From contig NZ_CP061379.1 of the NCBI RefSeq assembly GCF_015624505.1, forward strand, positions 3,286,001 through 3,350,000: a stretch of 64,000 nt of DNA, written 5' to 3'. Shown in pieces: positions 1 through 64,000 of the stretch. This DNA comes from Bradyrhizobium commune (lineage in GTDB: Bacteria; Pseudomonadota; Alphaproteobacteria; Rhizobiales; Xanthobacteraceae). Within the stretch, counting starts at the first letter, position 1; each line of letters begins with the position of its first letter. The notes under the pieces are model-generated. The model did not search any database and was not told the origin of the DNA. It was given only the letters and a program-made list of their open reading frames with translations. Made by a program: the position numbers and the translations under genes.

Positions 1-2
1 TC

Positions 3-404
3 GCCGGCGAGGTCGCGCTGCACGATGCACTCCGCACCGCGCGCGGGCTCGACTTCCTCCCGACAATCCTCGGGTCCAGATCGGCTCAGGGCAGCGAGCT
101 TCTCAGCTCGGAGGCCCTGAAAATGCTGATCGAGCGGTTACGCGAGACATATGACTATATCATCATCGACCTGCCGCCCCTTGGTCCCGTTGCTGAAGTC
201 CGGGCGACGGCAGGCATCGTTGATACATACGTCCAGGTGATTGAATGGGGCCGGTCGCGCAAGAACACGGTGCGGCAGCAACTGCTCGGAGCTCCCGAAA
301 TCTACGAGCGGTTGCTCGGTGTCGTCCTCAACAAGGTCGATCTCAGGGAGTTCGGGCGGCATGAGATGCTCGACGACGTCGCCAGCAGCCACGGATACTA
401 TTGA
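3..404 (+). CDS. Exopolysaccharide tyrosine autokinase / chain-length regulator, C-terminal part
   Basis: This is a partial gene that is open from the window's left edge to the TGA at 402-404, giving about 133 visible residues. The segment YDYIIIDLPP is the Walker B-like strand of bacterial tyrosine kinases (Wzc/ExoP type, P-loop ATPase fold), followed by a typical ATPase tail ending in HEMLDDVASSHGYY. These inner-membrane proteins control polymerisation and export of exopolysaccharide, and tyrosines near the C-terminus can be autophosphorylated. Here there are only two terminal Tyr residues, not a tyrosine-rich tail. The rest of an EPS cluster presumably lies to the left. The family is fairly secure; the exact role is not. 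Confidence 0.75.
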   Translation, partial: AGEVALHDALRTARGLDFLPTILGSRSAQGSELLSSEALKMLIERLRETYDYIIIDLPPLGPVAEVRATAGIVDTYVQVIEWGRSRKNTVRQQLLGAPEIYERLLGVVLNKVDLREFGRHEMLDDVASSHGYY

Positions 405-453
405 ACGCCGCAACCGTCTCGCGCGCGGTCACGTCTCGGAACGGGGCCGCCAG

Positions 454-759
454 CTACCCCCGACCAGTCGAGCTTGCGGCTGCCGCGTGCGGGGTCGGTA
501 GCGTGAGCGGCCGTCGCGCCATTCGTTCATGCATCGCTCGGAGATTGCTGGCGCAGGCCGCGATCTCCTGCTCGGCCCGCTGTCGTAATGCGGCGTCGAG
601 AAACAGCTCGGTCAGTGCGGCGTCGAGCTTCACACGAGTCAGGCCGTCGCGGCTCTTGCGACGATCGAGCGGGATTGCCGCGGCGGTGCCGCAGGCCTCT
701 GCCGCGTCGCAGTCGATCAGCGCGGCCAGTTCGTTGTAAGTCAGCCAGATCTGAGGCAC
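454..759 (-). CDS. Conserved-looking small hypothetical protein (101 aa)
   Basis: The frame opens with GTG and runs convergently toward the EPS kinase gene. It begins MPQIWLTYNELAALIDCD, which reads like a DNA-binding or excision-type N-terminus, then has a charged amphipathic middle with RTE-like repeats of Ala, Glu and Arg. I do not recognise a family. The codon pattern is coding-like and the opposite-strand alternatives are worse. A role as a small regulatory or adaptor protein is only a guess from size and helical composition. Confidence 0.5.
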   Translation of the reverse strand: MPQIWLTYNELAALIDCDAAEACGTAAAIPLDRRKSRDGLTRVKLDAALTELFLDAALRQRAEQEIAACASNLRAMHERMARRPLTLPTPHAAAASSTGRG

Positions 760-1117
760 GACGGATTTTTCCCCTTGGTCCGCGGCATATTCGGGGGCAG
801 CCCTGATTTTTCCTTTAATTTCGTGATTGAATTTGCGATGCAGGCTCGAGGGGGATGCGGCAGCCTGAGTCTAGGGGAATTTTCTGGTGCTAACGGTGTG
901 GTGCTGACACGGGCATCGGGAGCGCCGGCTGGGGGCATCGGGCGGGCGCAAGTTAACCATCGTCACGTCGATGGTGAAGTGGTGGCTTTACTGCGGGGAC
1001 GATCCGCGTCAAGCCTAACCACCAAGAACACGTTAGCCAACCTTTCATAAGTATGTTGAAAAGGTTAACTAATTGCGCTTATTAGTGTGAAGTGAACATT
1101 GGCCGGAAAGGGCGGAG
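760..1117. other. 358-bp non-coding region with dyad and CtrA-like half-site
   Basis: No convincing gene is present. The half-site TTAACCAT at 953-960 resembles the CtrA half-site, but no properly spaced partner is seen. An imperfect inverted repeat spans 1033-1072 (ttagccaacctttca at 1033-1047, tgaaaaggttaactaa at 1057-1072, 9-bp spacer). It lies about 45 bp upstream of the HTH gene at 1118 and could be a regulator site or its promoter region. Local AT content is clearly higher than in the flanking genes. Confidence 0.4.
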
Positions 1118-1456
1118 ATGGTCGGCAGGAGACATGATTCGCGGGAGATTTCGGACAAGCTGGCTCAGGCGGATCAACTCGTGGCCAGAGGCAAGACGCA
1201 GCGCGAGATATCAAAAGCGCTCGGCGTGAGCATCATGACATATCATCGCTGGAAGAAGATGGTCAAATCCCCGGAGTCGGCGGATGGCGCAGGCAGCGAG
1301 ATGACCATCAGCTTGAGCGCGCCGCGCGAGGCCTCTTCCGAAGAGACCATCAAGCGCCTCGAAGTCGAAAACGCGCAACTGCGACGTCTTGTAACCGACA
1401 TGTTGCTGGAGAAGCTCAAGTACGAAGAGCAGCTTCGTGCACGTCAGAAGGGCTAG
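1118..1456 (+). CDS. Orphan transposase-like HTH protein (IS3/IS911 OrfA type)
   Basis: The product is 112 aa. Residues 1-45 form a helix-turn-helix of the IS3/IS911 OrfA type (TQREISKALGVSIMTYHRWKK). A leucine- and glutamate-rich coiled coil at about 72-108 (LEVENAQLRRLVTDMLLEKL) would mediate dimerisation, as in OrfA proteins. No integrase OrfB, no terminal repeats and no frameshift window follow; the next gene is convergent and shares the CTAG at its stop. It could be an IS remnant or a domesticated regulator acting on the dyad just upstream. The start is ATG with ggcggag 5 bp upstream. Confidence 0.65.
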   Translation: MVGRRHDSREISDKLAQADQLVARGKTQREISKALGVSIMTYHRWKKMVKSPESADGAGSEMTISLSAPREASSEETIKRLEVENAQLRRLVTDMLLEKLKYEEQLRARQKG

Positions 1457-2157
1457 GGCTTGATCCCCAGGCTGATCCCCAAGGGGGGAGGCAAGGGCAG
1501 CGGCGCGAGATCGGTGACCGGTTTGGCCTGCGCGCTGTTGAACGACACCCAGACATTCGGGTCGGCGGCGCTCTGCCGCGACAGATAGCGGTAGCTGGTC
1601 TCGTACCAGAACAGGATTTCCGGCGTCAGGTTGTCCAGGATCATCTCGCCGCGATCGGACCGGACCGTCAGGACGGCGTGACGCTCCTTCTCGTGCCCGC
1701 GCTCCTCGACGACGGTGATCAGAAGCGCCCCCAGCGGCCAGCCGGCCTTGGCGAGCAGCCGCCGCTTGAGCAGGACCATGTCCTCGCAATCGCCGCGGTC
1801 GAGCGGATAGGCCCAACGCTCAGCTTTCCCGTAGAGCTCTGCATCGCTGGTCCATTGCACGCGGTCGTTGACGTATTTGTTGATCTCGTAGAGCTGCTGG
1901 AGCAGATCCGGCGTCAGCGTCACGTCACGCGCCTGATCGGCCTCCGGCTTGCACTCTTCGGCACCGGTCGCGCAAAGCTGCAACCATCCGTTGGGCGCCT
2001 TCGTGGCATTTCCGATTGCGGCGAACAGCACCGGACGGCCGAGGAAGGCGTGGGCCGGCGAAACATGCAGCGGGGCGATCGCGGCGAGCGCAGCGGCTGC
2101 CATCACCCAGGCGCGAAGCCGGGTGGCGTGTCGTCTCTCGCTGCTGAAATTCGCCAT
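1453..2157 (-). CDS. Transglutaminase-like cysteine protease (BTLCP, LapG-type, DUF920)
   Basis: The product is a 234-aa protein with a signal peptide at about 1-37 (cleavage after SPAHA). The catalytic triad is visible: Cys124 in RGDCEDMVLLKRR, His160 in KERHAVLTV and Asp175 in MILDNL. This is the pattern of peptidase family C93, whose best-known member LapG cleaves cell-surface adhesins in the periplasm under c-di-GMP control. I chose the ATG at 2157 because the signal peptide then starts normally; a longer frame reaches 2199. The gene ends tail to tail with the HTH gene, sharing CTAG. No LapD-like partner is adjacent, and its substrate is unknown. Confidence 0.85.
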   Translation of the reverse strand: MANFSSERRHATRLRAWVMAAAALAAIAPLHVSPAHAFLGRPVLFAAIGNATKAPNGWLQLCATGAEECKPEADQARDVTLTPDLLQQLYEINKYVNDRVQWTSDAELYGKAERWAYPLDRGDCEDMVLLKRRLLAKAGWPLGALLITVVEERGHEKERHAVLTVRSDRGEMILDNLTPEILFWYETSYRYLSRQSAADPNVWVSFNSAQAKPVTDLAPLPLPPPLGISLGIKP

Positions 2158-2389
2158 GCCCGTCCCCCATCGGCGTCCGGATGGGAGGCTCGCAGACACA
2201 CTTCGCGATCCCGCTAAGCGATTGCTTCAAATTGTATGGATCTCGGCGAAAGGCGCCGGGCAAAGCCGGCCATGGTGTGATTTGGATTAAATCGCAGGCC
2301 CTTCCGGGCGCGCACCTCGAGCCTTAGAGGTTTCCGGCAACCGATTGACATCACATGGGATATAGTCGAGCCCGGTGCGCGCCGGGGCT

Positions 2390-2662
2390 TTAGCCATATT
2401 CCTCGCCTATGCCGTATTCCTTGTAGATCTCGAGCGGGTCGGTCTCTGGAAACAGGCGGCATTTGGCCTGGGCGAGATGCAGGCTCACCGCCGCCGGCTC
2501 CTTGCCGTTCGCCAGCATTTTTCGGATATCATCCATATGCGCGCTCGGCTGGTGTTTCGGCGCGAGCTGCTCCAGCGCGACCAGCGCGGTCGCGAGCGCC
2601 TCGGTCAGAACCCAGTCGTCGTGGCCCGTGATTCCCTTCTTCGGCATCGGCAGACCCCACAT
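2390..2662 (-). CDS. Small hypothetical protein (90 aa)
   Basis: This is a short acidic alpha-helical protein with no signal peptide. It contains KPHQPSAHMDDIRKMLANGKEP-like polar stretches and ends EIYKEYGIGEEYG. An alternative ATG at 2647 (MPKKGITGHDDW) sits about 9 bp after a GGGG run and may be the real start. I do not recognise a family. It stands alone between the protease gene and a small membrane protein gene, both separated by clear intergenic gaps. Confidence 0.55.
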   Translation of the reverse strand: MWGLPMPKKGITGHDDWVLTEALATALVALEQLAPKHQPSAHMDDIRKMLANGKEPAAVSLHLAQAKCRLFPETDPLEIYKEYGIGEEYG

Positions 2663-2924
2663 GCGGGTGACCGTGTCAGTCTACTGTAGCTTCCGTTGAA
2701 TCTCCATCGAGCCGCGCGCGCGGAACAAGCCGACCGCTGTCCTCGCTTGCATTATGGTCGCGCGTGGCTAAAAGGCGGCAATTGCGCTGGCGTTCGTATC
2801 TTTGTTGAAACAAAGTTGGCGTAGAGGGGCCTCGCGCGCCGCTCAGGCCGGCTGTTCCGGCCTGCAATCCACATCTCTGAATTCGACAAAGCCAAACGGT
2901 CGTACCGCTCAAGGCTGGAGCCAC

Positions 2925-3299
2925 ATGGTCTTTCTTAGCTTCGTCTATCGCTTCCTGACCAACTTCGCGTTCATGGCGCTGGTCTATTTCAGCCTGAACT
3001 TCATGGAGAAGTATCCGAACCGGGCGATCCTGGCGATCCTGGTGCTGGTCTATTCAGGCATGCGCGCGGCCTCGACGCTGCGGGCGTTCTACTTCTTCCA
3101 GAAGATCGAGAAGCTCGAAGCCGAGACCAGGCGCCTCCAGGCCCCGATCAATGACGGCTCGGGCGGAACGAGCGCGCGCAAGCAGATCGTGATGGATGTC
3201 GCGCGGCTGCGCCGCGACGGCGAGCTCAAGTCCTATATGGACCTGTTCTTCCTGGCGCTGATCGTGCTGCTCTGCGTCGCCGCCATCATGCGGCAGTAA
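2925..3299 (+). CDS. Small membrane protein with coiled coil (124 aa)
   Basis: The start ATG at 2925 has ctggag 5 bp upstream. Hydrophobic segments at about 1-25 (VFLSFVYRFLTNFAFMALVYFSL), 32-48 and 100-121 predict three membrane passes. Between them a polar helix (about 56-75, KIEKLEAETRRLQAP) looks like a short coiled coil facing one compartment. I know no function for this family. The stop lies only 4 bp from the convergent deacetylase stop. Confidence 0.6.
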   Translation: MVFLSFVYRFLTNFAFMALVYFSLNFMEKYPNRAILAILVLVYSGMRAASTLRAFYFFQKIEKLEAETRRLQAPINDGSGGTSARKQIVMDVARLRRDGELKSYMDLFFLALIVLLCVAAIMRQ

Positions 3300-3303
3300 G
3301 GAT

Positions 3304-4572
3304 TTACTGCGCGCGCTTCTTCAGGCTGGCAAGCCGTGTCGGATGCGGCGCGGCGCCATTCGCCTGACTCTTGGCCTGCGCCGCGTGTTTCGGCGCGGCG
3401 TGCGCAGCATGCGCGGTCTTGCGTCCTTGCATCTTGCCCGCCTTGCCCCTGGCCGCACGCGGCGCTTCGGCCGCCATGGCGACACGCGTCGCGGCCCGCC
3501 GCGACAAGGTCGTCGACAGCAGCACCTCGATCGAGCCTTCAGGGATGGCGAAGAGATCGCGGTCCGGCACCGGCAGGGTGGCCGCGACATCCGCACGCGC
3601 GACGGTCTTGCGCGGAAACAGCGGCTGGTAGGCGGCTTGCGCATTGAGATCGGCGAGGTTCGGGGCCGGAAGCGTCACGGTCTGCGCGAACACGAAGTTC
3701 GGCACCGCCGGCCAACGCGCAATCGGCGTGGTTTCGCTCGGCGGATGCAACAACCATTCGACCGGCGTGGTCGGCGTCGCCGGCCGGTCGGCGGTCGCGG
3801 GCACCACATGGACGATGCGATAGCCGCGCGCCTTCAGGTCGCGGATGATTTTCGGCAGCGCCGCCACGGTGCGGGCCTGGATGTCGTGCAGCAGCAAAAT
3901 GCCCTTGCCCTTGGCCTCGAGCCGCTGGATCGCGAGCTGGTAGACGCGGTCGGGCGACACGTGCCGCCAGTCGTCGGCAGGGAAATCGGCGCTCCACACC
4001 TGGATGCCGCGCGAGATCAGATAGTTTTCCACGCCTTCGGCGCGCATCAGGCCGGGAATCCGGAAGAACGGCGCGAGCTGGGACGACGGATCGGTCATCG
4101 CCGCCGAGGTCCACTCGATGCCGCCATTGATCTCGGTCTCGGCCTTCTCGATCGGCATCCGGTCAAAGGTCAGCGGATGGTTCATGCTGTGGGTGCCGAC
4201 GGTGTGGCCGGCCGCGACCAGCTTGCGCACGCCTTCCGGGCTCGCCTTGGCCTGGCCGCCGATGGTGAAGAAGGTCGCCTTGATGCATTCGTCGGCCAGG
4301 ATCTTCAGCACCTGGTTGGAATATTTCGGCAGCGGACCGTCGTCGAAGGTCAGGACCACCTCGTGGTCTTTCAACGGCAACGTCTCGCGGTACTGCATGG
4401 TGCCGATGCGCGGATGCTCGCGCGGATCGACGACAAGGGTTCGGGAGGTGCCGAGCGCATCGGGATGGCCGGGGCATTCGGCCGCGAAGGCTGCCGGCGA
4501 CGCCGTCGTCAGCAAGCCCAGAAGCAGGACGGCCCACGATCGCGTCCGAAAAGCAACGCTACTGCCGATCAT
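3304..4572 (-). CDS. Polysaccharide deacetylase (NodB-type, CE4), with basic C-terminal tail
   Basis: The product is 422 aa with a signal peptide at about 1-30. The CE4/NodB domain covers about 60-270. Motif 1 is LTFDDGP (Asp-Asp metal and base residues) and motif 2 is GTHSMNHP (the His-x3-His metal ligands). The later motifs, around PFFRIPG and LLLHD, are also recognisable. Such enzymes remove N- or O-acetyl groups from envelope polysaccharides in the periplasm or outside. Beyond the domain lies a long extension rich in Ala, Lys, Arg and His (about 345-422), which the paralogue next door lacks; it may bind an anionic polymer. Substrate unknown. Confidence 0.85.
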   Translation of the reverse strand: MIGSSVAFRTRSWAVLLLGLLTTASPAAFAAECPGHPDALGTSRTLVVDPREHPRIGTMQYRETLPLKDHEVVLTFDDGPLPKYSNQVLKILADECIKATFFTIGGQAKASPEGVRKLVAAGHTVGTHSMNHPLTFDRMPIEKAETEINGGIEWTSAAMTDPSSQLAPFFRIPGLMRAEGVENYLISRGIQVWSADFPADDWRHVSPDRVYQLAIQRLEAKGKGILLLHDIQARTVAALPKIIRDLKARGYRIVHVVPATADRPATPTTPVEWLLHPPSETTPIARWPAVPNFVFAQTVTLPAPNLADLNAQAAYQPLFPRKTVARADVAATLPVPDRDLFAIPEGSIEVLLSTTLSRRAATRVAMAAEAPRAARGKAGKMQGRKTAHAAHAAPKHAAQAKSQANGAAPHPTRLASLKKRAQ

Positions 4573-4733
4573 GAACCTCGTCTGCCCTCATATGCGACTG
4601 GCGCCATAGTAGGTCGGGGATGCCTGAAAACGGTTCAGGCGCAAAACCCCTGTCATCATTGCATGGACTAGCATGAACAGAATGTTAATAGGGCCCAAAT
4701 CACCCCATTTTGCCGTGGCGTGACATTCCGGCA

Positions 4734-5546
4734 TCAATGCGCGTCGGCATTCTTCTGCGGCGGCGGCGCGCCTTGCGGCACGATGTGGACCACGCGAAAG
4801 CCGTTCTCCCGCAAATACCGCAGGAAAGCCGGCATGATCGCGGCCGTGCGCGCCTTGGGATCGTGGAACAGGATGATGCCCTTGCCGGCCGCGGCGACCC
4901 GCTCGGTGATGAGCTTCAATTCCTGCTCCGGCGTCATCTCGTTCCAGTCGCTGGCCCACAGATCAGCCCCGAACACGGCGATGCCGCGCGCCTGAAGCAA
5001 ATCGAGCTCGGCAGGCGTTGCTTCGAAATAGGGGAAGCGGAAGAACGGCGTCGAGGGCGTCGTGGTCGAGGTCCCGTGCAGTGCCAGCTCGTCGGCGGCG
5101 ATGCCGCGGTCGATCTCGCTCTTCGCCTTGTCGAACGGGATCCGCGCCATGAACGGATGCGACCAGGTGTGGTGGCCGATGGTATGGCCCTCGCGCGCGA
5201 TGCGCTTGACCATGTCGGGGTGCTCGGAGGCGTGCAGGCCGATCAGGAAGAAGGTCGCGTGCACGCATTCCTGCGCCAGCGCCGCCAGGATCTTCGAGGT
5301 GGTCGGCGGGTGTGGGCCGTCGTCGAAGGTCAGCACGACCTCGTGATCGGCGAGCGGCAGCGTCTGCGGAAAGCTCTTCAGCCCGACGCGGGGCGTGGTC
5401 TTGGCGTCGACGCTCAGCAGTCGCGAGGTGCCGAGCGTGTCCTTGCGCGGACAGTCCGCGGCCTCGACTGGGGCGCTCCCGATCAGGGCCGCGAGGATCG
5501 CGCCCAGCATGATCGAGGTCCGTTCCAGACGATGCATCTTTGCCAT
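4734..5546 (-). CDS. Polysaccharide deacetylase (NodB-type, CE4)
   Basis: The product is 270 aa with a signal peptide at about 1-29 (after PVEA). Motif 1 is LTFDDGPHPP and motif 2 is GHHTWSHP, with the later PFFRFPYFE and ILFHDPKARTA motifs, so all catalytic and metal ligands of the CE4 family appear intact. It is a tandem paralogue of the preceding deacetylase in the same orientation, sharing the block after the signal peptide (CP...LGTSR.L.VD...PR.G). The 161-bp gap allows separate promoters. Probably periplasmic and acting on peptidoglycan or an exopolysaccharide; the true substrate cannot be read from sequence. Confidence 0.85.
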   Translation of the reverse strand: MAKMHRLERTSIMLGAILAALIGSAPVEAADCPRKDTLGTSRLLSVDAKTTPRVGLKSFPQTLPLADHEVVLTFDDGPHPPTTSKILAALAQECVHATFFLIGLHASEHPDMVKRIAREGHTIGHHTWSHPFMARIPFDKAKSEIDRGIAADELALHGTSTTTPSTPFFRFPYFEATPAELDLLQARGIAVFGADLWASDWNEMTPEQELKLITERVAAAGKGIILFHDPKARTAAIMPAFLRYLRENGFRVVHIVPQGAPPPQKNADAH

Positions 5547-5628
5547 TGCGCTCGCGATTGCCTTGTGGGTATTGCCTGACCGTCAGCCCGAACCAATCGA
5601 TCCAACCTGTCAAACGGCGAGGCGCACC

Positions 5629-7050
5629 ATGGATGAACAGATGGACGGTGCGGCGTCCGCCGAAGCTTCGGTACTCGACCACGTCCCGATGCGCAATGAA
5701 GACGGCGAAATTCGGCACGAGTTCGTCGAGGAAATCGCGCATGCGATCGAGGCCGGCGACAGCGCCGCGCTGCGCGCCTGCGTCGCCGAGCTGCACGAGG
5801 CCGACCTCGGCGATCTGATCGGGGCGCTCGCGCCCGACGACCGCGTCCGCCTGGTCGAATTGACCGGAGCCGATTTCGACTTCTCCGCGCTGAACGAGGT
5901 CGACGAGACCGTGCGCGATGAGATCCTCGACGAGCTGCCGCCGGAGACGGTGGCCGAGGGCGTCCGCGAGCTCGAATCCGACGACGCGGTCGAACTCCTG
6001 GAAACCCTCGATCAGGACGAGCAGGAGGAGATCCTCGAGAAGCTGCCGCTACGGGAGCGCGTCGCGCTCGAGCGCAGCCTGCTGTATCCGGAAAATTCCG
6101 CCGGCCGGCGCATGCAGACCGAGTTCATCGCCGTGCCCCAGGATTTCACGGTCGGGCAGGCGATCGACTACATGCGCGATACGCCGGATCTCCCCGATCG
6201 CTTCTACGAGATCTATGTCGTCGACAAGGACCAGCACTGGCAGGGCGCGGTTTCGCTCGACGTCCTGCTCCGCGCCCGTCGCCCGGTGCCGCTGACCGAA
6301 TTGACCGATGAGGATCGCCGCCGCGTCTCCGTCCTGGAGGACCAGGAGGAAGTCGCGCACATGTTCGGCAAATACAACCTCGTTGCCGCGCCGGTGCTCG
6401 ACACCCAGGACCGCCTCGTCGGCGTCATCACCGTCGACGACGTCGTCGACGTCATCGAGGAGGAGGCCGACGAGGACCTCAAGGCGCTCGGCGGTGTCAC
6501 TAGCGACGAAGAGCTCTCCGACACCGTGTTCACCATCGCGCGCGCCCGCTTCAACTGGCTGCTGGTCAACCTCGCCACGGCCTTCCTCGCGTCCTCCGTG
6601 CTCGGCCTGTTCGAGGGCCAGCTCGAGAAGATGGTGGCGCTCGCCGTGCTGGCGCCGATCGTGGCGAGCCAGGGCGGCAATGCCGCGACCCAGACCATGA
6701 CCGTCGCGGTGCGGGCGCTCGCCACCCGCGAGCTCGGCTCCTCCAACGCCTGGCGCGTGGTGGTGCGCGAGACGACCGTCGGCCTCGTCAACGGACTCGC
6801 CTTCGCCGTGATCACGGGCATCGCCGCGGTGGCCTGGTTCAAGATCCCCGGCCTCGGCATCGTCATCGGGCTCGCCATCATCTGCAACCTCGTCGCCGGC
6901 GCGCTCGGCGGCATCTTGATTCCGATGGCGCTCGAGCGTGTCAGGGCCGATCCGGCGGTCGCCTCCGGCACGTTCGTGACCACCGTGACCGACGTGGTCG
7001 GCTTCTTCTCCTTCCTCGGCATTGCGACGCTGTGGTTCGGGTTGAAGTAA
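5629..7050 (+). CDS. mgtE: Magnesium transporter MgtE
   Basis: The product is 473 aa in the standard MgtE order. An N-terminal MgtE_N superhelical domain (about 25-150, with repeated LLE.L...E..EIL.KLP motifs) comes first. A tandem CBS pair (about 150-270) follows, and then a five-helix membrane domain (about 305-473) holding the conserved LAPIVASQGGNAATQTMTVAVRA ion-pore motif. It is a homodimeric inner-membrane Mg2+ channel gated by Mg2+ binding to the cytosolic domains. ATG 5629 is preceded by gaggcg; the frame is open further upstream, but MgtE similarity begins after this codon. Confidence 0.95.
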   Translation: MDEQMDGAASAEASVLDHVPMRNEDGEIRHEFVEEIAHAIEAGDSAALRACVAELHEADLGDLIGALAPDDRVRLVELTGADFDFSALNEVDETVRDEILDELPPETVAEGVRELESDDAVELLETLDQDEQEEILEKLPLRERVALERSLLYPENSAGRRMQTEFIAVPQDFTVGQAIDYMRDTPDLPDRFYEIYVVDKDQHWQGAVSLDVLLRARRPVPLTELTDEDRRRVSVLEDQEEVAHMFGKYNLVAAPVLDTQDRLVGVITVDDVVDVIEEEADEDLKALGGVTSDEELSDTVFTIARARFNWLLVNLATAFLASSVLGLFEGQLEKMVALAVLAPIVASQGGNAATQTMTVAVRALATRELGSSNAWRVVVRETTVGLVNGLAFAVITGIAAVAWFKIPGLGIVIGLAIICNLVAGALGGILIPMALERVRADPAVASGTFVTTVTDVVGFFSFLGIATLWFGLK

Positions 7051-7058
7051 CGGTTCGT

Positions 7059-7191
7059 GTCCCGGGCGCGCTGCAACGCCCTTCAGCGTTGCTGCGCAGA
7101 ACCGGGACCCAGAAAGCGGCACGGTACGCTGCGGCGAATGGGCCCCGGCTCTGCGGCGCACCGCGAAGGCGCGCTGCACCGCGTCCGGGGC
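7059..7191. repeat. Tandem palindromic intergenic repeats
   Basis: Two hairpin-forming units follow mgtE. The first pairs gtcccgg (7059-7065) with ccgggac (7102-7108), enclosing a second arm gcgctgcaacgc (7068-7079) and gcgttgctgcgc (7086-7097, one mismatch). The second pairs gccccgg (7142-7148) with ccggggc (7185-7191). I recall similar ccgggaccc...gtccgggacac units as abundant extragenic palindromes in Bradyrhizobium. They may also end mgtE transcription or stabilise its mRNA. Confidence 0.55.
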
Positions 7192-7262
7192 ACAGAGGCC
7201 TTCATCTTTAATCCGACCTTAAGCGTGCTGCCGCATCATCGGCCGCGCTTGGGGGAATGGGC

Positions 7263-7559
7263 ATGCGGTTGCGGCTGAAGGCGGACGGACGGATCGTCGA
7301 GTTGCGGGACGGGCAGGAATGTCCGATGCCGCCCGCGGCCAGTGCGGCGCCGGCCGAGGCCGGTTCGCTCGCGGTGCGCGATCTGCGCCGCCGCGCCTGC
7401 CTGACCCAGATGGAGTTCGCCGCCAAGCTTGGCGTACCCGTCGAGACCATCCGGAATTGGGAGCAGGGCAAGCGCGCCCCGCGCGGACCGGCGCGTGCGT
7501 TGCTCGCGGTGATCGCGCATGCGCCCGACACCGTATTCCAGGCGCTCGCCAAAGCCTGA
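7263..7559 (+). CDS. XRE/Cro-type helix-turn-helix regulator
   Basis: The product is 98 aa. Residues 36-85 form an XRE-type HTH (LRRRACLTQMEFAAKLGV.VETIRNWEQGKRAPRGPA), with the WEQGKR turn typical of HigA/antitoxin-like and phage-repressor proteins. The N-terminal 35 residues form a short beta-rich segment. ATG 7263 lies 7 bp after ggggg and is preferred to ATG 7257. No toxin gene is adjacent, so an antitoxin role is not supported. Target unknown. Confidence 0.75.
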   Translation: MRLRLKADGRIVELRDGQECPMPPAASAAPAEAGSLAVRDLRRRACLTQMEFAAKLGVPVETIRNWEQGKRAPRGPARALLAVIAHAPDTVFQALAKA

Positions 7560-7669
7560 CACGAACCTCCCGTTAGCATTGCGCTGAATATCCGGCCCGG
7601 CATCCGTTGGCAGCCTGGCGGGGCGGGTCCATAATATGTCGGGGGCGATCGCAACAGAGAGGCTGCCTC

Positions 7670-8488
7670 ATGCTGTTCGTCGAGGCCAATGGCGCAAGGA
7701 TCCCGGCGATCGGGCTCGGGACCTGGGAGCTGAGCGGACGGCCTTGCGCGCGCGTGGTCGAGCAGGCGCTGCGGCTCGGCTACCGCCATATCGACACCGC
7801 GCAGGTCTATGACAACGAGCGCGAGGTCGGCGACGGCGTGCGCGCCTCGGGTGTGCGCCGCGACGACATCTTCGTCACCACGAAGGTCTGGACCAACCAT
7901 TTCGCGCCGCACGATCTCGAGCGCTCGGTCAAGGAGAGCCTGGTGCGTTTGCGGCTTCCCGCCGTCGATCTCCTGCTGTTGCACTGGCCCAATCCACATG
8001 TGCCGCTGGCGGAGACGCTCGGCGCGCTCGCCCATGCCAAGCGCATGGGCCTGACGCGGCACATCGGCGTGTCCAACTTCACGGTGGCGTTGATCGAGCA
8101 GGCGGTTGCGCTGTCGGGCGAGCCCTTGGTCTGCAACCAGGTCGAATATCACCCTTATCTCGACCAGGCGAAGGTGAGGGCGGCCTGCGACCAGCACGGC
8201 CTTGCACTCGTCGCCTACAGCCCGATCGCCAGGGGCCGCGTCAAGGCCGACCAGACGCTCGCGGGAATCGGCCGCGCCCATCGCAAGAGCCCGGCGCAGA
8301 TCTGTCTGCGCTGGCTGGTGCAACAGAATGTGTCGGCGATTCCACGCACCTCGCGCGTCGAGCGGCTGTCGGAGAACATCGAGATCTTCGATTTCGAGCT
8401 GGCGGAGGACGAGATGGCCATGATCTCGGCGCTGGCCAATCCGAAGGGGCGCCTGACTGACTTTGGCTTCGCGCCAAAATGGGATTGA
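7670..8488 (+). CDS. Aldo/keto reductase
   Basis: The product is 272 aa, the usual size for the 2,5-diketo-gluconate reductase group. The catalytic tetrad can be placed: Asp in HIDTAQVYDNE, the Tyr of the same motif, Lys in VTTKVW and His in LLHWPN. GVSNF and the IPRTSR nucleotide-binding loop near the C-terminus indicate NADPH use. It is a cytosolic reductase of aldehydes or ketones of unknown physiological substrate. ATG 7670 follows agagagg with good spacing. It is followed 49 bp later by a TolA-like gene with no functional link evident. Confidence 0.9.
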   Translation: MLFVEANGARIPAIGLGTWELSGRPCARVVEQALRLGYRHIDTAQVYDNEREVGDGVRASGVRRDDIFVTTKVWTNHFAPHDLERSVKESLVRLRLPAVDLLLLHWPNPHVPLAETLGALAHAKRMGLTRHIGVSNFTVALIEQAVALSGEPLVCNQVEYHPYLDQAKVRAACDQHGLALVAYSPIARGRVKADQTLAGIGRAHRKSPAQICLRWLVQQNVSAIPRTSRVERLSENIEIFDFELAEDEMAMISALANPKGRLTDFGFAPKWD

Positions 8489-8537
8489 GGGGTGCCTGCG
8501 GTATGCTAGGAGCAAGCGGGCAACCCAAGATCGGGCG

Positions 8538-9560
8538 ATGGAACTGCGAAAGATCATTCGGACGGACATTGCAGCGTCGGCGATCGCGCATCTGACGCTG
8601 GTGGGGCTGATCATCCTGATCAGCGAGGTCCATCCATTCCACGCTGCGCCGCCCGAGACCGTGACGGTCGACATCGTCACGCCGGAGCAGGTCAAGGAAC
8701 AGGAGCAGAAGGCGGAGGAGGCCGCAAAGGAGAAGGCGCCGGAGCCGACCCCGACCCCTGAGCTGAGGCTGCCGAAGCTCGATTTCACCGACAAGGACAA
8801 GCCGGACGCTGCGGCAAAGCCGGCGGCCAAGGAAACCGCAAAGGAAACTGCAAAGGAAACCGCCAAGCAGAAGGCCGCATCGCAACCATCGTCAAAGGAC
8901 AAGGCCGCGGCTGAGCCGCAGCAAAAACAACCGCAGCCGGAACCCTCACAGGCCCCGAAGCAGCAGGAGGCCAACGCGCAGCCGCAGGCGCAGCAACCGC
9001 CGCAAGCGCAAGCTCCGCAGCCTCAACAACCACAACCACAGCCGCCGCAATCGCAATTGCCCCCGCAACAGCCGCCTCAGCCACAACAAGCGATGCCACA
9101 GCCGCAGGCGGCTCCGCCGCCGGTCTACCAGGCGCCCGAGCCCGACGTCACCGTCAAATACGGTGTGATGCTGGGCCTGCCGCCCGAATTGCCGGTCGAG
9201 CTCAAAGACGCGCCGAAGGATGACGGCGGCGACGCCAAGGATTCGGTCGGCGCCAAGCTGCCGCCCGAGGTCATTGCCGAGCTGCGCCGGCACCTGAGGA
9301 GCTGCGCGAAGCTGCCGGCCGGCGTCGCGCCCACCGACAATGTGCGCGTCAAGCTGCGCGCAGTGCTCGCCACCGACGGCACGCTGGCGCGCCCGCCGAT
9401 CCTGATCGAGGCTCCGCCATCCACGAAGGGCGTGGCCATCGTGAAGTCCGCGATGAGCGCGATGGAGGCCTGCCAGCCCTACAAGATGTTGCCGCCCGAC
9501 AAATACGGGGAGTGGAAGGTGATGGACCTGTCGTTCACCCCGCAGGATTTTGGCGGGTAG
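8538..9560 (+). CDS. TolA/TonB-like cell-envelope protein with Pro/Gln-rich linker
   Basis: The product is 340 aa. A single N-terminal membrane anchor (about 12-33, AIAHLTLVGLIILIS) is followed by a Lys/Glu/Ala-rich helix. A long Pro-Gln-Ala low-complexity stretch covers about 130-205, and a folded C-terminal domain with two cysteines (SCAKL, EACQPY) covers about 240-340. This is the architecture of TolA/TonB-type proteins that span the periplasm and transmit the proton-motive force. No TolQR or ExbBD genes are nearby. ATG 8538 is chosen because it places the anchor at the N-terminus. Confidence 0.7.
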   Translation: MELRKIIRTDIAASAIAHLTLVGLIILISEVHPFHAAPPETVTVDIVTPEQVKEQEQKAEEAAKEKAPEPTPTPELRLPKLDFTDKDKPDAAAKPAAKETAKETAKETAKQKAASQPSSKDKAAAEPQQKQPQPEPSQAPKQQEANAQPQAQQPPQAQAPQPQQPQPQPPQSQLPPQQPPQPQQAMPQPQAAPPPVYQAPEPDVTVKYGVMLGLPPELPVELKDAPKDDGGDAKDSVGAKLPPEVIAELRRHLRSCAKLPAGVAPTDNVRVKLRAVLATDGTLARPPILIEAPPSTKGVAIVKSAMSAMEACQPYKMLPPDKYGEWKVMDLSFTPQDFGG

Positions 9561-9570
9561 TAGGTGGCTG

Positions 9571-11160
9571 CTATCGCAGCTCAAATCCACGAACCGGTGC
9601 GAGACAGTCCGCACAATATTCCACCTGCACCGCGCCGTTGCCCGTGCAGGGCTGACCCACGGCCATCAGGAAGCGCATGGGCTTGGCAATGAAGAAGCTG
9701 GATGACTCCACCCGGCAAAAGTCCCGCGACTTCAGTTCGTGCGTGAGCGCGTCGAGCCGCATGAAGTGGCGGGAGGTGTCGGTGTAGCCGGCATAGTCGA
9801 ACAGCTCGAACGGCGGCCTGTCCTCGTCGCGAAAGGCCTCGCGGATCGTCGTGACTTGCGCGTGGACGAAGCCGGCGAGCAGCAGCGCTATCGCTGGTAT
9901 CTTCCAGCTTGCGCGAAGGCCGTCGATCGCGAGCGCGATCGACACGAAGAACAGGAACTGCGGGATAATGTAGTAGCGATCGGCGACGCTGGCGATCGAC
10001 AGCCGCAGCGCCGGGAAATAGGCGATCGTCCACAGGCAGACCAGCGGCAGCAGCAGCTGCGCCGGCTCGCTGGGCCTGGCGCGGAAGCATTGGAGCGCGG
10101 CCGCGGCAAACAAGGCGAGCAGCAGCACCATCCGCAGGTGCAGCGCGATCATCTCGATTGGGCCGGGCAAATAAGAGACGACCCGCTCGAGCAGGATCAT
10201 CCCCGACACCGTGCCGAAGAAGCTGACATCGCCGATCGGCGACGCCGCCAGCGCGAGCGCCACGACACCGAAGAGCGCGATATTTGCGAACCACGCGACA
10301 CGCCGATCGGCCAAGGCTTTCATGATGTGCGAAAGAAGCCGGCCTTCGAGACGAACATAGACATGGGTCGCGAGCGCGATCACGCCGAGGCCGGCAAGCA
10401 TTGCCGGCAAGGCGTGAGACGCAAAGCCGCCATCGCCGACAAAACGCCGTCCGCATAGGATAAGCTGAACCGCAAGGTTCAGTTGCCCGATCAGCAGCAG
10501 CCTTGCGCTGCTTTCGCCGGGCCATTTGAGCGCGACGAGGAGCGTGGCCGCGGCAAAGGACAGCGCCGCGGCGACGAAGATGGCGTGGCTCCAGCAGCCC
10601 AGCGAAAAGGCGAGCAGTAGAAGGAAAAGCCAGCGATGAGAGCGTCGGTCTGGTTGCAGCAGGTGCGGAAGGGCCAACAGCACCAGCGCGAGCAGGAGGT
10701 TCTGGAGTGCGTTCACCTCCCAGGCGACCCGGCTGTAGAACAGGAACAGCAGCGAGGATCCCATCGCCAGCGCGAAGTAGAGCGCGGCCGCGCCTCTCTT
10801 GCGGAGAGCCTGGGCTGTCGCACCGAGGGCCAGACCGTTCAGAATGGCGCCCGCCAGCCGCAGGCTGCCCGTGCCAGCCGGGACCATCGCAAAGACCAGG
10901 CTCACGATTTCAGGGAATAGCGAGCCGGTGTAGCCGTTCATGCCGCGAAGCGTGAACATGCCGCGGGCCTGCTGCTCGAGCGCGCGCAGCCCGACCCAGG
11001 CTTCGTCGCCGTGCAACCCGGGAAATGAATCGAGCCGCACCAGCAGGCCGGCCGCGACCATCGCCGTGATCGATCCCAGCAGCGCGGCGTAAGCGATGTC
11101 GCGCGACTGTTTCGGCTTGATTGCAGTGTGTGCCGATGCCGGCCGAAGATCAGGATGCAT
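9571..11160 (-). CDS. GT-C-type membrane glycosyltransferase or related membrane protein
   Basis: The product is about 529 aa from ATG 11160; a GTG start at 11214 would add 18 residues. It has about ten or more hydrophobic segments. The first periplasmic loop carries FPGLHGDEAWVG, matching the acidic catalytic motif of ArnT/PMT-like (GT39) glycosyltransferases. These use polyprenyl-phosphate sugars to modify envelope glycans or lipids on the periplasmic side. The C-terminal 80 residues are soluble and contain two Cys pairs (FCRVES, PCTGNG, YCADCLAP). Family assignment is moderate and the acceptor unknown. It ends 10 bp from the convergent TolA-like gene. Confidence 0.65.
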   Translation of the reverse strand: MHPDLRPASAHTAIKPKQSRDIAYAALLGSITAMVAAGLLVRLDSFPGLHGDEAWVGLRALEQQARGMFTLRGMNGYTGSLFPEIVSLVFAMVPAGTGSLRLAGAILNGLALGATAQALRKRGAAALYFALAMGSSLLFLFYSRVAWEVNALQNLLLALVLLALPHLLQPDRRSHRWLFLLLLAFSLGCWSHAIFVAAALSFAAATLLVALKWPGESSARLLLIGQLNLAVQLILCGRRFVGDGGFASHALPAMLAGLGVIALATHVYVRLEGRLLSHIMKALADRRVAWFANIALFGVVALALAASPIGDVSFFGTVSGMILLERVVSYLPGPIEMIALHLRMVLLLALFAAAALQCFRARPSEPAQLLLPLVCLWTIAYFPALRLSIASVADRYYIIPQFLFFVSIALAIDGLRASWKIPAIALLLAGFVHAQVTTIREAFRDEDRPPFELFDYAGYTDTSRHFMRLDALTHELKSRDFCRVESSSFFIAKPMRFLMAVGQPCTGNGAVQVEYCADCLAPVRGFELR

Positions 11161-11273
11161 TGCGCCCGGCTGCCGCTGAATTCGCGCCGGCACGAATATG
11201 TGGGAAAAGATCACACGTCAATAGTTGCGGGCATGTGGGGCGGGTCGAGCGAGGCGCGGCCGATCCCGCCGGC

Positions 11274-11520
11274 TAAAGCGCGATGCGATTAGGTTCGACC
11301 GGCTGCCCCGGGGTCACCTCTCCCCAGCGGGGAGAGGTCGAATTGCTCCTGGCGATGCGGAGCATCTTCCAGAGCAATCCGGGTGAGGGGCCGCGGCACC
11401 CAGTGACACCGTAACCCCTCACCCGGATCGCATCTTTCGATGCGATCCGACCTCTCCCTACGGGAGAGGTGTTCGGAGTTCGCGGCTCGCATCGTTTCAA
11501 TCAAATTTCATCGCGCTTTA
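11274..11520. repeat. MITE-like palindromic element with 12-bp terminal inverted repeats
   Basis: The ends taaagcgcgatg (11274-11285) and catcgcgcttta (11509-11520) are perfect inverted repeats. Inside are a second perfect pair, gggtgagggg (11381-11390) and cccctcaccc (11415-11424), and two GC-rich hairpins of the ctctcccc..ggggagag type (around 11319-11340 and 11451-11470). No ORF of note is present. The right end supplies the TAA stop of the adjacent hydrolase gene. I recall gagaggt/gggtgagggg palindromes as frequent extragenic repeats in Bradyrhizobium and other alphaproteobacteria. Confidence 0.7.
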
Positions 11521-12384
11521 GGCGCCGTGGTTCGCAAGCCAGGTGAAGGCGGCCAGAATTCCCGGCAGTTGCAGATCATGGCGAAGCTTGCCGGAGGCCG
11601 GCAGCAGGCGATGGTCCACCGCGACGCCGGCGCGCCGCAGGGCCTCGACATAGGCGGTCTGGACCGACGCCGACACGCGCTGGTCCTGCGGGTCGGTCAG
11701 CACGATGATCTGTTGCGGTGGATGGCGCGCCACATCAGTGACATGGTCGATCGGGTCGAGGAAATCGCTGTGGCCCGTGATGTCGGCGGTCCAGCCGTTC
11801 TCGCGATTGCGCTGCGCGACCGCGGTATTCCCCGAGGTGATCACCGCGCAGCCGATATCGTCGCGGCGCGCGATCAGCGCCGCCACGAGATGGCCGCCGC
11901 CGGATTGGCCGACCAGATTGAGACGACGCCAGCCAAAATGCGCCTTGAGCCGGCTGAGCGCCGCATCCACCAGCGCGACCTCGCGCGGCCGCCGCCGGTC
12001 GAGATGGCGACCTGACGAGCCCAGAATCCCGGGACGCGCCAGATGGACGTAGGGGCGACGGAAGTTGGCGCTCAGCTGTTCTGCCAGCGCCTGCACGTCG
12101 TAGGCCGTCGCTGCGACGTACCATTCGTTGGCGACGACCGTGCCGTCGCGCTTCTCCACGGCATCCCCGCGCAGAAAGACGACAGGGTCGGCCGGTGCCC
12201 CCCGAGGCGCAGCACCATAAAAGGCGAGAACATCGCGCTTGCCGTCGACCTCGACCAGCACGCGTCCCGGACCGTCACCGTCCGATGCAGAGCATTCGAC
12301 GCCACGAACCACGTCGTCGCCGGAGAAGGGCGTGGTTGCCAGGTCCGCAATGTCCGAAAAGCTGATCACGACCTCAGTTTGCAC
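11518..12384 (-). CDS. Alpha/beta hydrolase (esterase/peptidase-like)
   Basis: The product is 288 aa from a GTG start. The nucleophile elbow GQSGGG (Ser in LVGQSGGGHL, about residue 165) fits the GxSxG pattern. A candidate Asp lies in VLTDPQDQRV and a candidate His in KLRHDLQLPG near the C-terminus, giving a plausible triad. There is no signal peptide, so it should be cytosolic. Substrate unknown. Its stop codon is contributed by the terminal repeat of the palindromic element at 11274-11520, so the last residues may differ from relatives. Confidence 0.75.
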   Translation of the reverse strand: MQTEVVISFSDIADLATTPFSGDDVVRGVECSASDGDGPGRVLVEVDGKRDVLAFYGAAPRGAPADPVVFLRGDAVEKRDGTVVANEWYVAATAYDVQALAEQLSANFRRPYVHLARPGILGSSGRHLDRRRPREVALVDAALSRLKAHFGWRRLNLVGQSGGGHLVAALIARRDDIGCAVITSGNTAVAQRNRENGWTADITGHSDFLDPIDHVTDVARHPPQQIIVLTDPQDQRVSASVQTAYVEALRRAGVAVDHRLLPASGKLRHDLQLPGILAAFTWLANHGA

Positions 12385-12410
12385 CCGATCTCCCGCTCAA
12401 TGTCAAGTAA

Positions 12411-13165
12411 GGCGCCCCGACGGGCAAAACACTTGTGAGACTGTCAAGCGGCCAGCCCAAAAATATTCCACTTTACCGAAATTCGGAAATATCGTATGTG
12501 TCGTCCATCCCGGCTCGACCTTGAGGGGCGATCGTACGTCGTCACGTTTTGCGAGCCGGGTTGCGGTGGACGCGGCAGCGTCGGCACGAAAAGGTGCGGG
12601 CAGGGCGGGTAGTCCCTGTGAGCCCGAAACCGCGTGCGGATGAGCGGCGCTGAAAGTTCGTCTCGCCAACATTCTTGCGGCGCGTGTGCACACTGCCGGA
12701 AGACCCTGTGGCAACGGACGAACGCGCGTACGGCAAAACCGTGTGGTCCTGGCCGTCGTTGCTACGGTCAAGCCTGTCGCGGAGGCGCAAGCGAGCCCAA
12801 CCGGGTGGACTGCGCCGCCAATTCGCGGGGCGAGGGAGGCCAGAAGGAAAGTTCGGCTCCCGGGAGAGCACGGCATAAGCCGTCAACCCACTGCGCAGGG
12901 AAGGCCGAGTGTATCGGCTACACCTGTATGCTGCTGTGCGGTTCTTCCTGCGCTACACCTCGCGCAGCGGACCGCGGGTGCCGGCCGGCACCCGGCCTTC
13001 CCTGCGCCCTCTTGGATCAGAGGGTGGAGAGACGAAGCAAAGCTCGGGCGAAATGCGCCGCGAGAATGCGAAGGCGTGTCTACGGTTTGAAATGCGAATG
13101 GGAGAAAGGCGATGTCGCCTCTCGCTCCGTCATTGCGGCCCGCGCTTGTGCATCCCCTCATCGCC
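12411..13165. repeat. Long non-coding dispersed repeat (Bradyrhizobium-type) with large inverted repeat
   Basis: About 750 bp without a credible gene. A perfect 15-bp inverted repeat, gcgcagggaaggccg (12893-12907) and cggccttccctgcgc (12993-13007), encloses the 18-bp perfect palindrome gggtgccggccggcaccc (12976-12993, sharing one base). The left end has gacgggcaaaacac (12419-12432), resembling the gtcgggcaaaacag motif of two short elements at 33.0 and 57.3 kb. Frames on both strands give low-complexity Arg/Ala/Ser proteins that I recall being annotated repeatedly as hypothetical ORFs in Bradyrhizobium, which fits a multicopy repeat. The exact borders are estimated. Confidence 0.6.
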
Positions 13166-13852
13166 CGCCACCACCTCCGGCGCCATCGCAGCCCACGCGC
13201 TGGACGCGAATTGCCTTCGCCAGGTCACGATCACCACTGCGGCCGTGGTCACGAACAGCACCCACGGGCTGACGAACCAGCCGAGATAGCCGAGCGCGAA
13301 GAAGAAGGCGCGCTGGCCGCGGTTGAAGTGGCGGCCGGCGGATTCGAACACGCGCGTGGTGCGAATGACATGGGCCTCGGCCTGCGGCGTGTCGCGCTGA
13401 GAGGCCGGCGGCATGCCGCCGTAGAGGATCGCGACATAGTTGAACAAGCGATAGGCCCAGGCGAACTTGAAGAAGGCATAGACGCAGATCAGCACCAGGC
13501 CGACGCATTTCAGCTCCCACATCGCGGGCGAGGTGCTGAGGTCGATCGGCAGCTTGCCCAGAATCGTGATGGCGTCGTTGGTGGCGTGCAGCAGCGCCAG
13601 CGCGCCGCCGAGCGCGAACAGGCTGGTGGAGGCAAAGAAGGCGGTGCCGTTCTGGAGCGAGGCCATGATCTGCATGTCGACCATGCGCGCTTCGCGGTCG
13701 AGCAGGCGGCGGACCCAGACCTCGCGATAGCGGTTCATGCGCGCGGACAGGCTGTTGCGGCCATAGGCCGAGTGCTCGAGCGTAGCGGCATAGACCAGCC
13801 ATTCGATGATGAAGAAGCCGACTGCGGTGATGTCGACCCAATGCCTGCTCAT
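13130..13852 (-). CDS. DUF599 family membrane protein
   Basis: The product is 240 aa from ATG 13852, which is preceded by gaggag at ideal spacing. It has four to five hydrophobic helices (about 8-25, 65-85, 110-130, 190-225). The segment HSAYGRNSLSARMNRYREVWVRRLLDRE after the first helix and FNYVAILYG.MP in the middle fit DUF599, a widespread inner-membrane family of unknown function. Its 3' end runs into the right edge of the repeat region, where the last residues (EGMHKRGPQ) may be repeat-derived. Confidence 0.8.
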   Translation of the reverse strand: MSRHWVDITAVGFFIIEWLVYAATLEHSAYGRNSLSARMNRYREVWVRRLLDREARMVDMQIMASLQNGTAFFASTSLFALGGALALLHATNDAITILGKLPIDLSTSPAMWELKCVGLVLICVYAFFKFAWAYRLFNYVAILYGGMPPASQRDTPQAEAHVIRTTRVFESAGRHFNRGQRAFFFALGYLGWFVSPWVLFVTTAAVVIVTWRRQFASSAWAAMAPEVVAGDEGMHKRGPQ

Positions 13853-13973
13853 AGATCTCTCCTCGGGGATCGGAACGATTGCCACGCATACCCCTGCGCG
13901 GCAACGATTGATTGGCGGCAGGCGATGGCGCTAAAAGCAGCCGTATCCAAAGGACTCGGGAAGGACCGGTGAC

Positions 13974-14636
13974 ATGGCAGCGCTCAAGCTTGCGATCGGC
14001 AACAAGAACTATTCGTCGTGGTCGATGCGGCCCTGGCTCGCGCTCCGCGCCAACGACATTCCGTTCGCGGAGACTGTGATCCCGCTCTACACCGACAATC
14101 CCGCGGACAAGCAACAGATCCTGGATTTCAGCCGTGCCGGCAAGGTGCCGGTGCTGGTCGACGGCGATATCACGGTGTGGGATTCGCTCGCCATCATCGA
14201 ATACATCGCCGAGCGTTATCCGGACAAGAAGCTGTGGCCCGACGATGTCGCCGCGCGCGCGCATGCCCGTTCGGTGTGCGCCGAGATGCATTCCGGCTTC
14301 GTGGCGCTGCGCAGCGAATGCGGCATGAACCTGCATCGGCCGATCCGCGCCGTGACACTGTCGGCGGATGCCAAGGCCAACATCGCCCGCATCCAGGAGA
14401 TCTGGCGCGAATGCCGCGTGCGCTACGGCTCAGGCGGGCCGTTCCTGTTCGGCCGCTTCGGCGCAGCGGACGCGATGTTCGCACCGGTGGTGCACCGCTT
14501 CCGCACCTACGCAATCGAGGTCGAGCCGGAGGCCAAGACCTATATGGAGACGATGATGGCGCTGCCGGCCTTCCAGGAATGGACCCGCGACGGGATCGCC
14601 GAAACGCTTGTCATCGAAAAGTTCGAGAACGTGTAA
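13974..14636 (+). CDS. Glutathione S-transferase family protein
   Basis: The product is 220 aa. The N-terminal thioredoxin-like domain (1-80) begins LAIGNKNYSSWSMRPWLALR, with the Ser-rich active-site loop, and carries the glutathione-binding V.P.L.DG....DSLAI.EYIAE signature. The helical C-terminal domain covers about 90-220 and is followed directly by YidB. This type probably conjugates or reduces small electrophiles in the cytosol. The substrate is unknown. ATG 13974 follows aaggaccggtgac. Confidence 0.88.
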   Translation: MAALKLAIGNKNYSSWSMRPWLALRANDIPFAETVIPLYTDNPADKQQILDFSRAGKVPVLVDGDITVWDSLAIIEYIAERYPDKKLWPDDVAARAHARSVCAEMHSGFVALRSECGMNLHRPIRAVTLSADAKANIARIQEIWRECRVRYGSGGPFLFGRFGAADAMFAPVVHRFRTYAIEVEPEAKTYMETMMALPAFQEWTRDGIAETLVIEKFENV

Positions 14637-14723
14637 TCGCGAATTTGATCGGGCGCCGCTTGACGGCATGGCGGCTCGCGGCGCTCAATCGCAGGGAACA
14701 ACGGTTAAGGAGAGGGGACGGTC

Positions 14724-15092
14724 ATGGGAATTCTGGACTCGCTGGAGAACAACCCCGCCTTGCGAAGCGCGCTCGGCCAGCTTGGCGCTGCGGTGCTGCC
14801 GGCCGTGCTGAGCGAGGTGATGGGCAGCAACAACCAGGGCGGCTTGGGGGCGATCGTCGCCAAGCTCGAGCAGGCGGGTTTTGGCGATCAGGTCAAATCC
14901 TGGCTCGGCAACGGCCAGAACCTGCCGATCTCGGCCGACCAGCTCCGCGCCGTGCTCGGCAGCGACACCGTCCGCCAGCTCGCGGCCCGCTACAATATCC
15001 CGGTCGACCAGCTGGGCGAGATTCTGGCCCAGGAACTGCCCAAGGCGGTGGACCAGGCGAGCCCTCAGGGGCGTCTGCCGCATGGCGCATAA
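14724..15092 (+). CDS. YidB-like / DUF937 family protein
   Basis: The product is 122 aa and begins MGILDSLENNP. The order LAAVLPAVL...GGLGAIVAKLEQAGFGDQV.SWLG.G.N.PIS..QL...LGSD.V..LA...G is characteristic of the YidB/DUF937 family, a small all-helical cytosolic protein of unknown function. ATG 14724 follows aaggagagggg, a strong ribosome-binding site. The gene lies 87 bp downstream of the GST gene and could be cotranscribed with it. Confidence 0.85.
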   Translation: MGILDSLENNPALRSALGQLGAAVLPAVLSEVMGSNNQGGLGAIVAKLEQAGFGDQVKSWLGNGQNLPISADQLRAVLGSDTVRQLAARYNIPVDQLGEILAQELPKAVDQASPQGRLPHGA

Positions 15093-15279
15093 GGCCTGGT
15101 TCCAGCGGTATTCAAGGCTGGCCCAGTTCCCATTATCGTCCTGAAAAGACTTCAAAATTCGGGCGTTTGCCATGCGCGCATGACGCTGGCCAAAATCGTC
15201 GCATGCATGCTATACAGCGACTGGGTTTCCGGCCGGCCATCGCAGTGGGACCATGTGCGAGGCAGGCGTTGTTTGAGTG

Positions 15280-15483
15280 ATGGAGAGGGTGTTGAAGCAC
15301 AAATTCCCGATTGGAACGCGCGTATTGTTCACTGCCAGCAACGTCGCGCGCCCGGCTGCCAGCGGCTCGTATGAGATCATCCGCCTGCTGCCGACGGAAG
15401 GCGACGACTGCCAGTACCGGATCAAGAGCTCGACCGAAGCCTTCGAACGCGTCGCCAAGGAAAGCCAGCTCGCACTCTCGTAG
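15280..15483 (+). CDS. Small hypothetical protein (67 aa)
   Basis: The product is a compact beta-rich protein (FPIGTRVLFTASNVARPAASG..EIIRLLP.EGDDCQYRIKSSTEAFERVA). The pattern GTRV....N.....G.YEI.R.LP...D..QYRIKS..E..ERVA resembles a short SH3-like fold seen as a conserved hypothetical in rhizobia. ATG 15280 is preferred to the GTG just before it. Function unknown. Confidence 0.7.
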   Translation: MERVLKHKFPIGTRVLFTASNVARPAASGSYEIIRLLPTEGDDCQYRIKSSTEAFERVAKESQLALS

Positions 15484-15640
15484 CGTGCTGACGGCACCGC
15501 GCATTGACATTGCGGCCGAATTTGCTCCGCCCGCCGTCAAAAGGCCCGCTTCACCTTCACAAGGTGCACCGGGGGCAGTTGCCGATTAGCGGTGCTCGCT
15601 TTGACCATTCGCTCTTTGCTCGCGTGAGGGGACATCGCGC

Positions 15641-16633
15641 ATGAACTGGGCATGGGCCACGTCGCTCGACCAAATCTGGCGCTCGCCGGCCTTCCCGATG
15701 TGGATGACGCTGGCGGCAGCCGGCTTCTTCGGCCTGATCATGCTGATCACGCTGCTGCGCGCCGAGAAATCGGTCGCCAACGGCGCGCTCACCGTCATCA
15801 CGCTGCTCGCCATCGGCATCGCGGTCGCCGCCACCATGCGCGTCTATGGACCGGCGGGGCGGACCGCGCCGAGCGAAGCGCGCGCGCAGGCGGTCGCAAC
15901 CGCCAACTTGCCGGCGCTGTCCTGCCTCGACGATCTCGCCGGCGATGCCGTGCTGGTCGGCTGCGAGAAGGCGCTGTTCGGCTCGCCTGATGCCGCCGCT
16001 GCGGCCGTCTCCTACACCGCGGCCCGGATCGACCGACTCACCGCGCTTGGTGATGCCGCGACCGCCGAGAAGAGCCTGACGCCGGACATGAAGGTGCTGC
16101 GCAAGGCGCTGGAGCATGATCGCTACGGCCTTGTCGCGCAGGTGCTGATCGCACGCGACGGCTGCACCCAGTTCGACTGCGCCGCGTTCCGCTCGCTGAC
16201 CGATCAGCAGCAGGTCGCCGCCAACATGGACGCCCATCTCTACGACATGCTGGTCGCGCGCTATGCGCCGAGCTGGAACGCGCCGGCAACCGCGCCGGCG
16301 ATGCCGCCGTCAGGCGCGCTCGCCGCGCTGCCGCCGACGATGCCGACCGGCAAGCCGACCAATGCCGACTTCCCCAGCGCCGCGTCAACGCCGCCGGTGA
16401 GCATCATGACTCCGGAGCCGCCGGCGGCCGCGACACGTCAGGCGCCCGCCGCTAACGCCGCAGCGGCGCCAGCGCCGCGCGCGCCGGCGGCGACCTCCGC
16501 TCAGGCCGCCGCGCCTGCGGCACCGGCCGCGAAGAAACAGCCCGCGCCGAAGGCCGCGCGTGCGCCGGCCGCGGCTCCGGTTCCGCTGGCGCCGCCGCCG
16601 GGCTCGGCTCCCGCGGCTGCGGATAACGACTAG
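15641..16633 (+). CDS. Hypothetical membrane protein with Ala/Pro-rich C-terminus (330 aa)
   Basis: Two adjacent membrane helices (about 20-40 and 47-67) are followed by a soluble domain (about 75-210) with paired cysteines (LSCLDDL, VGCEKALFG, DGCTQFDCAAF) that could form disulfides in the periplasm. From about 205 onward the chain is an Ala/Pro-rich, disordered tail. The GCEKALF motif is often seen in rhizobial hypothetical membrane proteins. Function unknown. It lies 43 bp upstream of the DUF1489 gene and may be cotranscribed with it. Confidence 0.7.
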   Translation: MNWAWATSLDQIWRSPAFPMWMTLAAAGFFGLIMLITLLRAEKSVANGALTVITLLAIGIAVAATMRVYGPAGRTAPSEARAQAVATANLPALSCLDDLAGDAVLVGCEKALFGSPDAAAAAVSYTAARIDRLTALGDAATAEKSLTPDMKVLRKALEHDRYGLVAQVLIARDGCTQFDCAAFRSLTDQQQVAANMDAHLYDMLVARYAPSWNAPATAPAMPPSGALAALPPTMPTGKPTNADFPSAASTPPVSIMTPEPPAAATRQAPAANAAAAPAPRAPAATSAQAAAPAAPAAKKQPAPKAARAPAAAPVPLAPPPGSAPAAADND

Positions 16634-16675
16634 ATCGGCATTCCAAATCCGCGGCCGGCCCGCTAATGCTGGGCC

Positions 16676-17116
16676 ATGCCTCTCCATCTGATCAAGCTTG
16701 CCGTCGGCTGCGACTCCGTCAAGGAATTGAAGGAGTGGATCGCCGAACGGATGCAGACCGCCAAAAAGAAAGGTCTGCCGCAACACCACATCCACATCAC
16801 GCGCATGGTGCCCAAGCGCGACGCCGAGATCCTGTCGGGCGGTTCGCTCTATTGGGTCATCAAGGGCGAGATCGCCGCGCGCGAAAAGATCATCGGCATC
16901 GAGCCGTTCCGCGACAAGGACGGCATCGGGCGCTGCCGGATCGTGATGCAGCCGAAGGTGATCACGGTGTCGCCGCGGCCGATGCGGCCGTTCCAGGGCT
17001 GGCGCTATCTGACCGACGATTCCGTGCCGCCCGATCTCGGAAAGTCCGCCGCCGGCACGATCGCGGCGATGCCGGAGCCGATGCGGCGCGAGCTGCGCGA
17101 TCTCGGACTGCTCTGA
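16676..17116 (+). CDS. DUF1489 family protein
   Basis: The product is 146 aa and begins MPLHLIKLAVGCDSV.EL. The core H.TRM.PKR..E.L.GGSLYWVIKG...AR..I..I, followed by C.I.....I.V.PRP.R.FQGWRYL, is the DUF1489 signature, a cytosolic family nearly confined to alphaproteobacteria. No biochemical function is established to my knowledge. Its stop lies 9 bp from the convergent secreted-protein gene. Confidence 0.9.
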   Translation: MPLHLIKLAVGCDSVKELKEWIAERMQTAKKKGLPQHHIHITRMVPKRDAEILSGGSLYWVIKGEIAAREKIIGIEPFRDKDGIGRCRIVMQPKVITVSPRPMRPFQGWRYLTDDSVPPDLGKSAAGTIAAMPEPMRRELRDLGLL

Positions 17117-17125
17117 GCAGACCGC

Positions 17126-17875
17126 TCAAGGCGGCGTGACGATGTGCAGCCGCGCCACCTCGGCGGGCGGCACCACGAATGGGCGGGCGCCTGCGTCAAG
17201 ACTGTCGACGAGGTCGACCAGGGCGGGCTCGACGCCCATTTCGAGCAGGTACTTGCGGTACTGCTCGCCAAATATCACGGTCAGGCTCTCGCGTTGCTCC
17301 GCCGAGACGTTGGGCGCGCGGCGGTTGCGGATGGAACGGCCGGTCAGCACCACCTTGGCGCCTTCGGCAAGGCTGCGATGCACGCCGCCGGCGAGCACGA
17401 GGACGCAGGCGAAATCGCAGGCCGCGTCGGGCAGCGCGACCTTGGCGTCGAGCGGTCCGCCCGGGCGCTTCAGCGCAAAACAATCCGCCTCCGATTTGCC
17501 GGCGCAGGCCTCGACCTCAGTCGCGCCCGCGATTGCATCCAGGCCGTGGTCGCGCAGGATGCGGCCCATGCTGGTCGCAACGTTGAGGTTCGACGCGCCC
17601 CAGATGTGAATGACCACCGGCAGCTTGCGTCCGGCCTGCCGGTCGAGGATCGCGATCAGCCGCTTCCAGCTGTCCCATTGCACGGCGCCTTCGGCGGCGA
17701 TCCAGTCCGAGCAGCCCGGTCCGCAGGCGCCAGCCGGGCCACGCGCCACATAGAAGATCATCGCGTCTGTCGGCGACCCGTACAGGCCGATCGGCGGGCG
17801 CTGTTGTGCTTGTGCAGCCGTGGCGGCGACGAACACCAGCACCGCGCTCACGATGATCGTGCGGATCGACGACAT
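17126..17875 (-). CDS. Secreted protein with periplasmic ClpP-like (COG3904-type) features
   Basis: The product is 249 aa from ATG 17875; in-frame ATG 17905 is an alternative. A signal peptide at about 1-24 ends at AQAQ. The mature protein contains GP...CSDWIAAEGAVQ, then VVIHIWGASNLNVATSMGRILRDHGL, then CDFACVLVLAGGVHR and L.L...YRKYLLEMGV. This order (small-residue segment, nucleotide-fold-like strands, conserved cysteine pairs) matches COG3904-type predicted periplasmic proteins with a ClpP/crotonase-like fold. The usual catalytic Ser is not obvious. Function unproven. Confidence 0.6.
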   Translation of the reverse strand: MSSIRTIIVSAVLVFVAATAAQAQQRPPIGLYGSPTDAMIFYVARGPAGACGPGCSDWIAAEGAVQWDSWKRLIAILDRQAGRKLPVVIHIWGASNLNVATSMGRILRDHGLDAIAGATEVEACAGKSEADCFALKRPGGPLDAKVALPDAACDFACVLVLAGGVHRSLAEGAKVVLTGRSIRNRRAPNVSAEQRESLTVIFGEQYRKYLLEMGVEPALVDLVDSLDAGARPFVVPPAEVARLHIVTPP

Positions 17876-17950
17876 TGCGCCCTGCTGCTTGGTTCGTTCC
17901 CTCATCGCGATCATCCATGCGGTTGAGGGGAGGCGCAAGGTCAACCTCGG

Positions 17951-18805
17951 CTATCGTACCGGGATATTGTCGATCAGCCGCGTTGCGCCGAGCTTGGCCG
18001 CGACCAGGATCCGCAACGGCCCGTCCGTGCGCGAATTGACCGGCGCCAGCGTCTCGGCATGGCGGACCTCGAAATAGTCGAGCACAAACCCGGCCGCTGT
18101 GATCATCTCGGCGCCGCGTGCCATCGCGGGCGTGATCGCTTCGCCGGCCTGGATGCGTCCGGCACTCTCTTTCATGGCGCGGTAGAGCATGGTGGCGGTC
18201 TGCCGCTCCTCGGCCGAGAGGTAGACATTGCGCGAGGACATCGCGAGCCCGTCGCGCTCCCGTATCGTGCGGGAACCGATCACCTTGACGCCAAGGTCGA
18301 GGTCGCGCGCCATCTGCGTCACCACGCGGAGCTGCTGAAAGTCCTTTTCGCCGAAAATCGCGACATCTGGCCGGCATTGCGTGAACAGCTTTCCGACCAC
18401 GGTGGCGACGCCGCCGAAGAAGTGCGGCCGGAAACGGTCCTCGAGGCCGGCGAGCGCCGGCCCTTCCGGCACGATGCGGGTGGTAAAGCCCTCAGGATAC
18501 ATCGCCTCGACGCCGGGGTGCCAGACGATGTCGACATCCTCCGCCGCGAGCTTGGCGATATCGGCCTTCCAGGTCCGCGGATAGGCGCCGAAATCCTCGG
18601 TCGGGGCGAACTGAGTCGGGTTGACGAAGATCGAGACCACGACGCGGCGCGCGCGCCGCTTGGCGAGGCGCACCAGCGACACATGCCCGTCATGGAGTGC
18701 CCCCATGGTCGGCACCAGCGCGACCGTGGCCTTTCGCTTGCGAAGAGTGTCGACGGCGCGCCGCAGGGCGGGCACCGTGCGGGTGATCAAGGGGCTTCGT
18801 GACAT
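17951..18805 (-). CDS. panC: Pantothenate synthetase
   Basis: The product is 284 aa, the usual PanC length. It condenses pantoate and beta-alanine with ATP via a pantoyl-adenylate in the cytosol, the last step of pantothenate (coenzyme A precursor) synthesis. The signature [14 protein letters not shown] (HIGH-like ATP site) lies at about 28-41, with [16 protein letters not shown] and SSRNVYLS (the KMSKS-like loop) following in order. The ATG at 18805 starts [11 protein letters not shown], so the IT.TV..LR core is properly placed. panB is not adjacent. The divergent neighbour is mipZ. Confidence 0.95.
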
Positions 18806-19089
18806 CAGGACTCGAGGGGTTGGGGAGTGGGGTTGGGCGTGGCCAGCCGCGCAGCCGGCTAACCTTAACAAGCAGCGGTCGTGGACGCCATGCATCGACA
18901 TGCGGCACAGCATCCTGCGCGACGCCGCGAAAGGCGTCGCGACATTGTGGGCTGGATCACAGACGCGACGAGCCTGCACGATTCATGATGAAGACCAACG
19001 CACAGCGATTTCGCTATCCTGTCACGCATTTCACTTGACCGCAGACGCGGCCAACTCGAAGATATTGCTTAGGGGTGTTGAGGACCGCC

Positions 19090-20013
19090 ATGCTTGTGCA
19101 GGCTAGCCACGGCCAATCCGGCTCGGCGCATGTCGTTGTGCTCGGCAATGAGAAGGGCGGCTCCGGCAAATCGACCACCGCCCTGCACATCGCGGTCGCG
19201 CTCCTGAAGGCCGGCCAGCGCGTCGCCACTATCGACCTCGACTGCCGTCAGCAGAGCTTCACCCACTACATTAACAACCGCTCCGCCTGGGCGCGCCGCA
19301 CCAAGCTCGATCTGGAGCTGCCGGTGCATCGCTGCATCAAGCTCGGCGAGACCATGCAGATCGCCGAGAACGAGAGCTCCGAGTTCCAGCAGTTCATGGA
19401 GGCGGTCTCGGCGGTCGAGAGCAGCTTCGACTTCATCGTGATCGATACCCCCGGCACCGACAGCTATCTGATGCGGCTCGCGCACTCGATGGCCGACACG
19501 CTGGTCACTCCGATCAACGACAGCTTCCTCGATTTCGACGTGCTCGGCACCGTCGATCCCGCCAATTACGCGGTGACGGGCGAGAGCCATTATGCCGAGA
19601 TGGTGCGCGACACCCGCCGCAAGCGCCGCCAGCTCGACGGCTCGACCACCGACTGGATCGTGGTGCGCAACCGCCTGTCCATGCTCGGCTCCCGCAACAA
19701 GCAGCTCGTCGCCGACGGCCTGAAGGATTTGTCGCTGCGGCTCGGCTTCCGCTACGTCGACGGCTTCGCCGAGCGCGTCGTCTACCGCGAGTTCTTCCCG
19801 CGCGGCCTCACAGCGCTGGACGAGATCGACGAGGCGACGCTCGGGATGCGGCCCAATCTCGGCCATCTGACTGCGCGGGAGGAGGTGACGAGCCTGCTCC
19901 GCCAGCTCAAGCTCCCGCTCGACGAACGCGGCCGTCGCCGCGCCGCCAACCGGGCCGAGTGGTTCAGCCAGGTCGACAAGCCGCTCGAGGTCCACGACAT
20001 CCTCGGCGCCTGA
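19090..20013 (+). CDS. mipZ: Division-plane positioning ATPase MipZ
   Basis: The product is 307 aa, a ParA/MinD-family ATPase. The deviant Walker A (KGGSGKST) lies at 22-29 and switch II VIDTPGTDS at about 118-126, where MipZ has a characteristic T-D pair. In Caulobacter MipZ forms a bipolar gradient with ParB and inhibits FtsZ, placing the septum at midcell. panC is its divergent neighbour, as in other alphaproteobacteria. ATG 19090 with gagg 6 bp upstream is preferred to GTG 19075. Confidence 0.93.
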   Translation: MLVQASHGQSGSAHVVVLGNEKGGSGKSTTALHIAVALLKAGQRVATIDLDCRQQSFTHYINNRSAWARRTKLDLELPVHRCIKLGETMQIAENESSEFQQFMEAVSAVESSFDFIVIDTPGTDSYLMRLAHSMADTLVTPINDSFLDFDVLGTVDPANYAVTGESHYAEMVRDTRRKRRQLDGSTTDWIVVRNRLSMLGSRNKQLVADGLKDLSLRLGFRYVDGFAERVVYREFFPRGLTALDEIDEATLGMRPNLGHLTAREEVTSLLRQLKLPLDERGRRRAANRAEWFSQVDKPLEVHDILGA

Positions 20014-20360
20014 ACCTGCGGCGGTATAGAGCTACTTCCAGTCGATCCATATCGCCGGTTCCCGCCGGAACGGAGCCGGCGCGACGCCGTTTCATTCAAT
20101 GTTTACTGGGAGATTGAACCCGATCGAGACGGGTCGCGTCGGATGGTCATGCGCATCCTGATGTCCGTAGAGGACCGGGATTGCCCAACAAACGTGTGCG
20201 TCGCACAACGAAAGGGCTGCCGGATCACAATTTTTAGCCTTCCTGTCACGTGGCTGTGACGTATATTAGGGAATAGGCGACAAGGGCCCTTTGAGAGGCC
20301 TCTACCAACTCGATTTCAACTGCGATTTCAGGCCAGAACGGCCTGAGGCTGAGGACGAAA
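20014..20360. other. 347-bp intergenic region with two palindromes
   Basis: No gene was found. TGTGCG-T-CGCACA (20195-20207) is a perfect 13-bp palindrome with the TGC-N3-GCA core of PhaR-type operators and is nearly the same as the phasin operator at 25348. A second dyad, tcaggcc (20328-20334) and ggcctga (20340-20346), lies 15 bp before the next ATG and could affect translation of the hydrolase. The rest is unremarkable promoter-like DNA. Confidence 0.45.
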
Positions 20361-21221
20361 ATGAAGCGTGGAATTGCCGTACTGGTTTCAGTGGGTGCCC
20401 TCTGCGGCGTCGCCTATTTCACGGCGAGCAAGTGGGCGATCAAGCACGAGACCATCACCTTCTATGACGCTTCGCGCGACAACCGTCCCGTGCCCGTCGA
20501 CATCGCGATCCGCCGCGACAAGGAAATGCAGGCCAATGCCGGCATGATCACGATGCCGGTCGCCGTGATCAATCACGGCAACACCGTCAAGAACACCGAA
20601 TACGGCTTCCTCGCCAACGTCTTTGCGGCGCGTGGCTATCTCGTGGTCAGCCCGCAGCATGATTTGCCGACCGATCCTCCGATGGTGACCAAGCCCGGCG
20701 AGCTCTATGTCGGCCGGCTGCCGCAGATTCTGCGCGGCGTCGCCAACATCCATCTCGCGATGCAGGAGATGAAGAAGGTTCAGCCCAACGCCGACTACGC
20801 CAGGGTGACGATGGTCGGCCACTCCATGGGCGGCGACATCACGATGTATTTCGCCAAGCAGTATCCGGACGAGGTCAAGAAGGTCGTGACGCTGGATAAT
20901 CTCCGCGTGCCTTTCGTGACCGCCGGCAAGTTCAAGATCCTGTCGTTCCGCTCCAAGGATCCGCAGTTCAAGACCGATCCGGGCGTGATCCCGACCGACG
21001 AGGAATGTGAGAAGGCCGGTATCCAGGTCGTGAAGACCGACTTCCAGCATAACGACATGCGCGACACCGGTCCGGATGACGCGAAGAACTCGATCCAGGG
21101 CATGCTGGATAAATTCCTGAGCGACACCGACAGTGCGATCGCGCCGGTCGACACGACGTCGTCGCCGCCGAAGGTGCTTGAGCCCGGCCCCGTGGCCCTT
21201 ATGTCACCCGCCAAGAGCTGA
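20361..21221 (+). CDS. Membrane-anchored alpha/beta hydrolase
   Basis: The product is 286 aa. The N-terminal hydrophobic segment (about 4-22) could be an uncleaved anchor or signal peptide. The nucleophile elbow VGHSMGG (Ser at about 155) and the VINHGN oxyanion-type loop support an alpha/beta hydrolase fold. The His may be the one in DFQHNDMRDTGPDD near the C-terminus. It is probably periplasmic and acts on an ester substrate that cannot be named. The upstream region carries a PhaR-like palindrome, but a link to PHA metabolism is only a guess. Confidence 0.8.
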   Translation: MKRGIAVLVSVGALCGVAYFTASKWAIKHETITFYDASRDNRPVPVDIAIRRDKEMQANAGMITMPVAVINHGNTVKNTEYGFLANVFAARGYLVVSPQHDLPTDPPMVTKPGELYVGRLPQILRGVANIHLAMQEMKKVQPNADYARVTMVGHSMGGDITMYFAKQYPDEVKKVVTLDNLRVPFVTAGKFKILSFRSKDPQFKTDPGVIPTDEECEKAGIQVVKTDFQHNDMRDTGPDDAKNSIQGMLDKFLSDTDSAIAPVDTTSSPPKVLEPGPVALMSPAKS

Positions 21222-21345
21222 TCCGTCCAACATCGCTGGAAACAGGTTACGAGGCCTCCGCCGGCACGCGCCTGCGGAGGCTAGCTCATTGACCGGGCAG
21301 GGCGCGCTATCCACATTGGTTGCTTGAGACCAGGTGCGACCAGCG

Positions 21346-22101
21346 ATGTCCGGTGAACCGATCAAACCGCGCAATAGCGATGCCGTTTCGACAAAGGCCG
21401 AACGCGACGGTGCGCTGCCGCAGGCCAAAACCTCGACCTCGGAGGATGTCGCCGACTTCGTCGCCAGGGCGCGTGCGCTATCGCCACATGCGCCCGGCGC
21501 CAGGGGCCGTCTGATCTTCGCGCTGGATGCGACGATGAGCCGGCAGCCGACCTGGGACATGGCCTGCGCGCTCCAGGGCGATATGTTCCGCGAGGCGTCC
21601 GCGCTCGGCAGCCTCGACGTCCGGCTTGTCTACTACCGCGGCTACAACGAATGCCGCGCGACGGGATGGATCTCGGACAGTGGCAAGCTTGCGACGCTGA
21701 TGAGCAAAATCGACTGCCGCGGCGGCGATACCCAGATCGGCAAGGTGCTGACCGAGGCGCGGCGCGAGGCGGTCGCATCTGGCGTGCGCGCACTGGTCTT
21801 CGTCGGCGACGCGATGGAAGAGAAAGTGGACGAGCTCTGCGCCAAGGCAGGCGAGCTCGGCATGCTGAAGGTGCCGGTGTTCCTGTTTCAGGAAGGGGAC
21901 GATCCCGTGGCCGAGCAGGCCTTTCGCGAGATCGCACGCCTCACCGGCGGCGCCTGGTGCCGGTTCGATCCTGGCGCGGCGGCGCAGCTCCGCGATCTCT
22001 TGCGCGCGGCTGCGGCCTATGCCGTCGGTGGCCGGGAGGCGCTGTTGAAATTGTCGAAGGCGATCAGCGGAGCGGCAAAGCTGATCGGACAGATGAAATA
22101 G
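21346..22101 (+). CDS. VWA-fold-like protein conserved in alphaproteobacteria
   Basis: The product is 251 aa. After a disordered N-terminus (about 1-50) comes GRLIFALDATMSR, a MIDAS-like DxTxS start typical of von Willebrand A folds. IGKVLTEARREAVASGVRALVFVGDAMEE and VPVFLFQEGDDPVAEQAFREIARLTGGAWCRFDPGA follow in the order of later VWA strands. It has no signal peptide. It is followed, 179 bp later, by a J-domain protein gene in the same orientation, a pairing I also associate with mipZ neighbourhoods. Function unknown. Confidence 0.7.
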   Translation: MSGEPIKPRNSDAVSTKAERDGALPQAKTSTSEDVADFVARARALSPHAPGARGRLIFALDATMSRQPTWDMACALQGDMFREASALGSLDVRLVYYRGYNECRATGWISDSGKLATLMSKIDCRGGDTQIGKVLTEARREAVASGVRALVFVGDAMEEKVDELCAKAGELGMLKVPVFLFQEGDDPVAEQAFREIARLTGGAWCRFDPGAAAQLRDLLRAAAAYAVGGREALLKLSKAISGAAKLIGQMK

Positions 22102-22280
22102 CAGGTCAGGTCAGTGCGGCCTGCGTCAGCTTGAATCCGTTGCTCATTGTCTTCGCAAATCTCCGCCGCGATGAACCAGGGCGCTGTTGCCGTCCTCATC
22201 ACCGCCGCGAGCAGCGCCCTCAATTGCGGATGCCGAAAGGACGCCATGCATTTTGACAATAGGGCGACTATATTCGGCGC

Positions 22281-23006
22281 ATGACCCTGATCGCCGGCCT
22301 TGTCGCTGTTATCACGATTTATCTGTTGCTGCAGATGTTCCGCTCGGCCAATCCAGCGGTGCTGGCGCGCACCATCAAGGTTGGCGGTGGCGTGGTCGCG
22401 CTCGCGGTCGCGGCCTTCACGGGCTTGCGGGGCGAATTGGCGGTGGCGATCCCGCTCGGAATCTTCGGCGCCGGGCTGCTTGGCTGGACGCCGCTGGCGA
22501 ATGCGGGCTTCGGCAGTGTCGGTGGCCTGTTCGGCGGCGGCGCGGCGCGCACGTCCGGCCAGACTTCGCGCGTACGCTCGCAATTCCTGGATATGCGGCT
22601 CGACCACGATTCCGGTCAGTTGGCAGGCCAGATCGTTGCAGGACCCCATGCCGGGCGCGAGCTCGACGAGTTCGATCTCGCCAGCCTGCTGGCGATGGTC
22701 CCGGCGTTTGACGCCGAGAGCGTGGCTTTACTTGAAAGCTATCTGGACCGCCGCTTTCCCGCTTGGCGTCAGAACGCGCAGGGCGACGCGGCAGGGGGGC
22801 AACGCCGCGCGACGGCGAGCGGCAAAATGACGGCGGAGGAAGCCTATCAGATCCTTGGCTTGCAACCGGGAGCGGGGCGCGACGACATCAGCCGGGCGCA
22901 CAAATCCCTCATGAAGAAACTGCATCCCGACCAGGGGGGCTCGACGTATCTCGCTGCCCGGGTAAACGAGGCCAAGGATACTCTGCTTCGTACGCATAAC
23001 GGCTAA
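22281..23006 (+). CDS. Membrane-anchored J-domain (DnaJ-like) protein
   Basis: The product is 241 aa. Two N-terminal hydrophobic segments (about 1-19 and 32-70) anchor it in the inner membrane. A C-terminal J domain covers about 180-240 (MTAEEAYQILGLQPGAGRDDISRAHKSLMKKLHPDQGGS), with the HPD motif that stimulates DnaK ATPase. The domain is at the C-terminus, as in DjlA-like and TIM14-like proteins, so it may recruit DnaK to the membrane. It is the last gene of the mipZ-side group and lies 179 bp after the VWA gene. Confidence 0.85.
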   Translation: MTLIAGLVAVITIYLLLQMFRSANPAVLARTIKVGGGVVALAVAAFTGLRGELAVAIPLGIFGAGLLGWTPLANAGFGSVGGLFGGGAARTSGQTSRVRSQFLDMRLDHDSGQLAGQIVAGPHAGRELDEFDLASLLAMVPAFDAESVALLESYLDRRFPAWRQNAQGDAAGGQRRATASGKMTAEEAYQILGLQPGAGRDDISRAHKSLMKKLHPDQGGSTYLAARVNEAKDTLLRTHNG

Positions 23007-23179
23007 CTCCGGCACCACGCCACAAACGCAAATCCCGCGTCAGCTCCGCGTGCTCTGTTCGCCGTCGCCCCGATGCCCGCCATTGTCGGCGTGGTCGATC
23101 CCTTGAGCAAAATTTAACCGTAAATCCTTGACGAGAGGTTGTCGCTGGACAGCCTTCGCATCATTGCGTCTCCAACGCG

Positions 23180-23209
23180 AAAATGCCCGCGCCGTAGGGC
23201 GCGGGCATT
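23180..23209 (-). terminator. Rho-independent terminator of the D,D-carboxypeptidase gene
   Basis: A perfect 12-bp stem, aatgcccgcgcc (23182-23193) and ggcgcgggcatt (23198-23209) with loop gtag, is followed on the minus strand by ttttcg. It sits 22 bp past the stop of the carboxypeptidase gene. Confidence 0.8.
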
Positions 23210-23230
23210 GGGATCGGGGTATCGCTGAAA

Positions 23231-25063
23231 CTAGTTGCGGACGGTGATGCAGGAAATGTCGGCACGCTTCAGGGCGCGGCAGACGGCTTCGGCCTGATCC
23301 CGCTCGAGCCCGGCGAAGCGGGCGCGGTAGAGCTTGCGATTGTCCTTGGCGACGACCGGCTCGGTGAACGGATCGGCCTTGCTGAGCAGGCCGCGGGCCG
23401 AGCTGCGCGCGGCGTCGATGCGCTGCTGGGCTTCGCTCTCGCTCTCGAGGGCGCCGACCTGGACGATCCAGCCGCTATGGGTGACGACCGGCTTGGTCGT
23501 GGCGCTCATCTGGATCGGCTGCGGTGTCGGATCGGCCGAGGCAAGCTTGGCGGTGGCGACCGGTGCGGGCGCGGCGGCGGTTGCCGCCGGCAGCACGCCG
23601 AGCACGCCGTTACCGGAGCCGAAGCCCGCAGGCTGCCGAGGCAGCTCGGTGCGGGCGATCTCGGCCCTCGGCGCTTCCGGCTGGCTGACGACCTCGGGCT
23701 TGTTGATGAGGTCCGCCCGGGCGACGACAGCGCCAGATGTCTCGGCGACATCGGAGCGGGACGAGATCGTGTTGGTGACTTGCGGCGCGACCTGCGTCGG
23801 GGCGGCAGAGGCGACCTTCACCGCTCCAGCCTTGACCTGAACCGTCTTGACCCGCACCGGCTTCATCGGTTCTGACGAGCCCGGAATGAGGGAGAGCGGC
23901 TGGCTCGAGATCACGCCATTGGTCAGCGGCGCGGGCTCGATCTTGGACTCGGTCGGCTTGGCCTCGGGCTTGGGTTGCGCCGGCGGCATCGCGGCGGTTG
24001 CGGCCGCAAGCGCCGACAGGCGCGAAGTCGGACGCGGTGCCGCGGCGTCAGGAGCAGGCACGGCTGCCGCCTGCAGAGCGGGCCGAGCCGGGGTATCCGA
24101 TGCATCGGCCACGTCGGTGTTGGCGTCGGCGCCGTTGCGCTCGGTCACTGAGGTAACGGTGTGCGTGGTCGCGCCCTTCTCGAGATTCTCCGCGAGCAGG
24201 TTGCGCATGATGGCGTCGCGCGAGCCGCCGCTGCGGCCGCCAAGCACCACGCCGATCAGATGGCGGTTGCCGCGGCGCATCGAGGTTACGAGGTTGAAGC
24301 CGGAGGCGCGAGTATAGCCGGTTTTGATGCCGTCAACGCCCTCGACGCTGCCGAGCAGGTGATTGTGGTTGCGGATCGACTGTCCGCGCCAGTTGAACGT
24401 AGTGGTCGAGAAATAGCGATAGTAGCGCGGGAAGCGCTCCTGGATGGCGCGGCCGAGCGTGGCCTGGTCGCGCGCGGTTGTAACCTGCTCGTCGTTGGGA
24501 AGGCCGTTGGCGTTGCGGTACACCGTCTTGGACATGCCGAGCGCGCGCGCCTTGCGCGTCATCATCTGGGCGAAATCGTCTTCGTCGCCGCCGATCGCTT
24601 CCGCGATCACCACGGCTGCGTCGTTGGCCGAGCGGGTGACGAGACCCTTGATCGCGTCCTCGACGCGAATGGTCTGACCGGCGCGCAGGTTCAACTTGGT
24701 CGGATCCTGATCGGCGGCGTGTTGCGAGACCGGCATTTCGGTATCGAGCTTCATCTTGCCGGACTCAAGGCGCTCGAACAGCAGATAGAGCGTCATGATC
24801 TTGGTCAGCGAAGCCGGATGGCGGAGCCCGTCCGGGCTGGTCGACTGGAGCACCGCGCCGGAATTGCCGTCGACGATGATGGAGGCGAATTGCGGGCTGT
24901 AGCTCTCGGAGACGTCGCGTTGCACCCGGTGGTGCGCGTAGTGGCGCCGATAGCGCCGTGCCTCGGCGGCGTCGGTGGTGACGATGACGGCTGTGGTGAC
25001 CGCAAGCAGCCCGAAGACGCCAACCCGCGCCAAGCGCGAGGAAGACCAGTTATTACGAAGCAT
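23231..25063 (-). CDS. D-alanyl-D-alanine carboxypeptidase (PBP5/6 type) with C-terminal SPOR domain
   Basis: The product is 610 aa with a signal peptide at about 1-34 (ending at AAEA). The peptidase S11 domain covers about 55-280 and has all three active-site motifs: SLTK (Ser85, Lys88), SAN (145-147) and KTG (247-249). It trims D-Ala from pentapeptides of peptidoglycan in the periplasm. A Pro/Ala/Thr-rich linker of about 240 residues leads to a SPOR domain (about 528-607) that binds denuded septal glycan, so septal targeting is likely. The linker is longer than in typical relatives. A terminator lies just after the gene. Confidence 0.92.
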   Translation of the reverse strand: MLRNNWSSSRLARVGVFGLLAVTTAVIVTTDAAEARRYRRHYAHHRVQRDVSESYSPQFASIIVDGNSGAVLQSTSPDGLRHPASLTKIMTLYLLFERLESGKMKLDTEMPVSQHAADQDPTKLNLRAGQTIRVEDAIKGLVTRSANDAAVVIAEAIGGDEDDFAQMMTRKARALGMSKTVYRNANGLPNDEQVTTARDQATLGRAIQERFPRYYRYFSTTTFNWRGQSIRNHNHLLGSVEGVDGIKTGYTRASGFNLVTSMRRGNRHLIGVVLGGRSGGSRDAIMRNLLAENLEKGATTHTVTSVTERNGADANTDVADASDTPARPALQAAAVPAPDAAAPRPTSRLSALAAATAAMPPAQPKPEAKPTESKIEPAPLTNGVISSQPLSLIPGSSEPMKPVRVKTVQVKAGAVKVASAAPTQVAPQVTNTISSRSDVAETSGAVVARADLINKPEVVSQPEAPRAEIARTELPRQPAGFGSGNGVLGVLPAATAAAPAPVATAKLASADPTPQPIQMSATTKPVVTHSGWIVQVGALESESEAQQRIDAARSSARGLLSKADPFTEPVVAKDNRKLYRARFAGLERDQAEAVCRALKRADISCITVRN

Positions 25064-25453
25064 GGAACCCCGTCCCCGTTTCTGACTTGATCACCGGCTC
25101 GTGAGGCGAAATTGTGCCCTGCGGACCCGGGATCATTACCTGCTCAGGCTGTCCCTCCGCTGGTGCTCACTGGCGGGGAACGTTGGGCCTGAGCCGCTTT
25201 TCTGGCTAAGGTGATGTTCTCAAATGGCTTTTGACCATCTGCGGAAGGCGAACACGTCCAGGGAATCAGGGTAGGGGCCCGCGGTTTCCAAAAGCTTAAG
25301 GAACCCTTGCGGGAAAGCCCGGGAATCTCCGCGATCTGTATCTATTTTTGTGCGCCGCACAAGATTCTTGACTTTTTTGTGCGTTGCACTAATTGTGGGC
25401 AGAGTCAGGGAGCCGGGGCTTCCGGACGAAAGCCAGGGAAAAAGGATTCCGAA
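25064..25453. other. 390-bp intergenic region between carboxypeptidase and phasin genes
   Basis: It holds the divergent promoters. The half next to the phasin gene contains two PhaR-like operators and a promoter, described separately. No ORF in the remaining stretch looks coding; the sequence near 25064-25120 is likely the carboxypeptidase promoter and leader. Confidence 0.5.
25348..25395 (+). promoter_or_regulatory. Phasin promoter with two PhaR-like operators
   Basis: A perfect 15-bp palindrome TTGTGCG-C-CGCACAA lies at 25348-25362. A second copy, TTGTGCG-T-TGCAC, lies at 25378-25390. Both contain TGC-N3-GCA, as bound by PhaR repressors of PHA genes in other alphaproteobacteria. A -35-like TTGACT (25368-25373) and a -10-like TAATTG (25390-25395) frame the second site, so binding would block RNA polymerase. 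The promoter assignment is inferred. Confidence 0.65.
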
Positions 25454-25792
25454 ATGTTCAAGGTTGAAGACTTTCAGAACTACGGGAAAGAGCAGTTTGA
25501 GACGTGCGTCGCCTCCGCGACCTCGGTGCAGCACGGCCTCCAGGCGATTGCCAGCGCCTATGGCGACTACACCAAGAAGTCGTTCGAAGACACCAAGTCC
25601 TTCGTCGAGAAGCTTTCCGGCGTGAAGTCGCTGGACAAGGCGATGGAAGCGCAGACCGAATTCGCGCGTTCCGCCTACGAGACCTTCGTTGCGGAATCGC
25701 AGAAGATCGCCGGCCTCTACAGCGACCTCGCCAAGCAGGCGTTCAAGCCGGTCGAGACCGTCGTGTCGAAGTTCACCCCGGCCGCTCACTAA
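25454..25792 (+). CDS. phaP: Phasin family protein
   Basis: The product is 112 aa, small, alpha-helical and amphipathic, with no signal peptide. Its pattern FQNYGKEQFE......V..G.QAIA..Y.DYTK.SFED.K.FVE.L...KSLD.A...Q.EFA..AYE.FVAES.KI..LY.DLAK.AFKP is the Phasin_2 (PF09361) family. It coats polyhydroxyalkanoate granules. The two TGC-N3-GCA operators upstream support control by a PhaR-type repressor that is released when granules form. The gene is monocistronic and ends at a strong hairpin terminator. ATG 25454 starts MFKVEDFQ. Confidence 0.9.
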   Translation: MFKVEDFQNYGKEQFETCVASATSVQHGLQAIASAYGDYTKKSFEDTKSFVEKLSGVKSLDKAMEAQTEFARSAYETFVAESQKIAGLYSDLAKQAFKPVETVVSKFTPAAH

Positions 25793-25815
25793 ATCTTCTG
25801 GAAGTCCTGGAATCG

Positions 25816-25843
25816 AAAGCCCGGCTGACCAGCCGGGCTTTTT
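25816..25843 (+). terminator. Rho-independent terminator of phaP
   Basis: The hairpin aaagcccggct-gacc-agccgggctttttc has an 11-bp stem with a 4-nt loop followed by a T-run, 24 bp after the phasin stop. It is close to symmetrical, so it may also serve the convergent TadG-like gene whose stop is at 25865. Confidence 0.9.
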
Positions 25844-25864
25844 CGTTTCCGTGCGATGGCTCCG

Positions 25865-27220
25865 TCAGCGCGCCACGCGCAACTTCGACAGCGAGGTGCC
25901 GATGTCCTTGAACACCGAGACGGTCTGGCTCGCCAACGTCACCAGATAGAACTTGTCGGTGCTGCTCGCGCAATATTGCAGCACGCTCGAGGTCGGATCC
26001 GAGCCCGTGTTCACCTGCACCGTATAGATCGTGATGTTCGCCGCCTTGGCGTTGTCGCACAGCTTCTTCTGCCGCGCGTCGATCTGGGACGCATTGCTGT
26101 ACCAGCGGTTCTGCGTGTTGAGGCCGTCGGAGAGCAGGACGATTGCATCCTTGTAGGTATAATTGGTGTCCTTGGCCGGCGCGTTCATGGGGTCGCCGGT
26201 CGACAATGTCATCCAGCCCCAGGCAAGACCAATGCCCTGGTTGGTATTGCCGGTCGGCTTCATGGCGTCGATCCGGCTCTTGAGCGAGGTCCAGTCGTAG
26301 CTCAGCGGCATGATCGGCTGCAAATAGGCGGAGCTCGCGGTGTTGCAGTAGGAATATTGCTCGGCCGGGAAAAGCGTCGAAGAATTGCCGTTCGTCGGCG
26401 TCGTGTTCTTGGTGTCGTAGTCCTGTTCGCGGTCGACGACGCAACCGGTCCAGGTGTTGTGATTGGCAGCCGTCCAGGTCTTGCCGTTGCTCACGCAAGA
26501 CGACTGAGACGTATAACTCGATTTGCTGCAGCTGCCGTTGGCGGCATCCCAGTCCGAGAAGTCCATCCAGGACTGGCTGTAATTGCTGGCGCCGACATTG
26601 ACGTCCTTGGCGAACGGCACGATCGAGATGTAGACGTCGCCGTCAGTCTTGGCGAGCGCGCTGAGCTGGTCGACCAGGTTCTTCGCAGCCGTCTGCATCG
26701 CCGATATCTTGCCGTTGTCGGCCATCGATCCCGTGTTGTCGAGCACCATGGCCACGCGCATGCGCACCAATCCCCAGGCGCTGGTCGATGAGGTGCTAAT
26801 GTCGAGCGTCGGGAAGCCGACGATCTTCATGAAGGTGGTGGTGAAGTTGCCGTCGCCGTTCACCTGGATGGTCGAGCCCATGGACGTGCTCGCAGTGTAG
26901 CTCGCGGTGACCGTGACGTTCGGCAGCGCAGAGGTGTCGGTGAACAACGCATTGAAGTAGGCCGTGGCCTTGGCGCTGATCTGCGATGTGGTGATGGTGC
27001 CGGACGACAGGTCCTTGGACAGCATCAGCGCTGTTGAGTCGAGCGCCGCCTGCATCGAGGTGCGAGCCTGGACGGCGCGGCTGTAATCGACTGCCGCACC
27101 GACGAAGCCCAGCACTGGAACGAGCGCGATGGCGAAGATCATGGCAATATTGCCTTGCTCGGCCCCGGCGAAACGGGCGAGCTGCCGTCCAATGCGGCTG
27201 ACAATTGGCAGGCGAAACAT
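25865..27220 (-). CDS. TadE/TadG-like protein with VWA domain
   Basis: The product is 451 aa from ATG 27220, with a GGGGA ribosome-binding site. The N-terminus is that of TadE/TadG (FAGAEQGNIAMIFAIALVPVLGFVGAAVDYSRAVQ), a hydrophobic prepilin-like segment at about 22-50 that anchors it in the inner membrane. The VWA-like domain follows, with a MIDAS-like DNTGS (Asp161) at about 158-450. TadG proteins are pseudopilin partners of tight-adherence pili. No other tad genes lie in this window, so it may act outside a pilus or with a distant cluster. Confidence 0.8.
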   Translation of the reverse strand: MFRLPIVSRIGRQLARFAGAEQGNIAMIFAIALVPVLGFVGAAVDYSRAVQARTSMQAALDSTALMLSKDLSSGTITTSQISAKATAYFNALFTDTSALPNVTVTASYTASTSMGSTIQVNGDGNFTTTFMKIVGFPTLDISTSSTSAWGLVRMRVAMVLDNTGSMADNGKISAMQTAAKNLVDQLSALAKTDGDVYISIVPFAKDVNVGASNYSQSWMDFSDWDAANGSCSKSSYTSQSSCVSNGKTWTAANHNTWTGCVVDREQDYDTKNTTPTNGNSSTLFPAEQYSYCNTASSAYLQPIMPLSYDWTSLKSRIDAMKPTGNTNQGIGLAWGWMTLSTGDPMNAPAKDTNYTYKDAIVLLSDGLNTQNRWYSNASQIDARQKKLCDNAKAANITIYTVQVNTGSDPTSSVLQYCASSTDKFYLVTLASQTVSVFKDIGTSLSKLRVAR

Positions 27221-27641
27221 GACGGTCCCCGGGCTCTGTGGCTTTGCCCGATTTCGCGCCAAATCGTTCAACAACGTGTAAATTGCCCCGTAGAAAGCCG
27301 GGGCTATCGGCGCGCCGAACCGTCGCTGTGGTGTTTACGACAGGTTCCTGGTCAACAGATTCTAAACGGCTAGGGTGGAAGTTTTTGTCAAATCGGTTCG
27401 GATTGATTAACCTTGGTCAGGATCGCCCGGACCGGGAATCGGGACCGCTGCGGCCGCACCGGCTGGACCTTTGCACGCTTGCGGCGAGCCGGGGGTGGGC
27501 CCATATTCCTCACAATCGATCCGGACCGGACCGGTTGGAAGCGGCGATCCAGCAAGGCGGCGCGCCTGTGCGAGGCTCCCTAGTGCGGGGCCGCGCGGCG
27601 GACCGTTATTCGCTTCCGTGGGGAATTTGAACGCCTGAGCC
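27221..27641. other. Intergenic region between TadG-like gene and clpS
   Basis: About 420 bp to the first candidate clpS start. I see no credible gene and only weak promoter-like hexamers (for example TTGTCA at 27385). It must contain the divergent promoters for the TadG-like gene and the clpS gene, but nothing decides their positions. Confidence 0.4.
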
Positions 27642-27701
27642 ATGCTGCAACTGACTTCCAGACAAGACATGTTCGCGGCCGCGGCCGCCCACGCTCCCCG
27701 G

Positions 27702-28034
27702 ATGAGCAACGACGAGAACCGTTCCGGTAGCCCGACCGGTCCGAACACATCTGTGATCACCAAGGTCAAACCGAAGACCAAGCGGCCGAACCTCTATCGT
27801 GTGCTGATCCTGAACGACGACTACACGCCGATGGAATTCGTCGTCCACGTGCTGGAGAAGTTCTTCCAGAAGGATGTCGAGGCCGCGACCAAGATCATGC
27901 TGCATGTCCATCATCACGGTATCGGGGAGTGCGGCGTCTTCACCTACGAGATCGCCGAGACCAAGGTGACGCAGGTGATGGATTTCGCCCGCAAGCACCA
28001 GCACCCGCTGCAATGCGTGATGGAAAAGAAGTAA
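27702..28034 (+). CDS. clpS: ATP-dependent Clp protease adaptor ClpS
   Basis: The product is 110 aa from ATG 27702, the usual ClpS size. An in-frame ATG at 27642 would add 20 residues of less conserved sequence. The ClpS fold is clear: [24 protein letters not shown] (with the N-end-rule pocket Asn-Asp-Asp and Met), then [22 protein letters not shown]. It delivers proteins with destabilising N-terminal residues to ClpAP. clpA follows 290 bp downstream in the same direction, the standard order. Confidence 0.93.
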
Positions 28035-28324
28035 CCGCCCGTTCGAATCCCGAGTTTCTCCAGATGGGTTCTGTTCGTGCGGTGTGTGACGTCAGCGCAC
28101 CCTGTTGCGCGCGGCGGCAACAGCGCCGGCGCCGATCCTGCCCAAATGGGTAGTTCTGCCCAAATCGGAACGGGTTTTGCATCGAGCATGCGGTGGGCGC
28201 GTAATGTCCATCGAGTCGCGGAACCGGTCTTTCGCCGCGATCTTGTATAACTATATGTGACAAAGGTTGTTGTTGCCTGACCGGGCGATGGCGATCATGA
28301 TGGTGGGGGCCATAGAGGACGCGA
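28035..28324. other. Intergenic region between clpS and clpA
   Basis: 290 bp with no gene. It contains a direct repeat ctgcccaaat (28138-28147 and 28156-28165) in an otherwise plain sequence; together with a gtataactatatg segment near 28245-28258, this suggests clpA has its own promoter and is not only transcribed from clpS. Confidence 0.4.
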
Positions 28325-30736
28325 ATGCCGACTTTTTCCCAAAGCCTTGAACAATCCCTGCATCGTGCGCTGGCGATCGCAAACGAGCGTCATCACCAAT
28401 ACGCGACGCTCGAGCATCTCCTGCTCTCCTTGATCGACGATTCCGATGCAGCCGCGGTGATGCGCGCCTGTAGCGTCGATCTCGACAAGCTCCGCACGAG
28501 CCTCGTCAATTATCTTGAGACCGAATTCGAAAATCTGGTGACGGACGGCGCAGACGACGCCAAGCCGACCGCCGGTTTTCAGCGCGTGATCCAGCGCGCG
28601 GTGATCCACGTGCAATCCTCCGGCCGCGAAGAGGTGACCGGCGCCAACGTGCTGATCGCGATCTTCGCCGAGCGCGAGAGCCATGCCGCGTATTTCCTGC
28701 AAGAGCAGGACATGACGCGCTATGACGCGGTCAACTACATCAGCCACGGCATCGCCAAGAGGCCCGGCGTCTCCGAAGCGCGGCCGGTGCGCGGCGTCGA
28801 CGAGGAGACCGAGACCAAGGGCAACGAGGACGCCAAGAAGAAGGGCGAAGCGCTCGAGACCTATTGCGTCAACCTCAACAAGAAGGCGCGCGACGGCAAG
28901 ATCGATCCGGTGATCGGACGCAATTCCGAGATCAACCGTGCGATCCAGGTGTTGTGCCGTCGGCAGAAGAACAATCCGCTGTTCGTGGGCGAGGCCGGTG
29001 TCGGCAAGACCGCGATCGCGGAGGGCCTTGCCAAGCGCATCGTCGACAGCGAGGTGCCGGAAGTGCTGGCAGCCGCGACCGTGTTCTCGCTCGACATGGG
29101 CACGCTGCTCGCCGGCACGCGTTATCGCGGTGACTTCGAGGAGCGCCTGAAGCAGGTGCTGAAGGAGCTCGAGGCGCATCCCAACGCGATCCTGTTCATC
29201 GACGAGATCCACACCGTGATCGGTGCGGGCGCGACCTCGGGCGGCGCGATGGATGCCTCGAACCTGCTCAAGCCGGCGCTGGCCTCGGGCACCATCCGCT
29301 GCATGGGCTCGACCACCTACAAGGAATATCGCCAGCACTTCGAGAAGGACCGCGCGCTGGTGCGGCGCTTCCAGAAGATCGACATCAACGAGCCGACGGT
29401 CGAGGACGCGATCGCGATCCTGAAAGGTCTCAAGCCTTACTTCGAGGACTACCACCGGCTGAAATACACCAATGAGGCGATCGAGGCCGCCGTCCAGCTC
29501 TCCTCGCGCTACATCCACGACCGAAAGCTGCCCGACAAGGCGATCGACGTGATCGACGAGTCCGGTGCGGCGCAGATGCTGGTCGCCGAGAACAAGCGCA
29601 AGAAGACCATCGGCATCAAGGAGATCGAGACCACGATCGCCTCGATGGCGCGGATCCCGCCGAAGAGCGTGTCGAAGGACGATGCCGAGGTGCTCAAGCA
29701 TCTCGAGCAGACGCTGAAGCGCACCGTGTTCGGCCAGGACAAGGCGATCGAGTCGCTTGCCGCCTCGATCAAGCTCGCACGCGCGGGCCTGCGCGAGCCG
29801 GAGAAGCCGATCGGCTGCTACCTGTTCTCCGGTCCAACCGGCGTCGGCAAGACCGAGGTCGCAAAGCAGCTCGCGGCGTCGCTTGGCGTCGAGCTGTTGC
29901 GCTTCGACATGTCCGAATACATGGAGCGGCACACCGTGTCGCGCCTGATCGGCGCGCCTCCCGGCTATGTCGGATTCGACCAGGGCGGCCTGCTCACGGA
30001 CGGTGTCGACCAGCATCCGCATTGCGTGGTGCTGCTCGACGAAATCGAGAAGGCGCATCCCGACCTCTACAACGTCCTGCTCCAGATCATGGATCACGGC
30101 CGGCTCACCGACCACAACGGCAAGCAGGTCAACTTCCGCAACGTGATCCTGATCATGACCACGAATGCGGGTGCTTCGGACCTTGCCAAGCAGGCGTTCG
30201 GCTTCACGCGGTCGAAGCGGGAAGGCGACGACCACGAGGCGATCAACCGGCAGTTCGCGCCGGAGTTCCGCAACCGCCTCGATGCCATCGTCTCGTTCGG
30301 CCATCTCAGTGTCGAGGTGATCGGCACCGTGGTCGAGAAGTTCGTGCTTCAGCTCGAGGCGCAACTCGGCGATCGCGACGTCACCATCGAGCTGTCAGAG
30401 CCCGCCAAGGCCTGGCTGGTTCAGCACGGCTATGACGAGCAGATGGGCGCGCGTCCGATGGCCCGCGTCATCCAGGAGCACATCAAGAAGCCACTGGCCG
30501 ACGAGGTGCTGTTCGGCAAGCTCAAGGGCGGCGGCCACGTTCGCGTCGTTCTGGTCAAGGACGAGGCCGACGAGACCAAGGACAAGATCGGCTTCGAATT
30601 CGTCGAGGGTCCGGTGACGCCGAAGCAGGAAAAGCTGCCGGGCGCCCGCAAGCGCCCGCCGGGCAAGCCCAACAAGCCGGGTGGCCCCGGCGGCTCGAAG
30701 GGGCCGACCTCGAAGGGCCCGCTGGTCAAGGCTTGA
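28325..30736 (+). CDS. clpA: ATP-dependent Clp protease ATP-binding subunit ClpA
   Basis: The product is 803 aa. The N-terminal ClpN double repeat (1-150) contacts ClpS. AAA+ module 1 has Walker A GEAGVGKT at 222-229, and module 2 has GPTGVGKT at about 502-509. The ClpP-binding loop and C-terminal D2-small domain follow. It unfolds substrates and feeds them to ClpP in the cytosol. The C-terminal about 35 residues are unusually Pro/Gly/Lys-rich ([18 protein letters not shown]), an extension not seen in E. coli ClpA. A strong terminator follows 20 bp later. Confidence 0.96.
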
Positions 30737-30755
30737 TCGGCTGCGACATGAATCG

Positions 30756-30785
30756 AAAAGGCCGGCTCTCGAAGCCGGCCTTTTT
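30756..30785 (+). terminator. Rho-independent terminator of clpA
   Basis: The stem aaaaggccggc (30756-30766) and gccggcctttt (30774-30784), with loop tctcgaa and a following T-run, starts 20 bp after the clpA stop. Confidence 0.9.
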
Positions 30786-30832
30786 GTTTGCGCCGATTTG
30801 CTTGCACCGATGTCAGGCCACGGAGCGCCGTC

Positions 30833-31282
30833 TTACGTTCCGGCTTCGGGCGCCTTCGGCGGCCGCGGCTTCTTTGCAGGACGCGGTGCGACATGCGGCG
30901 CGGACGGCTGCATCGTCACGATGACCGGATTCGGCTTGTGATCGGTTGCCGCACCGGTCGCGGCGTCGACGCCCATGCCGACGACTCCGCCGAGCAGGAG
31001 ATTGCCCGCAAAGCCGGCGGCGCCGGCGGTCGGGATGTCCCGGCTGAGCGGAACGACCTGCGGCTCATAGCCCTCCTTCTGGAAGGTGATGGAGATGTCC
31101 GCGTTGCGCTTGACCACTACGGAGCATGGCGTCGTGCAGGTGGTCGGAACCTCCATTCCGCTGACGACGGCCTCTACGCCTGATGGTGTCGATGAAATGC
31201 TGATGTTCTCGGTGGTGCCGCGCGTGACCGACGCGCAGCCGCCCAGCATGACGCTGAGCGCCACGATTCCCAATGAACGCAT
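30833..31282 (-). CDS. Small lipoprotein (149 aa)
   Basis: ATG 31282 starts MRSLGIVALSVMLGGC, a short signal with an LGGC lipobox (Cys16), so it is probably a lipid-anchored periplasmic or outer-membrane protein. The mature part holds a PEGA-like pattern (SISSTPSGVEAVVSG.EVPTTCTTPCSVVVKRNADISITFQKEGYEP), and the end is Pro/Lys-rich. PEGA-like domains occur in many bacterial surface lipoproteins. Function unknown. Confidence 0.8.
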   Translation of the reverse strand: MRSLGIVALSVMLGGCASVTRGTTENISISSTPSGVEAVVSGMEVPTTCTTPCSVVVKRNADISITFQKEGYEPQVVPLSRDIPTAGAAGFAGNLLLGGVVGMGVDAATGAATDHKPNPVIVTMQPSAPHVAPRPAKKPRPPKAPEAGT

Positions 31283-31393
31283 GAATAAATTGCCCCTTGT
31301 CCCGCCACAAGTGAAGCGCAACTGGAGCGCGAGCGCAATACTTCTCGGGGGGAGTGGTAAAACTACGGATTGTATAAGTCCGGGCGTGGGCCC

Positions 31394-32812
31394 TCAGTCG
31401 CCCCGCAGCCGCTGGTCGTCCTGGACGCGGACTTGCTCGGCGCCACGCGCGCCTGCGGGTGACAGCCGCAGCATGCTGAGCATCGCACCGCAGAGCGCGA
31501 AGCCGACGCCAGTGAGGAGCGCGATCCGGGTTCCGTCGATCGGATAGCGGCCGAGGAACAGCGCCACCAACGCCGCGCCCGTGGTCTGGCCGAGCAGGCG
31601 CGCCGTGCCCAGCATGCCGCTGGCGCCACCGGAGCGCTCGCGCGGCGCGGCCGCGATCATAGTGCGGTTGTTGGGCGTCTGGAACAGGCCGAAGCCGGCG
31701 CCGGCCAGCGCCATCCGCCAGACCACGTCGAGCGGCGTTGGGACCGCAGGCAGGAAGGCGAGCGCACCGAGACCACAGGCGAACAGCGTGAGCCCGATGC
31801 CGCCGAGCAGGCCAGCCGGATAATGCTCGACCAGCCGGCCTGCCAGCGGCGCGGCGCAGGCCACCGCGATCGGCCACGGCGTGATCAGAAGGCCCATGTG
31901 AACGGCCGAATAGCCGAACCGGCTCTGGAGGTAGAAGGGGATCGCGACGAAGGCCAGCATCTGGCCGCAGAACGAGGCGATCGAGGTCGCAATCGACAGC
32001 CCGAACACCGGGATGCGCAGCAGGTCGACCGGCAGGAGCGGCGACGTCATGTGGGTTTCGCGATAGACCAGCAGGGCGCCTGCAATGATCGCGATGGTGA
32101 ACTGGACCAGGCATGTGATGGTTGCCTCGCCGTGCCCGCTGTCGATCGCGGCGATGCCGACGCCGAAGGTGATCGCCGACAGACCCGCGCTTTGCCAGTC
32201 GAAGGAATGGCTCGCGGGTGTCGTATGCGGCAGGCTGCGCCAGCCGAGCGCCAGCGTCGCCACACCGAGCGGGACGTTGATGGCGAACAGCCAGGGCCAG
32301 CTTCCGACCGCAAGGATGCCGGCGGCGATCGTCGGCCCGACCGCGGCGGAAAAGGCCACAACCAGCGCGTTGATACCGATGCCGCGACCGAGCAGGCTGC
32401 GCGGATAGGTGAAGCGCACCAGCGCCGAGTTGACGCTCATGATCCCGGCGGCGCCAAAACCTTGAATGATGCGCGCGAAGGTGAGTAGCGGCAGCGTATG
32501 CGCCAGCGCGCAGAAGGCGGATGCGAGCGTGAACAGCGCGAGCCCGACCAGATAGACCCGGCGATAGCCGACGATCTCACCCAGCGACGCCAGCGGCAGC
32601 AGTGAGATCGTGATCGCGAGCTGGTAGCCGTTGACGATCCAGATCGAGAAGGCGGGGCTCGCGTTCAGGTCAGCCGCGATCGTCGGCAGTGCCACGTTGG
32701 CGATGGCGCTGTCGACGACAGCCATGGTGATACCGAGCGCAATGGTCAGGATCGCCTGGTTGCGCTGCGGTTGCGGCAGGCCGTCGGCATGCTCGATTGG
32801 GGCGGGCGACAT
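31394..32812 (-). CDS. MFS drug-efflux transporter (DHA2/EmrB-QacA type)
   Basis: The product is about 472 aa with fourteen predicted helices. The signature TMAVVDSAIANVALPTIAADL in helix 1 (Asp in the membrane) and GYRRVYLVGLALFTLASAFCALA in loop 2-3 and helix 3 are typical of proton/drug antiporters of the DHA2 group. The G...GP..GG motif appears as AFSAAVGPTIAAGI in helix 5. Substrates are unknown. The frame extends upstream, but ATG 32812 fits the helix pattern. No adjacent MFP (EmrA) gene is present. Confidence 0.88.
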   Translation of the reverse strand: MSPAPIEHADGLPQPQRNQAILTIALGITMAVVDSAIANVALPTIAADLNASPAFSIWIVNGYQLAITISLLPLASLGEIVGYRRVYLVGLALFTLASAFCALAHTLPLLTFARIIQGFGAAGIMSVNSALVRFTYPRSLLGRGIGINALVVAFSAAVGPTIAAGILAVGSWPWLFAINVPLGVATLALGWRSLPHTTPASHSFDWQSAGLSAITFGVGIAAIDSGHGEATITCLVQFTIAIIAGALLVYRETHMTSPLLPVDLLRIPVFGLSIATSIASFCGQMLAFVAIPFYLQSRFGYSAVHMGLLITPWPIAVACAAPLAGRLVEHYPAGLLGGIGLTLFACGLGALAFLPAVPTPLDVVWRMALAGAGFGLFQTPNNRTMIAAAPRERSGGASGMLGTARLLGQTTGAALVALFLGRYPIDGTRIALLTGVGFALCGAMLSMLRLSPAGARGAEQVRVQDDQRLRGD

Positions 32813-33129
32813 GAGGGAGGCGTGCTTGATTCGAGCCGTGGTTGACCTCCGGATTAGGAAATTGCGAGATGCGTCGCAACCCGGCAAGGTACGGACGGTT
32901 CCTGTCCCGGGAGCGGGTCTCCCGGCGCTGTGGGCATGGATCGGGGCTGCTCCGACAAAAAACGCGAAAACAACCCCATGCACAGTAGAAATGATTGGCA
33001 AAATCTGAATTCGGGAAGGCAGAAATATTCATTGACCTGTCGGGCAAAACAGCGGCAGAATGCCAAGGTGGTGATGGCTGGGCGCGGCGTGCGCGAGCTT
33101 CGTGCTAATCCCCGCTAGGAGCGGCGCGC
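32813..33129. other. Intergenic region with copy 1 of a bipartite repeat
   Basis: 317 bp between the MFS gene start and the stop of the aldo/keto reductase gene. No gene is credible. Its middle carries a copy of the short repeat described at 32965-33052; the remainder is presumably the MFS promoter. Confidence 0.4.
32965..33052. repeat. Bipartite repeat, copy 1 (24-bp end, 50-bp variable centre, 14-bp end)
   Basis: The 24 bp at 32965-32988 (starting cgaaaacaaccccatg) are identical to 57320-57343, and gtcgggcaaaacag (33039-33052) is identical to 57394-57407. The 50-bp middles have the same length but show only chance-level identity. Its centre is AT-rich (about 38% GC), unlike copy 2. See the findings for discussion. 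Confidence 0.75.
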
Positions 33130-34155
<1,026 letters not shown>

Positions 34156-34277
34156 CGATATGCTCCTCGGCTGGCCGCTGATTGATCCCTGCGGCCTTGG
34201 TGCTGAGGCTAGCTCAAGCCTGCACTGCGTACCATTGTGCGCGCACATGGCGGCTCTGCTTGCAAGGCTCGGATATG

Positions 34278-35246
34278 CTACGCGACGCTGGTCGTTTGCA
34301 GATTGGCTGCCGAAATCTTCGCGCGCAGCCACGCTTCGAACGCAGCGACGTGGCTGCGGCCCTTCGCTTCGGCAGAGCGCACGAGATAATAGGACACCGT
34401 CTCAACCTCGAATTTGGGCTGGCGGAACGGCGCGACCAGCGTGCCCTTGTCCAGCTCCTCGGCGGCCAGGATCTCGCTCTCCAGGACGACGCCGAGACCT
34501 TCGACAGCCGCATCGATGGCCATGGTGGATCGGTCGAACCACAATTCGTGACGCGGCTTGATGTTCGATCCAGTGACCTTGCGCAAATAGTCGGTCCAGG
34601 TCAGCGCGTTCGAGGAGTGGATCAACGTGGCGCGGGCGAGATCGCCGGGCTCGTGCAGTCCGAGCTGCTCGATCAGCCGCGGACTGCATAGCGGACGCAG
34701 GCGCTCCGCCAGGAGTGGCTCGATCTGCCGCCCGTTCAGGACGGGAGGACGTCCATAGGCAATGGCGAGATCGAAGCGGATGGTTTCGAGATCGCGCAGA
34801 TCAGCGATGGTCGACAGCCGGATTCCGATGTCCTGGTGCTGGCCGATGAAGTCGCCGATCCGCGGTTGAAGCCATTTGGCACCGAAGCTCGGGCCGCTCG
34901 CGATGAAGAGATGATCGCGCTGCGACTGCGGCGCCACCAGCCGCGTCGCACCCATGATCGTGCCGAACGCGCGCTCGATCTCGCCGGCATAGAGCCGGCC
35001 GGCATTGGTGAGCACCGCGCGGCCGGCATGCCGCGAGAAGACGCGGACGCCAAGAAAATCCTCGAGCTTCTGGATCTGGTGGCTGATTGCCGAAGGCGTG
35101 ACCCCAAGCTCCTCGGCGGCGCGGCTGAAGCTGCCGTGGCGGGAGGCCGCCTCGAACGCCGACAGCGCCTTGAGCGGCGGCATGCGCGGCCGCTCTGTTG
35201 ACTCCACTTCATCGGCTGCTGAGTTTTTTGAACTGGCGCCCATCAT
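34278..35246 (-). CDS. LysR-family regulator (GcvA-like)
   Basis: The product is 322 aa from ATG 35246. The winged-helix domain covers about 20-80 (LSAFEAASRHGSFSRAAEELGVTPSAISHQIQKLEDFLG) and the effector-binding domain covers about 110-310. PRMPPLKALSAFE is typical of the GcvA/AmpR branch. It is divergent from the class III aminotransferase gene, with 163 bp between starts, so it probably controls that operon, and by analogy resembles DgdR of dialkylglycine decarboxylase loci. Confidence 0.9.
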   Translation of the reverse strand: MMGASSKNSAADEVESTERPRMPPLKALSAFEAASRHGSFSRAAEELGVTPSAISHQIQKLEDFLGVRVFSRHAGRAVLTNAGRLYAGEIERAFGTIMGATRLVAPQSQRDHLFIASGPSFGAKWLQPRIGDFIGQHQDIGIRLSTIADLRDLETIRFDLAIAYGRPPVLNGRQIEPLLAERLRPLCSPRLIEQLGLHEPGDLARATLIHSSNALTWTDYLRKVTGSNIKPRHELWFDRSTMAIDAAVEGLGVVLESEILAAEELDKGTLVAPFRQPKFEVETVSYYLVRSAEAKGRSHVAAFEAWLRAKISAANLQTTSVA

Positions 35247-35409
35247 GCCTGCCCGGTACGAATTTCCCTGTTGCACTGGCAAGTTTCGTACCGCGAACGC
35301 CCTGACGCAACAGCTTCGTGCCCGAAACCCGACCCGAGACCGGCGAGCGGAAACCGCATCGCCGCGCCGCGCAGCCGTGCGGCGGATGCCGCTTGCCCGA
35401 GGAGACGAC

Positions 35410-36732
35410 ATGACTTCAGCGCTGAAACAGGCCGCCGACGAATTTTTGGTCCGATATGGCGGAGACGTGTTCCCGAACCTCTTCACCTCGGCAAAGGGGA
35501 CCATCGTCACCGACAGCGACGGGCGCGACTATCTCGATTTCACGTCGGGGCAGATGTGCGCCACCATCGGCCACAACCATCCGGCGATCGTCGCGGCTGT
35601 GGAGCGAGCGGGCAAGAAGGCGTTCCATCTCTTCAGCGGCATGATCCCCGAGGTGGTGGCCGAACTCGCTCAGGTGCTGGCCAAGGACTGGCTGCCCGGC
35701 GACCTCAAGCGCTCGATCTTCATCAACACCGGTTCGGAAGCGACCGAAGTCGCGCTCCGGATGGCCAAGATGTACACCGGCGGTTACGAGGTGCTCGTCC
35801 TCGGCGGCTCCTGGCACGGCATCACCGGCGGTGCCGCCTCGGTCTCGATGGCGAGCGATCGCAAGGGCTATGGCGTACCGCCGCCCGGCGTATTCGTCAT
35901 CCCCGAGCCGAACGCCTACCGGCCTTACATCGCGAAGGGCAGCGAAGAGGAATCCGCGCTCGCCAATCTCGAGCTTGCGCTGAAAATGTTCGACATGCAG
36001 TCGAGCGGGCGGGGCGCGGCGATCATCGCCGAGCCCGTGATCAGCGCGGGCGGCGTGCTGGTACCGCCGAAGGCGTTCATGGAAGCGCTGCGCAAGGCGG
36101 CCGACGAGCGCGGCATGCTGCTGATCTTCGACGAGGCCCAGACGGCGTTCGGGCGTATCGGCAAGAAGACCGGATCGGAATATTTCGGCGTTGTCCCCGA
36201 CATCATGACCATGTCGAAGACGCTGGGGGGCGGGCTGCCGCTTGCCGCTGTCTCGACCACCGAAGCAATCGAGAGCAAGCTCCACGACGATCACTTCACC
36301 TATTACACCAGCCACGTTTCCGATCCCTTGCTTGCCGAGGTCGGGCTCGCGGTGCTGCGTGTGATTTCGGAAGAGAAGCTCGTCGAGCGCGCCAATATCA
36401 TGGGCGCCTATCTGCGCGGCCGCTTCGAAGGCCTCCAGCAGAAATACGAGCAGATCGGCGACATCAGGGGCATGGGCCTTCTGCTCGGCGTCGAACTCGT
36501 CACCGATCGCAACAGCCGGCGTGCGGCCCATCAGCTCGGTGGGCTGACCACGAAAAAGTGCTTCGAGCACGGGTTGAGCATGAACATCCGCCGCCGTCCC
36601 GAGCGCGGATCGGTCTGGCGAATCGCGCCGCCGCTCACCGTCTCGACAGATGAGATCGACCGCGCCGTCGAGATCCTGGATCGCTCGTTGCGGGAAAGCC
36701 TCGACGAGCTGTCGCGAAACCCCGCCGCCTAG
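35410..36732 (+). CDS. Class III aminotransferase, 2,2-dialkylglycine decarboxylase-like
   Basis: The product is 440 aa, a PLP fold-type I enzyme. The PLP lysine is Lys270 in MTMSKTLGGGLP, preceded by LLIFDEAQTAFGR. SGQMCATIGHNHP near the N-terminus and the Trp-containing LVLGGSWHGIT match the dialkylglycine decarboxylase group, which decarboxylates and transaminates 2,2-dialkylglycines with pyruvate as amino acceptor. Length and lysine position agree with that family. The divergent LysR also fits. Specificity should be treated as likely, not proven. Confidence 0.78.
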   Translation: MTSALKQAADEFLVRYGGDVFPNLFTSAKGTIVTDSDGRDYLDFTSGQMCATIGHNHPAIVAAVERAGKKAFHLFSGMIPEVVAELAQVLAKDWLPGDLKRSIFINTGSEATEVALRMAKMYTGGYEVLVLGGSWHGITGGAASVSMASDRKGYGVPPPGVFVIPEPNAYRPYIAKGSEEESALANLELALKMFDMQSSGRGAAIIAEPVISAGGVLVPPKAFMEALRKAADERGMLLIFDEAQTAFGRIGKKTGSEYFGVVPDIMTMSKTLGGGLPLAAVSTTEAIESKLHDDHFTYYTSHVSDPLLAEVGLAVLRVISEEKLVERANIMGAYLRGRFEGLQQKYEQIGDIRGMGLLLGVELVTDRNSRRAAHQLGGLTTKKCFEHGLSMNIRRRPERGSVWRIAPPLTVSTDEIDRAVEILDRSLRESLDELSRNPAA

Positions 36733-36751
36733 CAACGATCCGGAGGCTGAC

Positions 36752-37654
36752 ATGATCCGCAGAGATTCGTTCACGTTCGCCGTCGCCGTCATTTCGCTTG
36801 CGCTGCTGGACGGTCCAGCAGCGCAGGCCGGAAGTCAGACCCTCGACAAGATCAGGGAGACCGGAAAGATCACCTTCGGCTACCGGGAGGCCTCGATCCC
36901 GTTCGCCTATCTCGGGACCGATCAGAAGCCGACCGGGCTCTCGCTCGACCTCTGTTCTGCGGTGGCCGCCAAGATCAGGGTTGCGTTGCGGCGACCGGAG
37001 CTCGGGATCGACTATGTGCCGGTGAATGCGTCCAATCGCATTCCGTTGCTTCAGAACGGCGCCATCGACGTCGAGTGCGGCAGCACGACCAACACCGCCG
37101 AGCGGCAGAAGCAGGTCTCGTTTTCCGTTGCGACCTACGTGGCGTCGCCGCGCTGGCTGGTGTCCGCTGCGTCAGGAGTTACGGAGCCCAAAGGACTCGA
37201 CGGCCAGACCGTCGTCATCACCCAGGGCTCGCTGAACTTCGCGGTCGCCAAGAAGGTTCTCGATGATCAGAAGCTCAACGTGACGTTCGTTCAGGCCAAG
37301 GACCACGCCGAGTCGCTGCTGATGCTGGGAACGGGTCGCGCCGCCGCGTGGTTCGAGGACGATATCCTGATCGCTGGCCTCGTCGCGAACGCGTCCGATC
37401 CCAGGGCGTTCCGGATGCTGGCGGCGACCTATGCGCCGTCTTATTACGGGCTGATGACTCGCAGAGAAGATCCGGAATTCAAGGCCCTGGTCGATGCCGC
37501 GATCAGGGAGAAAATGGCTTCCGGCGAATTTGGTAAGCTCTATGCGAAATGGTTCGAGGCGCCGATTCCGCCGAAAGGACAGAACCTCCAGCTTCCCATG
37601 AGCGAAGCGATGATGGCGCGTGTCGCATCTCCAAGCGATGCGCTGGCGCCCTAG
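36752..37654 (+). CDS. ABC transporter substrate-binding protein (amino-acid type)
   Basis: The product is 300 aa with a strong GGAGG site 5 bp before ATG 36752. A signal peptide at about 1-26 ends in AQAG, followed by the SBP family 3 pattern (LDKIRETGKITFGYREASIPFAYLG) and the EC.STTNT..R..VSFS ligand loop. It is a periplasmic receptor for amino acids. It lies 19 bp after the class III aminotransferase gene, so it is cotranscribed, but no permease or ATPase gene is present. It ends in a shared CTAG with the AraC gene. Confidence 0.88.
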   Translation: MIRRDSFTFAVAVISLALLDGPAAQAGSQTLDKIRETGKITFGYREASIPFAYLGTDQKPTGLSLDLCSAVAAKIRVALRRPELGIDYVPVNASNRIPLLQNGAIDVECGSTTNTAERQKQVSFSVATYVASPRWLVSAASGVTEPKGLDGQTVVITQGSLNFAVAKKVLDDQKLNVTFVQAKDHAESLLMLGTGRAAAWFEDDILIAGLVANASDPRAFRMLAATYAPSYYGLMTRREDPEFKALVDAAIREKMASGEFGKLYAKWFEAPIPPKGQNLQLPMSEAMMARVASPSDALAP

Positions 37655-38607
37655 TGCCGCAACTGGCCTTGTCGGAAATCGCGCGGCGACATCCCGAAAT
37701 GCTCGCGGAAGACCCGGCCGAAATGCGAGAGGTCGTTGAAGCCCCAGGCAAAGGCGATCTCGCTGATATGGCGGTGGGCGAGCAGGGGCGAGGCGAGGTC
37801 GCGCCGGCATTGGGCGAGACGTTCGGCAAGGACATGGCGCTGGAACGAGGTGTCCTCGTCGGCGAGCAGATCATTGACATAGCGTGGCGAAATGCCGAGT
37901 GCGGCGGCGGTCTCCGGCAGCGACAGGTCGGGATCGGCGAGGTGACTGCGGATGTGGGCCTTCAGCCGGTACAGCAGGGCGGAGCGGTGGGTCGAGGACG
38001 GCAGCGACGTCTGGCCGAGCCGCTCGCTCAGCGCCATCGCCAGCAGATCGACGGCCTGCTCTGACAGGGCAGCGGCATTGTTCGGCGCAAGCCGGTCCGC
38101 GCTCTGGCAGAGCTTGAAGATGAAATCATAGGCGAGCCGTTCGAGCGGCGCGTCGGCGCCGAACGAGATCGCAGTCAGCGTCTCGGTGCGGCCGAGCCGC
38201 CGCTGCAACATCTCCCGCGGCACCTTGAAGATGGTCTGCGTAAAACTGTCGTTGAACTTCAGCTCATAGGGACGCGTGGTGTCGTAGAGCGCGAACTCGC
38301 CGGGATGGATCACGGTCTCGCGGCCGTCCTGCACCACGCCGCCGTCGCCGCGATTGCCGAGCGCAATGAGAACAAAATCCTGATCCGAGCGCGCGATGCG
38401 CGAGGGCGTGCGGAACACGTGCTGGCGGTCGGAGCTGACGTCCGAGCAGATCGCCTTGCCGAGAGCGGCCTGCGTGACCGAGCCGTGAAAGGCGCTGCCG
38501 AGGTCGGACTTGCAGTCGAGCCCGACGAAGACGTCGCAAACGATGTCCTGCCAGAGCGCAAGCCGCCGGTAGCCGGGGCTGCCGTCCGTCGTGAACTGGA
38601 TTGGCAT
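37651..38607 (-). CDS. AraC-family transcriptional regulator
   Basis: The product is 318 aa. The C-terminal AraC double HTH covers about 215-315 (LSLPETAAALGISPRYVNDLL and ISEIAFAWGFNDLSHFGRVFREHFGMSPRDFRQ), and the N-terminal AraC-binding-like domain (about 30-180) resembles the NhaR/OxdR-type and FeaR-type regulators. ATG 38607 has ggaggg 8 bp upstream. Divergent to the nitrilase/aldoxime-dehydratase operon (199 bp between starts), it is the obvious regulator. AraC regulators accompany aldoxime pathway genes elsewhere too. Confidence 0.9.
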   Translation of the reverse strand: MPIQFTTDGSPGYRRLALWQDIVCDVFVGLDCKSDLGSAFHGSVTQAALGKAICSDVSSDRQHVFRTPSRIARSDQDFVLIALGNRGDGGVVQDGRETVIHPGEFALYDTTRPYELKFNDSFTQTIFKVPREMLQRRLGRTETLTAISFGADAPLERLAYDFIFKLCQSADRLAPNNAAALSEQAVDLLAMALSERLGQTSLPSSTHRSALLYRLKAHIRSHLADPDLSLPETAAALGISPRYVNDLLADEDTSFQRHVLAERLAQCRRDLASPLLAHRHISEIAFAWGFNDLSHFGRVFREHFGMSPRDFRQGQLRH

Positions 38608-38805
38608 CTGGCAACCCTCCCTTTCACATCCAGCGAAATCGCATGTCGGCGCAGATCCGGCCTGATCGGAGGCAAGTTCCGTACCGGGGCGGCGATCCTG
38701 TCCGGTCGAGTTTTTGTTCCGCCGTGGTCGAGCGCCGGTCCGTCCGGCTTGGCCAAATAGACTGCATCGGACGAGGTCTCCGATCAACTGGCAATGGAGG
38801 CGGCA

Positions 38806-39822
38806 ATGGGCATCGAACATCCGAAATACAAGGTCGCAGTGGTGCAGGCGGCGCCCGCCTGGCTCGACCTTGACGCCTCGATCGACAAGTCAACCGCGCT
38901 GATCAAGGAGGCGGCCGAGAAAGGCGCCAAGCTGATCGCCTTCCCGGAAGCCTTCATTCCCGGCTACCCCTGGCACATCTGGATGGACTCACCGGCCTGG
39001 GCGATCGGCCGCGGTTTTGTGCAGCGTTATTTCGACAATTCACTGTCCTATGACAGCCCGCAGGCTGAGAAGCTTCGCGATGCCGTGCGTAAGGCAAAAC
39101 TGACGGCCGTGATAGGCCTCTCCGAACGCGACGGCGGCAGCCTTTATCTGGCGCAATGGCTGATCGGCCCCGATGGCGAGACCATTGCAAGGCGCCGCAA
39201 GCTGCGGCCGACCCACGCCGAGCGCACAGTCTATGGCGAGGGCGATGGCAGCGATCTCGCCGTCCACGCCCGGCCCGACATCGGCCGTCTCGGCGCGCTG
39301 TGCTGCTGGGAGCATCTCCAGCCACTGTCGAAATACGCGATGTATGCCCAGAACGAGCAGGTTCACGTTGCGGCCTGGCCGAGCTTCTCGCTCTACGATC
39401 CCTTCGCGCCGGCGCTCGGCGCCGAGGTGAACAACGCCGCCTCGCGCGTCTATGCCGTGGAAGGCTCGTGCTTCGTGCTCGCGCCTTGCGCGACGGTGTC
39501 GCAAGCCATGATCGACGAGCTCTGCGACCGGCCCGACAAGAACGCGCTGCTGCATGTCGGCGGCGGCTTTGCCGCGATCTATGGCCCCGACGGCAGCCAG
39601 ATCGGCGACAAGCTCGCGCCGGACCAGGAGGGGCTGTTGATTGCCGAGATCGATCTCGGCGCGATCGGCGTGGCCAAGAACGCAGCCGACCCCGCCGGAC
39701 ATTATTCGCGTCCGGACGTCACGCGGCTCTTGCTCAACAAGAAGCCCTACAAGCGGGTCGAGCAGTTCGCGCTGCCGGTCGACACCGTCGAGCCAGCAGA
39801 TATCGCTGCGGCGGCGAGTTGA
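38806..39822 (+). CDS. Nitrilase
   Basis: The product is 338 aa, in the carbon-nitrogen hydrolase family. The catalytic triad is visible: Glu48 in AFPEAFIPGYP, Lys132 in RRKLRPTHAER and Cys167 in LCCWEHLQPL. The GYPWHIW and RRKLRPTHAERTVYGEGDG motifs are those of true nitrilases. These convert nitriles to carboxylic acids and ammonia without a cofactor. ATG 38806 follows ggagg at 7 bp spacing and is preferred to ATG 38794. The aldoxime dehydratase follows 29 bp later, so it probably consumes the nitrile that enzyme makes. Confidence 0.94.
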   Translation: MGIEHPKYKVAVVQAAPAWLDLDASIDKSTALIKEAAEKGAKLIAFPEAFIPGYPWHIWMDSPAWAIGRGFVQRYFDNSLSYDSPQAEKLRDAVRKAKLTAVIGLSERDGGSLYLAQWLIGPDGETIARRRKLRPTHAERTVYGEGDGSDLAVHARPDIGRLGALCCWEHLQPLSKYAMYAQNEQVHVAAWPSFSLYDPFAPALGAEVNNAASRVYAVEGSCFVLAPCATVSQAMIDELCDRPDKNALLHVGGGFAAIYGPDGSQIGDKLAPDQEGLLIAEIDLGAIGVAKNAADPAGHYSRPDVTRLLLNKKPYKRVEQFALPVDTVEPADIAAAAS

Positions 39823-39851
39823 TCGTCGCAATCAAGGGGAGGGCACGATCC

Positions 39852-40892
39852 ATGGAATCCGCAATTCCTGTACATCTCGAAACCCCGCGCACGCGCCACA
39901 AGCGCGTGCCGGACGATTACCAGCCGCCATATCCGTCCTTCGTGGCGCGCTACAAGCCGGCCGTGAGCCGGGTGGTGATGGCCTATTTCGGGGTGCAGTA
40001 TCGCGGCGCGGCGCCGGTGGCCGCGACGGAGGCGCTGAACGAAATCGCAGGACTGTTCGCTGCGGCCAACGGTCCCTCTCATTGGGACCGCGCGCAATAT
40101 CGCGACCAGGCCGGCTACGAGAACGTCGTCACGGTCGCCTATTGGGATGACATCGCGCGCTTCGATGCCTGGTTTGCGCCGGCGCGCGAGGTGTGGACCG
40201 GCAAGCAGCGCGAGGGCATCGGCGCCTTCATCGAGGTTCTGCGTCCCGCTGTGGCGCGGCATGAGACGCTATTCTCCTCGCTCGGTCGCCCCGAGGGTGT
40301 CGCAGTGATCGCCGAAGGCATGAGCGGCGAGGTGCAGGAGCACGCCTATTGGGGCGGCATGCGCGATCGGATTCCGCTGTCGCAGACCGATCCGATGTCG
40401 CCGGGCGATAATCCGGAATTGATCCGTGACGGCGCGCGGCTGCGGGTCAAGGCGCATGACAATCTGTGCCTGATCCGCTCCGGGCAGGATTGGAGCGATA
40501 CCGAGGCGTCGGAGCGAAAGCTCTATCTCGACGACGTCGAGCCAGTGCTGCGCGAGGGCATGGATTTTCTGCGCGACGACGGCGTTGCGATTGGCTGCTA
40601 CGCGAACCGCTACATGCAGGTGCTCTCGGCCGACGGCAGCATCAGTGAAAAGTCCTACGGCCAGAGCTGGTGGAAGAGCCTGGCTGCGCTCGAGCGCTGG
40701 GCGGAATCGCACCCGACCCATGTCAGGATCTTTGGCGCGGCGATGAAATATCTCTCGACGCTCGGGCCTGCCGCAAAGCTGCGGCTCTATCACGAGGTCA
40801 CCGTCGCGGCCGCCGACGAGCAGTTTTTCGAATATCTGAACTGCCATCCGAAGACGGGTATGCTGGCAGCGGTCGAAAGGGTGGGTGCCTAG
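39852..40892 (+). CDS. oxd: Aldoxime dehydratase (heme-containing, Oxd family)
   Basis: The product is 346 aa. The family dehydrates aldoximes to nitriles at a ferrous heme b. The proximal heme ligand is His314 in RLYHEV, and the distal residues fit Ser210 in LIRSGQDWS and His332 in NCHPKTGML. The N-terminal PYPSF.ARYK, HWDRAQYRDQAGYEN and AYWD motifs are also family-typical. The downstream pairing with nitrilase makes an aldoxime-nitrile-acid pathway. The gene ends with a CTAG shared with the convergent HAD gene. Physiological aldoxime unknown; an indole-3-acetaldoxime is one possibility. Confidence 0.92.
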   Translation: MESAIPVHLETPRTRHKRVPDDYQPPYPSFVARYKPAVSRVVMAYFGVQYRGAAPVAATEALNEIAGLFAAANGPSHWDRAQYRDQAGYENVVTVAYWDDIARFDAWFAPAREVWTGKQREGIGAFIEVLRPAVARHETLFSSLGRPEGVAVIAEGMSGEVQEHAYWGGMRDRIPLSQTDPMSPGDNPELIRDGARLRVKAHDNLCLIRSGQDWSDTEASERKLYLDDVEPVLREGMDFLRDDGVAIGCYANRYMQVLSADGSISEKSYGQSWWKSLAALERWAESHPTHVRIFGAAMKYLSTLGPAAKLRLYHEVTVAAADEQFFEYLNCHPKTGMLAAVERVGA

Positions 40893-41548
40893 GCCACGCA
40901 GTGCTTGATCACCTCGGGATGCGCGGCGCAGATATGATGCGCACCAGCGTCCCGCAGCTCGGCCTCGCTGCCGTAGCCATAGAGCACGCCGATCGCGGTC
41001 ATGCCGTTGGTTCGGGCGCCGACCACGTCGTGGCTGCGGTCGCCGATCATGATTGCGCTGGCGGGATCGACCTTTGCCTCGTCGAGCGCGTAGCGGAGCA
41101 GGTCGCGCTTGTCGACGCGGGTGCCGTCGAGCTCGGAGCCGAACACGCGCTCGAAATGCGGTTTCAGGCCGAAATGCGCGACGATGCGGATGGCGTAGAC
41201 CGCGGGCTTGCTGGTGGCGACGAACATGCGCGGCGTGGTCGCGGCAAGCGTCGTCAGCGTGTCCGTGATGCAGGCATAGGCTTCGTTCTCAAACAGGCCG
41301 ATATCGCTGAAGCGCTCGCGGTAGAGCAGCAGGGCCCGATCGGCTAGCTCGTTGGTTCCGGTGAGCTTCTTCAGGCTGGCATGCAGCGGCGGACCGATGC
41401 ACCAGGTCAGCTCGTCCTCGCTGGGCACCGCAAGGCTCAGCCGCTCCAGCGCGTACTGGATCGAGCGGGTGATCCCGGGTTTTGGGTTGGTCAGCGTGCC
41501 ATCGAGATCAAAGAAGATTATCGCCATCGGGCCCCGGCCAGCGTTCAT
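40889..41548 (-). CDS. HAD-family hydrolase (phosphoglycolate-phosphatase-like)
   Basis: The product is 219 aa (or 212 aa from ATG 41527). HAD motif I is FFDLDGTL at about 12-19 and motif IV is MIGDRSHDVVGA. The lid is a helical C1-type cap, as in Gph-like phosphatases. It probably hydrolyses small phosphate esters in the cytosol. Substrate unknown, and there is no obvious link to the neighbouring aldoxime genes. Confidence 0.85.
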   Translation of the reverse strand: MNAGRGPMAIIFFDLDGTLTNPKPGITRSIQYALERLSLAVPSEDELTWCIGPPLHASLKKLTGTNELADRALLLYRERFSDIGLFENEAYACITDTLTTLAATTPRMFVATSKPAVYAIRIVAHFGLKPHFERVFGSELDGTRVDKRDLLRYALDEAKVDPASAIMIGDRSHDVVGARTNGMTAIGVLYGYGSEAELRDAGAHHICAAHPEVIKHCVA

Positions 41549-41598
41549 ATTGCCGCCCGTTGCTAGTGGGAACAGGCCTCAAGTCAAGGCCCGTTGCG

Positions 41599-42591
41599 TC
41601 ATTGCTGCCGGGTCCATTCGACGATCGCGGCAGCGTCCGGGCCGGCCTGCGTCTCCCAGCTGGCGATCGCGTCCGTTGCGGCTTTGCGGAGCGCTGTGAC
41701 AAGGGCTGGCGGCGCGGGCTCGGCGATCTTGACGCCGTTGTCGCGCATGCGCGCGTAATTCTCGGCCGTGCGATGGGCCAGCAGCGCGAACTGGCTCGCC
41801 TCGGTCTCGGAAGCTGCGGCCAGCACCTCGCGCTGCATCGGCTCCGACAGGGCGGCAAATGCCTCGTTGCGGACGAAGGCGATCGAGACCGGCATCGCGT
41901 AGTTGATGGCCGTGAAATAGGGCAGGAAGTCCCAAAGCTTGCGTCCTGCACCACCGTCGCCCGAGGTGAGGAATGCGTTCAGTTGGTGGTCCTTCAGGCC
42001 GGCAAGCGCTTTGTCCATCGGCAGGAACTGCGCATTGGCGCCGGCCGCGCGCATCACCACGCTGGAATTGGCATCGTAGGCCCGCAAATTCAATTTCGGC
42101 AAATCGTCGGCGCTTTCGAGCACATGGTCCGACCAGAGGCCCGTGGCCGGCCAGATCGTCAAATAGAGCAGCTTGAGGCCGCGCGCGGCGAGCGCCTTCT
42201 CGTAGAGCGGGCGCGCGCGCAAATTAGCGGCGCGGGCGACGTCGACCGATTGCACCAGGAACGGCAGCGTGGAGAAACCGAGCGCGGGGTCGAGGCCGGA
42301 CAGTGCACCCGCAAAGGCATCGCCGCCGGCGATCTTGCCATCCTGCGCAGCGCGCGGCATCTCGCCTGAGCTGATCTTGAGCTCGTTGTCGAACGCATTG
42401 GCCAGTGTCAGGAAGCCGTTGGTGCGTTCCGACACGCGCTTGGCGAAGGTCGAAAGCCCAATCCCGGAAATGTTATTCTCGGGATATTCGGTGGTCATCC
42501 GCCAGCTGACCTGAGCTACGGCCGGCGCGGCAGACAGGGCAAGTGCGACGAGGACGAGGATCGCGCGGATCCCTTTGGCGGGGGAGTGCAT
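41599..42591 (-). CDS. TRAP transporter substrate-binding protein (DctP type)
   Basis: The product is 330 aa from ATG 42591 (42615 is an alternative start). A signal peptide is followed by the DctP pattern: a short ENN..G...F...V...T.G.L region, LKISSGEMPRAAQDGKIAGGDAF, the Arg-containing LNLRAYDANSSV ligand loop, and ALAGLKDHQLNAFLTSGDGG. Such receptors capture organic acids and hand them to DctQM. No DctQ or DctM gene is in the window, so it is an orphan or works with a distant permease. Ligand unknown. Confidence 0.85.
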   Translation of the reverse strand: MHSPAKGIRAILVLVALALSAAPAVAQVSWRMTTEYPENNISGIGLSTFAKRVSERTNGFLTLANAFDNELKISSGEMPRAAQDGKIAGGDAFAGALSGLDPALGFSTLPFLVQSVDVARAANLRARPLYEKALAARGLKLLYLTIWPATGLWSDHVLESADDLPKLNLRAYDANSSVVMRAAGANAQFLPMDKALAGLKDHQLNAFLTSGDGGAGRKLWDFLPYFTAINYAMPVSIAFVRNEAFAALSEPMQREVLAAASETEASQFALLAHRTAENYARMRDNGVKIAEPAPPALVTALRKAATDAIASWETQAGPDAAAIVEWTRQQ

Positions 42592-42636
42592 TGGGAGAAG
42601 CAGGTCAGGCAGCATATATTGGCAACTCGTTGAACC

Positions 42637-43677
42637 ATGGTTCGATGCCACAACATGGCACATCACCTTGTTGCATGCCGCGCCGGTGCGCGCCACCGTG
42701 ATGCCTGCACCCAGTTGGTGCAGACTGCATCGCGCGTCATCATCGCGCTGCTTGTCCTGGTGACGGCGGCGGCGGCATGGGATGGCTCACCGGCAAAAAC
42801 CAACGTCGCGGTGCCGAGCGTCGAGGAGCTGGCGATGCCGCCGGCAAAGCCCGCGGATGCACGCGAGAGCGACACGCGGGAATCGATCTGCCTGATCATC
42901 GAGGCGGCCGCGCGCGATGCCAACCTACCGCTGGAGTTCTTCGCTCGCGTCATTTGGCAGGAGAGCCGCTTTCAGGCCGATGCGGTCGGCCCCATCACGC
43001 GCAGCGGCGAGCAAGCGCAGGGGATCGCGCAATTCATGCCGGGCACCGCGAGCGAACGCGGGCTGCTCAATCCCTTCAATCCGGTGCAGGCGCTGCCGAA
43101 ATCGGCGGAGTTTCTCAACGAGCTGCGCAACCAGTTCGGCAATCTTGGCCTCGCAGCCGCCGCCTACAATGCCGGGCCGCGGCGGGTGCAGGAATGGCTC
43201 GCCGGCACCGGTCCGATGCCGGAGCAGACCCGCAATTACGTCTACGCCATCACCGGCGCGACGGTCGAGGCCTGGGCCAAGGCGGGAGCGACCGGCAAGG
43301 GGCCGCCGAGCTCGCCGCCGACGAGTTGCCGCGATCTGATGGCGCTGTTGAAGCGGGCGCCAAATCCCTTCGTCGCCGAGCTCGAGCAGCATGTGGAGCT
43401 TGCCGCCGCAAAAATCTGGGGTGTGCAGCTCGCCGCCGGATTCGACCGCAACAAGGCGCTGGCGATGTATTCCCGTGCCGTCACGCGGCTCGCCGCCGTG
43501 GTCGGAGATCGCGATCCGAGCCTGCTCTCCTCGGTGGTGCGCAGCCGCGGTTCGCACGCCTTTTACCAGGTGCGGATCGGCGCCGACACGCGCCCCGAGG
43601 CGGACGATCTCTGCAATCGCATCCGCAAAGCGGGCGGGGCGTGCTTTGTGCTGAAAAATCGCGGCGTGAGCGGGTAG
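42637..43677 (+). CDS. Lytic transglycosylase (SLT domain) with C-terminal SPOR-like region
   Basis: The product is 346 aa. An N-terminal membrane anchor or signal at about 33-48 is followed by the SLT domain. The catalytic Glu109 lies in VIWQESRF, and the GIAQFMPGTASERGL and AAAYNAGPRRV motifs complete the goose-lysozyme-like fold. It cleaves the MurNAc-GlcNAc bond of peptidoglycan. The C-terminus (SHAFYQVRIGADTRPEADDLCNRIRKAGGACFVLK) has SPOR-like features. Oriented divergently from the TRAP receptor. Confidence 0.88.
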   Translation: MVRCHNMAHHLVACRAGARHRDACTQLVQTASRVIIALLVLVTAAAAWDGSPAKTNVAVPSVEELAMPPAKPADARESDTRESICLIIEAAARDANLPLEFFARVIWQESRFQADAVGPITRSGEQAQGIAQFMPGTASERGLLNPFNPVQALPKSAEFLNELRNQFGNLGLAAAAYNAGPRRVQEWLAGTGPMPEQTRNYVYAITGATVEAWAKAGATGKGPPSSPPTSCRDLMALLKRAPNPFVAELEQHVELAAAKIWGVQLAAGFDRNKALAMYSRAVTRLAAVVGDRDPSLLSSVVRSRGSHAFYQVRIGADTRPEADDLCNRIRKAGGACFVLKNRGVSG

Positions 43678-43776
43678 CGGGCGCGCGCATGCCAGCCCCG
43701 CCGCGGGCTTCCTTGACGCGGTCGCCCGCATTGCCCGTTATGCAGGCACGATTCCGCAACCGTCGGCCAACCTCCC

Positions 43777-44517
43777 GTGCCGCTACCTCCGCTCGATTCT
43801 CCTCAATGGCAAAGTCCGTGGCGCGCCTTCGGCTGGGGGCTGCGCTCGATCACGCAGACGATCCTCACGCTCGTCCTGTTCGCGACTTATCTGGGCATTG
43901 GCGCGCTCGCCCATGACAGCCACTTCAGCCTGGTCTGGGCGCTGTCTTCCACGCTGTTTGTCTGGGCCGGGCCGGCGCAGATCATTTTGATCACGACGCT
44001 CGGCTCGGGCGCCACCATCATCCAGTCCGCGATCGCGGTCACCGTTAGTGCTGTCAGGCTGTTTCCGATGGTGGTTTCGGTGCTGCCGCTGATGCGCACG
44101 CCGACGACCAAGCGGCGCGAGCTGTACTTTGCGGCGCATCTTACGGCCGTCACGCTGTGGGTCGAGTGCCATCGCTTCCTGCCGCAAGTGCCGCGCGAGC
44201 GGCGCATCGCTTTCGTCAACGGCCTTGGCTTCGGTCTGGTCTCGGTGTGTCTCACCGCCAATACGATCGGCTATTTCCTCGCCGCCAATCTGACGCAGAC
44301 TTTGGGTGCCGCGATCCTGCTGCTGACGCCGCTGTCGTTTTTGTTCTCGACCGCGCGCAACAGCCGCGAGGTGGCCGACGTCGTCGCACTCGCGCTCGGG
44401 GTTCTGCTTTATCCGATTGCGGCGAAGATGAACTCCGGCCTCGACATCCTCGTCAGTGGCCTTGCAGCCGGCACGATCGCCTATGGCGTGCATTGGTGGC
44501 GGGAGGTGCGCGCATGA
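43777..44517 (+). CDS. azlC: AzlC-family branched-chain amino acid export permease
   Basis: The product is 246 aa from a GTG start with about seven membrane helices. The GPAQI.....G segment near 65 and the long SAVRLFPM..S..P motif fit AzlC. It forms an inner-membrane exporter with AzlD. The downstream gene overlaps its stop by ATGA, which couples their translation. Relatives export branched-chain amino acids; the substrate here is not determined by sequence. Confidence 0.9.
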   Translation: MPLPPLDSPQWQSPWRAFGWGLRSITQTILTLVLFATYLGIGALAHDSHFSLVWALSSTLFVWAGPAQIILITTLGSGATIIQSAIAVTVSAVRLFPMVVSVLPLMRTPTTKRRELYFAAHLTAVTLWVECHRFLPQVPRERRIAFVNGLGFGLVSVCLTANTIGYFLAANLTQTLGAAILLLTPLSFLFSTARNSREVADVVALALGVLLYPIAAKMNSGLDILVSGLAAGTIAYGVHWWREVRA

Positions 44518-44864
44518 GCGCCGCGCAACTCATCGGCGACTGGCAGGCGCTGTTCGTGCTGTTCGTCGCGGGTGTCATCCCCAATCAGATCTGGCGCATG
44601 CTGGGCCTGTGGTTCGGCGGCGGCATCGACGAAGGCTCGGAGCTGCTGGTCTGGGTGAGGGCGGTCGCGACCGCGATCCTGGCCGGTGTCATCGCCCAGA
44701 TCGTGGTCGAGCCGCCGGGCGCGTTGGCAAGCGTGCCCGACGTCTTGCGCTACGGCGCAGTCGGCGCCGGTCTCGTCGTCTTTCTCTTGACCCGCCGCTC
44801 GATCTTTGCCGGCGTGGTGGCCGGTGAAGTCTTCATGCTGGCCGGCAAGTGGTGGTTGGGCTAA
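44514..44864 (+). CDS. azlD: AzlD-domain protein
   Basis: The product is 116 aa with four membrane helices, beginning at an ATG overlapping the azlC stop as ATGA. It carries the small second subunit's P.Q.WR.LG segment near the N-terminus and TRRSIFAGVVAGE near the C-terminus. It pairs with AzlC in the inner membrane. The spacing and overlap establish the operon. Confidence 0.88.
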   Translation: MSAAQLIGDWQALFVLFVAGVIPNQIWRMLGLWFGGGIDEGSELLVWVRAVATAILAGVIAQIVVEPPGALASVPDVLRYGAVGAGLVVFLLTRRSIFAGVVAGEVFMLAGKWWLG

Positions 44865-44895
44865 AACCACTTCCGAATAGCAAGGAACGGGACAT

Positions 44896-45387
44896 ATGGT
44901 TCGCGAAAACGAGCTCCGCGAGGGCGAGGTCGCCATCGAGCTGCCGTCGACGGAGGACGCCGGCCTCGTCTTCATCGGCCGCATCCGCACGCCGTGGACA
45001 TCGCGGCTGGAGACGCCGCGGCAGGGCCGCCACGACGGTCCGATTTGCCGCCTCGAGATTTTTGAGCCGTTCGTGCCGGCAATCAAGGGCGTCGATTTCT
45101 ACAGCAATCTCGAAGTGCTCTACTGGCTCGACAAGTCGCGCCGCGACATCGTGCTGCAAAGCCCGAAGAACAACGAGAAGACCCGCGGCACCTTCTCGCT
45201 GCGCTCGCCGGTCAGGCCCAATCCGATCGGCACCTCGATCGTCAAGCTGGTCGGCATCGAGGGCAGCACCATTCTGGTGCGTGGTCTCGACTGCATCGAC
45301 CATACGCCGCTGATCGACATCAAGCCCGACCGCTGCGAGTTCACGCCGCTTGCTGCGCCGCAGGCTGGCGATTTCCAAACGGAGTGA
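44896..45387 (+). CDS. trmO: TrmO-like tRNA t6A37 N6-methyltransferase (TsaA/VirR family)
   Basis: The product is 163 aa. The UPF0066/TsaA fold is clear: FIGRIRTPWTSR, the sugar-phosphate loop SPVRPNPIGTSIVKLVGIEG, and GLDCIDHTPLIDIKPD. TrmO uses S-adenosylmethionine in a beta-barrel fold to methylate N6 of t6A at tRNA position 37 (m6t6A). It begins 31 bp after azlD. The stop lies 5 bp from the convergent HIT gene. Confidence 0.88.
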   Translation: MVRENELREGEVAIELPSTEDAGLVFIGRIRTPWTSRLETPRQGRHDGPICRLEIFEPFVPAIKGVDFYSNLEVLYWLDKSRRDIVLQSPKNNEKTRGTFSLRSPVRPNPIGTSIVKLVGIEGSTILVRGLDCIDHTPLIDIKPDRCEFTPLAAPQAGDFQTE

Positions 45388-45392
45388 GGGCG

Positions 45393-45821
45393 TCAACCCG
45401 CCTTCAGCGCCGCGATCAGCTTGGTCGCGTTCTCCTCCAGCACCTTGACGTCTTCCTTGCGGCTGGCGGCCGGCAGCATCGCCACGCCCTCGTGGCGCGG
45501 CATCACGTGCATGTGGAGATGAAACACCACCTGGCCGCCGGCGGATTCGCTGAACTGATGCACGCTGATGCCGTCGGCGTCGAACGCCTTCATCGCGGCA
45601 GCGGCGATCTTGTGCGTGCCGCGGGCGACATGGGCGAAGTCGTCCGGCTTGATGTCGAGGATGTTGCGGGCCGGGGCCTTCGGGATCACCAGCGTGTGGC
45701 CGGGCACGCGCGGCATGATGTCGAGGAAGGCGAAAACGTGCTCGTCCTCATAGACCTTGTGGCAGGGAAACTCGCCGCGCAGGATCTTTGCGAAGATGTT
45801 GTTGGGGTCGTAGGCGGTCAT
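45393..45821 (-). CDS. HIT-family hydrolase
   Basis: The product is 142 aa from ATG 45821, preceded by gggag. The histidine triad VFHLHMHVMPRHEG lies near residue 100 and the N-terminal FAKILRGEFPCHKVYEDEHVFAFLDI is standard. HIT proteins hydrolyse nucleotidyl phosphoramidates or dinucleotides in the cytosol. Exact substrate unknown. Confidence 0.92.
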   Translation of the reverse strand: MTAYDPNNIFAKILRGEFPCHKVYEDEHVFAFLDIMPRVPGHTLVIPKAPARNILDIKPDDFAHVARGTHKIAAAAMKAFDADGISVHQFSESAGGQVVFHLHMHVMPRHEGVAMLPAASRKEDVKVLEENATKLIAALKAG

Positions 45822-45886
45822 GGCAGCAGCTCCCAAGAATTTAACGCATAGATTTTGCGCTTACTGTCATCAGCCTCGGCGAGCCG

Positions 45887-47176
45887 TCAAGGCGCCTCGT
45901 CGGCACCTTTGCGGAACGGGCCGAGCTCGGCGAGCTCCCGTCCGGCTTCCGCGACATAGGCGCGCTCGCGCTTGAGGTAATCGTCGATGGCACGGCGCAG
46001 GCCGGGATCGGCGATGAAGTGGGCGGAATGGGTCGTCCGTGGCAGGTAGCCGCGCGCAATCTTGTGCTCACCCTGCGCGCCGGCCTCAACATGGGTCAGG
46101 CCGCGCTTGATGGCAAAATCGATCGCCTGGTAGTAGCAGACCTCGAAATGCAGGAACGGATGGTGCTCGACCGCGCCCCAGTTGCGGCCGAACAGCGTGT
46201 CCGAGCCGATGAAGTTGATGGCGCCGGCGATCCAGTGGTCGTTGCGGCGGGCCATCACGAGCAGCACGTCCTCGCTCATGGTCTCGCCGATCAGCGAGAA
46301 GAATTCGCGCGTGAGGTAGGGGCGGCCCCATTTGCGCGAGCCGGTCTCCATGTAGAACGCGAAGAAGGCGTCCCAGGCATCTTCGGTGATGTCCTTGCCC
46401 GTGAGCCAGTGAATGGTGACGCCGGCGGCGAGCGCATCGCGCCGTTCCCGCTTGATCGATTTGCGGTGACGCGAGTTGAGCGTCGCGAGGAAATCGTCGA
46501 AGCTGGCAAAGCCCTCATTGTGCCAATGAAACTGCTGGTCGGTACGCTGGAGGAAGCCGTGCCCGGCGAGCAGCTTCCATTCGGCCTCCCGTGCGAACGT
46601 CACGTGCACAGAGGAGGCCTTGCTGACGCCGCACAGCGCCACCAGGCCGCTCGCGAGCGCCTCGGTGATGCGCTCGCGGTCGACGCCGTCGCGGACCAGT
46701 AGCCGCGGTCCAGTCGCAGGCGTGAAGGGAACCGAAACCTGAAGCTTCGGATAATAGCGGCCGCCGGCGCGCTCATAGGCGTCCGCCCAGCCGCGGTCGA
46801 AGACGTATTCGCCCTGGCTGTGCGATTTCAGATAGCAGGGCACGACGCCGACGACGCGACCATCGAGCTTCGCCGCCAGATGCCGTGGCCCCCAGCCGGT
46901 GCGGATGGTGGCTGAACCCGATTTCTCAGCGGCGGAGAAAAACGCGTGCGAGACGAACGGGTTATAGGCGGGCTTTAAGAGGCCAGCCGAACCGCCTGGG
47001 AGCCCGGATAAGGTTCCCATGCCATGCCCGTTGCAGGCCTTGCCAGGATTGGCGCAGGCGTCCCAATCCTCCGGCGAAATTTCGCTGATGGATGGGACGG
47101 CTTCGAGCGTGATGTCGGATGATGCCATTGCGCCCAAGATCGTGCATTGCAGCAGCGACTTCAAGGGCGGGGACAT
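45887..47176 (-). CDS. GNAT-fold acyltransferase family protein (DUF482 / FemAB-like)
   Basis: The product is about 429 aa from ATG 47176, which overlaps the stop of the GDPD gene (TGATG), or 413 aa from ATG 47128. The motifs P..W.AC, NPFVSHAFF.A.E.SG, LQVSVPFTPATGPRLL, and SRHRKSIKRERR plus GAINFIGSDTLFGRNWGA match DUF482 (COG3146), which has double GNAT folds like FemAB peptidoglycan-bridge enzymes. Acceptor unknown. The junction suggests translational coupling with upstream GDPD. Confidence 0.82.
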   Translation of the reverse strand: MSPPLKSLLQCTILGAMASSDITLEAVPSISEISPEDWDACANPGKACNGHGMGTLSGLPGGSAGLLKPAYNPFVSHAFFSAAEKSGSATIRTGWGPRHLAAKLDGRVVGVVPCYLKSHSQGEYVFDRGWADAYERAGGRYYPKLQVSVPFTPATGPRLLVRDGVDRERITEALASGLVALCGVSKASSVHVTFAREAEWKLLAGHGFLQRTDQQFHWHNEGFASFDDFLATLNSRHRKSIKRERRDALAAGVTIHWLTGKDITEDAWDAFFAFYMETGSRKWGRPYLTREFFSLIGETMSEDVLLVMARRNDHWIAGAINFIGSDTLFGRNWGAVEHHPFLHFEVCYYQAIDFAIKRGLTHVEAGAQGEHKIARGYLPRTTHSAHFIADPGLRRAIDDYLKRERAYVAEAGRELAELGPFRKGADEAP

Positions 47177-47928
47177 CAAGCCTGCGGCACAAACCCCTCG
47201 AAGATCATTTGATCGGCGTATTGGCCGACACGCGTCCGCTGCTCCGGCGTGCGCACGGTCCAGCCGAGCAGGGCGCAGCCGAACACATTGCGGGCGATCC
47301 AGGGGGCGGGGGCCGGAAGGTGGTCGACCTTGTAAGCAATGAAATGCGGTTGGGTCTGAAAGCCGTGGCGCAGGTACAGCATGCTGTCGCGCTGCGCCTG
47401 CGTCAGGTCAGCCCAGTATTCGTCGTCATAGCTTCGCTGGGCGACGATGCCGCGCGGGCGCGAGGGCAGAAGCTCGCGGAGCGCCAGCACCTGGTCGGGA
47501 TCGAAGGACATGCCGACCGCGGGACCCTGATAGGGCGCCAGCACCTCGGCCATCCGCTTCACCAGCTTGCGGTCGCCGTCAAAATGGCTCTTCACCTCGA
47601 TCACCAGCGGAACGCGGCCGGCAACCATGCCGCAGAGGTCGGACAGCGACATCATCCGCTCGTCTGTGGCCTTGAACTTGATGGCCCTCAGCTCGGCTGC
47701 AGTCTTCTCAACGAGGTCACCGGTCGCCTCGGTGAGGCGGCCGAGCGCATGATCGTGGTGCACCATCGCCTCGCCGTCGGCGGAGAGCTGGATGTCGACC
47801 TCGATCGAGAAATTGCCCGCGATCGCAGCCTGCACCGCGCCCGGCATGTTTTCCACGATGCCGCGCGAAATATCGTGCAGGCCGCGATGGGCGACCGGCC
47901 GGGCTGTCAGCCAATCAGGAGCGCGCAT
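47176..47928 (-). CDS. Glycerophosphodiester phosphodiesterase (GDPD)
   Basis: The product is 250 aa. The TIM-barrel active-site residues are visible: His14 in VAHRG, Glu43 and Asp45 in SIEVDIQLS, and His58 in MVHHD. It hydrolyses glycerophosphodiesters to glycerol-3-phosphate and an alcohol. It lacks a signal peptide, so it is cytosolic. The gene is the middle of a three-gene operon (RidA, GDPD, acyltransferase) with 5-bp and 1-bp junctions. Confidence 0.92.
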   Translation of the reverse strand: MRAPDWLTARPVAHRGLHDISRGIVENMPGAVQAAIAGNFSIEVDIQLSADGEAMVHHDHALGRLTEATGDLVEKTAAELRAIKFKATDERMMSLSDLCGMVAGRVPLVIEVKSHFDGDRKLVKRMAEVLAPYQGPAVGMSFDPDQVLALRELLPSRPRGIVAQRSYDDEYWADLTQAQRDSMLYLRHGFQTQPHFIAYKVDHLPAPAPWIARNVFGCALLGWTVRTPEQRTRVGQYADQMIFEGFVPQA

Positions 47929-47933
47929 CCGGC

Positions 47934-48401
47934 TCAGGCGATCTCGAATACGCCTTCGACCTCGACGGCTGCGTCCGCCGGCAGCGAGGCGACGCCGACG
48001 GTGGTGCGGGCGTGACGGCCCTTGTCGCCGAAGGCCGCGACCATCAGGTCGGAGGCGCCGTTGAGCACTTTCGGCCCGTCGAGGAAATCGGGGGCCGAAT
48101 TGATGAAGCCGCCGAGGCGCACAACGCGTACGACCTTGTCGAGGTCGCCAAGCGCGGCCTTGACCTGGGCGAGCAGGTTGACGGCGCAGCCGCGCGCGGC
48201 CGCCGCGCCCTGTTCGAGGGAGACGCCGCCACCGAGCTTGCCCTTGGCGATCAGCTTGCCGGAGGGATCGAAGCAGACCTGACCGGACACAAACAGCAAA
48301 TTGCCGGTGCGCACGAACGGCACGTAATTGGCCACAGGGGTGGGCGCCTCATGCAGCTTGATGCCCTGATCCGCCAGTTTCTGCTCGACCGTGCCCGCCA
48401 T
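47934..48401 (-). CDS. RidA-family protein (longer type)
   Basis: The product is 155 aa from ATG 48401. The YjgF/YER057c/UK114 fold is seen in YVPFVRTGNLLFVSGQVCFDPSGK and VRVVRLGGFINSAPDF, with GKHARTTVGV near the C-terminus carrying the conserved Arg of imine/enamine deaminases. It likely protects PLP enzymes from reactive enamines, but many members have other roles. First gene of the RidA-GDPD-acyltransferase operon. Confidence 0.88.
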   Translation of the reverse strand: MAGTVEQKLADQGIKLHEAPTPVANYVPFVRTGNLLFVSGQVCFDPSGKLIAKGKLGGGVSLEQGAAAARGCAVNLLAQVKAALGDLDKVVRVVRLGGFINSAPDFLDGPKVLNGASDLMVAAFGDKGRHARTTVGVASLPADAAVEVEGVFEIA

Positions 48402-48637
48402 GTTCGACCTCGATGTCTGAAAACTCATATCCGTTCCGGCCGTCGCGGCCGGGCGCGCCCTGTTTCGCCCATCGTGCCGTCACATGCAAGCAAGCCGACC
48501 GGGCCGCCGCGCTGCATTTTCTTGAGGCAGGACAGGAGGTTCAACCAAGAGGCGCAACTTTCCGTGAAACGGCCCCAGTTGCGACGCAATGGAACGGTCA
48601 TTAAAGTGTCGAATCTGCGCTTCCCCAGGGAACAGAC

Positions 48638-49483
48638 ATGGTGCACCTTTTCCGGACTTCGCTCGGTGTGATGGCGCTCGCGGCGGCCGCTTTCGGGCCC
48701 AGCGGCGGGGCTTATGCGGCCAACGGTCCGTTCCTCGCGCATCAGGCGCTCTATGATTTGAGCCTTGTGAAATCGCGCTCCAACTCCATCAACAGCGCGC
48801 GCGGCCGCATCCTCTACAATTTCGCCGGCAGTAGCTGTGAGGGTTACACCTCCGAATTCCGTCAGGTCTCCGAGCTCGACAGCGGCGAGGGCAAGATCAC
48901 GCTGAGCGACCTCCGCTCCAATTCCTGGGAGGATGCGGCGGGGAAAAGCTACCGCTTCAAGATCGAGACGCGCATGAACGAGACCGAGGCGGGCCTGGTC
49001 GACGGCTCGGCGGAGCGCGACGGCGACCACATCAACGTCAAGCTGAAGCTGCCGGCGCCGAAGAATTTCACCCTGGACGGCAAGATCGTTTTCCCGACCG
49101 AGCAGATCCAGCGCATCATTGCGGCGGCCAAGGAGGGCAAGCCGCTGCTCGAGCTCTCCGTCTATGACGGCTCCGACGATGGCGAGAAGGTCTACAACAC
49201 CCTGACCGTGATCGGCCAGCCGATCCCGGACGACCGCACCGCTTCGCCCGATCCGTCGACGTCGGACGAGCACATGAAATCGCTCAAACGCTGGCCGGTC
49301 ACCGTCAGCTATTTCGACCGCGAGGCCCAGCAGAAGGAAGGCGAGCAGACGCCGGTCTATGCCATGTCGTTCGAGCTCTACGAAAACGGCGTCTCCCGCC
49401 AGCTCGTGCTCGACTACAACGACTTTGTCATCTCAGGCGCGATGGGCAAGTTCGACGTCAAGGACAGCAAGCCCTGTAATTGA
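48638..49483 (+). CDS. eipB: Cell envelope integrity protein EipB (DUF1849)
   Basis: The product is 281 aa with a signal peptide at about 1-28 (ending in YAA). FLAHQALYDLSLV, then GRILYNFAGSSCEGYTSEFRQVSEL, and the last SKPCN match EipB/DUF1849. In Brucella EipB is a periplasmic beta-spiral protein stabilised by a disulfide between equivalent cysteines and is needed for envelope integrity. Both cysteines are present here. The gene has no close partners; the adhesin locus follows convergently. Confidence 0.92.
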   Translation: MVHLFRTSLGVMALAAAAFGPSGGAYAANGPFLAHQALYDLSLVKSRSNSINSARGRILYNFAGSSCEGYTSEFRQVSELDSGEGKITLSDLRSNSWEDAAGKSYRFKIETRMNETEAGLVDGSAERDGDHINVKLKLPAPKNFTLDGKIVFPTEQIQRIIAAAKEGKPLLELSVYDGSDDGEKVYNTLTVIGQPIPDDRTASPDPSTSDEHMKSLKRWPVTVSYFDREAQQKEGEQTPVYAMSFELYENGVSRQLVLDYNDFVISGAMGKFDVKDSKPCN

Positions 49484-49510
49484 GGGCGGGATCATCCGTC
49501 ACGCGGCAAG

Positions 49511-49543
49511 AAAAAAGGGCGCAGCTTCAGTGAAGCCGCGCCC
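49511..49543 (-). terminator. Terminator of the heptosyltransferase-adhesin operon
   Basis: The stem gggcgcagcttc (49517-49528) and gaagccgcgccc (49532-49543) has one mismatch in 12 and a 3-nt loop. On the minus strand it is followed by ttttttctt. It lies about 50 bp after the adhesin stop. Confidence 0.85.
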
Positions 49544-49590
49544 TCTTGATGTGTGCTGCGAAGCAAGGCCCCCGTGGTCTCGCTCTGCCG

Positions 49591-51330
49591 TTAGGCTGCC
49601 AGCGCGTTGGGAGCCAGGCTTCCCGACGCCACCGCATTGTGCTCGGTGATCATCGTGCCGCCATGTCCATCCGAAGCCAGCGTGAAGTTCGCGGCCGCGT
49701 ACTGGCCGAGCAGGGATAGCGACGCCGAATTGGTACCGTCGCTGAGGGTTAGCGCTCCGCTCCCATTGCCGGGGTCGGCCGCATAGCCTAACGTCGTCCC
49801 TGCACCGAAGGCGATGTCCCTGAGGTCGAGCATGTCGGTGTCGCCAAACCCGGAGATCTGACCCGAGAACAGATCGGAGCTGTCGAGCTGGAGCGTGCCG
49901 TTTCCGCCCTGGAACGTGACATCGGCTGCTGCGCCACCTTCGGCGACATGCTCGAGACCACCCGAGATGATCGTACCGTTGGCGATACCGCTGTTCACCA
50001 GCTCGACGCCGCCACTGTGGACGATCGTTCCGTTGGTGATGCCGCCCGAGACGGTCTGAAGGCCGCCGCTGTTCACGACCACGTCGTTGGCCACGCCCAT
50101 GACGTTCTCCTTGCCGTGATTTCCGATCACGGTGTCGTCGACGACGCCATAGATGTATTCGGTGCCTCCGAGATTGGTCGTGTTGTCGGCGGTACCGTAG
50201 ACAAACTGATAGCCCGCGCTGATGACCATGTTGTTCGCCAGGCCGCCGACCTGGATCATGGCGTAGCCGCCGGTCAACACCGTGGCGCCGTTCGAGATGC
50301 CGCCGGTGTCGACGACCTCGTAGCCGCCGGAATTCACCGTCGTGTTGGTGGACGTCGCGCCGGCGCTCACGATTTCATAGCCGCCGCGGTTGACCGTGGT
50401 CGCCACCGAGCTGCCGCCCGCGCTGACGAACTCGTAGCCACCGCTATTGACGATCGTACCGCTGGTGAAACCGCCCGAGGTGACGACTTCGTAGCCGCCG
50501 CGATTGACCACGGTCGCGACTGCCAGGCCGTAAACCTCGACCTGCTGCGTTGCGCTTGTCAGGGTCGTGCCGCTCACGACGCCGCCGCCAAGCACGGTCT
50601 GCGTGCCGCCGGTCATCACCGTGTTGTTGGCGACGCCGTCCCAGACGATCTGCGACCCGCCGCTAATATGCGTACCGGACGCGGTGCCGCCAGCCAGCAC
50701 ATATTCGGAGCCGCCGCTCATGGTCGTGTTGCTTGCGACGCCGCCGCTTCCGATGAATTGCCAGCCGCTCGTCATCGTCGTGTTGATCGCGGTGCCGATA
50801 ACGTCCTCCTGGCCACCGGCAATGGTCGTTGCGCTGACCATCGCGCCGCCATAGACGGCCTGGTAGATACCGTTGCCGAGCGTCGTGCCGCTGGCCACGC
50901 CGCCGGAATAGACCCATTGCGCGCCGGTGCTCAGGTTCGTTCCGGTCGCGATACCGCCGTCATAAATGGCCTGAACGCCGCTGCCGGTTGTGCCGCTGGC
51001 CGTTCCGCCCGAGTAGATGTTCTGGGCGGCGCCGTCCAAGGTGGTGCCAATCGCCCGGCCACCGTTGAGGATGTTCATGACGGCGCCTCCGGCGATCGTC
51101 GCATCGATGTCGGTGCCGAACACGTTCTCGACGGCAAGACCGCCCAGGAAGGAGTCGACGGCCGTTCCGCCGGAATCCACCACCAGCAGGCCGCCGCCGT
51201 TTACGACCGTCGCACTGGCTACGCCGCCGGCATTGATTTCGAGCGTGCCGCTCCACAAGACCAAGGTCCCATCGGCGGTCGTCCCGGAGCCGACGTCCAA
51301 CGTCTCGCCGGGCTGCACTGTGTCAGTCAT
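49591..51330 (-). CDS. Strand-loop-strand (AIDA-type) repeat adhesin with type I secretion-like C-terminus
   Basis: The product is 579 aa. From about 15 to 460 it is built of 18-20-residue SLS repeats with a recurring G-G-x-x-x-V-x-x-G-G-x-x-x-x-T-x-V/I-x-x core, such as GGYEVVTSGGFTSGTIVNS. These are the O-heptosylation repeats of AIDA-I/TibA passengers. There is no signal peptide, no autotransporter barrel and no aromatic C-terminal residue. Instead, residues about 470-565 form the module DLFSGQISGFGDTDMLDLRDI...LTLSDG...LSLLGQYAAANFTLASDGHGGT seen at the end of type I-secreted proteins. Encoded 19 bp after the heptosyltransferase. Gly/Ser/Thr/Val-rich, with no Cys. Confidence 0.85.
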   Translation of the reverse strand: MTDTVQPGETLDVGSGTTADGTLVLWSGTLEINAGGVASATVVNGGGLLVVDSGGTAVDSFLGGLAVENVFGTDIDATIAGGAVMNILNGGRAIGTTLDGAAQNIYSGGTASGTTGSGVQAIYDGGIATGTNLSTGAQWVYSGGVASGTTLGNGIYQAVYGGAMVSATTIAGGQEDVIGTAINTTMTSGWQFIGSGGVASNTTMSGGSEYVLAGGTASGTHISGGSQIVWDGVANNTVMTGGTQTVLGGGVVSGTTLTSATQQVEVYGLAVATVVNRGGYEVVTSGGFTSGTIVNSGGYEFVSAGGSSVATTVNRGGYEIVSAGATSTNTTVNSGGYEVVDTGGISNGATVLTGGYAMIQVGGLANNMVISAGYQFVYGTADNTTNLGGTEYIYGVVDDTVIGNHGKENVMGVANDVVVNSGGLQTVSGGITNGTIVHSGGVELVNSGIANGTIISGGLEHVAEGGAAADVTFQGGNGTLQLDSSDLFSGQISGFGDTDMLDLRDIAFGAGTTLGYAADPGNGSGALTLSDGTNSASLSLLGQYAAANFTLASDGHGGTMITEHNAVASGSLAPNALAA

Positions 51331-51349
51331 CGCATCTCTCCTGTAAAAT

Positions 51350-52666
51350 TCACTGTGTCCTATTGCCGTTCTGCGTCCCGAACCCCGGGATCGCTTCGAT
51401 CGTGCGTCGTACTTGGTCGAAGGTGATCAGCCGCGTGCATTCGAATTGCCGCGGAGTGTCCTTGTGGCGCGGGCACCACAGGAAGTCTTTGTGGTCGAAC
51501 CTGTGAACAGGATCGTTCCAGCAGGAATTGCAGGCGTGGTAGTTGACGACGCGGTGCGGCGTCGTGAACTCATTGGTCGGATGCGTGAAGCCGCTGATGA
51601 GGACGACGGGCGTTCCGGTCGCCCAGGCAAGCCACGACAGCCCGCTCGACAGGCCGATGAAGAAGGCCGCGTGCCTGACCCAGCGCGCGCGCTCCTGGAG
51701 CGGGCGGTCGCCAGTCTCGTCCTCCGCTCCGTGCGGAATGTGGGTCCAGACCACGCCGGAGCCGTGAACGGGCTTCTGGTCGATACAGATCACCCGGTAG
51801 CCGGCTTGTTTCAGGAAGCGGACCGTTTCGTGCCAGCCATGTGGATTGTTCCAGTATTTGCACTGCGTGGTGCTCTGCACGGCGATGCAGACATAGGGCT
51901 CGGCGATCGGAGGGGTGTCGTCAGCGAGCGCAATTTGCGGCGGCTGTTCGGTCGGATCCACGCCGAGGATGTAGCCTGCGGTTCGATGCAGACCGACGTG
52001 ACGGAAGTCGCAGGGCTGAAACATCCGGTCGTGGTCATCGAAGAACAGCCCGATACTGTATGTCGCGTAGTAGCGGCGCGGATCAACCTCGCCGTGAGGG
52101 AGCAATGTGATCTCGGGATACGCCGTGCGGAACAGCGGGATGACCTTTTCGGACATCGTGCAGGTCAATCGGCAATTGTGCAGGGCACGAAATCTGGCCG
52201 CATAGGGAAACCATCCGATCGTATCGCCGAGCGTCACCTCGGGGAGCTGGATCAGGACGTCGCGATCGGCTGCCGAGTAGTCGTGCTCGAGCACGATCTC
52301 GTCCTTGACCCAGATCTGGAGGCGGATACGAACGAAGTAGCGCTTTGTCGAATTGATGCGGCCGGACTTGATCTCGGTCTCGAACAGGACATTGCCGCTG
52401 TCGATATCGCAGAGCCTGACCCGGTAGGGACCGTTGTTGTCGGGGAGCCAGACCCTACAGCCGTCGTTGAAGTCGAAACGAATCCCCAGCGGGCCGGACT
52501 GGGTCGGCACGTCGGCTGGCGGGCGGAAGGGCAGCTTATCCGGAACTGCCGGGGAGGACGTCCGCGTGCTCTCCGGCGGCGCGGCGGCGTCAGCCGATGC
52601 GGGCGGCGGTGGCCGGGATGAGCCGTTCGCAGCAGGAGCGGGAGTTGGGACGTGGGCAATATTCAT
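51350..52666 (-). CDS. Autotransporter strand-loop-strand O-heptosyltransferase (BAHT family)
   Basis: The product is 438 aa, cytosolic. After a Pro/Ala-rich disordered N-terminus (1-55) comes a beta-rich region, then a GT-B-like glycosyltransferase with LGVDPTEQPPQIAL, PYVCIAVQSTTQCKYWNNP and FFIGLSSGLSWLAWATGTPVVLISGFTHPTNEF motifs. Cys379, Cys382, Cys398 and Cys410 match the CxxC...C...C iron-binding set of TibC. TibC and Aah add heptose from ADP-heptose to SLS repeats. First gene of the operon with the SLS protein. In this organism the donor sugar may not be heptose. Confidence 0.9.
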   Translation of the reverse strand: MNIAHVPTPAPAANGSSRPPPPASADAAAPPESTRTSSPAVPDKLPFRPPADVPTQSGPLGIRFDFNDGCRVWLPDNNGPYRVRLCDIDSGNVLFETEIKSGRINSTKRYFVRIRLQIWVKDEIVLEHDYSAADRDVLIQLPEVTLGDTIGWFPYAARFRALHNCRLTCTMSEKVIPLFRTAYPEITLLPHGEVDPRRYYATYSIGLFFDDHDRMFQPCDFRHVGLHRTAGYILGVDPTEQPPQIALADDTPPIAEPYVCIAVQSTTQCKYWNNPHGWHETVRFLKQAGYRVICIDQKPVHGSGVVWTHIPHGAEDETGDRPLQERARWVRHAAFFIGLSSGLSWLAWATGTPVVLISGFTHPTNEFTTPHRVVNYHACNSCWNDPVHRFDHKDFLWCPRHKDTPRQFECTRLITFDQVRRTIEAIPGFGTQNGNRTQ

Positions 52667-52782
52667 CGGGAAGCAGTCGGCAATGGACTTCGTCTGATGG
52701 CGTTGGCGCGGGAGCTGGTTGCTATCGCTGTCGGGTCGGCGCCGTCATCGGCGTCCGAAGTTGATTGTGGTGACGTGCGCCA

Positions 52783-52817
52783 ATTATAATATGCGCATCA
52801 TATTTGTTATCATAACA
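52783..52817 (-). promoter_or_regulatory. Promoter and operator-like palindrome of the heptosyltransferase-adhesin operon
   Basis: On the minus strand, a consensus -10 TATAAT (52788 to 52783) has a 16-bp spacer to ATAACA (52810 to 52805). That -35-like box lies within a perfect 13-bp palindrome TGTTAT-C-ATAACA (52805-52817). A protein bound there would contact or mask the -35. The start site would lie near 52776, leaving about 110 nt of leader before the heptosyltransferase ATG. Confidence 0.5.
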
Positions 52818-53126
52818 CAGTGAGTAACGTTTTATTCCAGCTCATCCTTATGTTGTGGCGCGCGCTAACGCGTCGGATCGCCGCTATCGATTGTTGCGGG
52901 AAGGCGCCCCGCGGTATCTCGCGACGAATCATGACAAGTTGATCGGCGCGTCTCAGATGATGAGGACCGAATAGGTCCTATTTTGTAGATACGATGAGCG
53001 TATCGCGGAGTTGCTGTTGGTGCCGATCTGGATGCCAATGGGTATCGGAGGCGTTCCGCGAGCGGCACTGAAGAGGCGTCAAGGCCGGCGGTCCAATTCA
53101 AATCCACATTCGTATATGAGTCGCAT

Positions 53127-53155
53127 TTGGTAGCTATAACATAGATCGTTAATAT
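53127..53155 (+). promoter_or_regulatory. Candidate promoter of the type I secretion operon
   Basis: TTGGTA (53127-53132) and TAATAT (53150-53155) are separated by exactly 17 bp in an AT-rich stretch, 117 bp before the ABC transporter ATG. Each box matches the sigma-70 consensus at four of six bases, so this is only a candidate. Confidence 0.4.
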
Positions 53156-53271
53156 ATCATACTGATTTGGGCGCGGCCTGCGCATTGTGCCTGATGTGGG
53201 ATGCAAGGAGCAGACAATGCGCCCGTCGGAGTGTCTTGACGTGATGGAATGGGCATTTTGCGGGGCTGCGC

Positions 53272-55410
53272 ATGGCTGACGATGCGGTCCAGGCGTTGCC
53301 CAGTGATCCCGGCCTTCATGCGGTCGTCGCCTTGTTGCGTCTGAATGGCGTGGGGGTAAGCCCGGATCAGGTTCGGCATCAATTCGGCACCGGGATCGGC
53401 GTGACCGAGATCCTGCGCTGCGCCAAGGTCTTCGGTTTGAAGGCAAAGACGATCTCTGCGCGTTGGGAGCGGCTCGCCGGGATTCCGATGCCCTGCATCG
53501 CGGTCCTGCGCGATGGCGGATTTTTGCTGCTCGGCAAGGCCGGGGACGACAAGATCATTGTCCAGGCGCCGGAAGCTTCGAAGCCGGATCTCATGACCCG
53601 GGCCGAGTTTGAGGCCGTGTGGGATGGCCGGGCCATCCTGATTGCGAAGCGGGCACTCCTGACCGATCTCAGCCGACGCTTTGACATCACGTGGTTCCTC
53701 GGAGCCATGCAGAAATACCGGCGGTTGCTCGGCGAGGTCCTGGTCGGGTCGTTGTTCCTCCAGCTGTTCGCGCTCGTCTCGCCGCTGCTGTTCCAGGTCG
53801 TGATCGACAAGGTGCTGGTCCATCGCAGCATGACCACGCTGGACGTGCTGGTGGCCGGGCTGATTGCGATCGCGGTGTTCGAGACCATCCTCGGAGCGCT
53901 CCGCACTTACCTGTTCTCGCACACGACCAATCGCATCGACGTCGAATTGGGTGCGCGGCTGTTTCGGCATCTGCTGGCGCTTCCGATCGGATATTTCCGG
54001 GCGCGGCGCGTTGGCGACTCCGTTGCCCGGGTGCGTGAGCTGGAGAACATCCGCAACTTTCTCACCAGCTCTGCCTTGACGATCGTGATCGATCTGTTCT
54101 TCACCATCGTCTTCATCGTGGTGATGTGGTTTTATTCGCCGCTGCTGACGCTGGTCACGCTCGCCTCGTTTCCGTTCTACATCGCCATATCAGCGGGGGT
54201 CAGTCCCGCCTTTCGCTGGCGGCTCGACGAGAAATTCCAGCGTGGCGCGGAGAACCAGGCCTTCCTGGTCGAGTGCGTCGCGGGCGTCGAGACGCTGAAG
54301 GCGATGGCGCTGGAGCCGCAGATGCAGCGGCGCTGGGAGGAGCAGCTCGCCGCTTACGTCGCGGCGAGCTTCCGCGTCATCAGCCTCGGCAACACCGCAA
54401 GCCAGGCGATCCAGCTCGTCAGCAAGGTCGCGACCGCCGCGATCCTCTATTTCGGCGCCAAGCTCGTCATTGCGGGCGATCTGACCGTCGGCGAGCTCGT
54501 CGCCTTCAATCTCCTGTCCGGCCGTGTCAGTGCACCGGTGCTCCGTCTGGCGCAGATCTGGCAGGATTTCCATCAGGCACGGTTGTCGGTGCAGCGCCTC
54601 GGCGACATCCTGAACACGCAAGCCGAGCCCGTGTATACCCCGGGGCGGGCGGCGTTGCCCGCGATCCGCGGTGATATCAGGTTCGAGCATGTCACCTTTC
54701 GATACCGCATCGACGGACCCGAGATCCTCAGCGATGTCAGTGTGAGCGTGCCGGCGGGGCAGTTCGTCGGCGTCGTCGGCACGTCGGGATCCGGCAAGAG
54801 CACGCTCGCCAAGCTCATCCAGCGGCTCTACATCCCCGAGAGCGGGCGGGTGCTGGTGGACGGCACTGATCTGGCGATGGTCGATCCGACCTGGCTGCGC
54901 CGACAGATCGGGATCGTTTTGCAGGAGAACATCCTGTTCAACCGCACGGTCCGCGACAACATCGCGCTTACCGATCCCGCAATGCCGATCGAGCGCGTGA
55001 TCGAGGCCGCCAGGCTGGCCGGCGCGCACGAGTTCATCCTCGAGCTTCCCGAGGGCTACGACACGGTCGTCGGTGAGCAGGGCAGCACCTTGTCGGGCGG
55101 CCAGCGGCAGCGGATCGCGATCGCGCGGGCGCTGGTGACCAATCCGCGCATCCTGATCCTCGATGAGGCGACCAGCGCGCTCGATTATGAGAGCGAGCGG
55201 ATCGTGCAGCAGAACATGATTCAGATCGCAAAAGGGCGGACCGTCTTCGTGATCGCGCATCGTCTGTCGACGCTGCGGATGGCCCACCGCATCATCACGA
55301 TGGATCGCGGCCGTTTGATCGAGGACGGCACCCATGAGGAGCTGATCAAGACCGGCGGCCGCTACGCCACGCTGTTCCGGCTTCAGGCGGGCTTGCATGA
55401 AATCAGCTAG
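53272..55410 (+). CDS. Type I secretion system ABC transporter with C39-like domain
   Basis: The product is 712 aa with HlyB-like order. An N-terminal C39-like domain (about 1-130) comes first, in which the position of the catalytic Cys is occupied by other residues (GLHAVVALLRLNG), so it cannot cut a leader and probably binds substrate. A six-helix membrane domain (about 150-440) follows, then an ATPase domain (about 470-705) with Walker A GTSGSGKST at 503-511, signature LSGGQRQR and Walker B ILILDEAT. It powers export through HlyD and a TolC. It overlaps hlyD by 14 bp. The divergent SLS protein gene is its likely substrate. Confidence 0.93.
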   Translation: MADDAVQALPSDPGLHAVVALLRLNGVGVSPDQVRHQFGTGIGVTEILRCAKVFGLKAKTISARWERLAGIPMPCIAVLRDGGFLLLGKAGDDKIIVQAPEASKPDLMTRAEFEAVWDGRAILIAKRALLTDLSRRFDITWFLGAMQKYRRLLGEVLVGSLFLQLFALVSPLLFQVVIDKVLVHRSMTTLDVLVAGLIAIAVFETILGALRTYLFSHTTNRIDVELGARLFRHLLALPIGYFRARRVGDSVARVRELENIRNFLTSSALTIVIDLFFTIVFIVVMWFYSPLLTLVTLASFPFYIAISAGVSPAFRWRLDEKFQRGAENQAFLVECVAGVETLKAMALEPQMQRRWEEQLAAYVAASFRVISLGNTASQAIQLVSKVATAAILYFGAKLVIAGDLTVGELVAFNLLSGRVSAPVLRLAQIWQDFHQARLSVQRLGDILNTQAEPVYTPGRAALPAIRGDIRFEHVTFRYRIDGPEILSDVSVSVPAGQFVGVVGTSGSGKSTLAKLIQRLYIPESGRVLVDGTDLAMVDPTWLRRQIGIVLQENILFNRTVRDNIALTDPAMPIERVIEAARLAGAHEFILELPEGYDTVVGEQGSTLSGGQRQRIAIARALVTNPRILILDEATSALDYESERIVQQNMIQIAKGRTVFVIAHRLSTLRMAHRIITMDRGRLIEDGTHEELIKTGGRYATLFRLQAGLHEIS

Positions 55411-56830
55411 CAACAAGGTTGTGCCGTTCCCGGCGAGCAAGGCGCCTGCGAGAAGCAGGGACGAGATTGCGTTTCTGCCGGCGGCGCTGGAGATCGTCGA
55501 AGCGCCGCCCAATCCGGTCGGCCGTGCCGTCGGCGCCACGATTGTTGCGGCCTTCGCGGTTGCGATCGTCTGGGCTTGCTTCGGCACCGTCGACATCGTT
55601 GCGGTGGCGCCGGGGAAGGTGATCCCGAGCGGCCGCACCAAGGTGATCCAGCCGTTCGAGACCAGCGTCGTGCGTTCGATCAAGGTTGCCGACGGTCAGA
55701 CGGTGCGGGCAGGGGATGTGCTGGTCGATCTCGACTCGACGATGAACGAGGCCGAGCTGGGGCATCTCAAGAGCGATCTGGTCGGTGCCCAGCTCGAGGC
55801 GGCGCGGTTGCGCGCGGCGCTCACCGACGGCGGCGATCCCGTCGCCAACTTCCATCCGCCGGAGGGAGCTCCCGCCGAGCTCGTGCAGGTGCAGCGGCGG
55901 TTCCTGGCGAGCCAGACCGCCGAGCAGACCGCCAAGCTGGCGTCGATCGAACACCAGGTCGCGCAGAAGGAGGCCGAGCGGGCGACGATCACGGCGACGA
56001 TCGGCAAGCTCGAAGCGACGATCCCGCTGCTCCAGCAGCGCGTCGACATGCGCAAGCAGCTGTTCGACAAGGAGCTGGGGTCGAAGATCTTCTATCTCCA
56101 GGAGCTGCAGGATCTGGTCGGCCAGCAGCAGGATCTTGTGGTTCAACGGAGCCGATACAAGGAGGCCGATGCGGCGCTGGCTGCGCTGGTCGAGACCTCC
56201 ACCAAGACGACGGCCGAGTATCAGCGTTCGCTGTCGGATGACCTCGCCAAGGCCGAACAAAAGGCCGCGGGCCTGATGCAGGACGTCGTCAAGGCCGAGC
56301 AGAGGAGGAGCTTCCAGCGCCTGACGGCGCCGGTCGACGGCGTCATCCAGCAGCTCGCGATCCATACCGTCGGCGGCGTCGTCACCCCGGCGCAGGCGCT
56401 GATGGTGATCGTGCCGCTGGAAAGCCGGCTGGAGATCGAGGCGATGCTGTCGAACCGGGACATCGGCTTCATCGAGGTCGGCCAGGACGTGGCGGTCAAG
56501 ATCGATACCTTCAATTTCACCCGCTATGGCCTGTTGGACGGCAAGGTCACGAGCGTGTCGCACGACGCCATCACCCGCGACAGGCCCGCCGACAAGAACG
56601 GCGAGAAACCGCCGGGCGCGGAGGACAGCAGCGAGCCCAAGGGGCAGGAGCTGGTCTACTCGGCCCGGATATCGCCCGACCGGGGCCGGATGCTGATCGA
56701 CGGCAGATACGTCAATCTCTCACCCGGCATGGCCGTGACCGTCGAGATCAAGACCGGGACCCGCAGCATCATCAGCTATCTGTTATCGCCGCTGGCGCGC
56801 TATCGGCACGAGAGCCTGCGGGAGCGATAG
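55397..56830 (+). CDS. HlyD-family type I secretion periplasmic adaptor
   Basis: The product is 477 aa. One membrane helix (about 41-60) is followed by a biotinyl-lipoyl-like half (APGKVIPSGRTKVIQPFETSVVRSIKVADGQTVRAGDVL). A long coiled coil (about 110-295) and the return half (RLTAPVDGVIQQLAIHTVGGVVTPAQALMVIVP) come next, and the C-terminal beta domain matches HlyD signatures. It links the ABC transporter to an outer-membrane TolC-type channel, which is not encoded here. It starts inside the end of the transporter gene, so the two are co-translated. Confidence 0.93.
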   Translation: MKSASNKVVPFPASKAPARSRDEIAFLPAALEIVEAPPNPVGRAVGATIVAAFAVAIVWACFGTVDIVAVAPGKVIPSGRTKVIQPFETSVVRSIKVADGQTVRAGDVLVDLDSTMNEAELGHLKSDLVGAQLEAARLRAALTDGGDPVANFHPPEGAPAELVQVQRRFLASQTAEQTAKLASIEHQVAQKEAERATITATIGKLEATIPLLQQRVDMRKQLFDKELGSKIFYLQELQDLVGQQQDLVVQRSRYKEADAALAALVETSTKTTAEYQRSLSDDLAKAEQKAAGLMQDVVKAEQRRSFQRLTAPVDGVIQQLAIHTVGGVVTPAQALMVIVPLESRLEIEAMLSNRDIGFIEVGQDVAVKIDTFNFTRYGLLDGKVTSVSHDAITRDRPADKNGEKPPGAEDSSEPKGQELVYSARISPDRGRMLIDGRYVNLSPGMAVTVEIKTGTRSIISYLLSPLARYRHESLRER

Positions 56831-56898
56831 CAGCGTTGGCGTCAGGCGCGTTTCCGGATAGGCTTGCGCCCGACGAAGAAACGCCAGGGAACAACATC

Positions 56899-57300
56899 AT
56901 GCCCAAGCTCGATCATCTCCGCCCCAGCGGCCTGCATCACAATCCCGCTTACTCCCATGTCGTCACCGCCACCGGGGCGCGCACCATCTACATCTCCGGC
57001 CAGGTTTCGACCGATGAAGAAGGGCGCATCGTCGGCGAGGGCGATCTCGCCGCACAGACCACGCAGGTGATGCAGAATCTCGGTCTGGCGCTGAAAGCGG
57101 CCGGTGCGAGCTACTCGAATATCGTGAAGATCACGACCTTCGTGGTCGGCTACAAGCCGGAGCTGCGCCCGATCATCGGCAAGGCCCGCTCCGCCTTCTT
57201 CGAAGGCATGGAGCCGCCGGCCTCGACCCTCGTCGGCGTCTCCGCACTCGCCGCGCCGGAATGGCTGATCGAGATCGAGGCGGTGGCGGTCGCGGATTGA
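56899..57300 (+). CDS. RidA-family protein
   Basis: The product is 133 aa from ATG 56899, preceded by aggga. The fold is seen in TIYISGQVSTDEEGRIVGEGDLAAQTTQVMQNL, KITTFVVGY and PPASTLVGVSALAAPEWLIEIEAVAVA. The usual Arg of active enamine deaminases (R-P) is replaced by a PPAST segment; many members in this branch have lost that activity. It is a standalone gene between the secretion operon and the bipartite repeat. Confidence 0.88.
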   Translation: MPKLDHLRPSGLHHNPAYSHVVTATGARTIYISGQVSTDEEGRIVGEGDLAAQTTQVMQNLGLALKAAGASYSNIVKITTFVVGYKPELRPIIGKARSAFFEGMEPPASTLVGVSALAAPEWLIEIEAVAVAD

Positions 57301-57319
57301 GGGCTCGCCACAAAAATAT

Positions 57320-57407
57320 CGAAAACAACCCCATGCACAGTAGCGGACGGTCGCCGGCGTGACCCGTGGGGCACTCCGCGAAGCACTGGACACGTCGGGC
57401 AAAACAG
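57320..57407. repeat. Bipartite repeat, copy 2
   Basis: The 24-bp (57320-57343) and 14-bp (57394-57407) ends are identical to those at 32965-32988 and 33039-33052 and lie at exactly the same 50-bp distance. The middle here is about 70% GC and unrelated to that of copy 1. The copy sits between the RidA stop and the NUDIX region. Confidence 0.75.
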
Positions 57408-57411
57408 GGGC

Positions 57412-57549
57412 ATGATACGATCATCGGAAAATCCGCATTTGGCTCGGATCGGGGCCGCGCGAGGCCTGACTGTCCCGGATACCGACGCGCAGCGCGAATG
57501 GGTGGTGGCTTTCGGCAATGCGCTGGAAAACAAGCAGGTGGAGAAATGA
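57412..57549 (+). pseudogene. 45-codon reading frame coupled to the NUDIX gene, possible gene remnant
   Basis: The frame runs from ATG 57412 to a TGA that overlaps the NUDIX ATG as ATGA. Its codon use is coding-like, and the encoded end AQREWVVAFGNALENKQ is typical of a folded protein's C-terminal helix. It starts immediately after the bipartite repeat. It looks like the 3' remnant of a gene whose 5' part was replaced, or a short leader peptide. I cannot assign a family. Confidence 0.4.
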
Positions 57550-57962
57550 TTCTGCAAGATGCCATTCGGATCGCCGCGGCGCTGATCAGCCGCGACGATG
57601 GACGTGTGCTGCTCGTCAGGAAACGAGCCACTGAGGCCTTCATGCAGCCGGGCGGAAAGATCGAGGCCGGCGAGCATCCTCAGGCGGCGCTGAGGCGCGA
57701 ATTGTCCGAAGAGCTCGGGATCGAGGTCGATCCGAACGAGATGATCTATGTCGGACGCTACACGGCGCCTGCCGCGCATGAGCCGGGCCGGCAGGTCGAT
57801 GCGGAGATTTTCCGTGTGGCCGTCGCGCGGTCAGTCAATCCCGGCGCGGAGATCGAGGAGATCCTCTGGCTGGACCCTAATACGCCTGGATCGGTGAAGC
57901 TCGCACCTCTCACGCGCGACAAGCTGCTTCCGCTGTGCTCACGGCCTGCTGGAGCGGATTAA
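57546..57962 (+). CDS. NUDIX hydrolase
   Basis: The product is 138 aa. The Nudix box G-x5-E-x7-REUxEExGU is present (GGKIEAGEHPQAALRRELSEELGI, about 36-59), with the metal-binding EE pair. It probably hydrolyses a nucleoside diphosphate-linked substrate, with specificity unknown. It starts with ATGA overlapping the upstream short frame; its stop shares TTAA with the convergent ACT-domain gene. Confidence 0.93.
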   Translation: MILQDAIRIAAALISRDDGRVLLVRKRATEAFMQPGGKIEAGEHPQAALRRELSEELGIEVDPNEMIYVGRYTAPAAHEPGRQVDAEIFRVAVARSVNPGAEIEEILWLDPNTPGSVKLAPLTRDKLLPLCSRPAGAD

Positions 57963-58366
57963 TCCCGGCTTGCCTCCGATACATCTCGGAGAGCGGCCAT
58001 CGCATCTTCGATCATGTCGGAGGGAACGAAAAGATGGTCGTGGTGGAAGGCCGACACGGCGTTCACGCTGATACCGCAATCGGCCAGATGCGTGGTGATA
58101 GCCGCAAGGAAGCCAACCGCATCGAGCGCAGAGTGAACCGTCAAGCTAATCAGGCGTGAAGGGAATGCGTACTGCAATCCCGCTGCTTCGGCTTCTTCAA
58201 GCAGGATCACCAGCGTCGTTCCTTCCTGCTCGCGGAACGTCATGCGCGGATTGAGTGTTGCAGGAATGCGATCGCTTGCGGCGATTGTGCAGAACACGAA
58301 GACACCCGGCTGAATCTCCGGCTTCATGTCTCTCAGGAGCAAGTCGAGATCGCGTTCGCCTGCCAT
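57959..58366 (-). CDS. ACT-domain protein
   Basis: The product is 135 aa. The start ATG at 58366 overlaps the dinB stop as TGATG and is preceded by ggaggag inside dinB. The pattern FVFCTIAASDRIPATLNPRMTFREQEGTTLVILLEEAE, then ISLTVHSALDAVGFLAAITTHLADCGISVNAVSAFHHDHLFVP, is that of the COG3602 ACT-type protein. ACT domains bind small ligands such as amino acids; ligand unknown. It is the last gene of the dinB operon, so its expression is tied to dinB. Confidence 0.8.
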   Translation of the reverse strand: MAGERDLDLLLRDMKPEIQPGVFVFCTIAASDRIPATLNPRMTFREQEGTTLVILLEEAEAAGLQYAFPSRLISLTVHSALDAVGFLAAITTHLADCGISVNAVSAFHHDHLFVPSDMIEDAMAALRDVSEASRD

Positions 58367-59655
58367 CACTCCTCCGCCTTCTCCGGCCCCTCATACGCAA
58401 TGCCACGGATCACCGCGGCGCTGCCGAACTTCTTGCGCAAACTGTCCACCGCGCGCTCGGCATGCGCGGCGCGGCGGTCGAGCATGTCGGTGTCGTCGGC
58501 GGGCGAGCCCTCGCGCAATGCGCTGACGCCAGCGCCCATCAGGCGGAAGGCGGTGCCGTCGATCTCTTTCGCCAGCATCTCGCGGCAGATCGAGAAGATC
58601 TTCGCGGCAAGCTGCGTTGGCGCCGCGATCGACTGCGAGCGGGTGCGCTGGCGGAAATCGGCGGTCTTCAGCTTCAGCGTGACGGTCGAGCCCGCGAGTT
58701 CGCTGCTCTTGAGCCGCGACGACGTCTTTTCGCACAGCCGCCACAGGATCTTCTCGAGCGACGCGAAATCGCGGATGTCGGTCTCGAAGGTGGTTTCGCT
58801 CGAAATCGTCTTGGCGCCCCGGTCAGGTTCGACACGGCGGTCGTCGATGCCGCGCGCGAGCCGCCACAGCCTGCGGCCGTCGCTCGGGAACTGACGCATC
58901 AGCTCGATCTCGTCGGCCTTCTGGAGATCGGCAATGATGCGGAAGCCGCGCTGCACCAGGCGCTCCTGCGTGGCCGGGCCGACGCCGAAGATGAAGCCGA
59001 CCGGCTTCTCGGCCAGCATCAAGCGCGCGTCTTCCTGATCGAGCGCGGCAAAGCCGCGCGGCTTGTCGAGATCCGAGGCGATCTTGGCCAGAAACTTGTT
59101 GCAGGACAGGCCCACCGAGACGCTGATGCCGACATCGCGCTCGACATCGCGGGCAAAGCGCGCCAGCACCTTTGCCGGGATCATGCCATGCACCCGCTCG
59201 GTGCCGGAGAGGTCGAGGAACGCCTCATCGATCGAGAGCGGCTCGACCAACGGCGTCAGCGCCTGCATGGCCTGCCGCACCTCGCGGCCAACGCGGACAT
59301 ATTTGGCCATGTCCGGCCTGATCACGGTCGCATGCGGGCAGGCCTCCAACGCCTTATACATCGGCATCGCCGAGCGCACGCCATAGGTGCGTGCGATGTA
59401 GCAGGCCGCCGACACCACGCCGCGTTTTCCCCCGCCGATGATGACGGGCCTGTCGGCGATATCAGGGTTGTCCCGCTTCTCGACCGTCGCGTAGAAGGCG
59501 TCGCAGTCGATATGGGCGATGGTCAGGCTGGCGAGCGCGGGGTGGCGGACCAGGCGAGGGGAACCGCAGGCCGAGCAGCGCCGCACGCCCATGTCGAGAT
59601 CGGCCAGACAATCCCGGCAGAAGCAGCGGGGCCCGGCCGGGTCGGGGACGCTCAC
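58366..59655 (-). CDS. dinB: DNA polymerase IV with N-terminal zinc-ribbon-like extension
   Basis: The product is 429 aa from a GTG that overlaps the DUF3572 stop as GTGA. The Y-family palm is clear: AHIDCDAFYATVE (Asp50), LSIDEAFLD and the GLSCNKFLAKIASDLDKP stretch, with the little-finger domain beyond about 270. Translesion synthesis and mutagenesis are its known role. The first about 35 residues hold CFCRDC...RRCSACGS, a zinc-ribbon-like set not found in E. coli DinB. The C-terminal beta-clamp motif is not evident. It is the middle gene of a three-gene overlapping operon. Confidence 0.93.
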   Translation of the reverse strand: MSVPDPAGPRCFCRDCLADLDMGVRRCSACGSPRLVRHPALASLTIAHIDCDAFYATVEKRDNPDIADRPVIIGGGKRGVVSAACYIARTYGVRSAMPMYKALEACPHATVIRPDMAKYVRVGREVRQAMQALTPLVEPLSIDEAFLDLSGTERVHGMIPAKVLARFARDVERDVGISVSVGLSCNKFLAKIASDLDKPRGFAALDQEDARLMLAEKPVGFIFGVGPATQERLVQRGFRIIADLQKADEIELMRQFPSDGRRLWRLARGIDDRRVEPDRGAKTISSETTFETDIRDFASLEKILWRLCEKTSSRLKSSELAGSTVTLKLKTADFRQRTRSQSIAAPTQLAAKIFSICREMLAKEIDGTAFRLMGAGVSALREGSPADDTDMLDRRAAHAERAVDSLRKKFGSAAVIRGIAYEGPEKAEE

Positions 59656-60011
59656 GGCACGTCGCGCTCCCAGGTCCGGTCGCCGAGCGCGTCGCCCAGC
59701 ACCTGCCGCGCCGCGGCAACGTTGGTCGGATGCAGTTCCGAGGCCTTGGCAAAGGCCTTCACAGTGGCGTCATCGCGCAGCACGAAATCGAGCGCGCTGA
59801 GGAGGAAATTGGGGTCGGAGGCGGCGTTCCGCAGCGTCTCCGGGCCGACCCCCGTCTCAGCCAGGAACAGGCCCAGCCTTTCCGGGTCGCCCGCAATAAA
59901 GGACAGCGCCTGAATCGCAACGATTTCAGCGACTTCGCGGGGGTTGTGAACAGGCTTTTTCAAGGGCCCGGTTTGCCTTTCCGTTAACTTTCGGTGTCTA
60001 CTTTGCATCAT
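59652..60011 (-). CDS. DUF3572 family protein
   Basis: The product is about 119 aa and begins MMQSRHRKLTERQ (an ATG at 60008 would shorten it by one). The core AIQALSFIAGDPERLGLFLAETGVGPETLR..A.....L.AVLDFLL.DD..V matches DUF3572, a small helical family of alphaproteobacteria whose function I do not know. It is the first gene of the dinB operon and lies divergent from divK. The 153-bp gap between them holds both promoters. Confidence 0.85.
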   Translation of the reverse strand: MMQSRHRKLTERQTGPLKKPVHNPREVAEIVAIQALSFIAGDPERLGLFLAETGVGPETLRNAASDPNFLLSALDFVLRDDATVKAFAKASELHPTNVAAARQVLGDALGDRTWERDVP

Positions 60012-60164
60012 GCCCGAGTCTCCGCCGTGAGTCTTGCGACCCCAGACAAGCAACTGGAAACCACATCGCAGAAACTGGCCCCTCGGGTTTAACGAAACTA
60101 GAGCGAATCTGAGGCTAGTTTGAATCCAGTTTTCGAAGCGCCGGCGAGCGGCGCCTGAGGCGCT

Positions 60165-60530
60165 ATGGCTAAGACCGTCCTGATCGTGGAAGACAACGAG
60201 CTCAACATGAAGCTCTTCCGCGACCTGTTGGAGGCGCACGGCTACCAGACCTCGGGCACCAGCAACGGCTACGAGGCGCTCGACCTCGTGCGCAAGATGC
60301 GGCCCGACCTCGTGCTGATGGATATCCAATTGCCGCAGGTCTCGGGCCTCGAGGTGACGCGCTGGATCAAGGACGATCCGGAACTGCGCGCCATTCCCGT
60401 CGTCGCGGTCACGGCCTTCGCGATGAAGGGCGACGAAGAGCGCATCCGCGAGGGCGGCTGCGAAGCCTATTTGTCCAAGCCGATCTCGGTCGGCAAATTC
60501 ATTGAGACGGTCCGGCGTTTTATCGGATAG
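60165..60530 (+). CDS. divK: Single-domain response regulator DivK
   Basis: The product is 121 aa, a stand-alone receiver. The phospho-acceptor is Asp53 (VLMDIQLP), with acidic pair Glu9-Asp10 and Lys105 (YLSKPIS). It controls the CtrA pathway by acting on the histidine kinases DivL, PleC and DivJ, and is essential for cell-cycle polarity in Caulobacter and relatives. pleD follows 14 bp later, the conserved arrangement. Confidence 0.94.
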
Positions 60531-60544
60531 GAAGTGAGCTCAAA

Positions 60545-61918
60545 GTGTCCGCGCGTATCCTGGTCGTCGATGACGTTCCTGCCAACGTCAAGCTGCTCGA
60601 AGCCCGTCTGTCCGCCGAATATTTCGACGTGATGACCGCTTCGAATGGTACCGAGGCGCTGGCGATCTGCGCCCGCGCCGAATGCGACATCATCCTGCTC
60701 GACGTGATGATGCCCGATATGGACGGCTTTGAAGTCTGCCGCCGGCTCAAGACCGATCCGGCCACGCACCACATTCCCGTCGTGATGGTCACCGCGCTCG
60801 ACAGCCCGGCCGACCGCAATCGCGGCCTGGAAGCGGGCGCCGATGATTTCCTGACGAAACCCGTCTCCGACGTCGTGCTGATCGCGCGCGTGCGCTCGCT
60901 GACGCGGCTGAAGATGATGACGGACGAGCTGCGCATGCGCGCCATCACCTCGCTCGAGATCGGCATGCAGGCGCCCGAGCGCAGCGCGGTTGCCGACACC
61001 GGCAAGGGCGGCCGCATCCTCCTGGTCGACGACCGCGAGTCCTCCTATGAGCGGCTGGCGACGATCCTCGCCGCCGAGCACACCATCGACGTCGAGCCCA
61101 ATCCGACGGAAGCGCTGTTCCACGCCGCCGAGGGCAATTACGACCTGCTGATCGTCTCGCTCGATCTGAACAATTTCGACGGCCTCAGGCTGTGCAGCCA
61201 GGCGCGCTCGCTGGAGCGCACCCGTCACGTGCCGATCCTTGCGATTGCGGAGGCCGAGAACTCCACGCGGCTGCTTCGCGGCCTCGAGATCGGGGTCAAC
61301 GACTATCTGCTGCGCCCGATCGACAAGACCGAGCTGCTGGCGCGGGTGCGCACCCAGATCCGCCGCCGCCGCTACACCGACCATCTGCGCGACAACGTGC
61401 AGAACTCGATTGAGATGGCGATCACCGACGCGCTCACCGGCCTGCACAATCGCCGCTATATGGAGAGCCATCTGGCGACGCTCGCCGAGCAGGCGTCCAC
61501 GCGCGGCAAGCCGCTTGCGCTCATGATTCTGGACATCGACTATTTCAAGTCGATCAACGATAATTACGGCCACGATGCCGGCGACGACGTCTTGCGCGAG
61601 TTCGCCGTGCGCGTGCGAAAATCGATCCGCGGCATCGATCTCGCCTGCCGCTATGGCGGCGAGGAGTTCGTCATCGTGATGCCGGAGACCGATCTCCATG
61701 TCGCCGGCATGGTTGCTGAGCGCCTGCGCCGCTCGATCGCGGGCGAGCCGTTCGCCGTCCACAAGGGCACCAAGCGCATCGAGGTCACGATCTCGATCGG
61801 GCTCACCACGCTGGAGCAGAAGGGCGAGGCGGTCGCCGACGTCCTCAAGCGCGCCGACACCGCGCTCTATCGCGCCAAGCACGACGGGCGCAATCGCGTG
61901 GTGTCACAGGCAGCGTAA
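60545..61918 (+). CDS. pleD: Diguanylate cyclase PleD
   Basis: The product is 457 aa from a GTG start. Receiver 1 (1-120) has Asp53. Receiver 2 (about 157-275) lacks the acceptor Asp (Ser in LIVSLDLNNFDG), as in Caulobacter PleD. The GGDEF domain follows, with active site GGEEF at 371-375 and the allosteric I-site RGID at 362-365. Phosphorylation drives dimerisation and c-di-GMP synthesis at the stalked pole. It is cotranscribed with divK. An independent TetR/MFS pair follows. Confidence 0.95.
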   Translation: MSARILVVDDVPANVKLLEARLSAEYFDVMTASNGTEALAICARAECDIILLDVMMPDMDGFEVCRRLKTDPATHHIPVVMVTALDSPADRNRGLEAGADDFLTKPVSDVVLIARVRSLTRLKMMTDELRMRAITSLEIGMQAPERSAVADTGKGGRILLVDDRESSYERLATILAAEHTIDVEPNPTEALFHAAEGNYDLLIVSLDLNNFDGLRLCSQARSLERTRHVPILAIAEAENSTRLLRGLEIGVNDYLLRPIDKTELLARVRTQIRRRRYTDHLRDNVQNSIEMAITDALTGLHNRRYMESHLATLAEQASTRGKPLALMILDIDYFKSINDNYGHDAGDDVLREFAVRVRKSIRGIDLACRYGGEEFVIVMPETDLHVAGMVAERLRRSIAGEPFAVHKGTKRIEVTISIGLTTLEQKGEAVADVLKRADTALYRAKHDGRNRVVSQAA

Positions 61919-61945
61919 GGCAAGGGGCGCTGCCTCATTCTCGCT

Positions 61946-61982
61946 GTCGTCCCGGCGGAGGCTTGGCCTCCGCCGGGACGAC
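61946..61982. terminator. Strong 17-bp hairpin between pleD and the TetR gene
   Basis: A perfect 17-bp stem (gtcgtcccggcggaggc at 61946-61962 and gcctccgccgggacgac at 61966-61982) with loop ttg. Downstream T-runs are weak in either direction. It is both a likely transcription stop for the convergent genes and an instance of the cgtcccgg palindromes I recall as common extragenic repeats in Bradyrhizobium. Confidence 0.65.
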
Positions 61983-61987
61983 GGCAA

Positions 61988-62599
61988 TTATTGTGACGCG
62001 GGCTTGCGTCCCTTCATCGGCTTTGCACCACCACCACCGCCCACATCCACCCCCGCATTCCGCAGCAGCACCGTGGCCGCTTCCTTCGCCGCGCGGGCCA
62101 TCGCGGGGTCGTCGCGGACGAGGTCTTGGGCGATCGAGCCGTCGACCAGCAGCACGAGCTGGGTTGCCAGCGCGTCCGAATCCGTAACGCCAAGCTCGAT
62201 CAACCGCTCCCGAAACCAGACGCGGCGGCTTTCCTTGAAGGCGATGGCGATCTTCTTCACCGCGCGATCGGCGGGGCCGAGCTCGGCGACCGCGTTGACG
62301 AACGGACAGCCGCGAAAATCCTTGGCCGCGAAGCGCCGCTCCAGCGAATCGAAGGTGGCAAGGATCTGTTCGGCCGGCGGCTTGTCGGACGGGTGGGCGT
62401 GGACGAAGCGGCGCTCCAGATAGGCCGCGATCAGCGCGTCCTTGGAGGGGAAGTGGTTGTAGAGCGTGCGCTTGGAGATGCCGATCTCGGCCGCGATGGT
62501 GTCGACGCCGATGGCGCGAATGCCTTGCAGATAGAACAGCTTGTCGGCGGTCTCGAGGATCCGCTCCTTCATCGTCTGTGGGGTCGTCGGGGGAGCCAT
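61988..62599 (-). CDS. TetR-family repressor
   Basis: The product is 203 aa. The N-terminal HTH is MKERILETADKLFYLQGIRAIGVDTIAAEIGISKRTLYNHFPSKDALIAAYL (residues about 10-60), with a helical ligand-binding domain at 75-190. It probably represses the divergent MFS transporter gene and itself through the palindrome at 62652-62667. The inducer is unknown. The C-terminus is disordered, rich in Gly and basic residues. Confidence 0.92.
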   Translation of the reverse strand: MAPPTTPQTMKERILETADKLFYLQGIRAIGVDTIAAEIGISKRTLYNHFPSKDALIAAYLERRFVHAHPSDKPPAEQILATFDSLERRFAAKDFRGCPFVNAVAELGPADRAVKKIAIAFKESRRVWFRERLIELGVTDSDALATQLVLLVDGSIAQDLVRDDPAMARAAKEAATVLLRNAGVDVGGGGGAKPMKGRKPASQ

Positions 62600-62651
62600 G
62601 CGGCAGCGCAAATCCTGTTTGCTTGACAGCACCGGCCTTCTATAGCCTAAG

Positions 62652-62667
62652 TACACAGGTCTGTGTA
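62652..62667. promoter_or_regulatory. TetR-type operator between the TetR and MFS genes
   Basis: TACACAG-gt-CTGTGTA is a perfect inverted repeat with a 2-bp centre, in the 130-bp gap of the divergent pair. A TTGACA hexamer at 62623-62628 lies 23 bp upstream of it on the plus strand, so the operator would cover the -10 and start region of the MFS promoter. The role is inferred from position. Confidence 0.7.
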
Positions 62668-62729
62668 ATCAAAATCAGCGCGAATTGCAGATGCCGGCAC
62701 GCCTGCCGTGCCCACGAGGGAGAACAACA

Positions 62730-63962
62730 ATGCCCCTGTTGCAGGTCCTGCGTCCGACATTGCCGATCCTGATCGGCGCCTCGATCATGCTGACGCTGAG
62801 CATGGGGTTGCGGCAGTCGCTCGGCATCTTCATGCAGCCGCTGACGCATGACATCCACATTTCGATCTCGGATTTCACGCTGGCGCTGGCGGTGCAAAAC
62901 CTCGCCTGGGGCTTTCTCCAGCCGCTCGCAGGCGCAATGACGGTGCGCTACGGCTTTCGCCCGATCATGATCGTCGGCTCACTGATGTACATCGTGGGCC
63001 TCATTCTGATGGCGATGGCCAACGGCCTCGTCAGCATCATGATCGGCGCCGGCGTGCTGATCGGCACCTCGCTTGCCTGCACCGCGGCCGCGATCGCGAT
63101 GTCGGTGGCGGCGCGGGCGGTGCCGGCGACGGTACGCTCCACCGTGCTCGGCATTGTCTCCGGCGCCGGCTCGCTCGGCGCGCTGCTGTCGGCGCCGATC
63201 GGGCAGATGCTCAACGAAGGCTTTGGCTGGCGCATCGGACTTGCCGGCTTCGTCGTGATGTCGGTGCTGATGATCCCCGCAGCCTGGTATGCCGGCCGCG
63301 TCGACAAAATCCCTCTGCCGAAGCCGGCCGCCGACGACATTGGCGATGCCACGGCTGCGTCGGTGGCGACCGCGGCATTCGGCAATGCCTCCTTCGTGGT
63401 GATGACCTGCGCCTATCTGGTCTGCGGCATGCAGCTCGTGTTCCTGACCACGCATCTGCCGTCTTATCTCGCGATCTGCGGCCTCGATCCAATGCTGAGC
63501 GCGCAGACGCTCGGCATGATCGGCGGCTTCAACGTGCTGGGCTCGCTGTTCTTCGGCTGGGCCGGCCAGCGCTGGAACAAGCTGGCGCTGCTCGGCGGCA
63601 TCTACATCCTGCGCTCGCTCGCGCTCGCCTGGTATTTCATGTTGCCGGCGACGCCGTTCTCGACGCTGCTGTTCGGCGCCATCATGGGCTTCCTCTGGAT
63701 GGGCGTCGGCCCGCTGGTCGCCGGCGCCGTCGCCGAGATGTTCGGGCTGCGCTGGCAGGCGATGATCCAGGGCCTCGCCTTCATGAGCCACCAGATCGGC
63801 AGCTTCCTCGGCGCCTATGGAGGAGGGGTGATCTACGACTCGCTCGGGTCCTACAACATGGCCTGGCGCATCGGCGTGGCGCTGGGCTTGGCCGGCGGCA
63901 TCATCCAGGTCGCGTTCGCGCTGATCCGGCCGTCGCAGCCACCGGTGCTGAAGGCGGCGTAG
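62730..63962 (+). CDS. MFS transporter (oxalate/formate-antiporter or monocarboxylate-like)
   Basis: The product is 410 aa with twelve helices. ATG 62730 follows gaggga. The N-terminal GLRQSLGIFMQPLTHDIHIS..DFTLALAVQNLAWGFLQPLAG resembles YbfB/YcaD- and monocarboxylate-type MFS members, and R-Y-G-F-R-P in loop 2-3 is the conserved MFS motif. It should move a small organic solute across the inner membrane. The divergent TetR gene indicates substrate-induced expression. Substrate unknown. Confidence 0.9.
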   Translation: MPLLQVLRPTLPILIGASIMLTLSMGLRQSLGIFMQPLTHDIHISISDFTLALAVQNLAWGFLQPLAGAMTVRYGFRPIMIVGSLMYIVGLILMAMANGLVSIMIGAGVLIGTSLACTAAAIAMSVAARAVPATVRSTVLGIVSGAGSLGALLSAPIGQMLNEGFGWRIGLAGFVVMSVLMIPAAWYAGRVDKIPLPKPAADDIGDATAASVATAAFGNASFVVMTCAYLVCGMQLVFLTTHLPSYLAICGLDPMLSAQTLGMIGGFNVLGSLFFGWAGQRWNKLALLGGIYILRSLALAWYFMLPATPFSTLLFGAIMGFLWMGVGPLVAGAVAEMFGLRWQAMIQGLAFMSHQIGSFLGAYGGGVIYDSLGSYNMAWRIGVALGLAGGIIQVAFALIRPSQPPVLKAA

Positions 63963-64000
63963 GGCTTTGTCGTTATGAGCGTCCGCTCAGGAGTCTGGAG

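Follow-up and report, generated by a model that had tools for sequence, protein, structure and literature searches.

A cassette of Bradyrhizobium commune joins a BAHT-family heptosyltransferase and a strand-loop-strand solenoid protein to a predicted type I exporter

The BAHT glycosyltransferases take both their definition and their name from autotransporters. A locus in Bradyrhizobium commune, located in a stretch of 64,000 nucleotides that was analysed as a whole (the window), raises the question of how the product of a BAHT partner gene leaves the cell when that gene encodes no autotransporter. The gene for a strand-loop-strand (SLS) protein (49591-51330, minus strand, 579 aa) lies 19 bp from, and on the same strand as, the gene for a BAHT O-heptosyltransferase of the TibC/Aah family (51350-52666, minus strand, 438 aa, TIGR04414). 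A 605-bp intergenic region (52667..53271), presumably a two-way promoter region, separates this pair from a divergent pair that encodes an HlyB-type type I secretion ABC transporter (53272-55410, plus strand, TIGR01846 and PF03412) and an HlyD-family periplasmic adaptor (55397-56830, plus strand, TIGR01843), the two reading frames overlapping by 14 bp. The first-pass annotation had described this arrangement, including the 19 bp spacing and the divergent HlyB/HlyD pair, and the ORF map and family assignments agree with it. We consider it likely, at roughly 75%, that the four genes constitute one glycoprotein-secretion cassette, in which the BAHT heptosylates the SLS protein and HlyB/HlyD export the heptosylated product.

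The four genes are inherited together. Comparison with relatives that have an empty site delimits a cassette (49492..56868) whose genes are either all present or all missing, flanked by an EipB-like gene (48638-49483) and a RidA-like gene (ORF 56836-57300, likely ATG at 56899). In five such relatives, hand-chosen from genomes that lack a BAHT but encode a close EipB, the entire gene set is missing from the same site, and homology to the window stops at 49483-49491 and restarts at 56869-56899. The site is occupied in five genomes (the window, L066/L183, L173, L174 and L179). Recurrence at one site in five genomes, together with absence as a unit in five relatives, indicates that the grouping of these genes is not due to chance. 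In addition, all four genes are under purifying selection (dN/dS of 0.07-0.18), which, combined with presence or absence as a unit, rules out a pseudogene or a chance neighbourhood.

The SLS protein matches the SLS repeat family TIGR04415 at 196 bits and PF16168 at 70 bits in profile searches, and it contains 0 Cys, 1 Lys and 4 Arg, with a computed pI of ~3.4. Its structure model (pLDDT 89.5) contains a beta-solenoid of approximately residues 1-465 (49936..51330, minus strand), with a glycine spacing of period near 18, which is the predicted heptose acceptor. In structure comparison the best matches of the modelled solenoid are glycosylated TibA and Ag43; these VIA-align matches span mainly residues 1-469 and hardly cover the fold of the C-terminal module. 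The autotransporter barrel family PF03797 has no match in the protein, and a barrel is also absent from the model. Neither inspection by eye nor hydropathy identified a hydrophobic stretch at the N-terminus (MTDTVQPGETLDVGSG), and the top 19-residue Kyte-Doolittle mean is 1.25. The protein thus has no recognisable Sec signal peptide, consistent with the initial description of an SLS protein that lacks both a signal peptide and a barrel. In orthologues the reading frame extends further upstream and overlaps the BAHT stop, but a start that would lengthen the N-terminus in this way was rejected, because the ATG at 51330 has a stretch resembling a ribosome site, AGGAGA, in front of it. HlyB substrates usually carry RTX repeats, and the family for the Gly/Asp nonapeptide calcium-binding repeats of RTX proteins (PF00353) has no match in the SLS protein.

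The adjoining glycosyltransferase matches TIGR04414 (hepto_Aah_TibC) at 635 bits, over a cut-off of 200, and aligns with TibC (4rap) at 460 bits. The catalytic and donor-binding residues are kept, with TibC Asp110, Thr226, Lys230, Arg286 and Trp305 corresponding to Asp148, Thr266, Lys270, Arg326 and Trp345. As the earlier reading had indicated, Cys379/382/398/410 are also retained, and they align with the iron-finger cysteines of TibC, Cys339/342/358/370. This conservation suggests that the enzyme would act as an O-heptosyltransferase. According to the BAHT paper, BAHT genes often, not always, precede an autotransporter gene, so that an autotransporter partner is usual for the family without being required. 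The donor is probably ADP-heptose. The initial suggestion that the donor sugar may be new did not hold, as hldD and hldE lie side by side in this genome; the HldE adenylyltransferase domain is over cut-off in 251 of the 265 genomes of the genus. Residue 340 of the BAHT is Ser, the same as in AAH, which takes both ADP-heptose epimers. A GmhA was not recognised over cut-off in the genome with TIGR00441 or SIS_2, leaving the first step of the donor pathway without a gene assigned to it.

Both exporter components are close to the known type I families. The HlyB scores 1031 bits against TIGR01846 (cut-off 726) and aligns over residues 12-706 with the PDB HlyB 7sgr (841 bits), while the HlyD scores 402 bits against TIGR01843 (cut-off 209). 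A C39-like domain (PF03412) occupies residues 7-127 of the HlyB, which has no Cys before residue 50 and hence none at the N-terminal peptidase position. The C39-like domain of HlyB itself is inactive. No other HlyB in the genome exceeds the cut-off, and two TolC-type outer membrane proteins (TIGR01844 matches over cut-off) are encoded elsewhere. These observations, together with the inheritance of the cassette as a unit, lead us to infer that HlyB/HlyD are the exporter of the SLS protein.

The C-terminal region of the SLS protein is consistent with this pairing. A beta module at approximately residues 466-563 (49642..49935, minus strand), identified by alignment, is shared with other type I-linked proteins, and is followed by a low-confidence tail of residues 564-579 (49594..49641, minus strand; pLDDT <50 from 564), the likely site of the secretion signal. 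The module, which has no named family in NCBIfam, occurs in 68 proteins in a search of 1580 candidates and in four further proteins of the same genome; in this genome an RTX-GH16 protein carries it, bearing out the earlier remark that the C-terminus resembles those of type I substrates. The module can also be internal, as in P0134, P0186, L069, L076, L150 and L151, so that the module alone is no proof of a secretion signal. A P-x-H tail ends many SLS relatives and also three RTX proteins beside HlyB; the tail of the window protein lacks this motif. One of the C-terminus alignments comprised the window protein and 47 of 50 complete C-termini, leaving out L066, L155 and L167, which are the same genes as L183, L080 and L085, respectively.

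The linkage of BAHT and type I genes extends beyond the window. A BAHT is found in 37 of 265 genus genomes, and of the 39 BAHT regions retrieved from the genus (from 48 BAHT match rows, some regions holding only BAHT gene fragments), 29 have type I genes within the stretch, which shows that the present locus is not a one-off. Type I genes likewise occur in the stretch at 18 of the 80 named BAHT loci, a proportion biased by ranking, as these are the best 80 of 220 relatives by likeness to the window, with many stretches ending at contig ends. An order-wide search of 397 genomes gave 26 matching genomes, of which 24 were set aside because their TIGR04414 matches were only partial and did not reach the cut-off. 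In a set of 50 SLS proteins whose C-terminus is complete, all 18 rows with HlyB in the stretch (15 distinct) have the C-terminal module and no barrel, and all 14 barrel proteins are without HlyB in the stretch. Most of these 15 distinct rows had served to train the module profile; L079, L086, L113 and L163 lay outside the training. HlyB is therefore associated with the C-terminal module across SLS loci.

It is unlikely that the two gene pairs are neighbours only, with HlyB/HlyD serving mainly other substrates and the SLS protein using another route or staying inside. Such an arrangement would fit the location of the four other module proteins away from the genome's sole HlyB over cut-off, and the presence of HlyB in 164 of the 265 genus genomes compared with 37 for BAHT. 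However, the cassette comes and goes as a unit, the module accompanies every SLS row with HlyB in the stretch, and the HlyBs of compact cassettes form one clade at 100/100 in a tree that left out eight rows taken as duplicates of named loci. Moreover, L222, L224 and L225, from genomes outside the 37 BAHT carriers, have an SLS gene beside HlyB without a BAHT in the stretch. The comparison covered 20 non-BAHT HlyB regions, hand-picked, non-randomly, from the listed, high-scoring matches. These same three loci bear differently on whether the SLS protein does leave by type I export while the BAHT acts on another protein, or is not needed by the SLS protein, for which we see only a small chance. 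A sister arrangement, in which the BAHT is accompanied by other large, non-SLS proteins in place of the SLS protein, also favours this. Against it, the BAHT gene is co-inherited with the SLS gene next to it on the same strand, VIA-align ranks TibA (4q1q), itself a known BAHT substrate, first for the solenoid, and the genome's seven TIGR04415 matches all fall within the single frame of the SLS protein. Finally, a disguised autotransporter, in which the SLS passenger would leave through a separately encoded barrel protein by a two-partner or split route, is highly improbable: the genome does encode five barrel proteins (105-165 bits) and two weak matches, but the SLS protein lacks a recognisable Sec signal, all seven matches are far from the cassette, the five strong ones being in frames of 423-1033 aa, and barrel and HlyB occur together in 0 of 50 SLS rows, and a hidden barrel was likewise rejected. 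The earlier reading is supported in part: the evidence favours a BAHT, an SLS protein without a barrel and a type I exporter, with a module common to an RTX protein, but not a new donor sugar.

In the glycoprotein-secretion cassette that we favour, the BAHT would transfer heptose from ADP-heptose to serines, perhaps threonines, of the solenoid loops in the cytosol. The finished SLS protein, acidic and Cys-free, would keep an uncleaved C-terminal signal, which HlyB/HlyD would recognise; together with a TolC from another locus of the genome, they would carry the protein in one step to the cell surface or the medium. Outside the cell the protein would fold, or stay folded, as a heptosylated rod, probably for adhesion or aggregation like AIDA-I, TibA and Ag43, and we infer an adhesin role on this basis.

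The cassette combines features of several known systems. With the heptosylated autotransporters TibA/TibC and AIDA-I/Aah of E. coli it shares the enzyme family with its catalytic and iron-finger residues, the SLS solenoid acceptor and a transferase adjoining the acceptor; the SLS solenoid passenger is common to the self-associating autotransporters AIDA-I, TibA and Ag43. Unlike TibA/TibC and AIDA-I/Aah, the cassette has no recognisable Sec signal or beta-barrel, and HlyB/HlyD (type I) replace type V. Conversely, it resembles HlyB/HlyD/TolC secretion of RTX proteins and RTX adhesins in having an HlyB with a C39-like domain, an HlyD, a TolC elsewhere and an acidic, Cys-free substrate, whereas that substrate is an SLS solenoid rather than RTX repeats and has a dedicated glycosyltransferase. 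Serine-rich-repeat adhesins such as Fap1 receive their glycans in the cytosol, ahead of export, and have adjoining transferase genes, but they are Gram-positive and use accessory Sec export and other sugars. SwmA of Synechococcus and oscillin of Phormidium are RTX-family surface proteins described as glycosylated, for which the passages of the review PMC3034196 name no BAHT and no SLS repeats, and give neither their glycosyltransferases nor where glycosylation takes place.

Together with its relatives, the cassette links BAHTs to type I export. A broader and still tentative reading, which we place near even odds, is that BAHTs, rather than belonging to autotransporters, are general cytosolic protein heptosyltransferases for surface proteins, and that in a large branch of the alphaproteobacteria hyper-heptosylated polypeptides enter type I channels of the HlyB type (SLS solenoids) and the PrtD type. 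If so, type I channels must accommodate chains that are heavily glycosylated, and the sugars may keep the solenoid export-competent until the C-terminal signal is made. It can be tested whether a chain with many O-linked heptoses fits through an ABC exporter, and in what order solenoid folding occurs relative to glycosylation and export. In passages of the review PMC8151025, release, unfolding and export of BAHT-modified passengers are listed as open questions, and BAHTs seem to modify folded or partly folded solenoids, a preference that fits poorly with a channel for unfolded chains. A compact single cassette in a Bradyrhizobium-type soil and root bacterium offers a clean system for these questions, in a genome with a single HlyB over cut-off, a single BAHT and a single SLS protein. 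At the PrtD-type loci, the BAHT is mostly a fusion of ~710 aa encoded beside two large non-SLS proteins.

The four genes of the cassette map as the first-pass annotation described them. The SLS protein gene (49591-51330, reverse strand; TIGR04415, 196 bits) and the bacterial autotransporter heptosyltransferase (BAHT) gene (51350-52666, reverse strand; TIGR04414, 635 bits against a cut-off of 200) are followed by genes for an HlyB-type ABC transporter (53272-55410, forward strand; TIGR01846, 1031 bits) and HlyD (55397-56830, forward strand; TIGR01843, 402 bits). By Pfam, the SLS protein has AIDA repeats and lacks any autotransporter domain, which agrees with its earlier description as barrel-free. 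The family membership of enzyme, acceptor fold and exporter is firm. We further infer, strongly and with a probability of about three in four, that the three act jointly, the transferase glycosylating the SLS protein before its type I export.

The closest solved protein to the transferase is TibC (460 bits), for which PMC4358343 proposes Asp110 as candidate base, has Thr226, Lys230, Arg286 and Trp305 contacting the donor, and assigns Cys339/342/358/370 to an iron finger. In our alignment, the counterpart of Asp110 is Asp148, the donor contacts are all kept as Thr266, Lys270, Arg326 and Trp345, and the four cysteines singled out in the first-pass annotation, Cys379/382/398/410, match the complete iron finger. 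The residue described as governing donor choice, Pro300 in TibC and Ser294 in AAH, is Ser340 here and hence of the AAH type, for which acceptance of both ADP-heptose epimers is described. The enzyme is the sole TIGR04414 match in the genome. The donor genes whose presence had been left to check, hldE and hldD, lie side by side elsewhere in the genome (locus L189:5218-7695), close to a GT9 heptosyltransferase-family gene. HldD exceeds its cut-off (TIGR02197, 411 bits), as do both domain models of HldE, with the whole-protein model PRK11316 just under (482 vs 521). HldE domain II occurs in 256/265 genus genomes, 251 of them over cut-off; the latter count is the one to use because the search E-value also admits 11/14 control genomes and the cut-off just 3/14. 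For GmhA, TIGR00441 gave no match in this genome and SIS_2 one partial match below cut-off; a Caulobacter control genome likewise matches neither model. An isomerase beyond the recognition of these two models is implied in the pathway.

The cassette behaves as one unit at one chromosomal site of this 7.62-Mb, single-contig genome. Among the best 80 of 220 relatives, the closest named locus is that of B. rifense (L066), with 89% transferase identity and the same bordering genes. A search for BAHT-SLS-HlyB-HlyD clusters, as had been suggested, recovered these four genes, identically ordered and at the same EipB-like/RidA-like site, in 4 other genus genomes. These two flanking genes directly adjoin in all five BAHT-free relatives chosen for comparison, and homology to the empty sites ends at 49483-49491 and restarts at 56869-56899. 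Against three orthologous cassettes, dN/dS is 0.16-0.18 for SLS, 0.11-0.13 for the transferase, 0.07-0.09 for the ABC protein and 0.12-0.13 for HlyD. All seven TIGR04415 matches of the genome fall within the single SLS frame.

Among the 80 named BAHT loci, a sample biased toward the window, the fetched stretch includes HlyD and an HlyB-like ABC (>900 bits to that of the window) in 14, which are spread over Bradyrhizobium, Xanthobacteraceae, Reyranella, Enhydrobacter and a Rhodospirillales bin. In another four, HlyD accompanies an ABC of weaker score, and the only one scanned, L095, is of PrtD type. The 39 genus BAHT regions drawn from 48 match rows divide into 19 with the HlyB type, 10 with the weaker-scoring type and 10 with neither, two of which (genomes G493 and G603) have HlyB about 13-15 kb off on the same strand. 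Among 50 SLS proteins with complete C-termini, some from short stretches, the stretch includes HlyB in 18 rows (15 distinct proteins). None of the 18 has a barrel, and all end within 2 residues of the C-terminal module (64-178 bits). The module profile was built from 15 Bradyrhizobium rows including most of the 15 distinct proteins; only L079, L086 and L113 (64-74 bits) and L163, a close relative, did not enter the training. The barrel occurs in 14/50, in each case without the module and with HlyB absent from the stretch; its profile was built from 5 of these 14 proteins, and PF03797 independently matches 14/48 SLS C-termini. In the remaining 18 rows, the barrel and an HlyB within the stretch are both missing, and the module is present in some only.

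A likeness of this module to that of other type I substrates was noted earlier. Four further proteins of the genome match the SLS-derived profile (G000 C1:5909459, 5895811, 5457063 and 7181463): one combining RTX repeats with a GH16 domain, an Ig-like and W_rich_C protein, a repeat protein and a 4492-aa open frame. In the protein search, 68/1580 candidates carry it, in SLS, calpain, trypsin, GH16, Ig-like and RTX architectures. Because a copy in P0134, P0186, L069, L076, L150 and L151 is internal or has about 100 residues after it, the module is more readily understood as a domain that type I substrates have in common than as the secretion signal. A P-x-H tail ends 29/1371 mechanical ORFs of >=300 aa in the loci scanned (15 SLS proteins, 9 proteins beside HlyB, three of these with RTX repeats, and 5 others); the window's SLS tail is without it. 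Hint_2 is found in 3/48 SLS C-termini from BAHT loci, and PMC8776678, on Acetobacteraceae, mentions related polyketide clusters with hint-domain proteins and a gene for an O-heptosyltransferase.

The window's ABC protein is the genome's only TIGR01846 match over cut-off, with two TolC-type proteins over cut-off elsewhere; 164/265 genus genomes have HlyB over cut-off. Among 20 hand-picked BAHT-free HlyB loci of the genus, 6 include in the stretch an RTX-type protein, recognised by a repeat pattern. Three, L222, L224 and L225, have an SLS gene beside HlyB/HlyD with BAHT absent from the 18-kb stretch (module 24.7, 74.7 and 31.8 bits, weak in L222 and L225), so BAHT is not obligatory for SLS export by HlyB. 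A tree of 46 HlyB proteins places the five from compact cassettes in one clade (100/100); for the remaining BAHT-linked ones the best tree requires four label changes, of which well-supported branches force at least two, so the link arose or was lost more than once.

We found no paper on a type I-linked BAHT among open-licence PubMed Central literature on BAHT/O-heptosyltransferase, Bradyrhizobium and SLS. The review PMC8151025 describes BAHT substrates as seemingly folded or partly folded when modified, states that secretion of Ag43, AIDA-I and HMW1A does not require glycosyltransferases, and lists unfolding and export after glycosylation as open questions. Glycosylation of RTX-family surface proteins is not without precedent, since SwmA and oscillin are described as glycosylated (PMC3034196).

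A second BAHT arrangement (L095:3930-16343) combines a long HlyD with an ABC that is of PrtD type in L095, the one row scanned, and recurs in L088, L093, L120, L171, L172, L175-L178, L180-L182 and L184. Its BAHT mostly has a C-terminal extension, with a weak TPR match in L095, and is then about 710 aa long; in L088 and L175 it has 431 aa. The place of SLS is taken by two large repeat proteins rich in Ala/Asn that look helical by eye, with relatives of these in 14/14 rows (10 distinct genomes). In the giant-SLS arrangement of L085, an FkbM-family methyltransferase gene (L085:6875-7678; TIGR01444), possibly encoding a glycan-methylating enzyme, lies antisense to the operon between HlyD and BAHT; judging by its start, the product of L166:10912-11775 seems to be the same protein.
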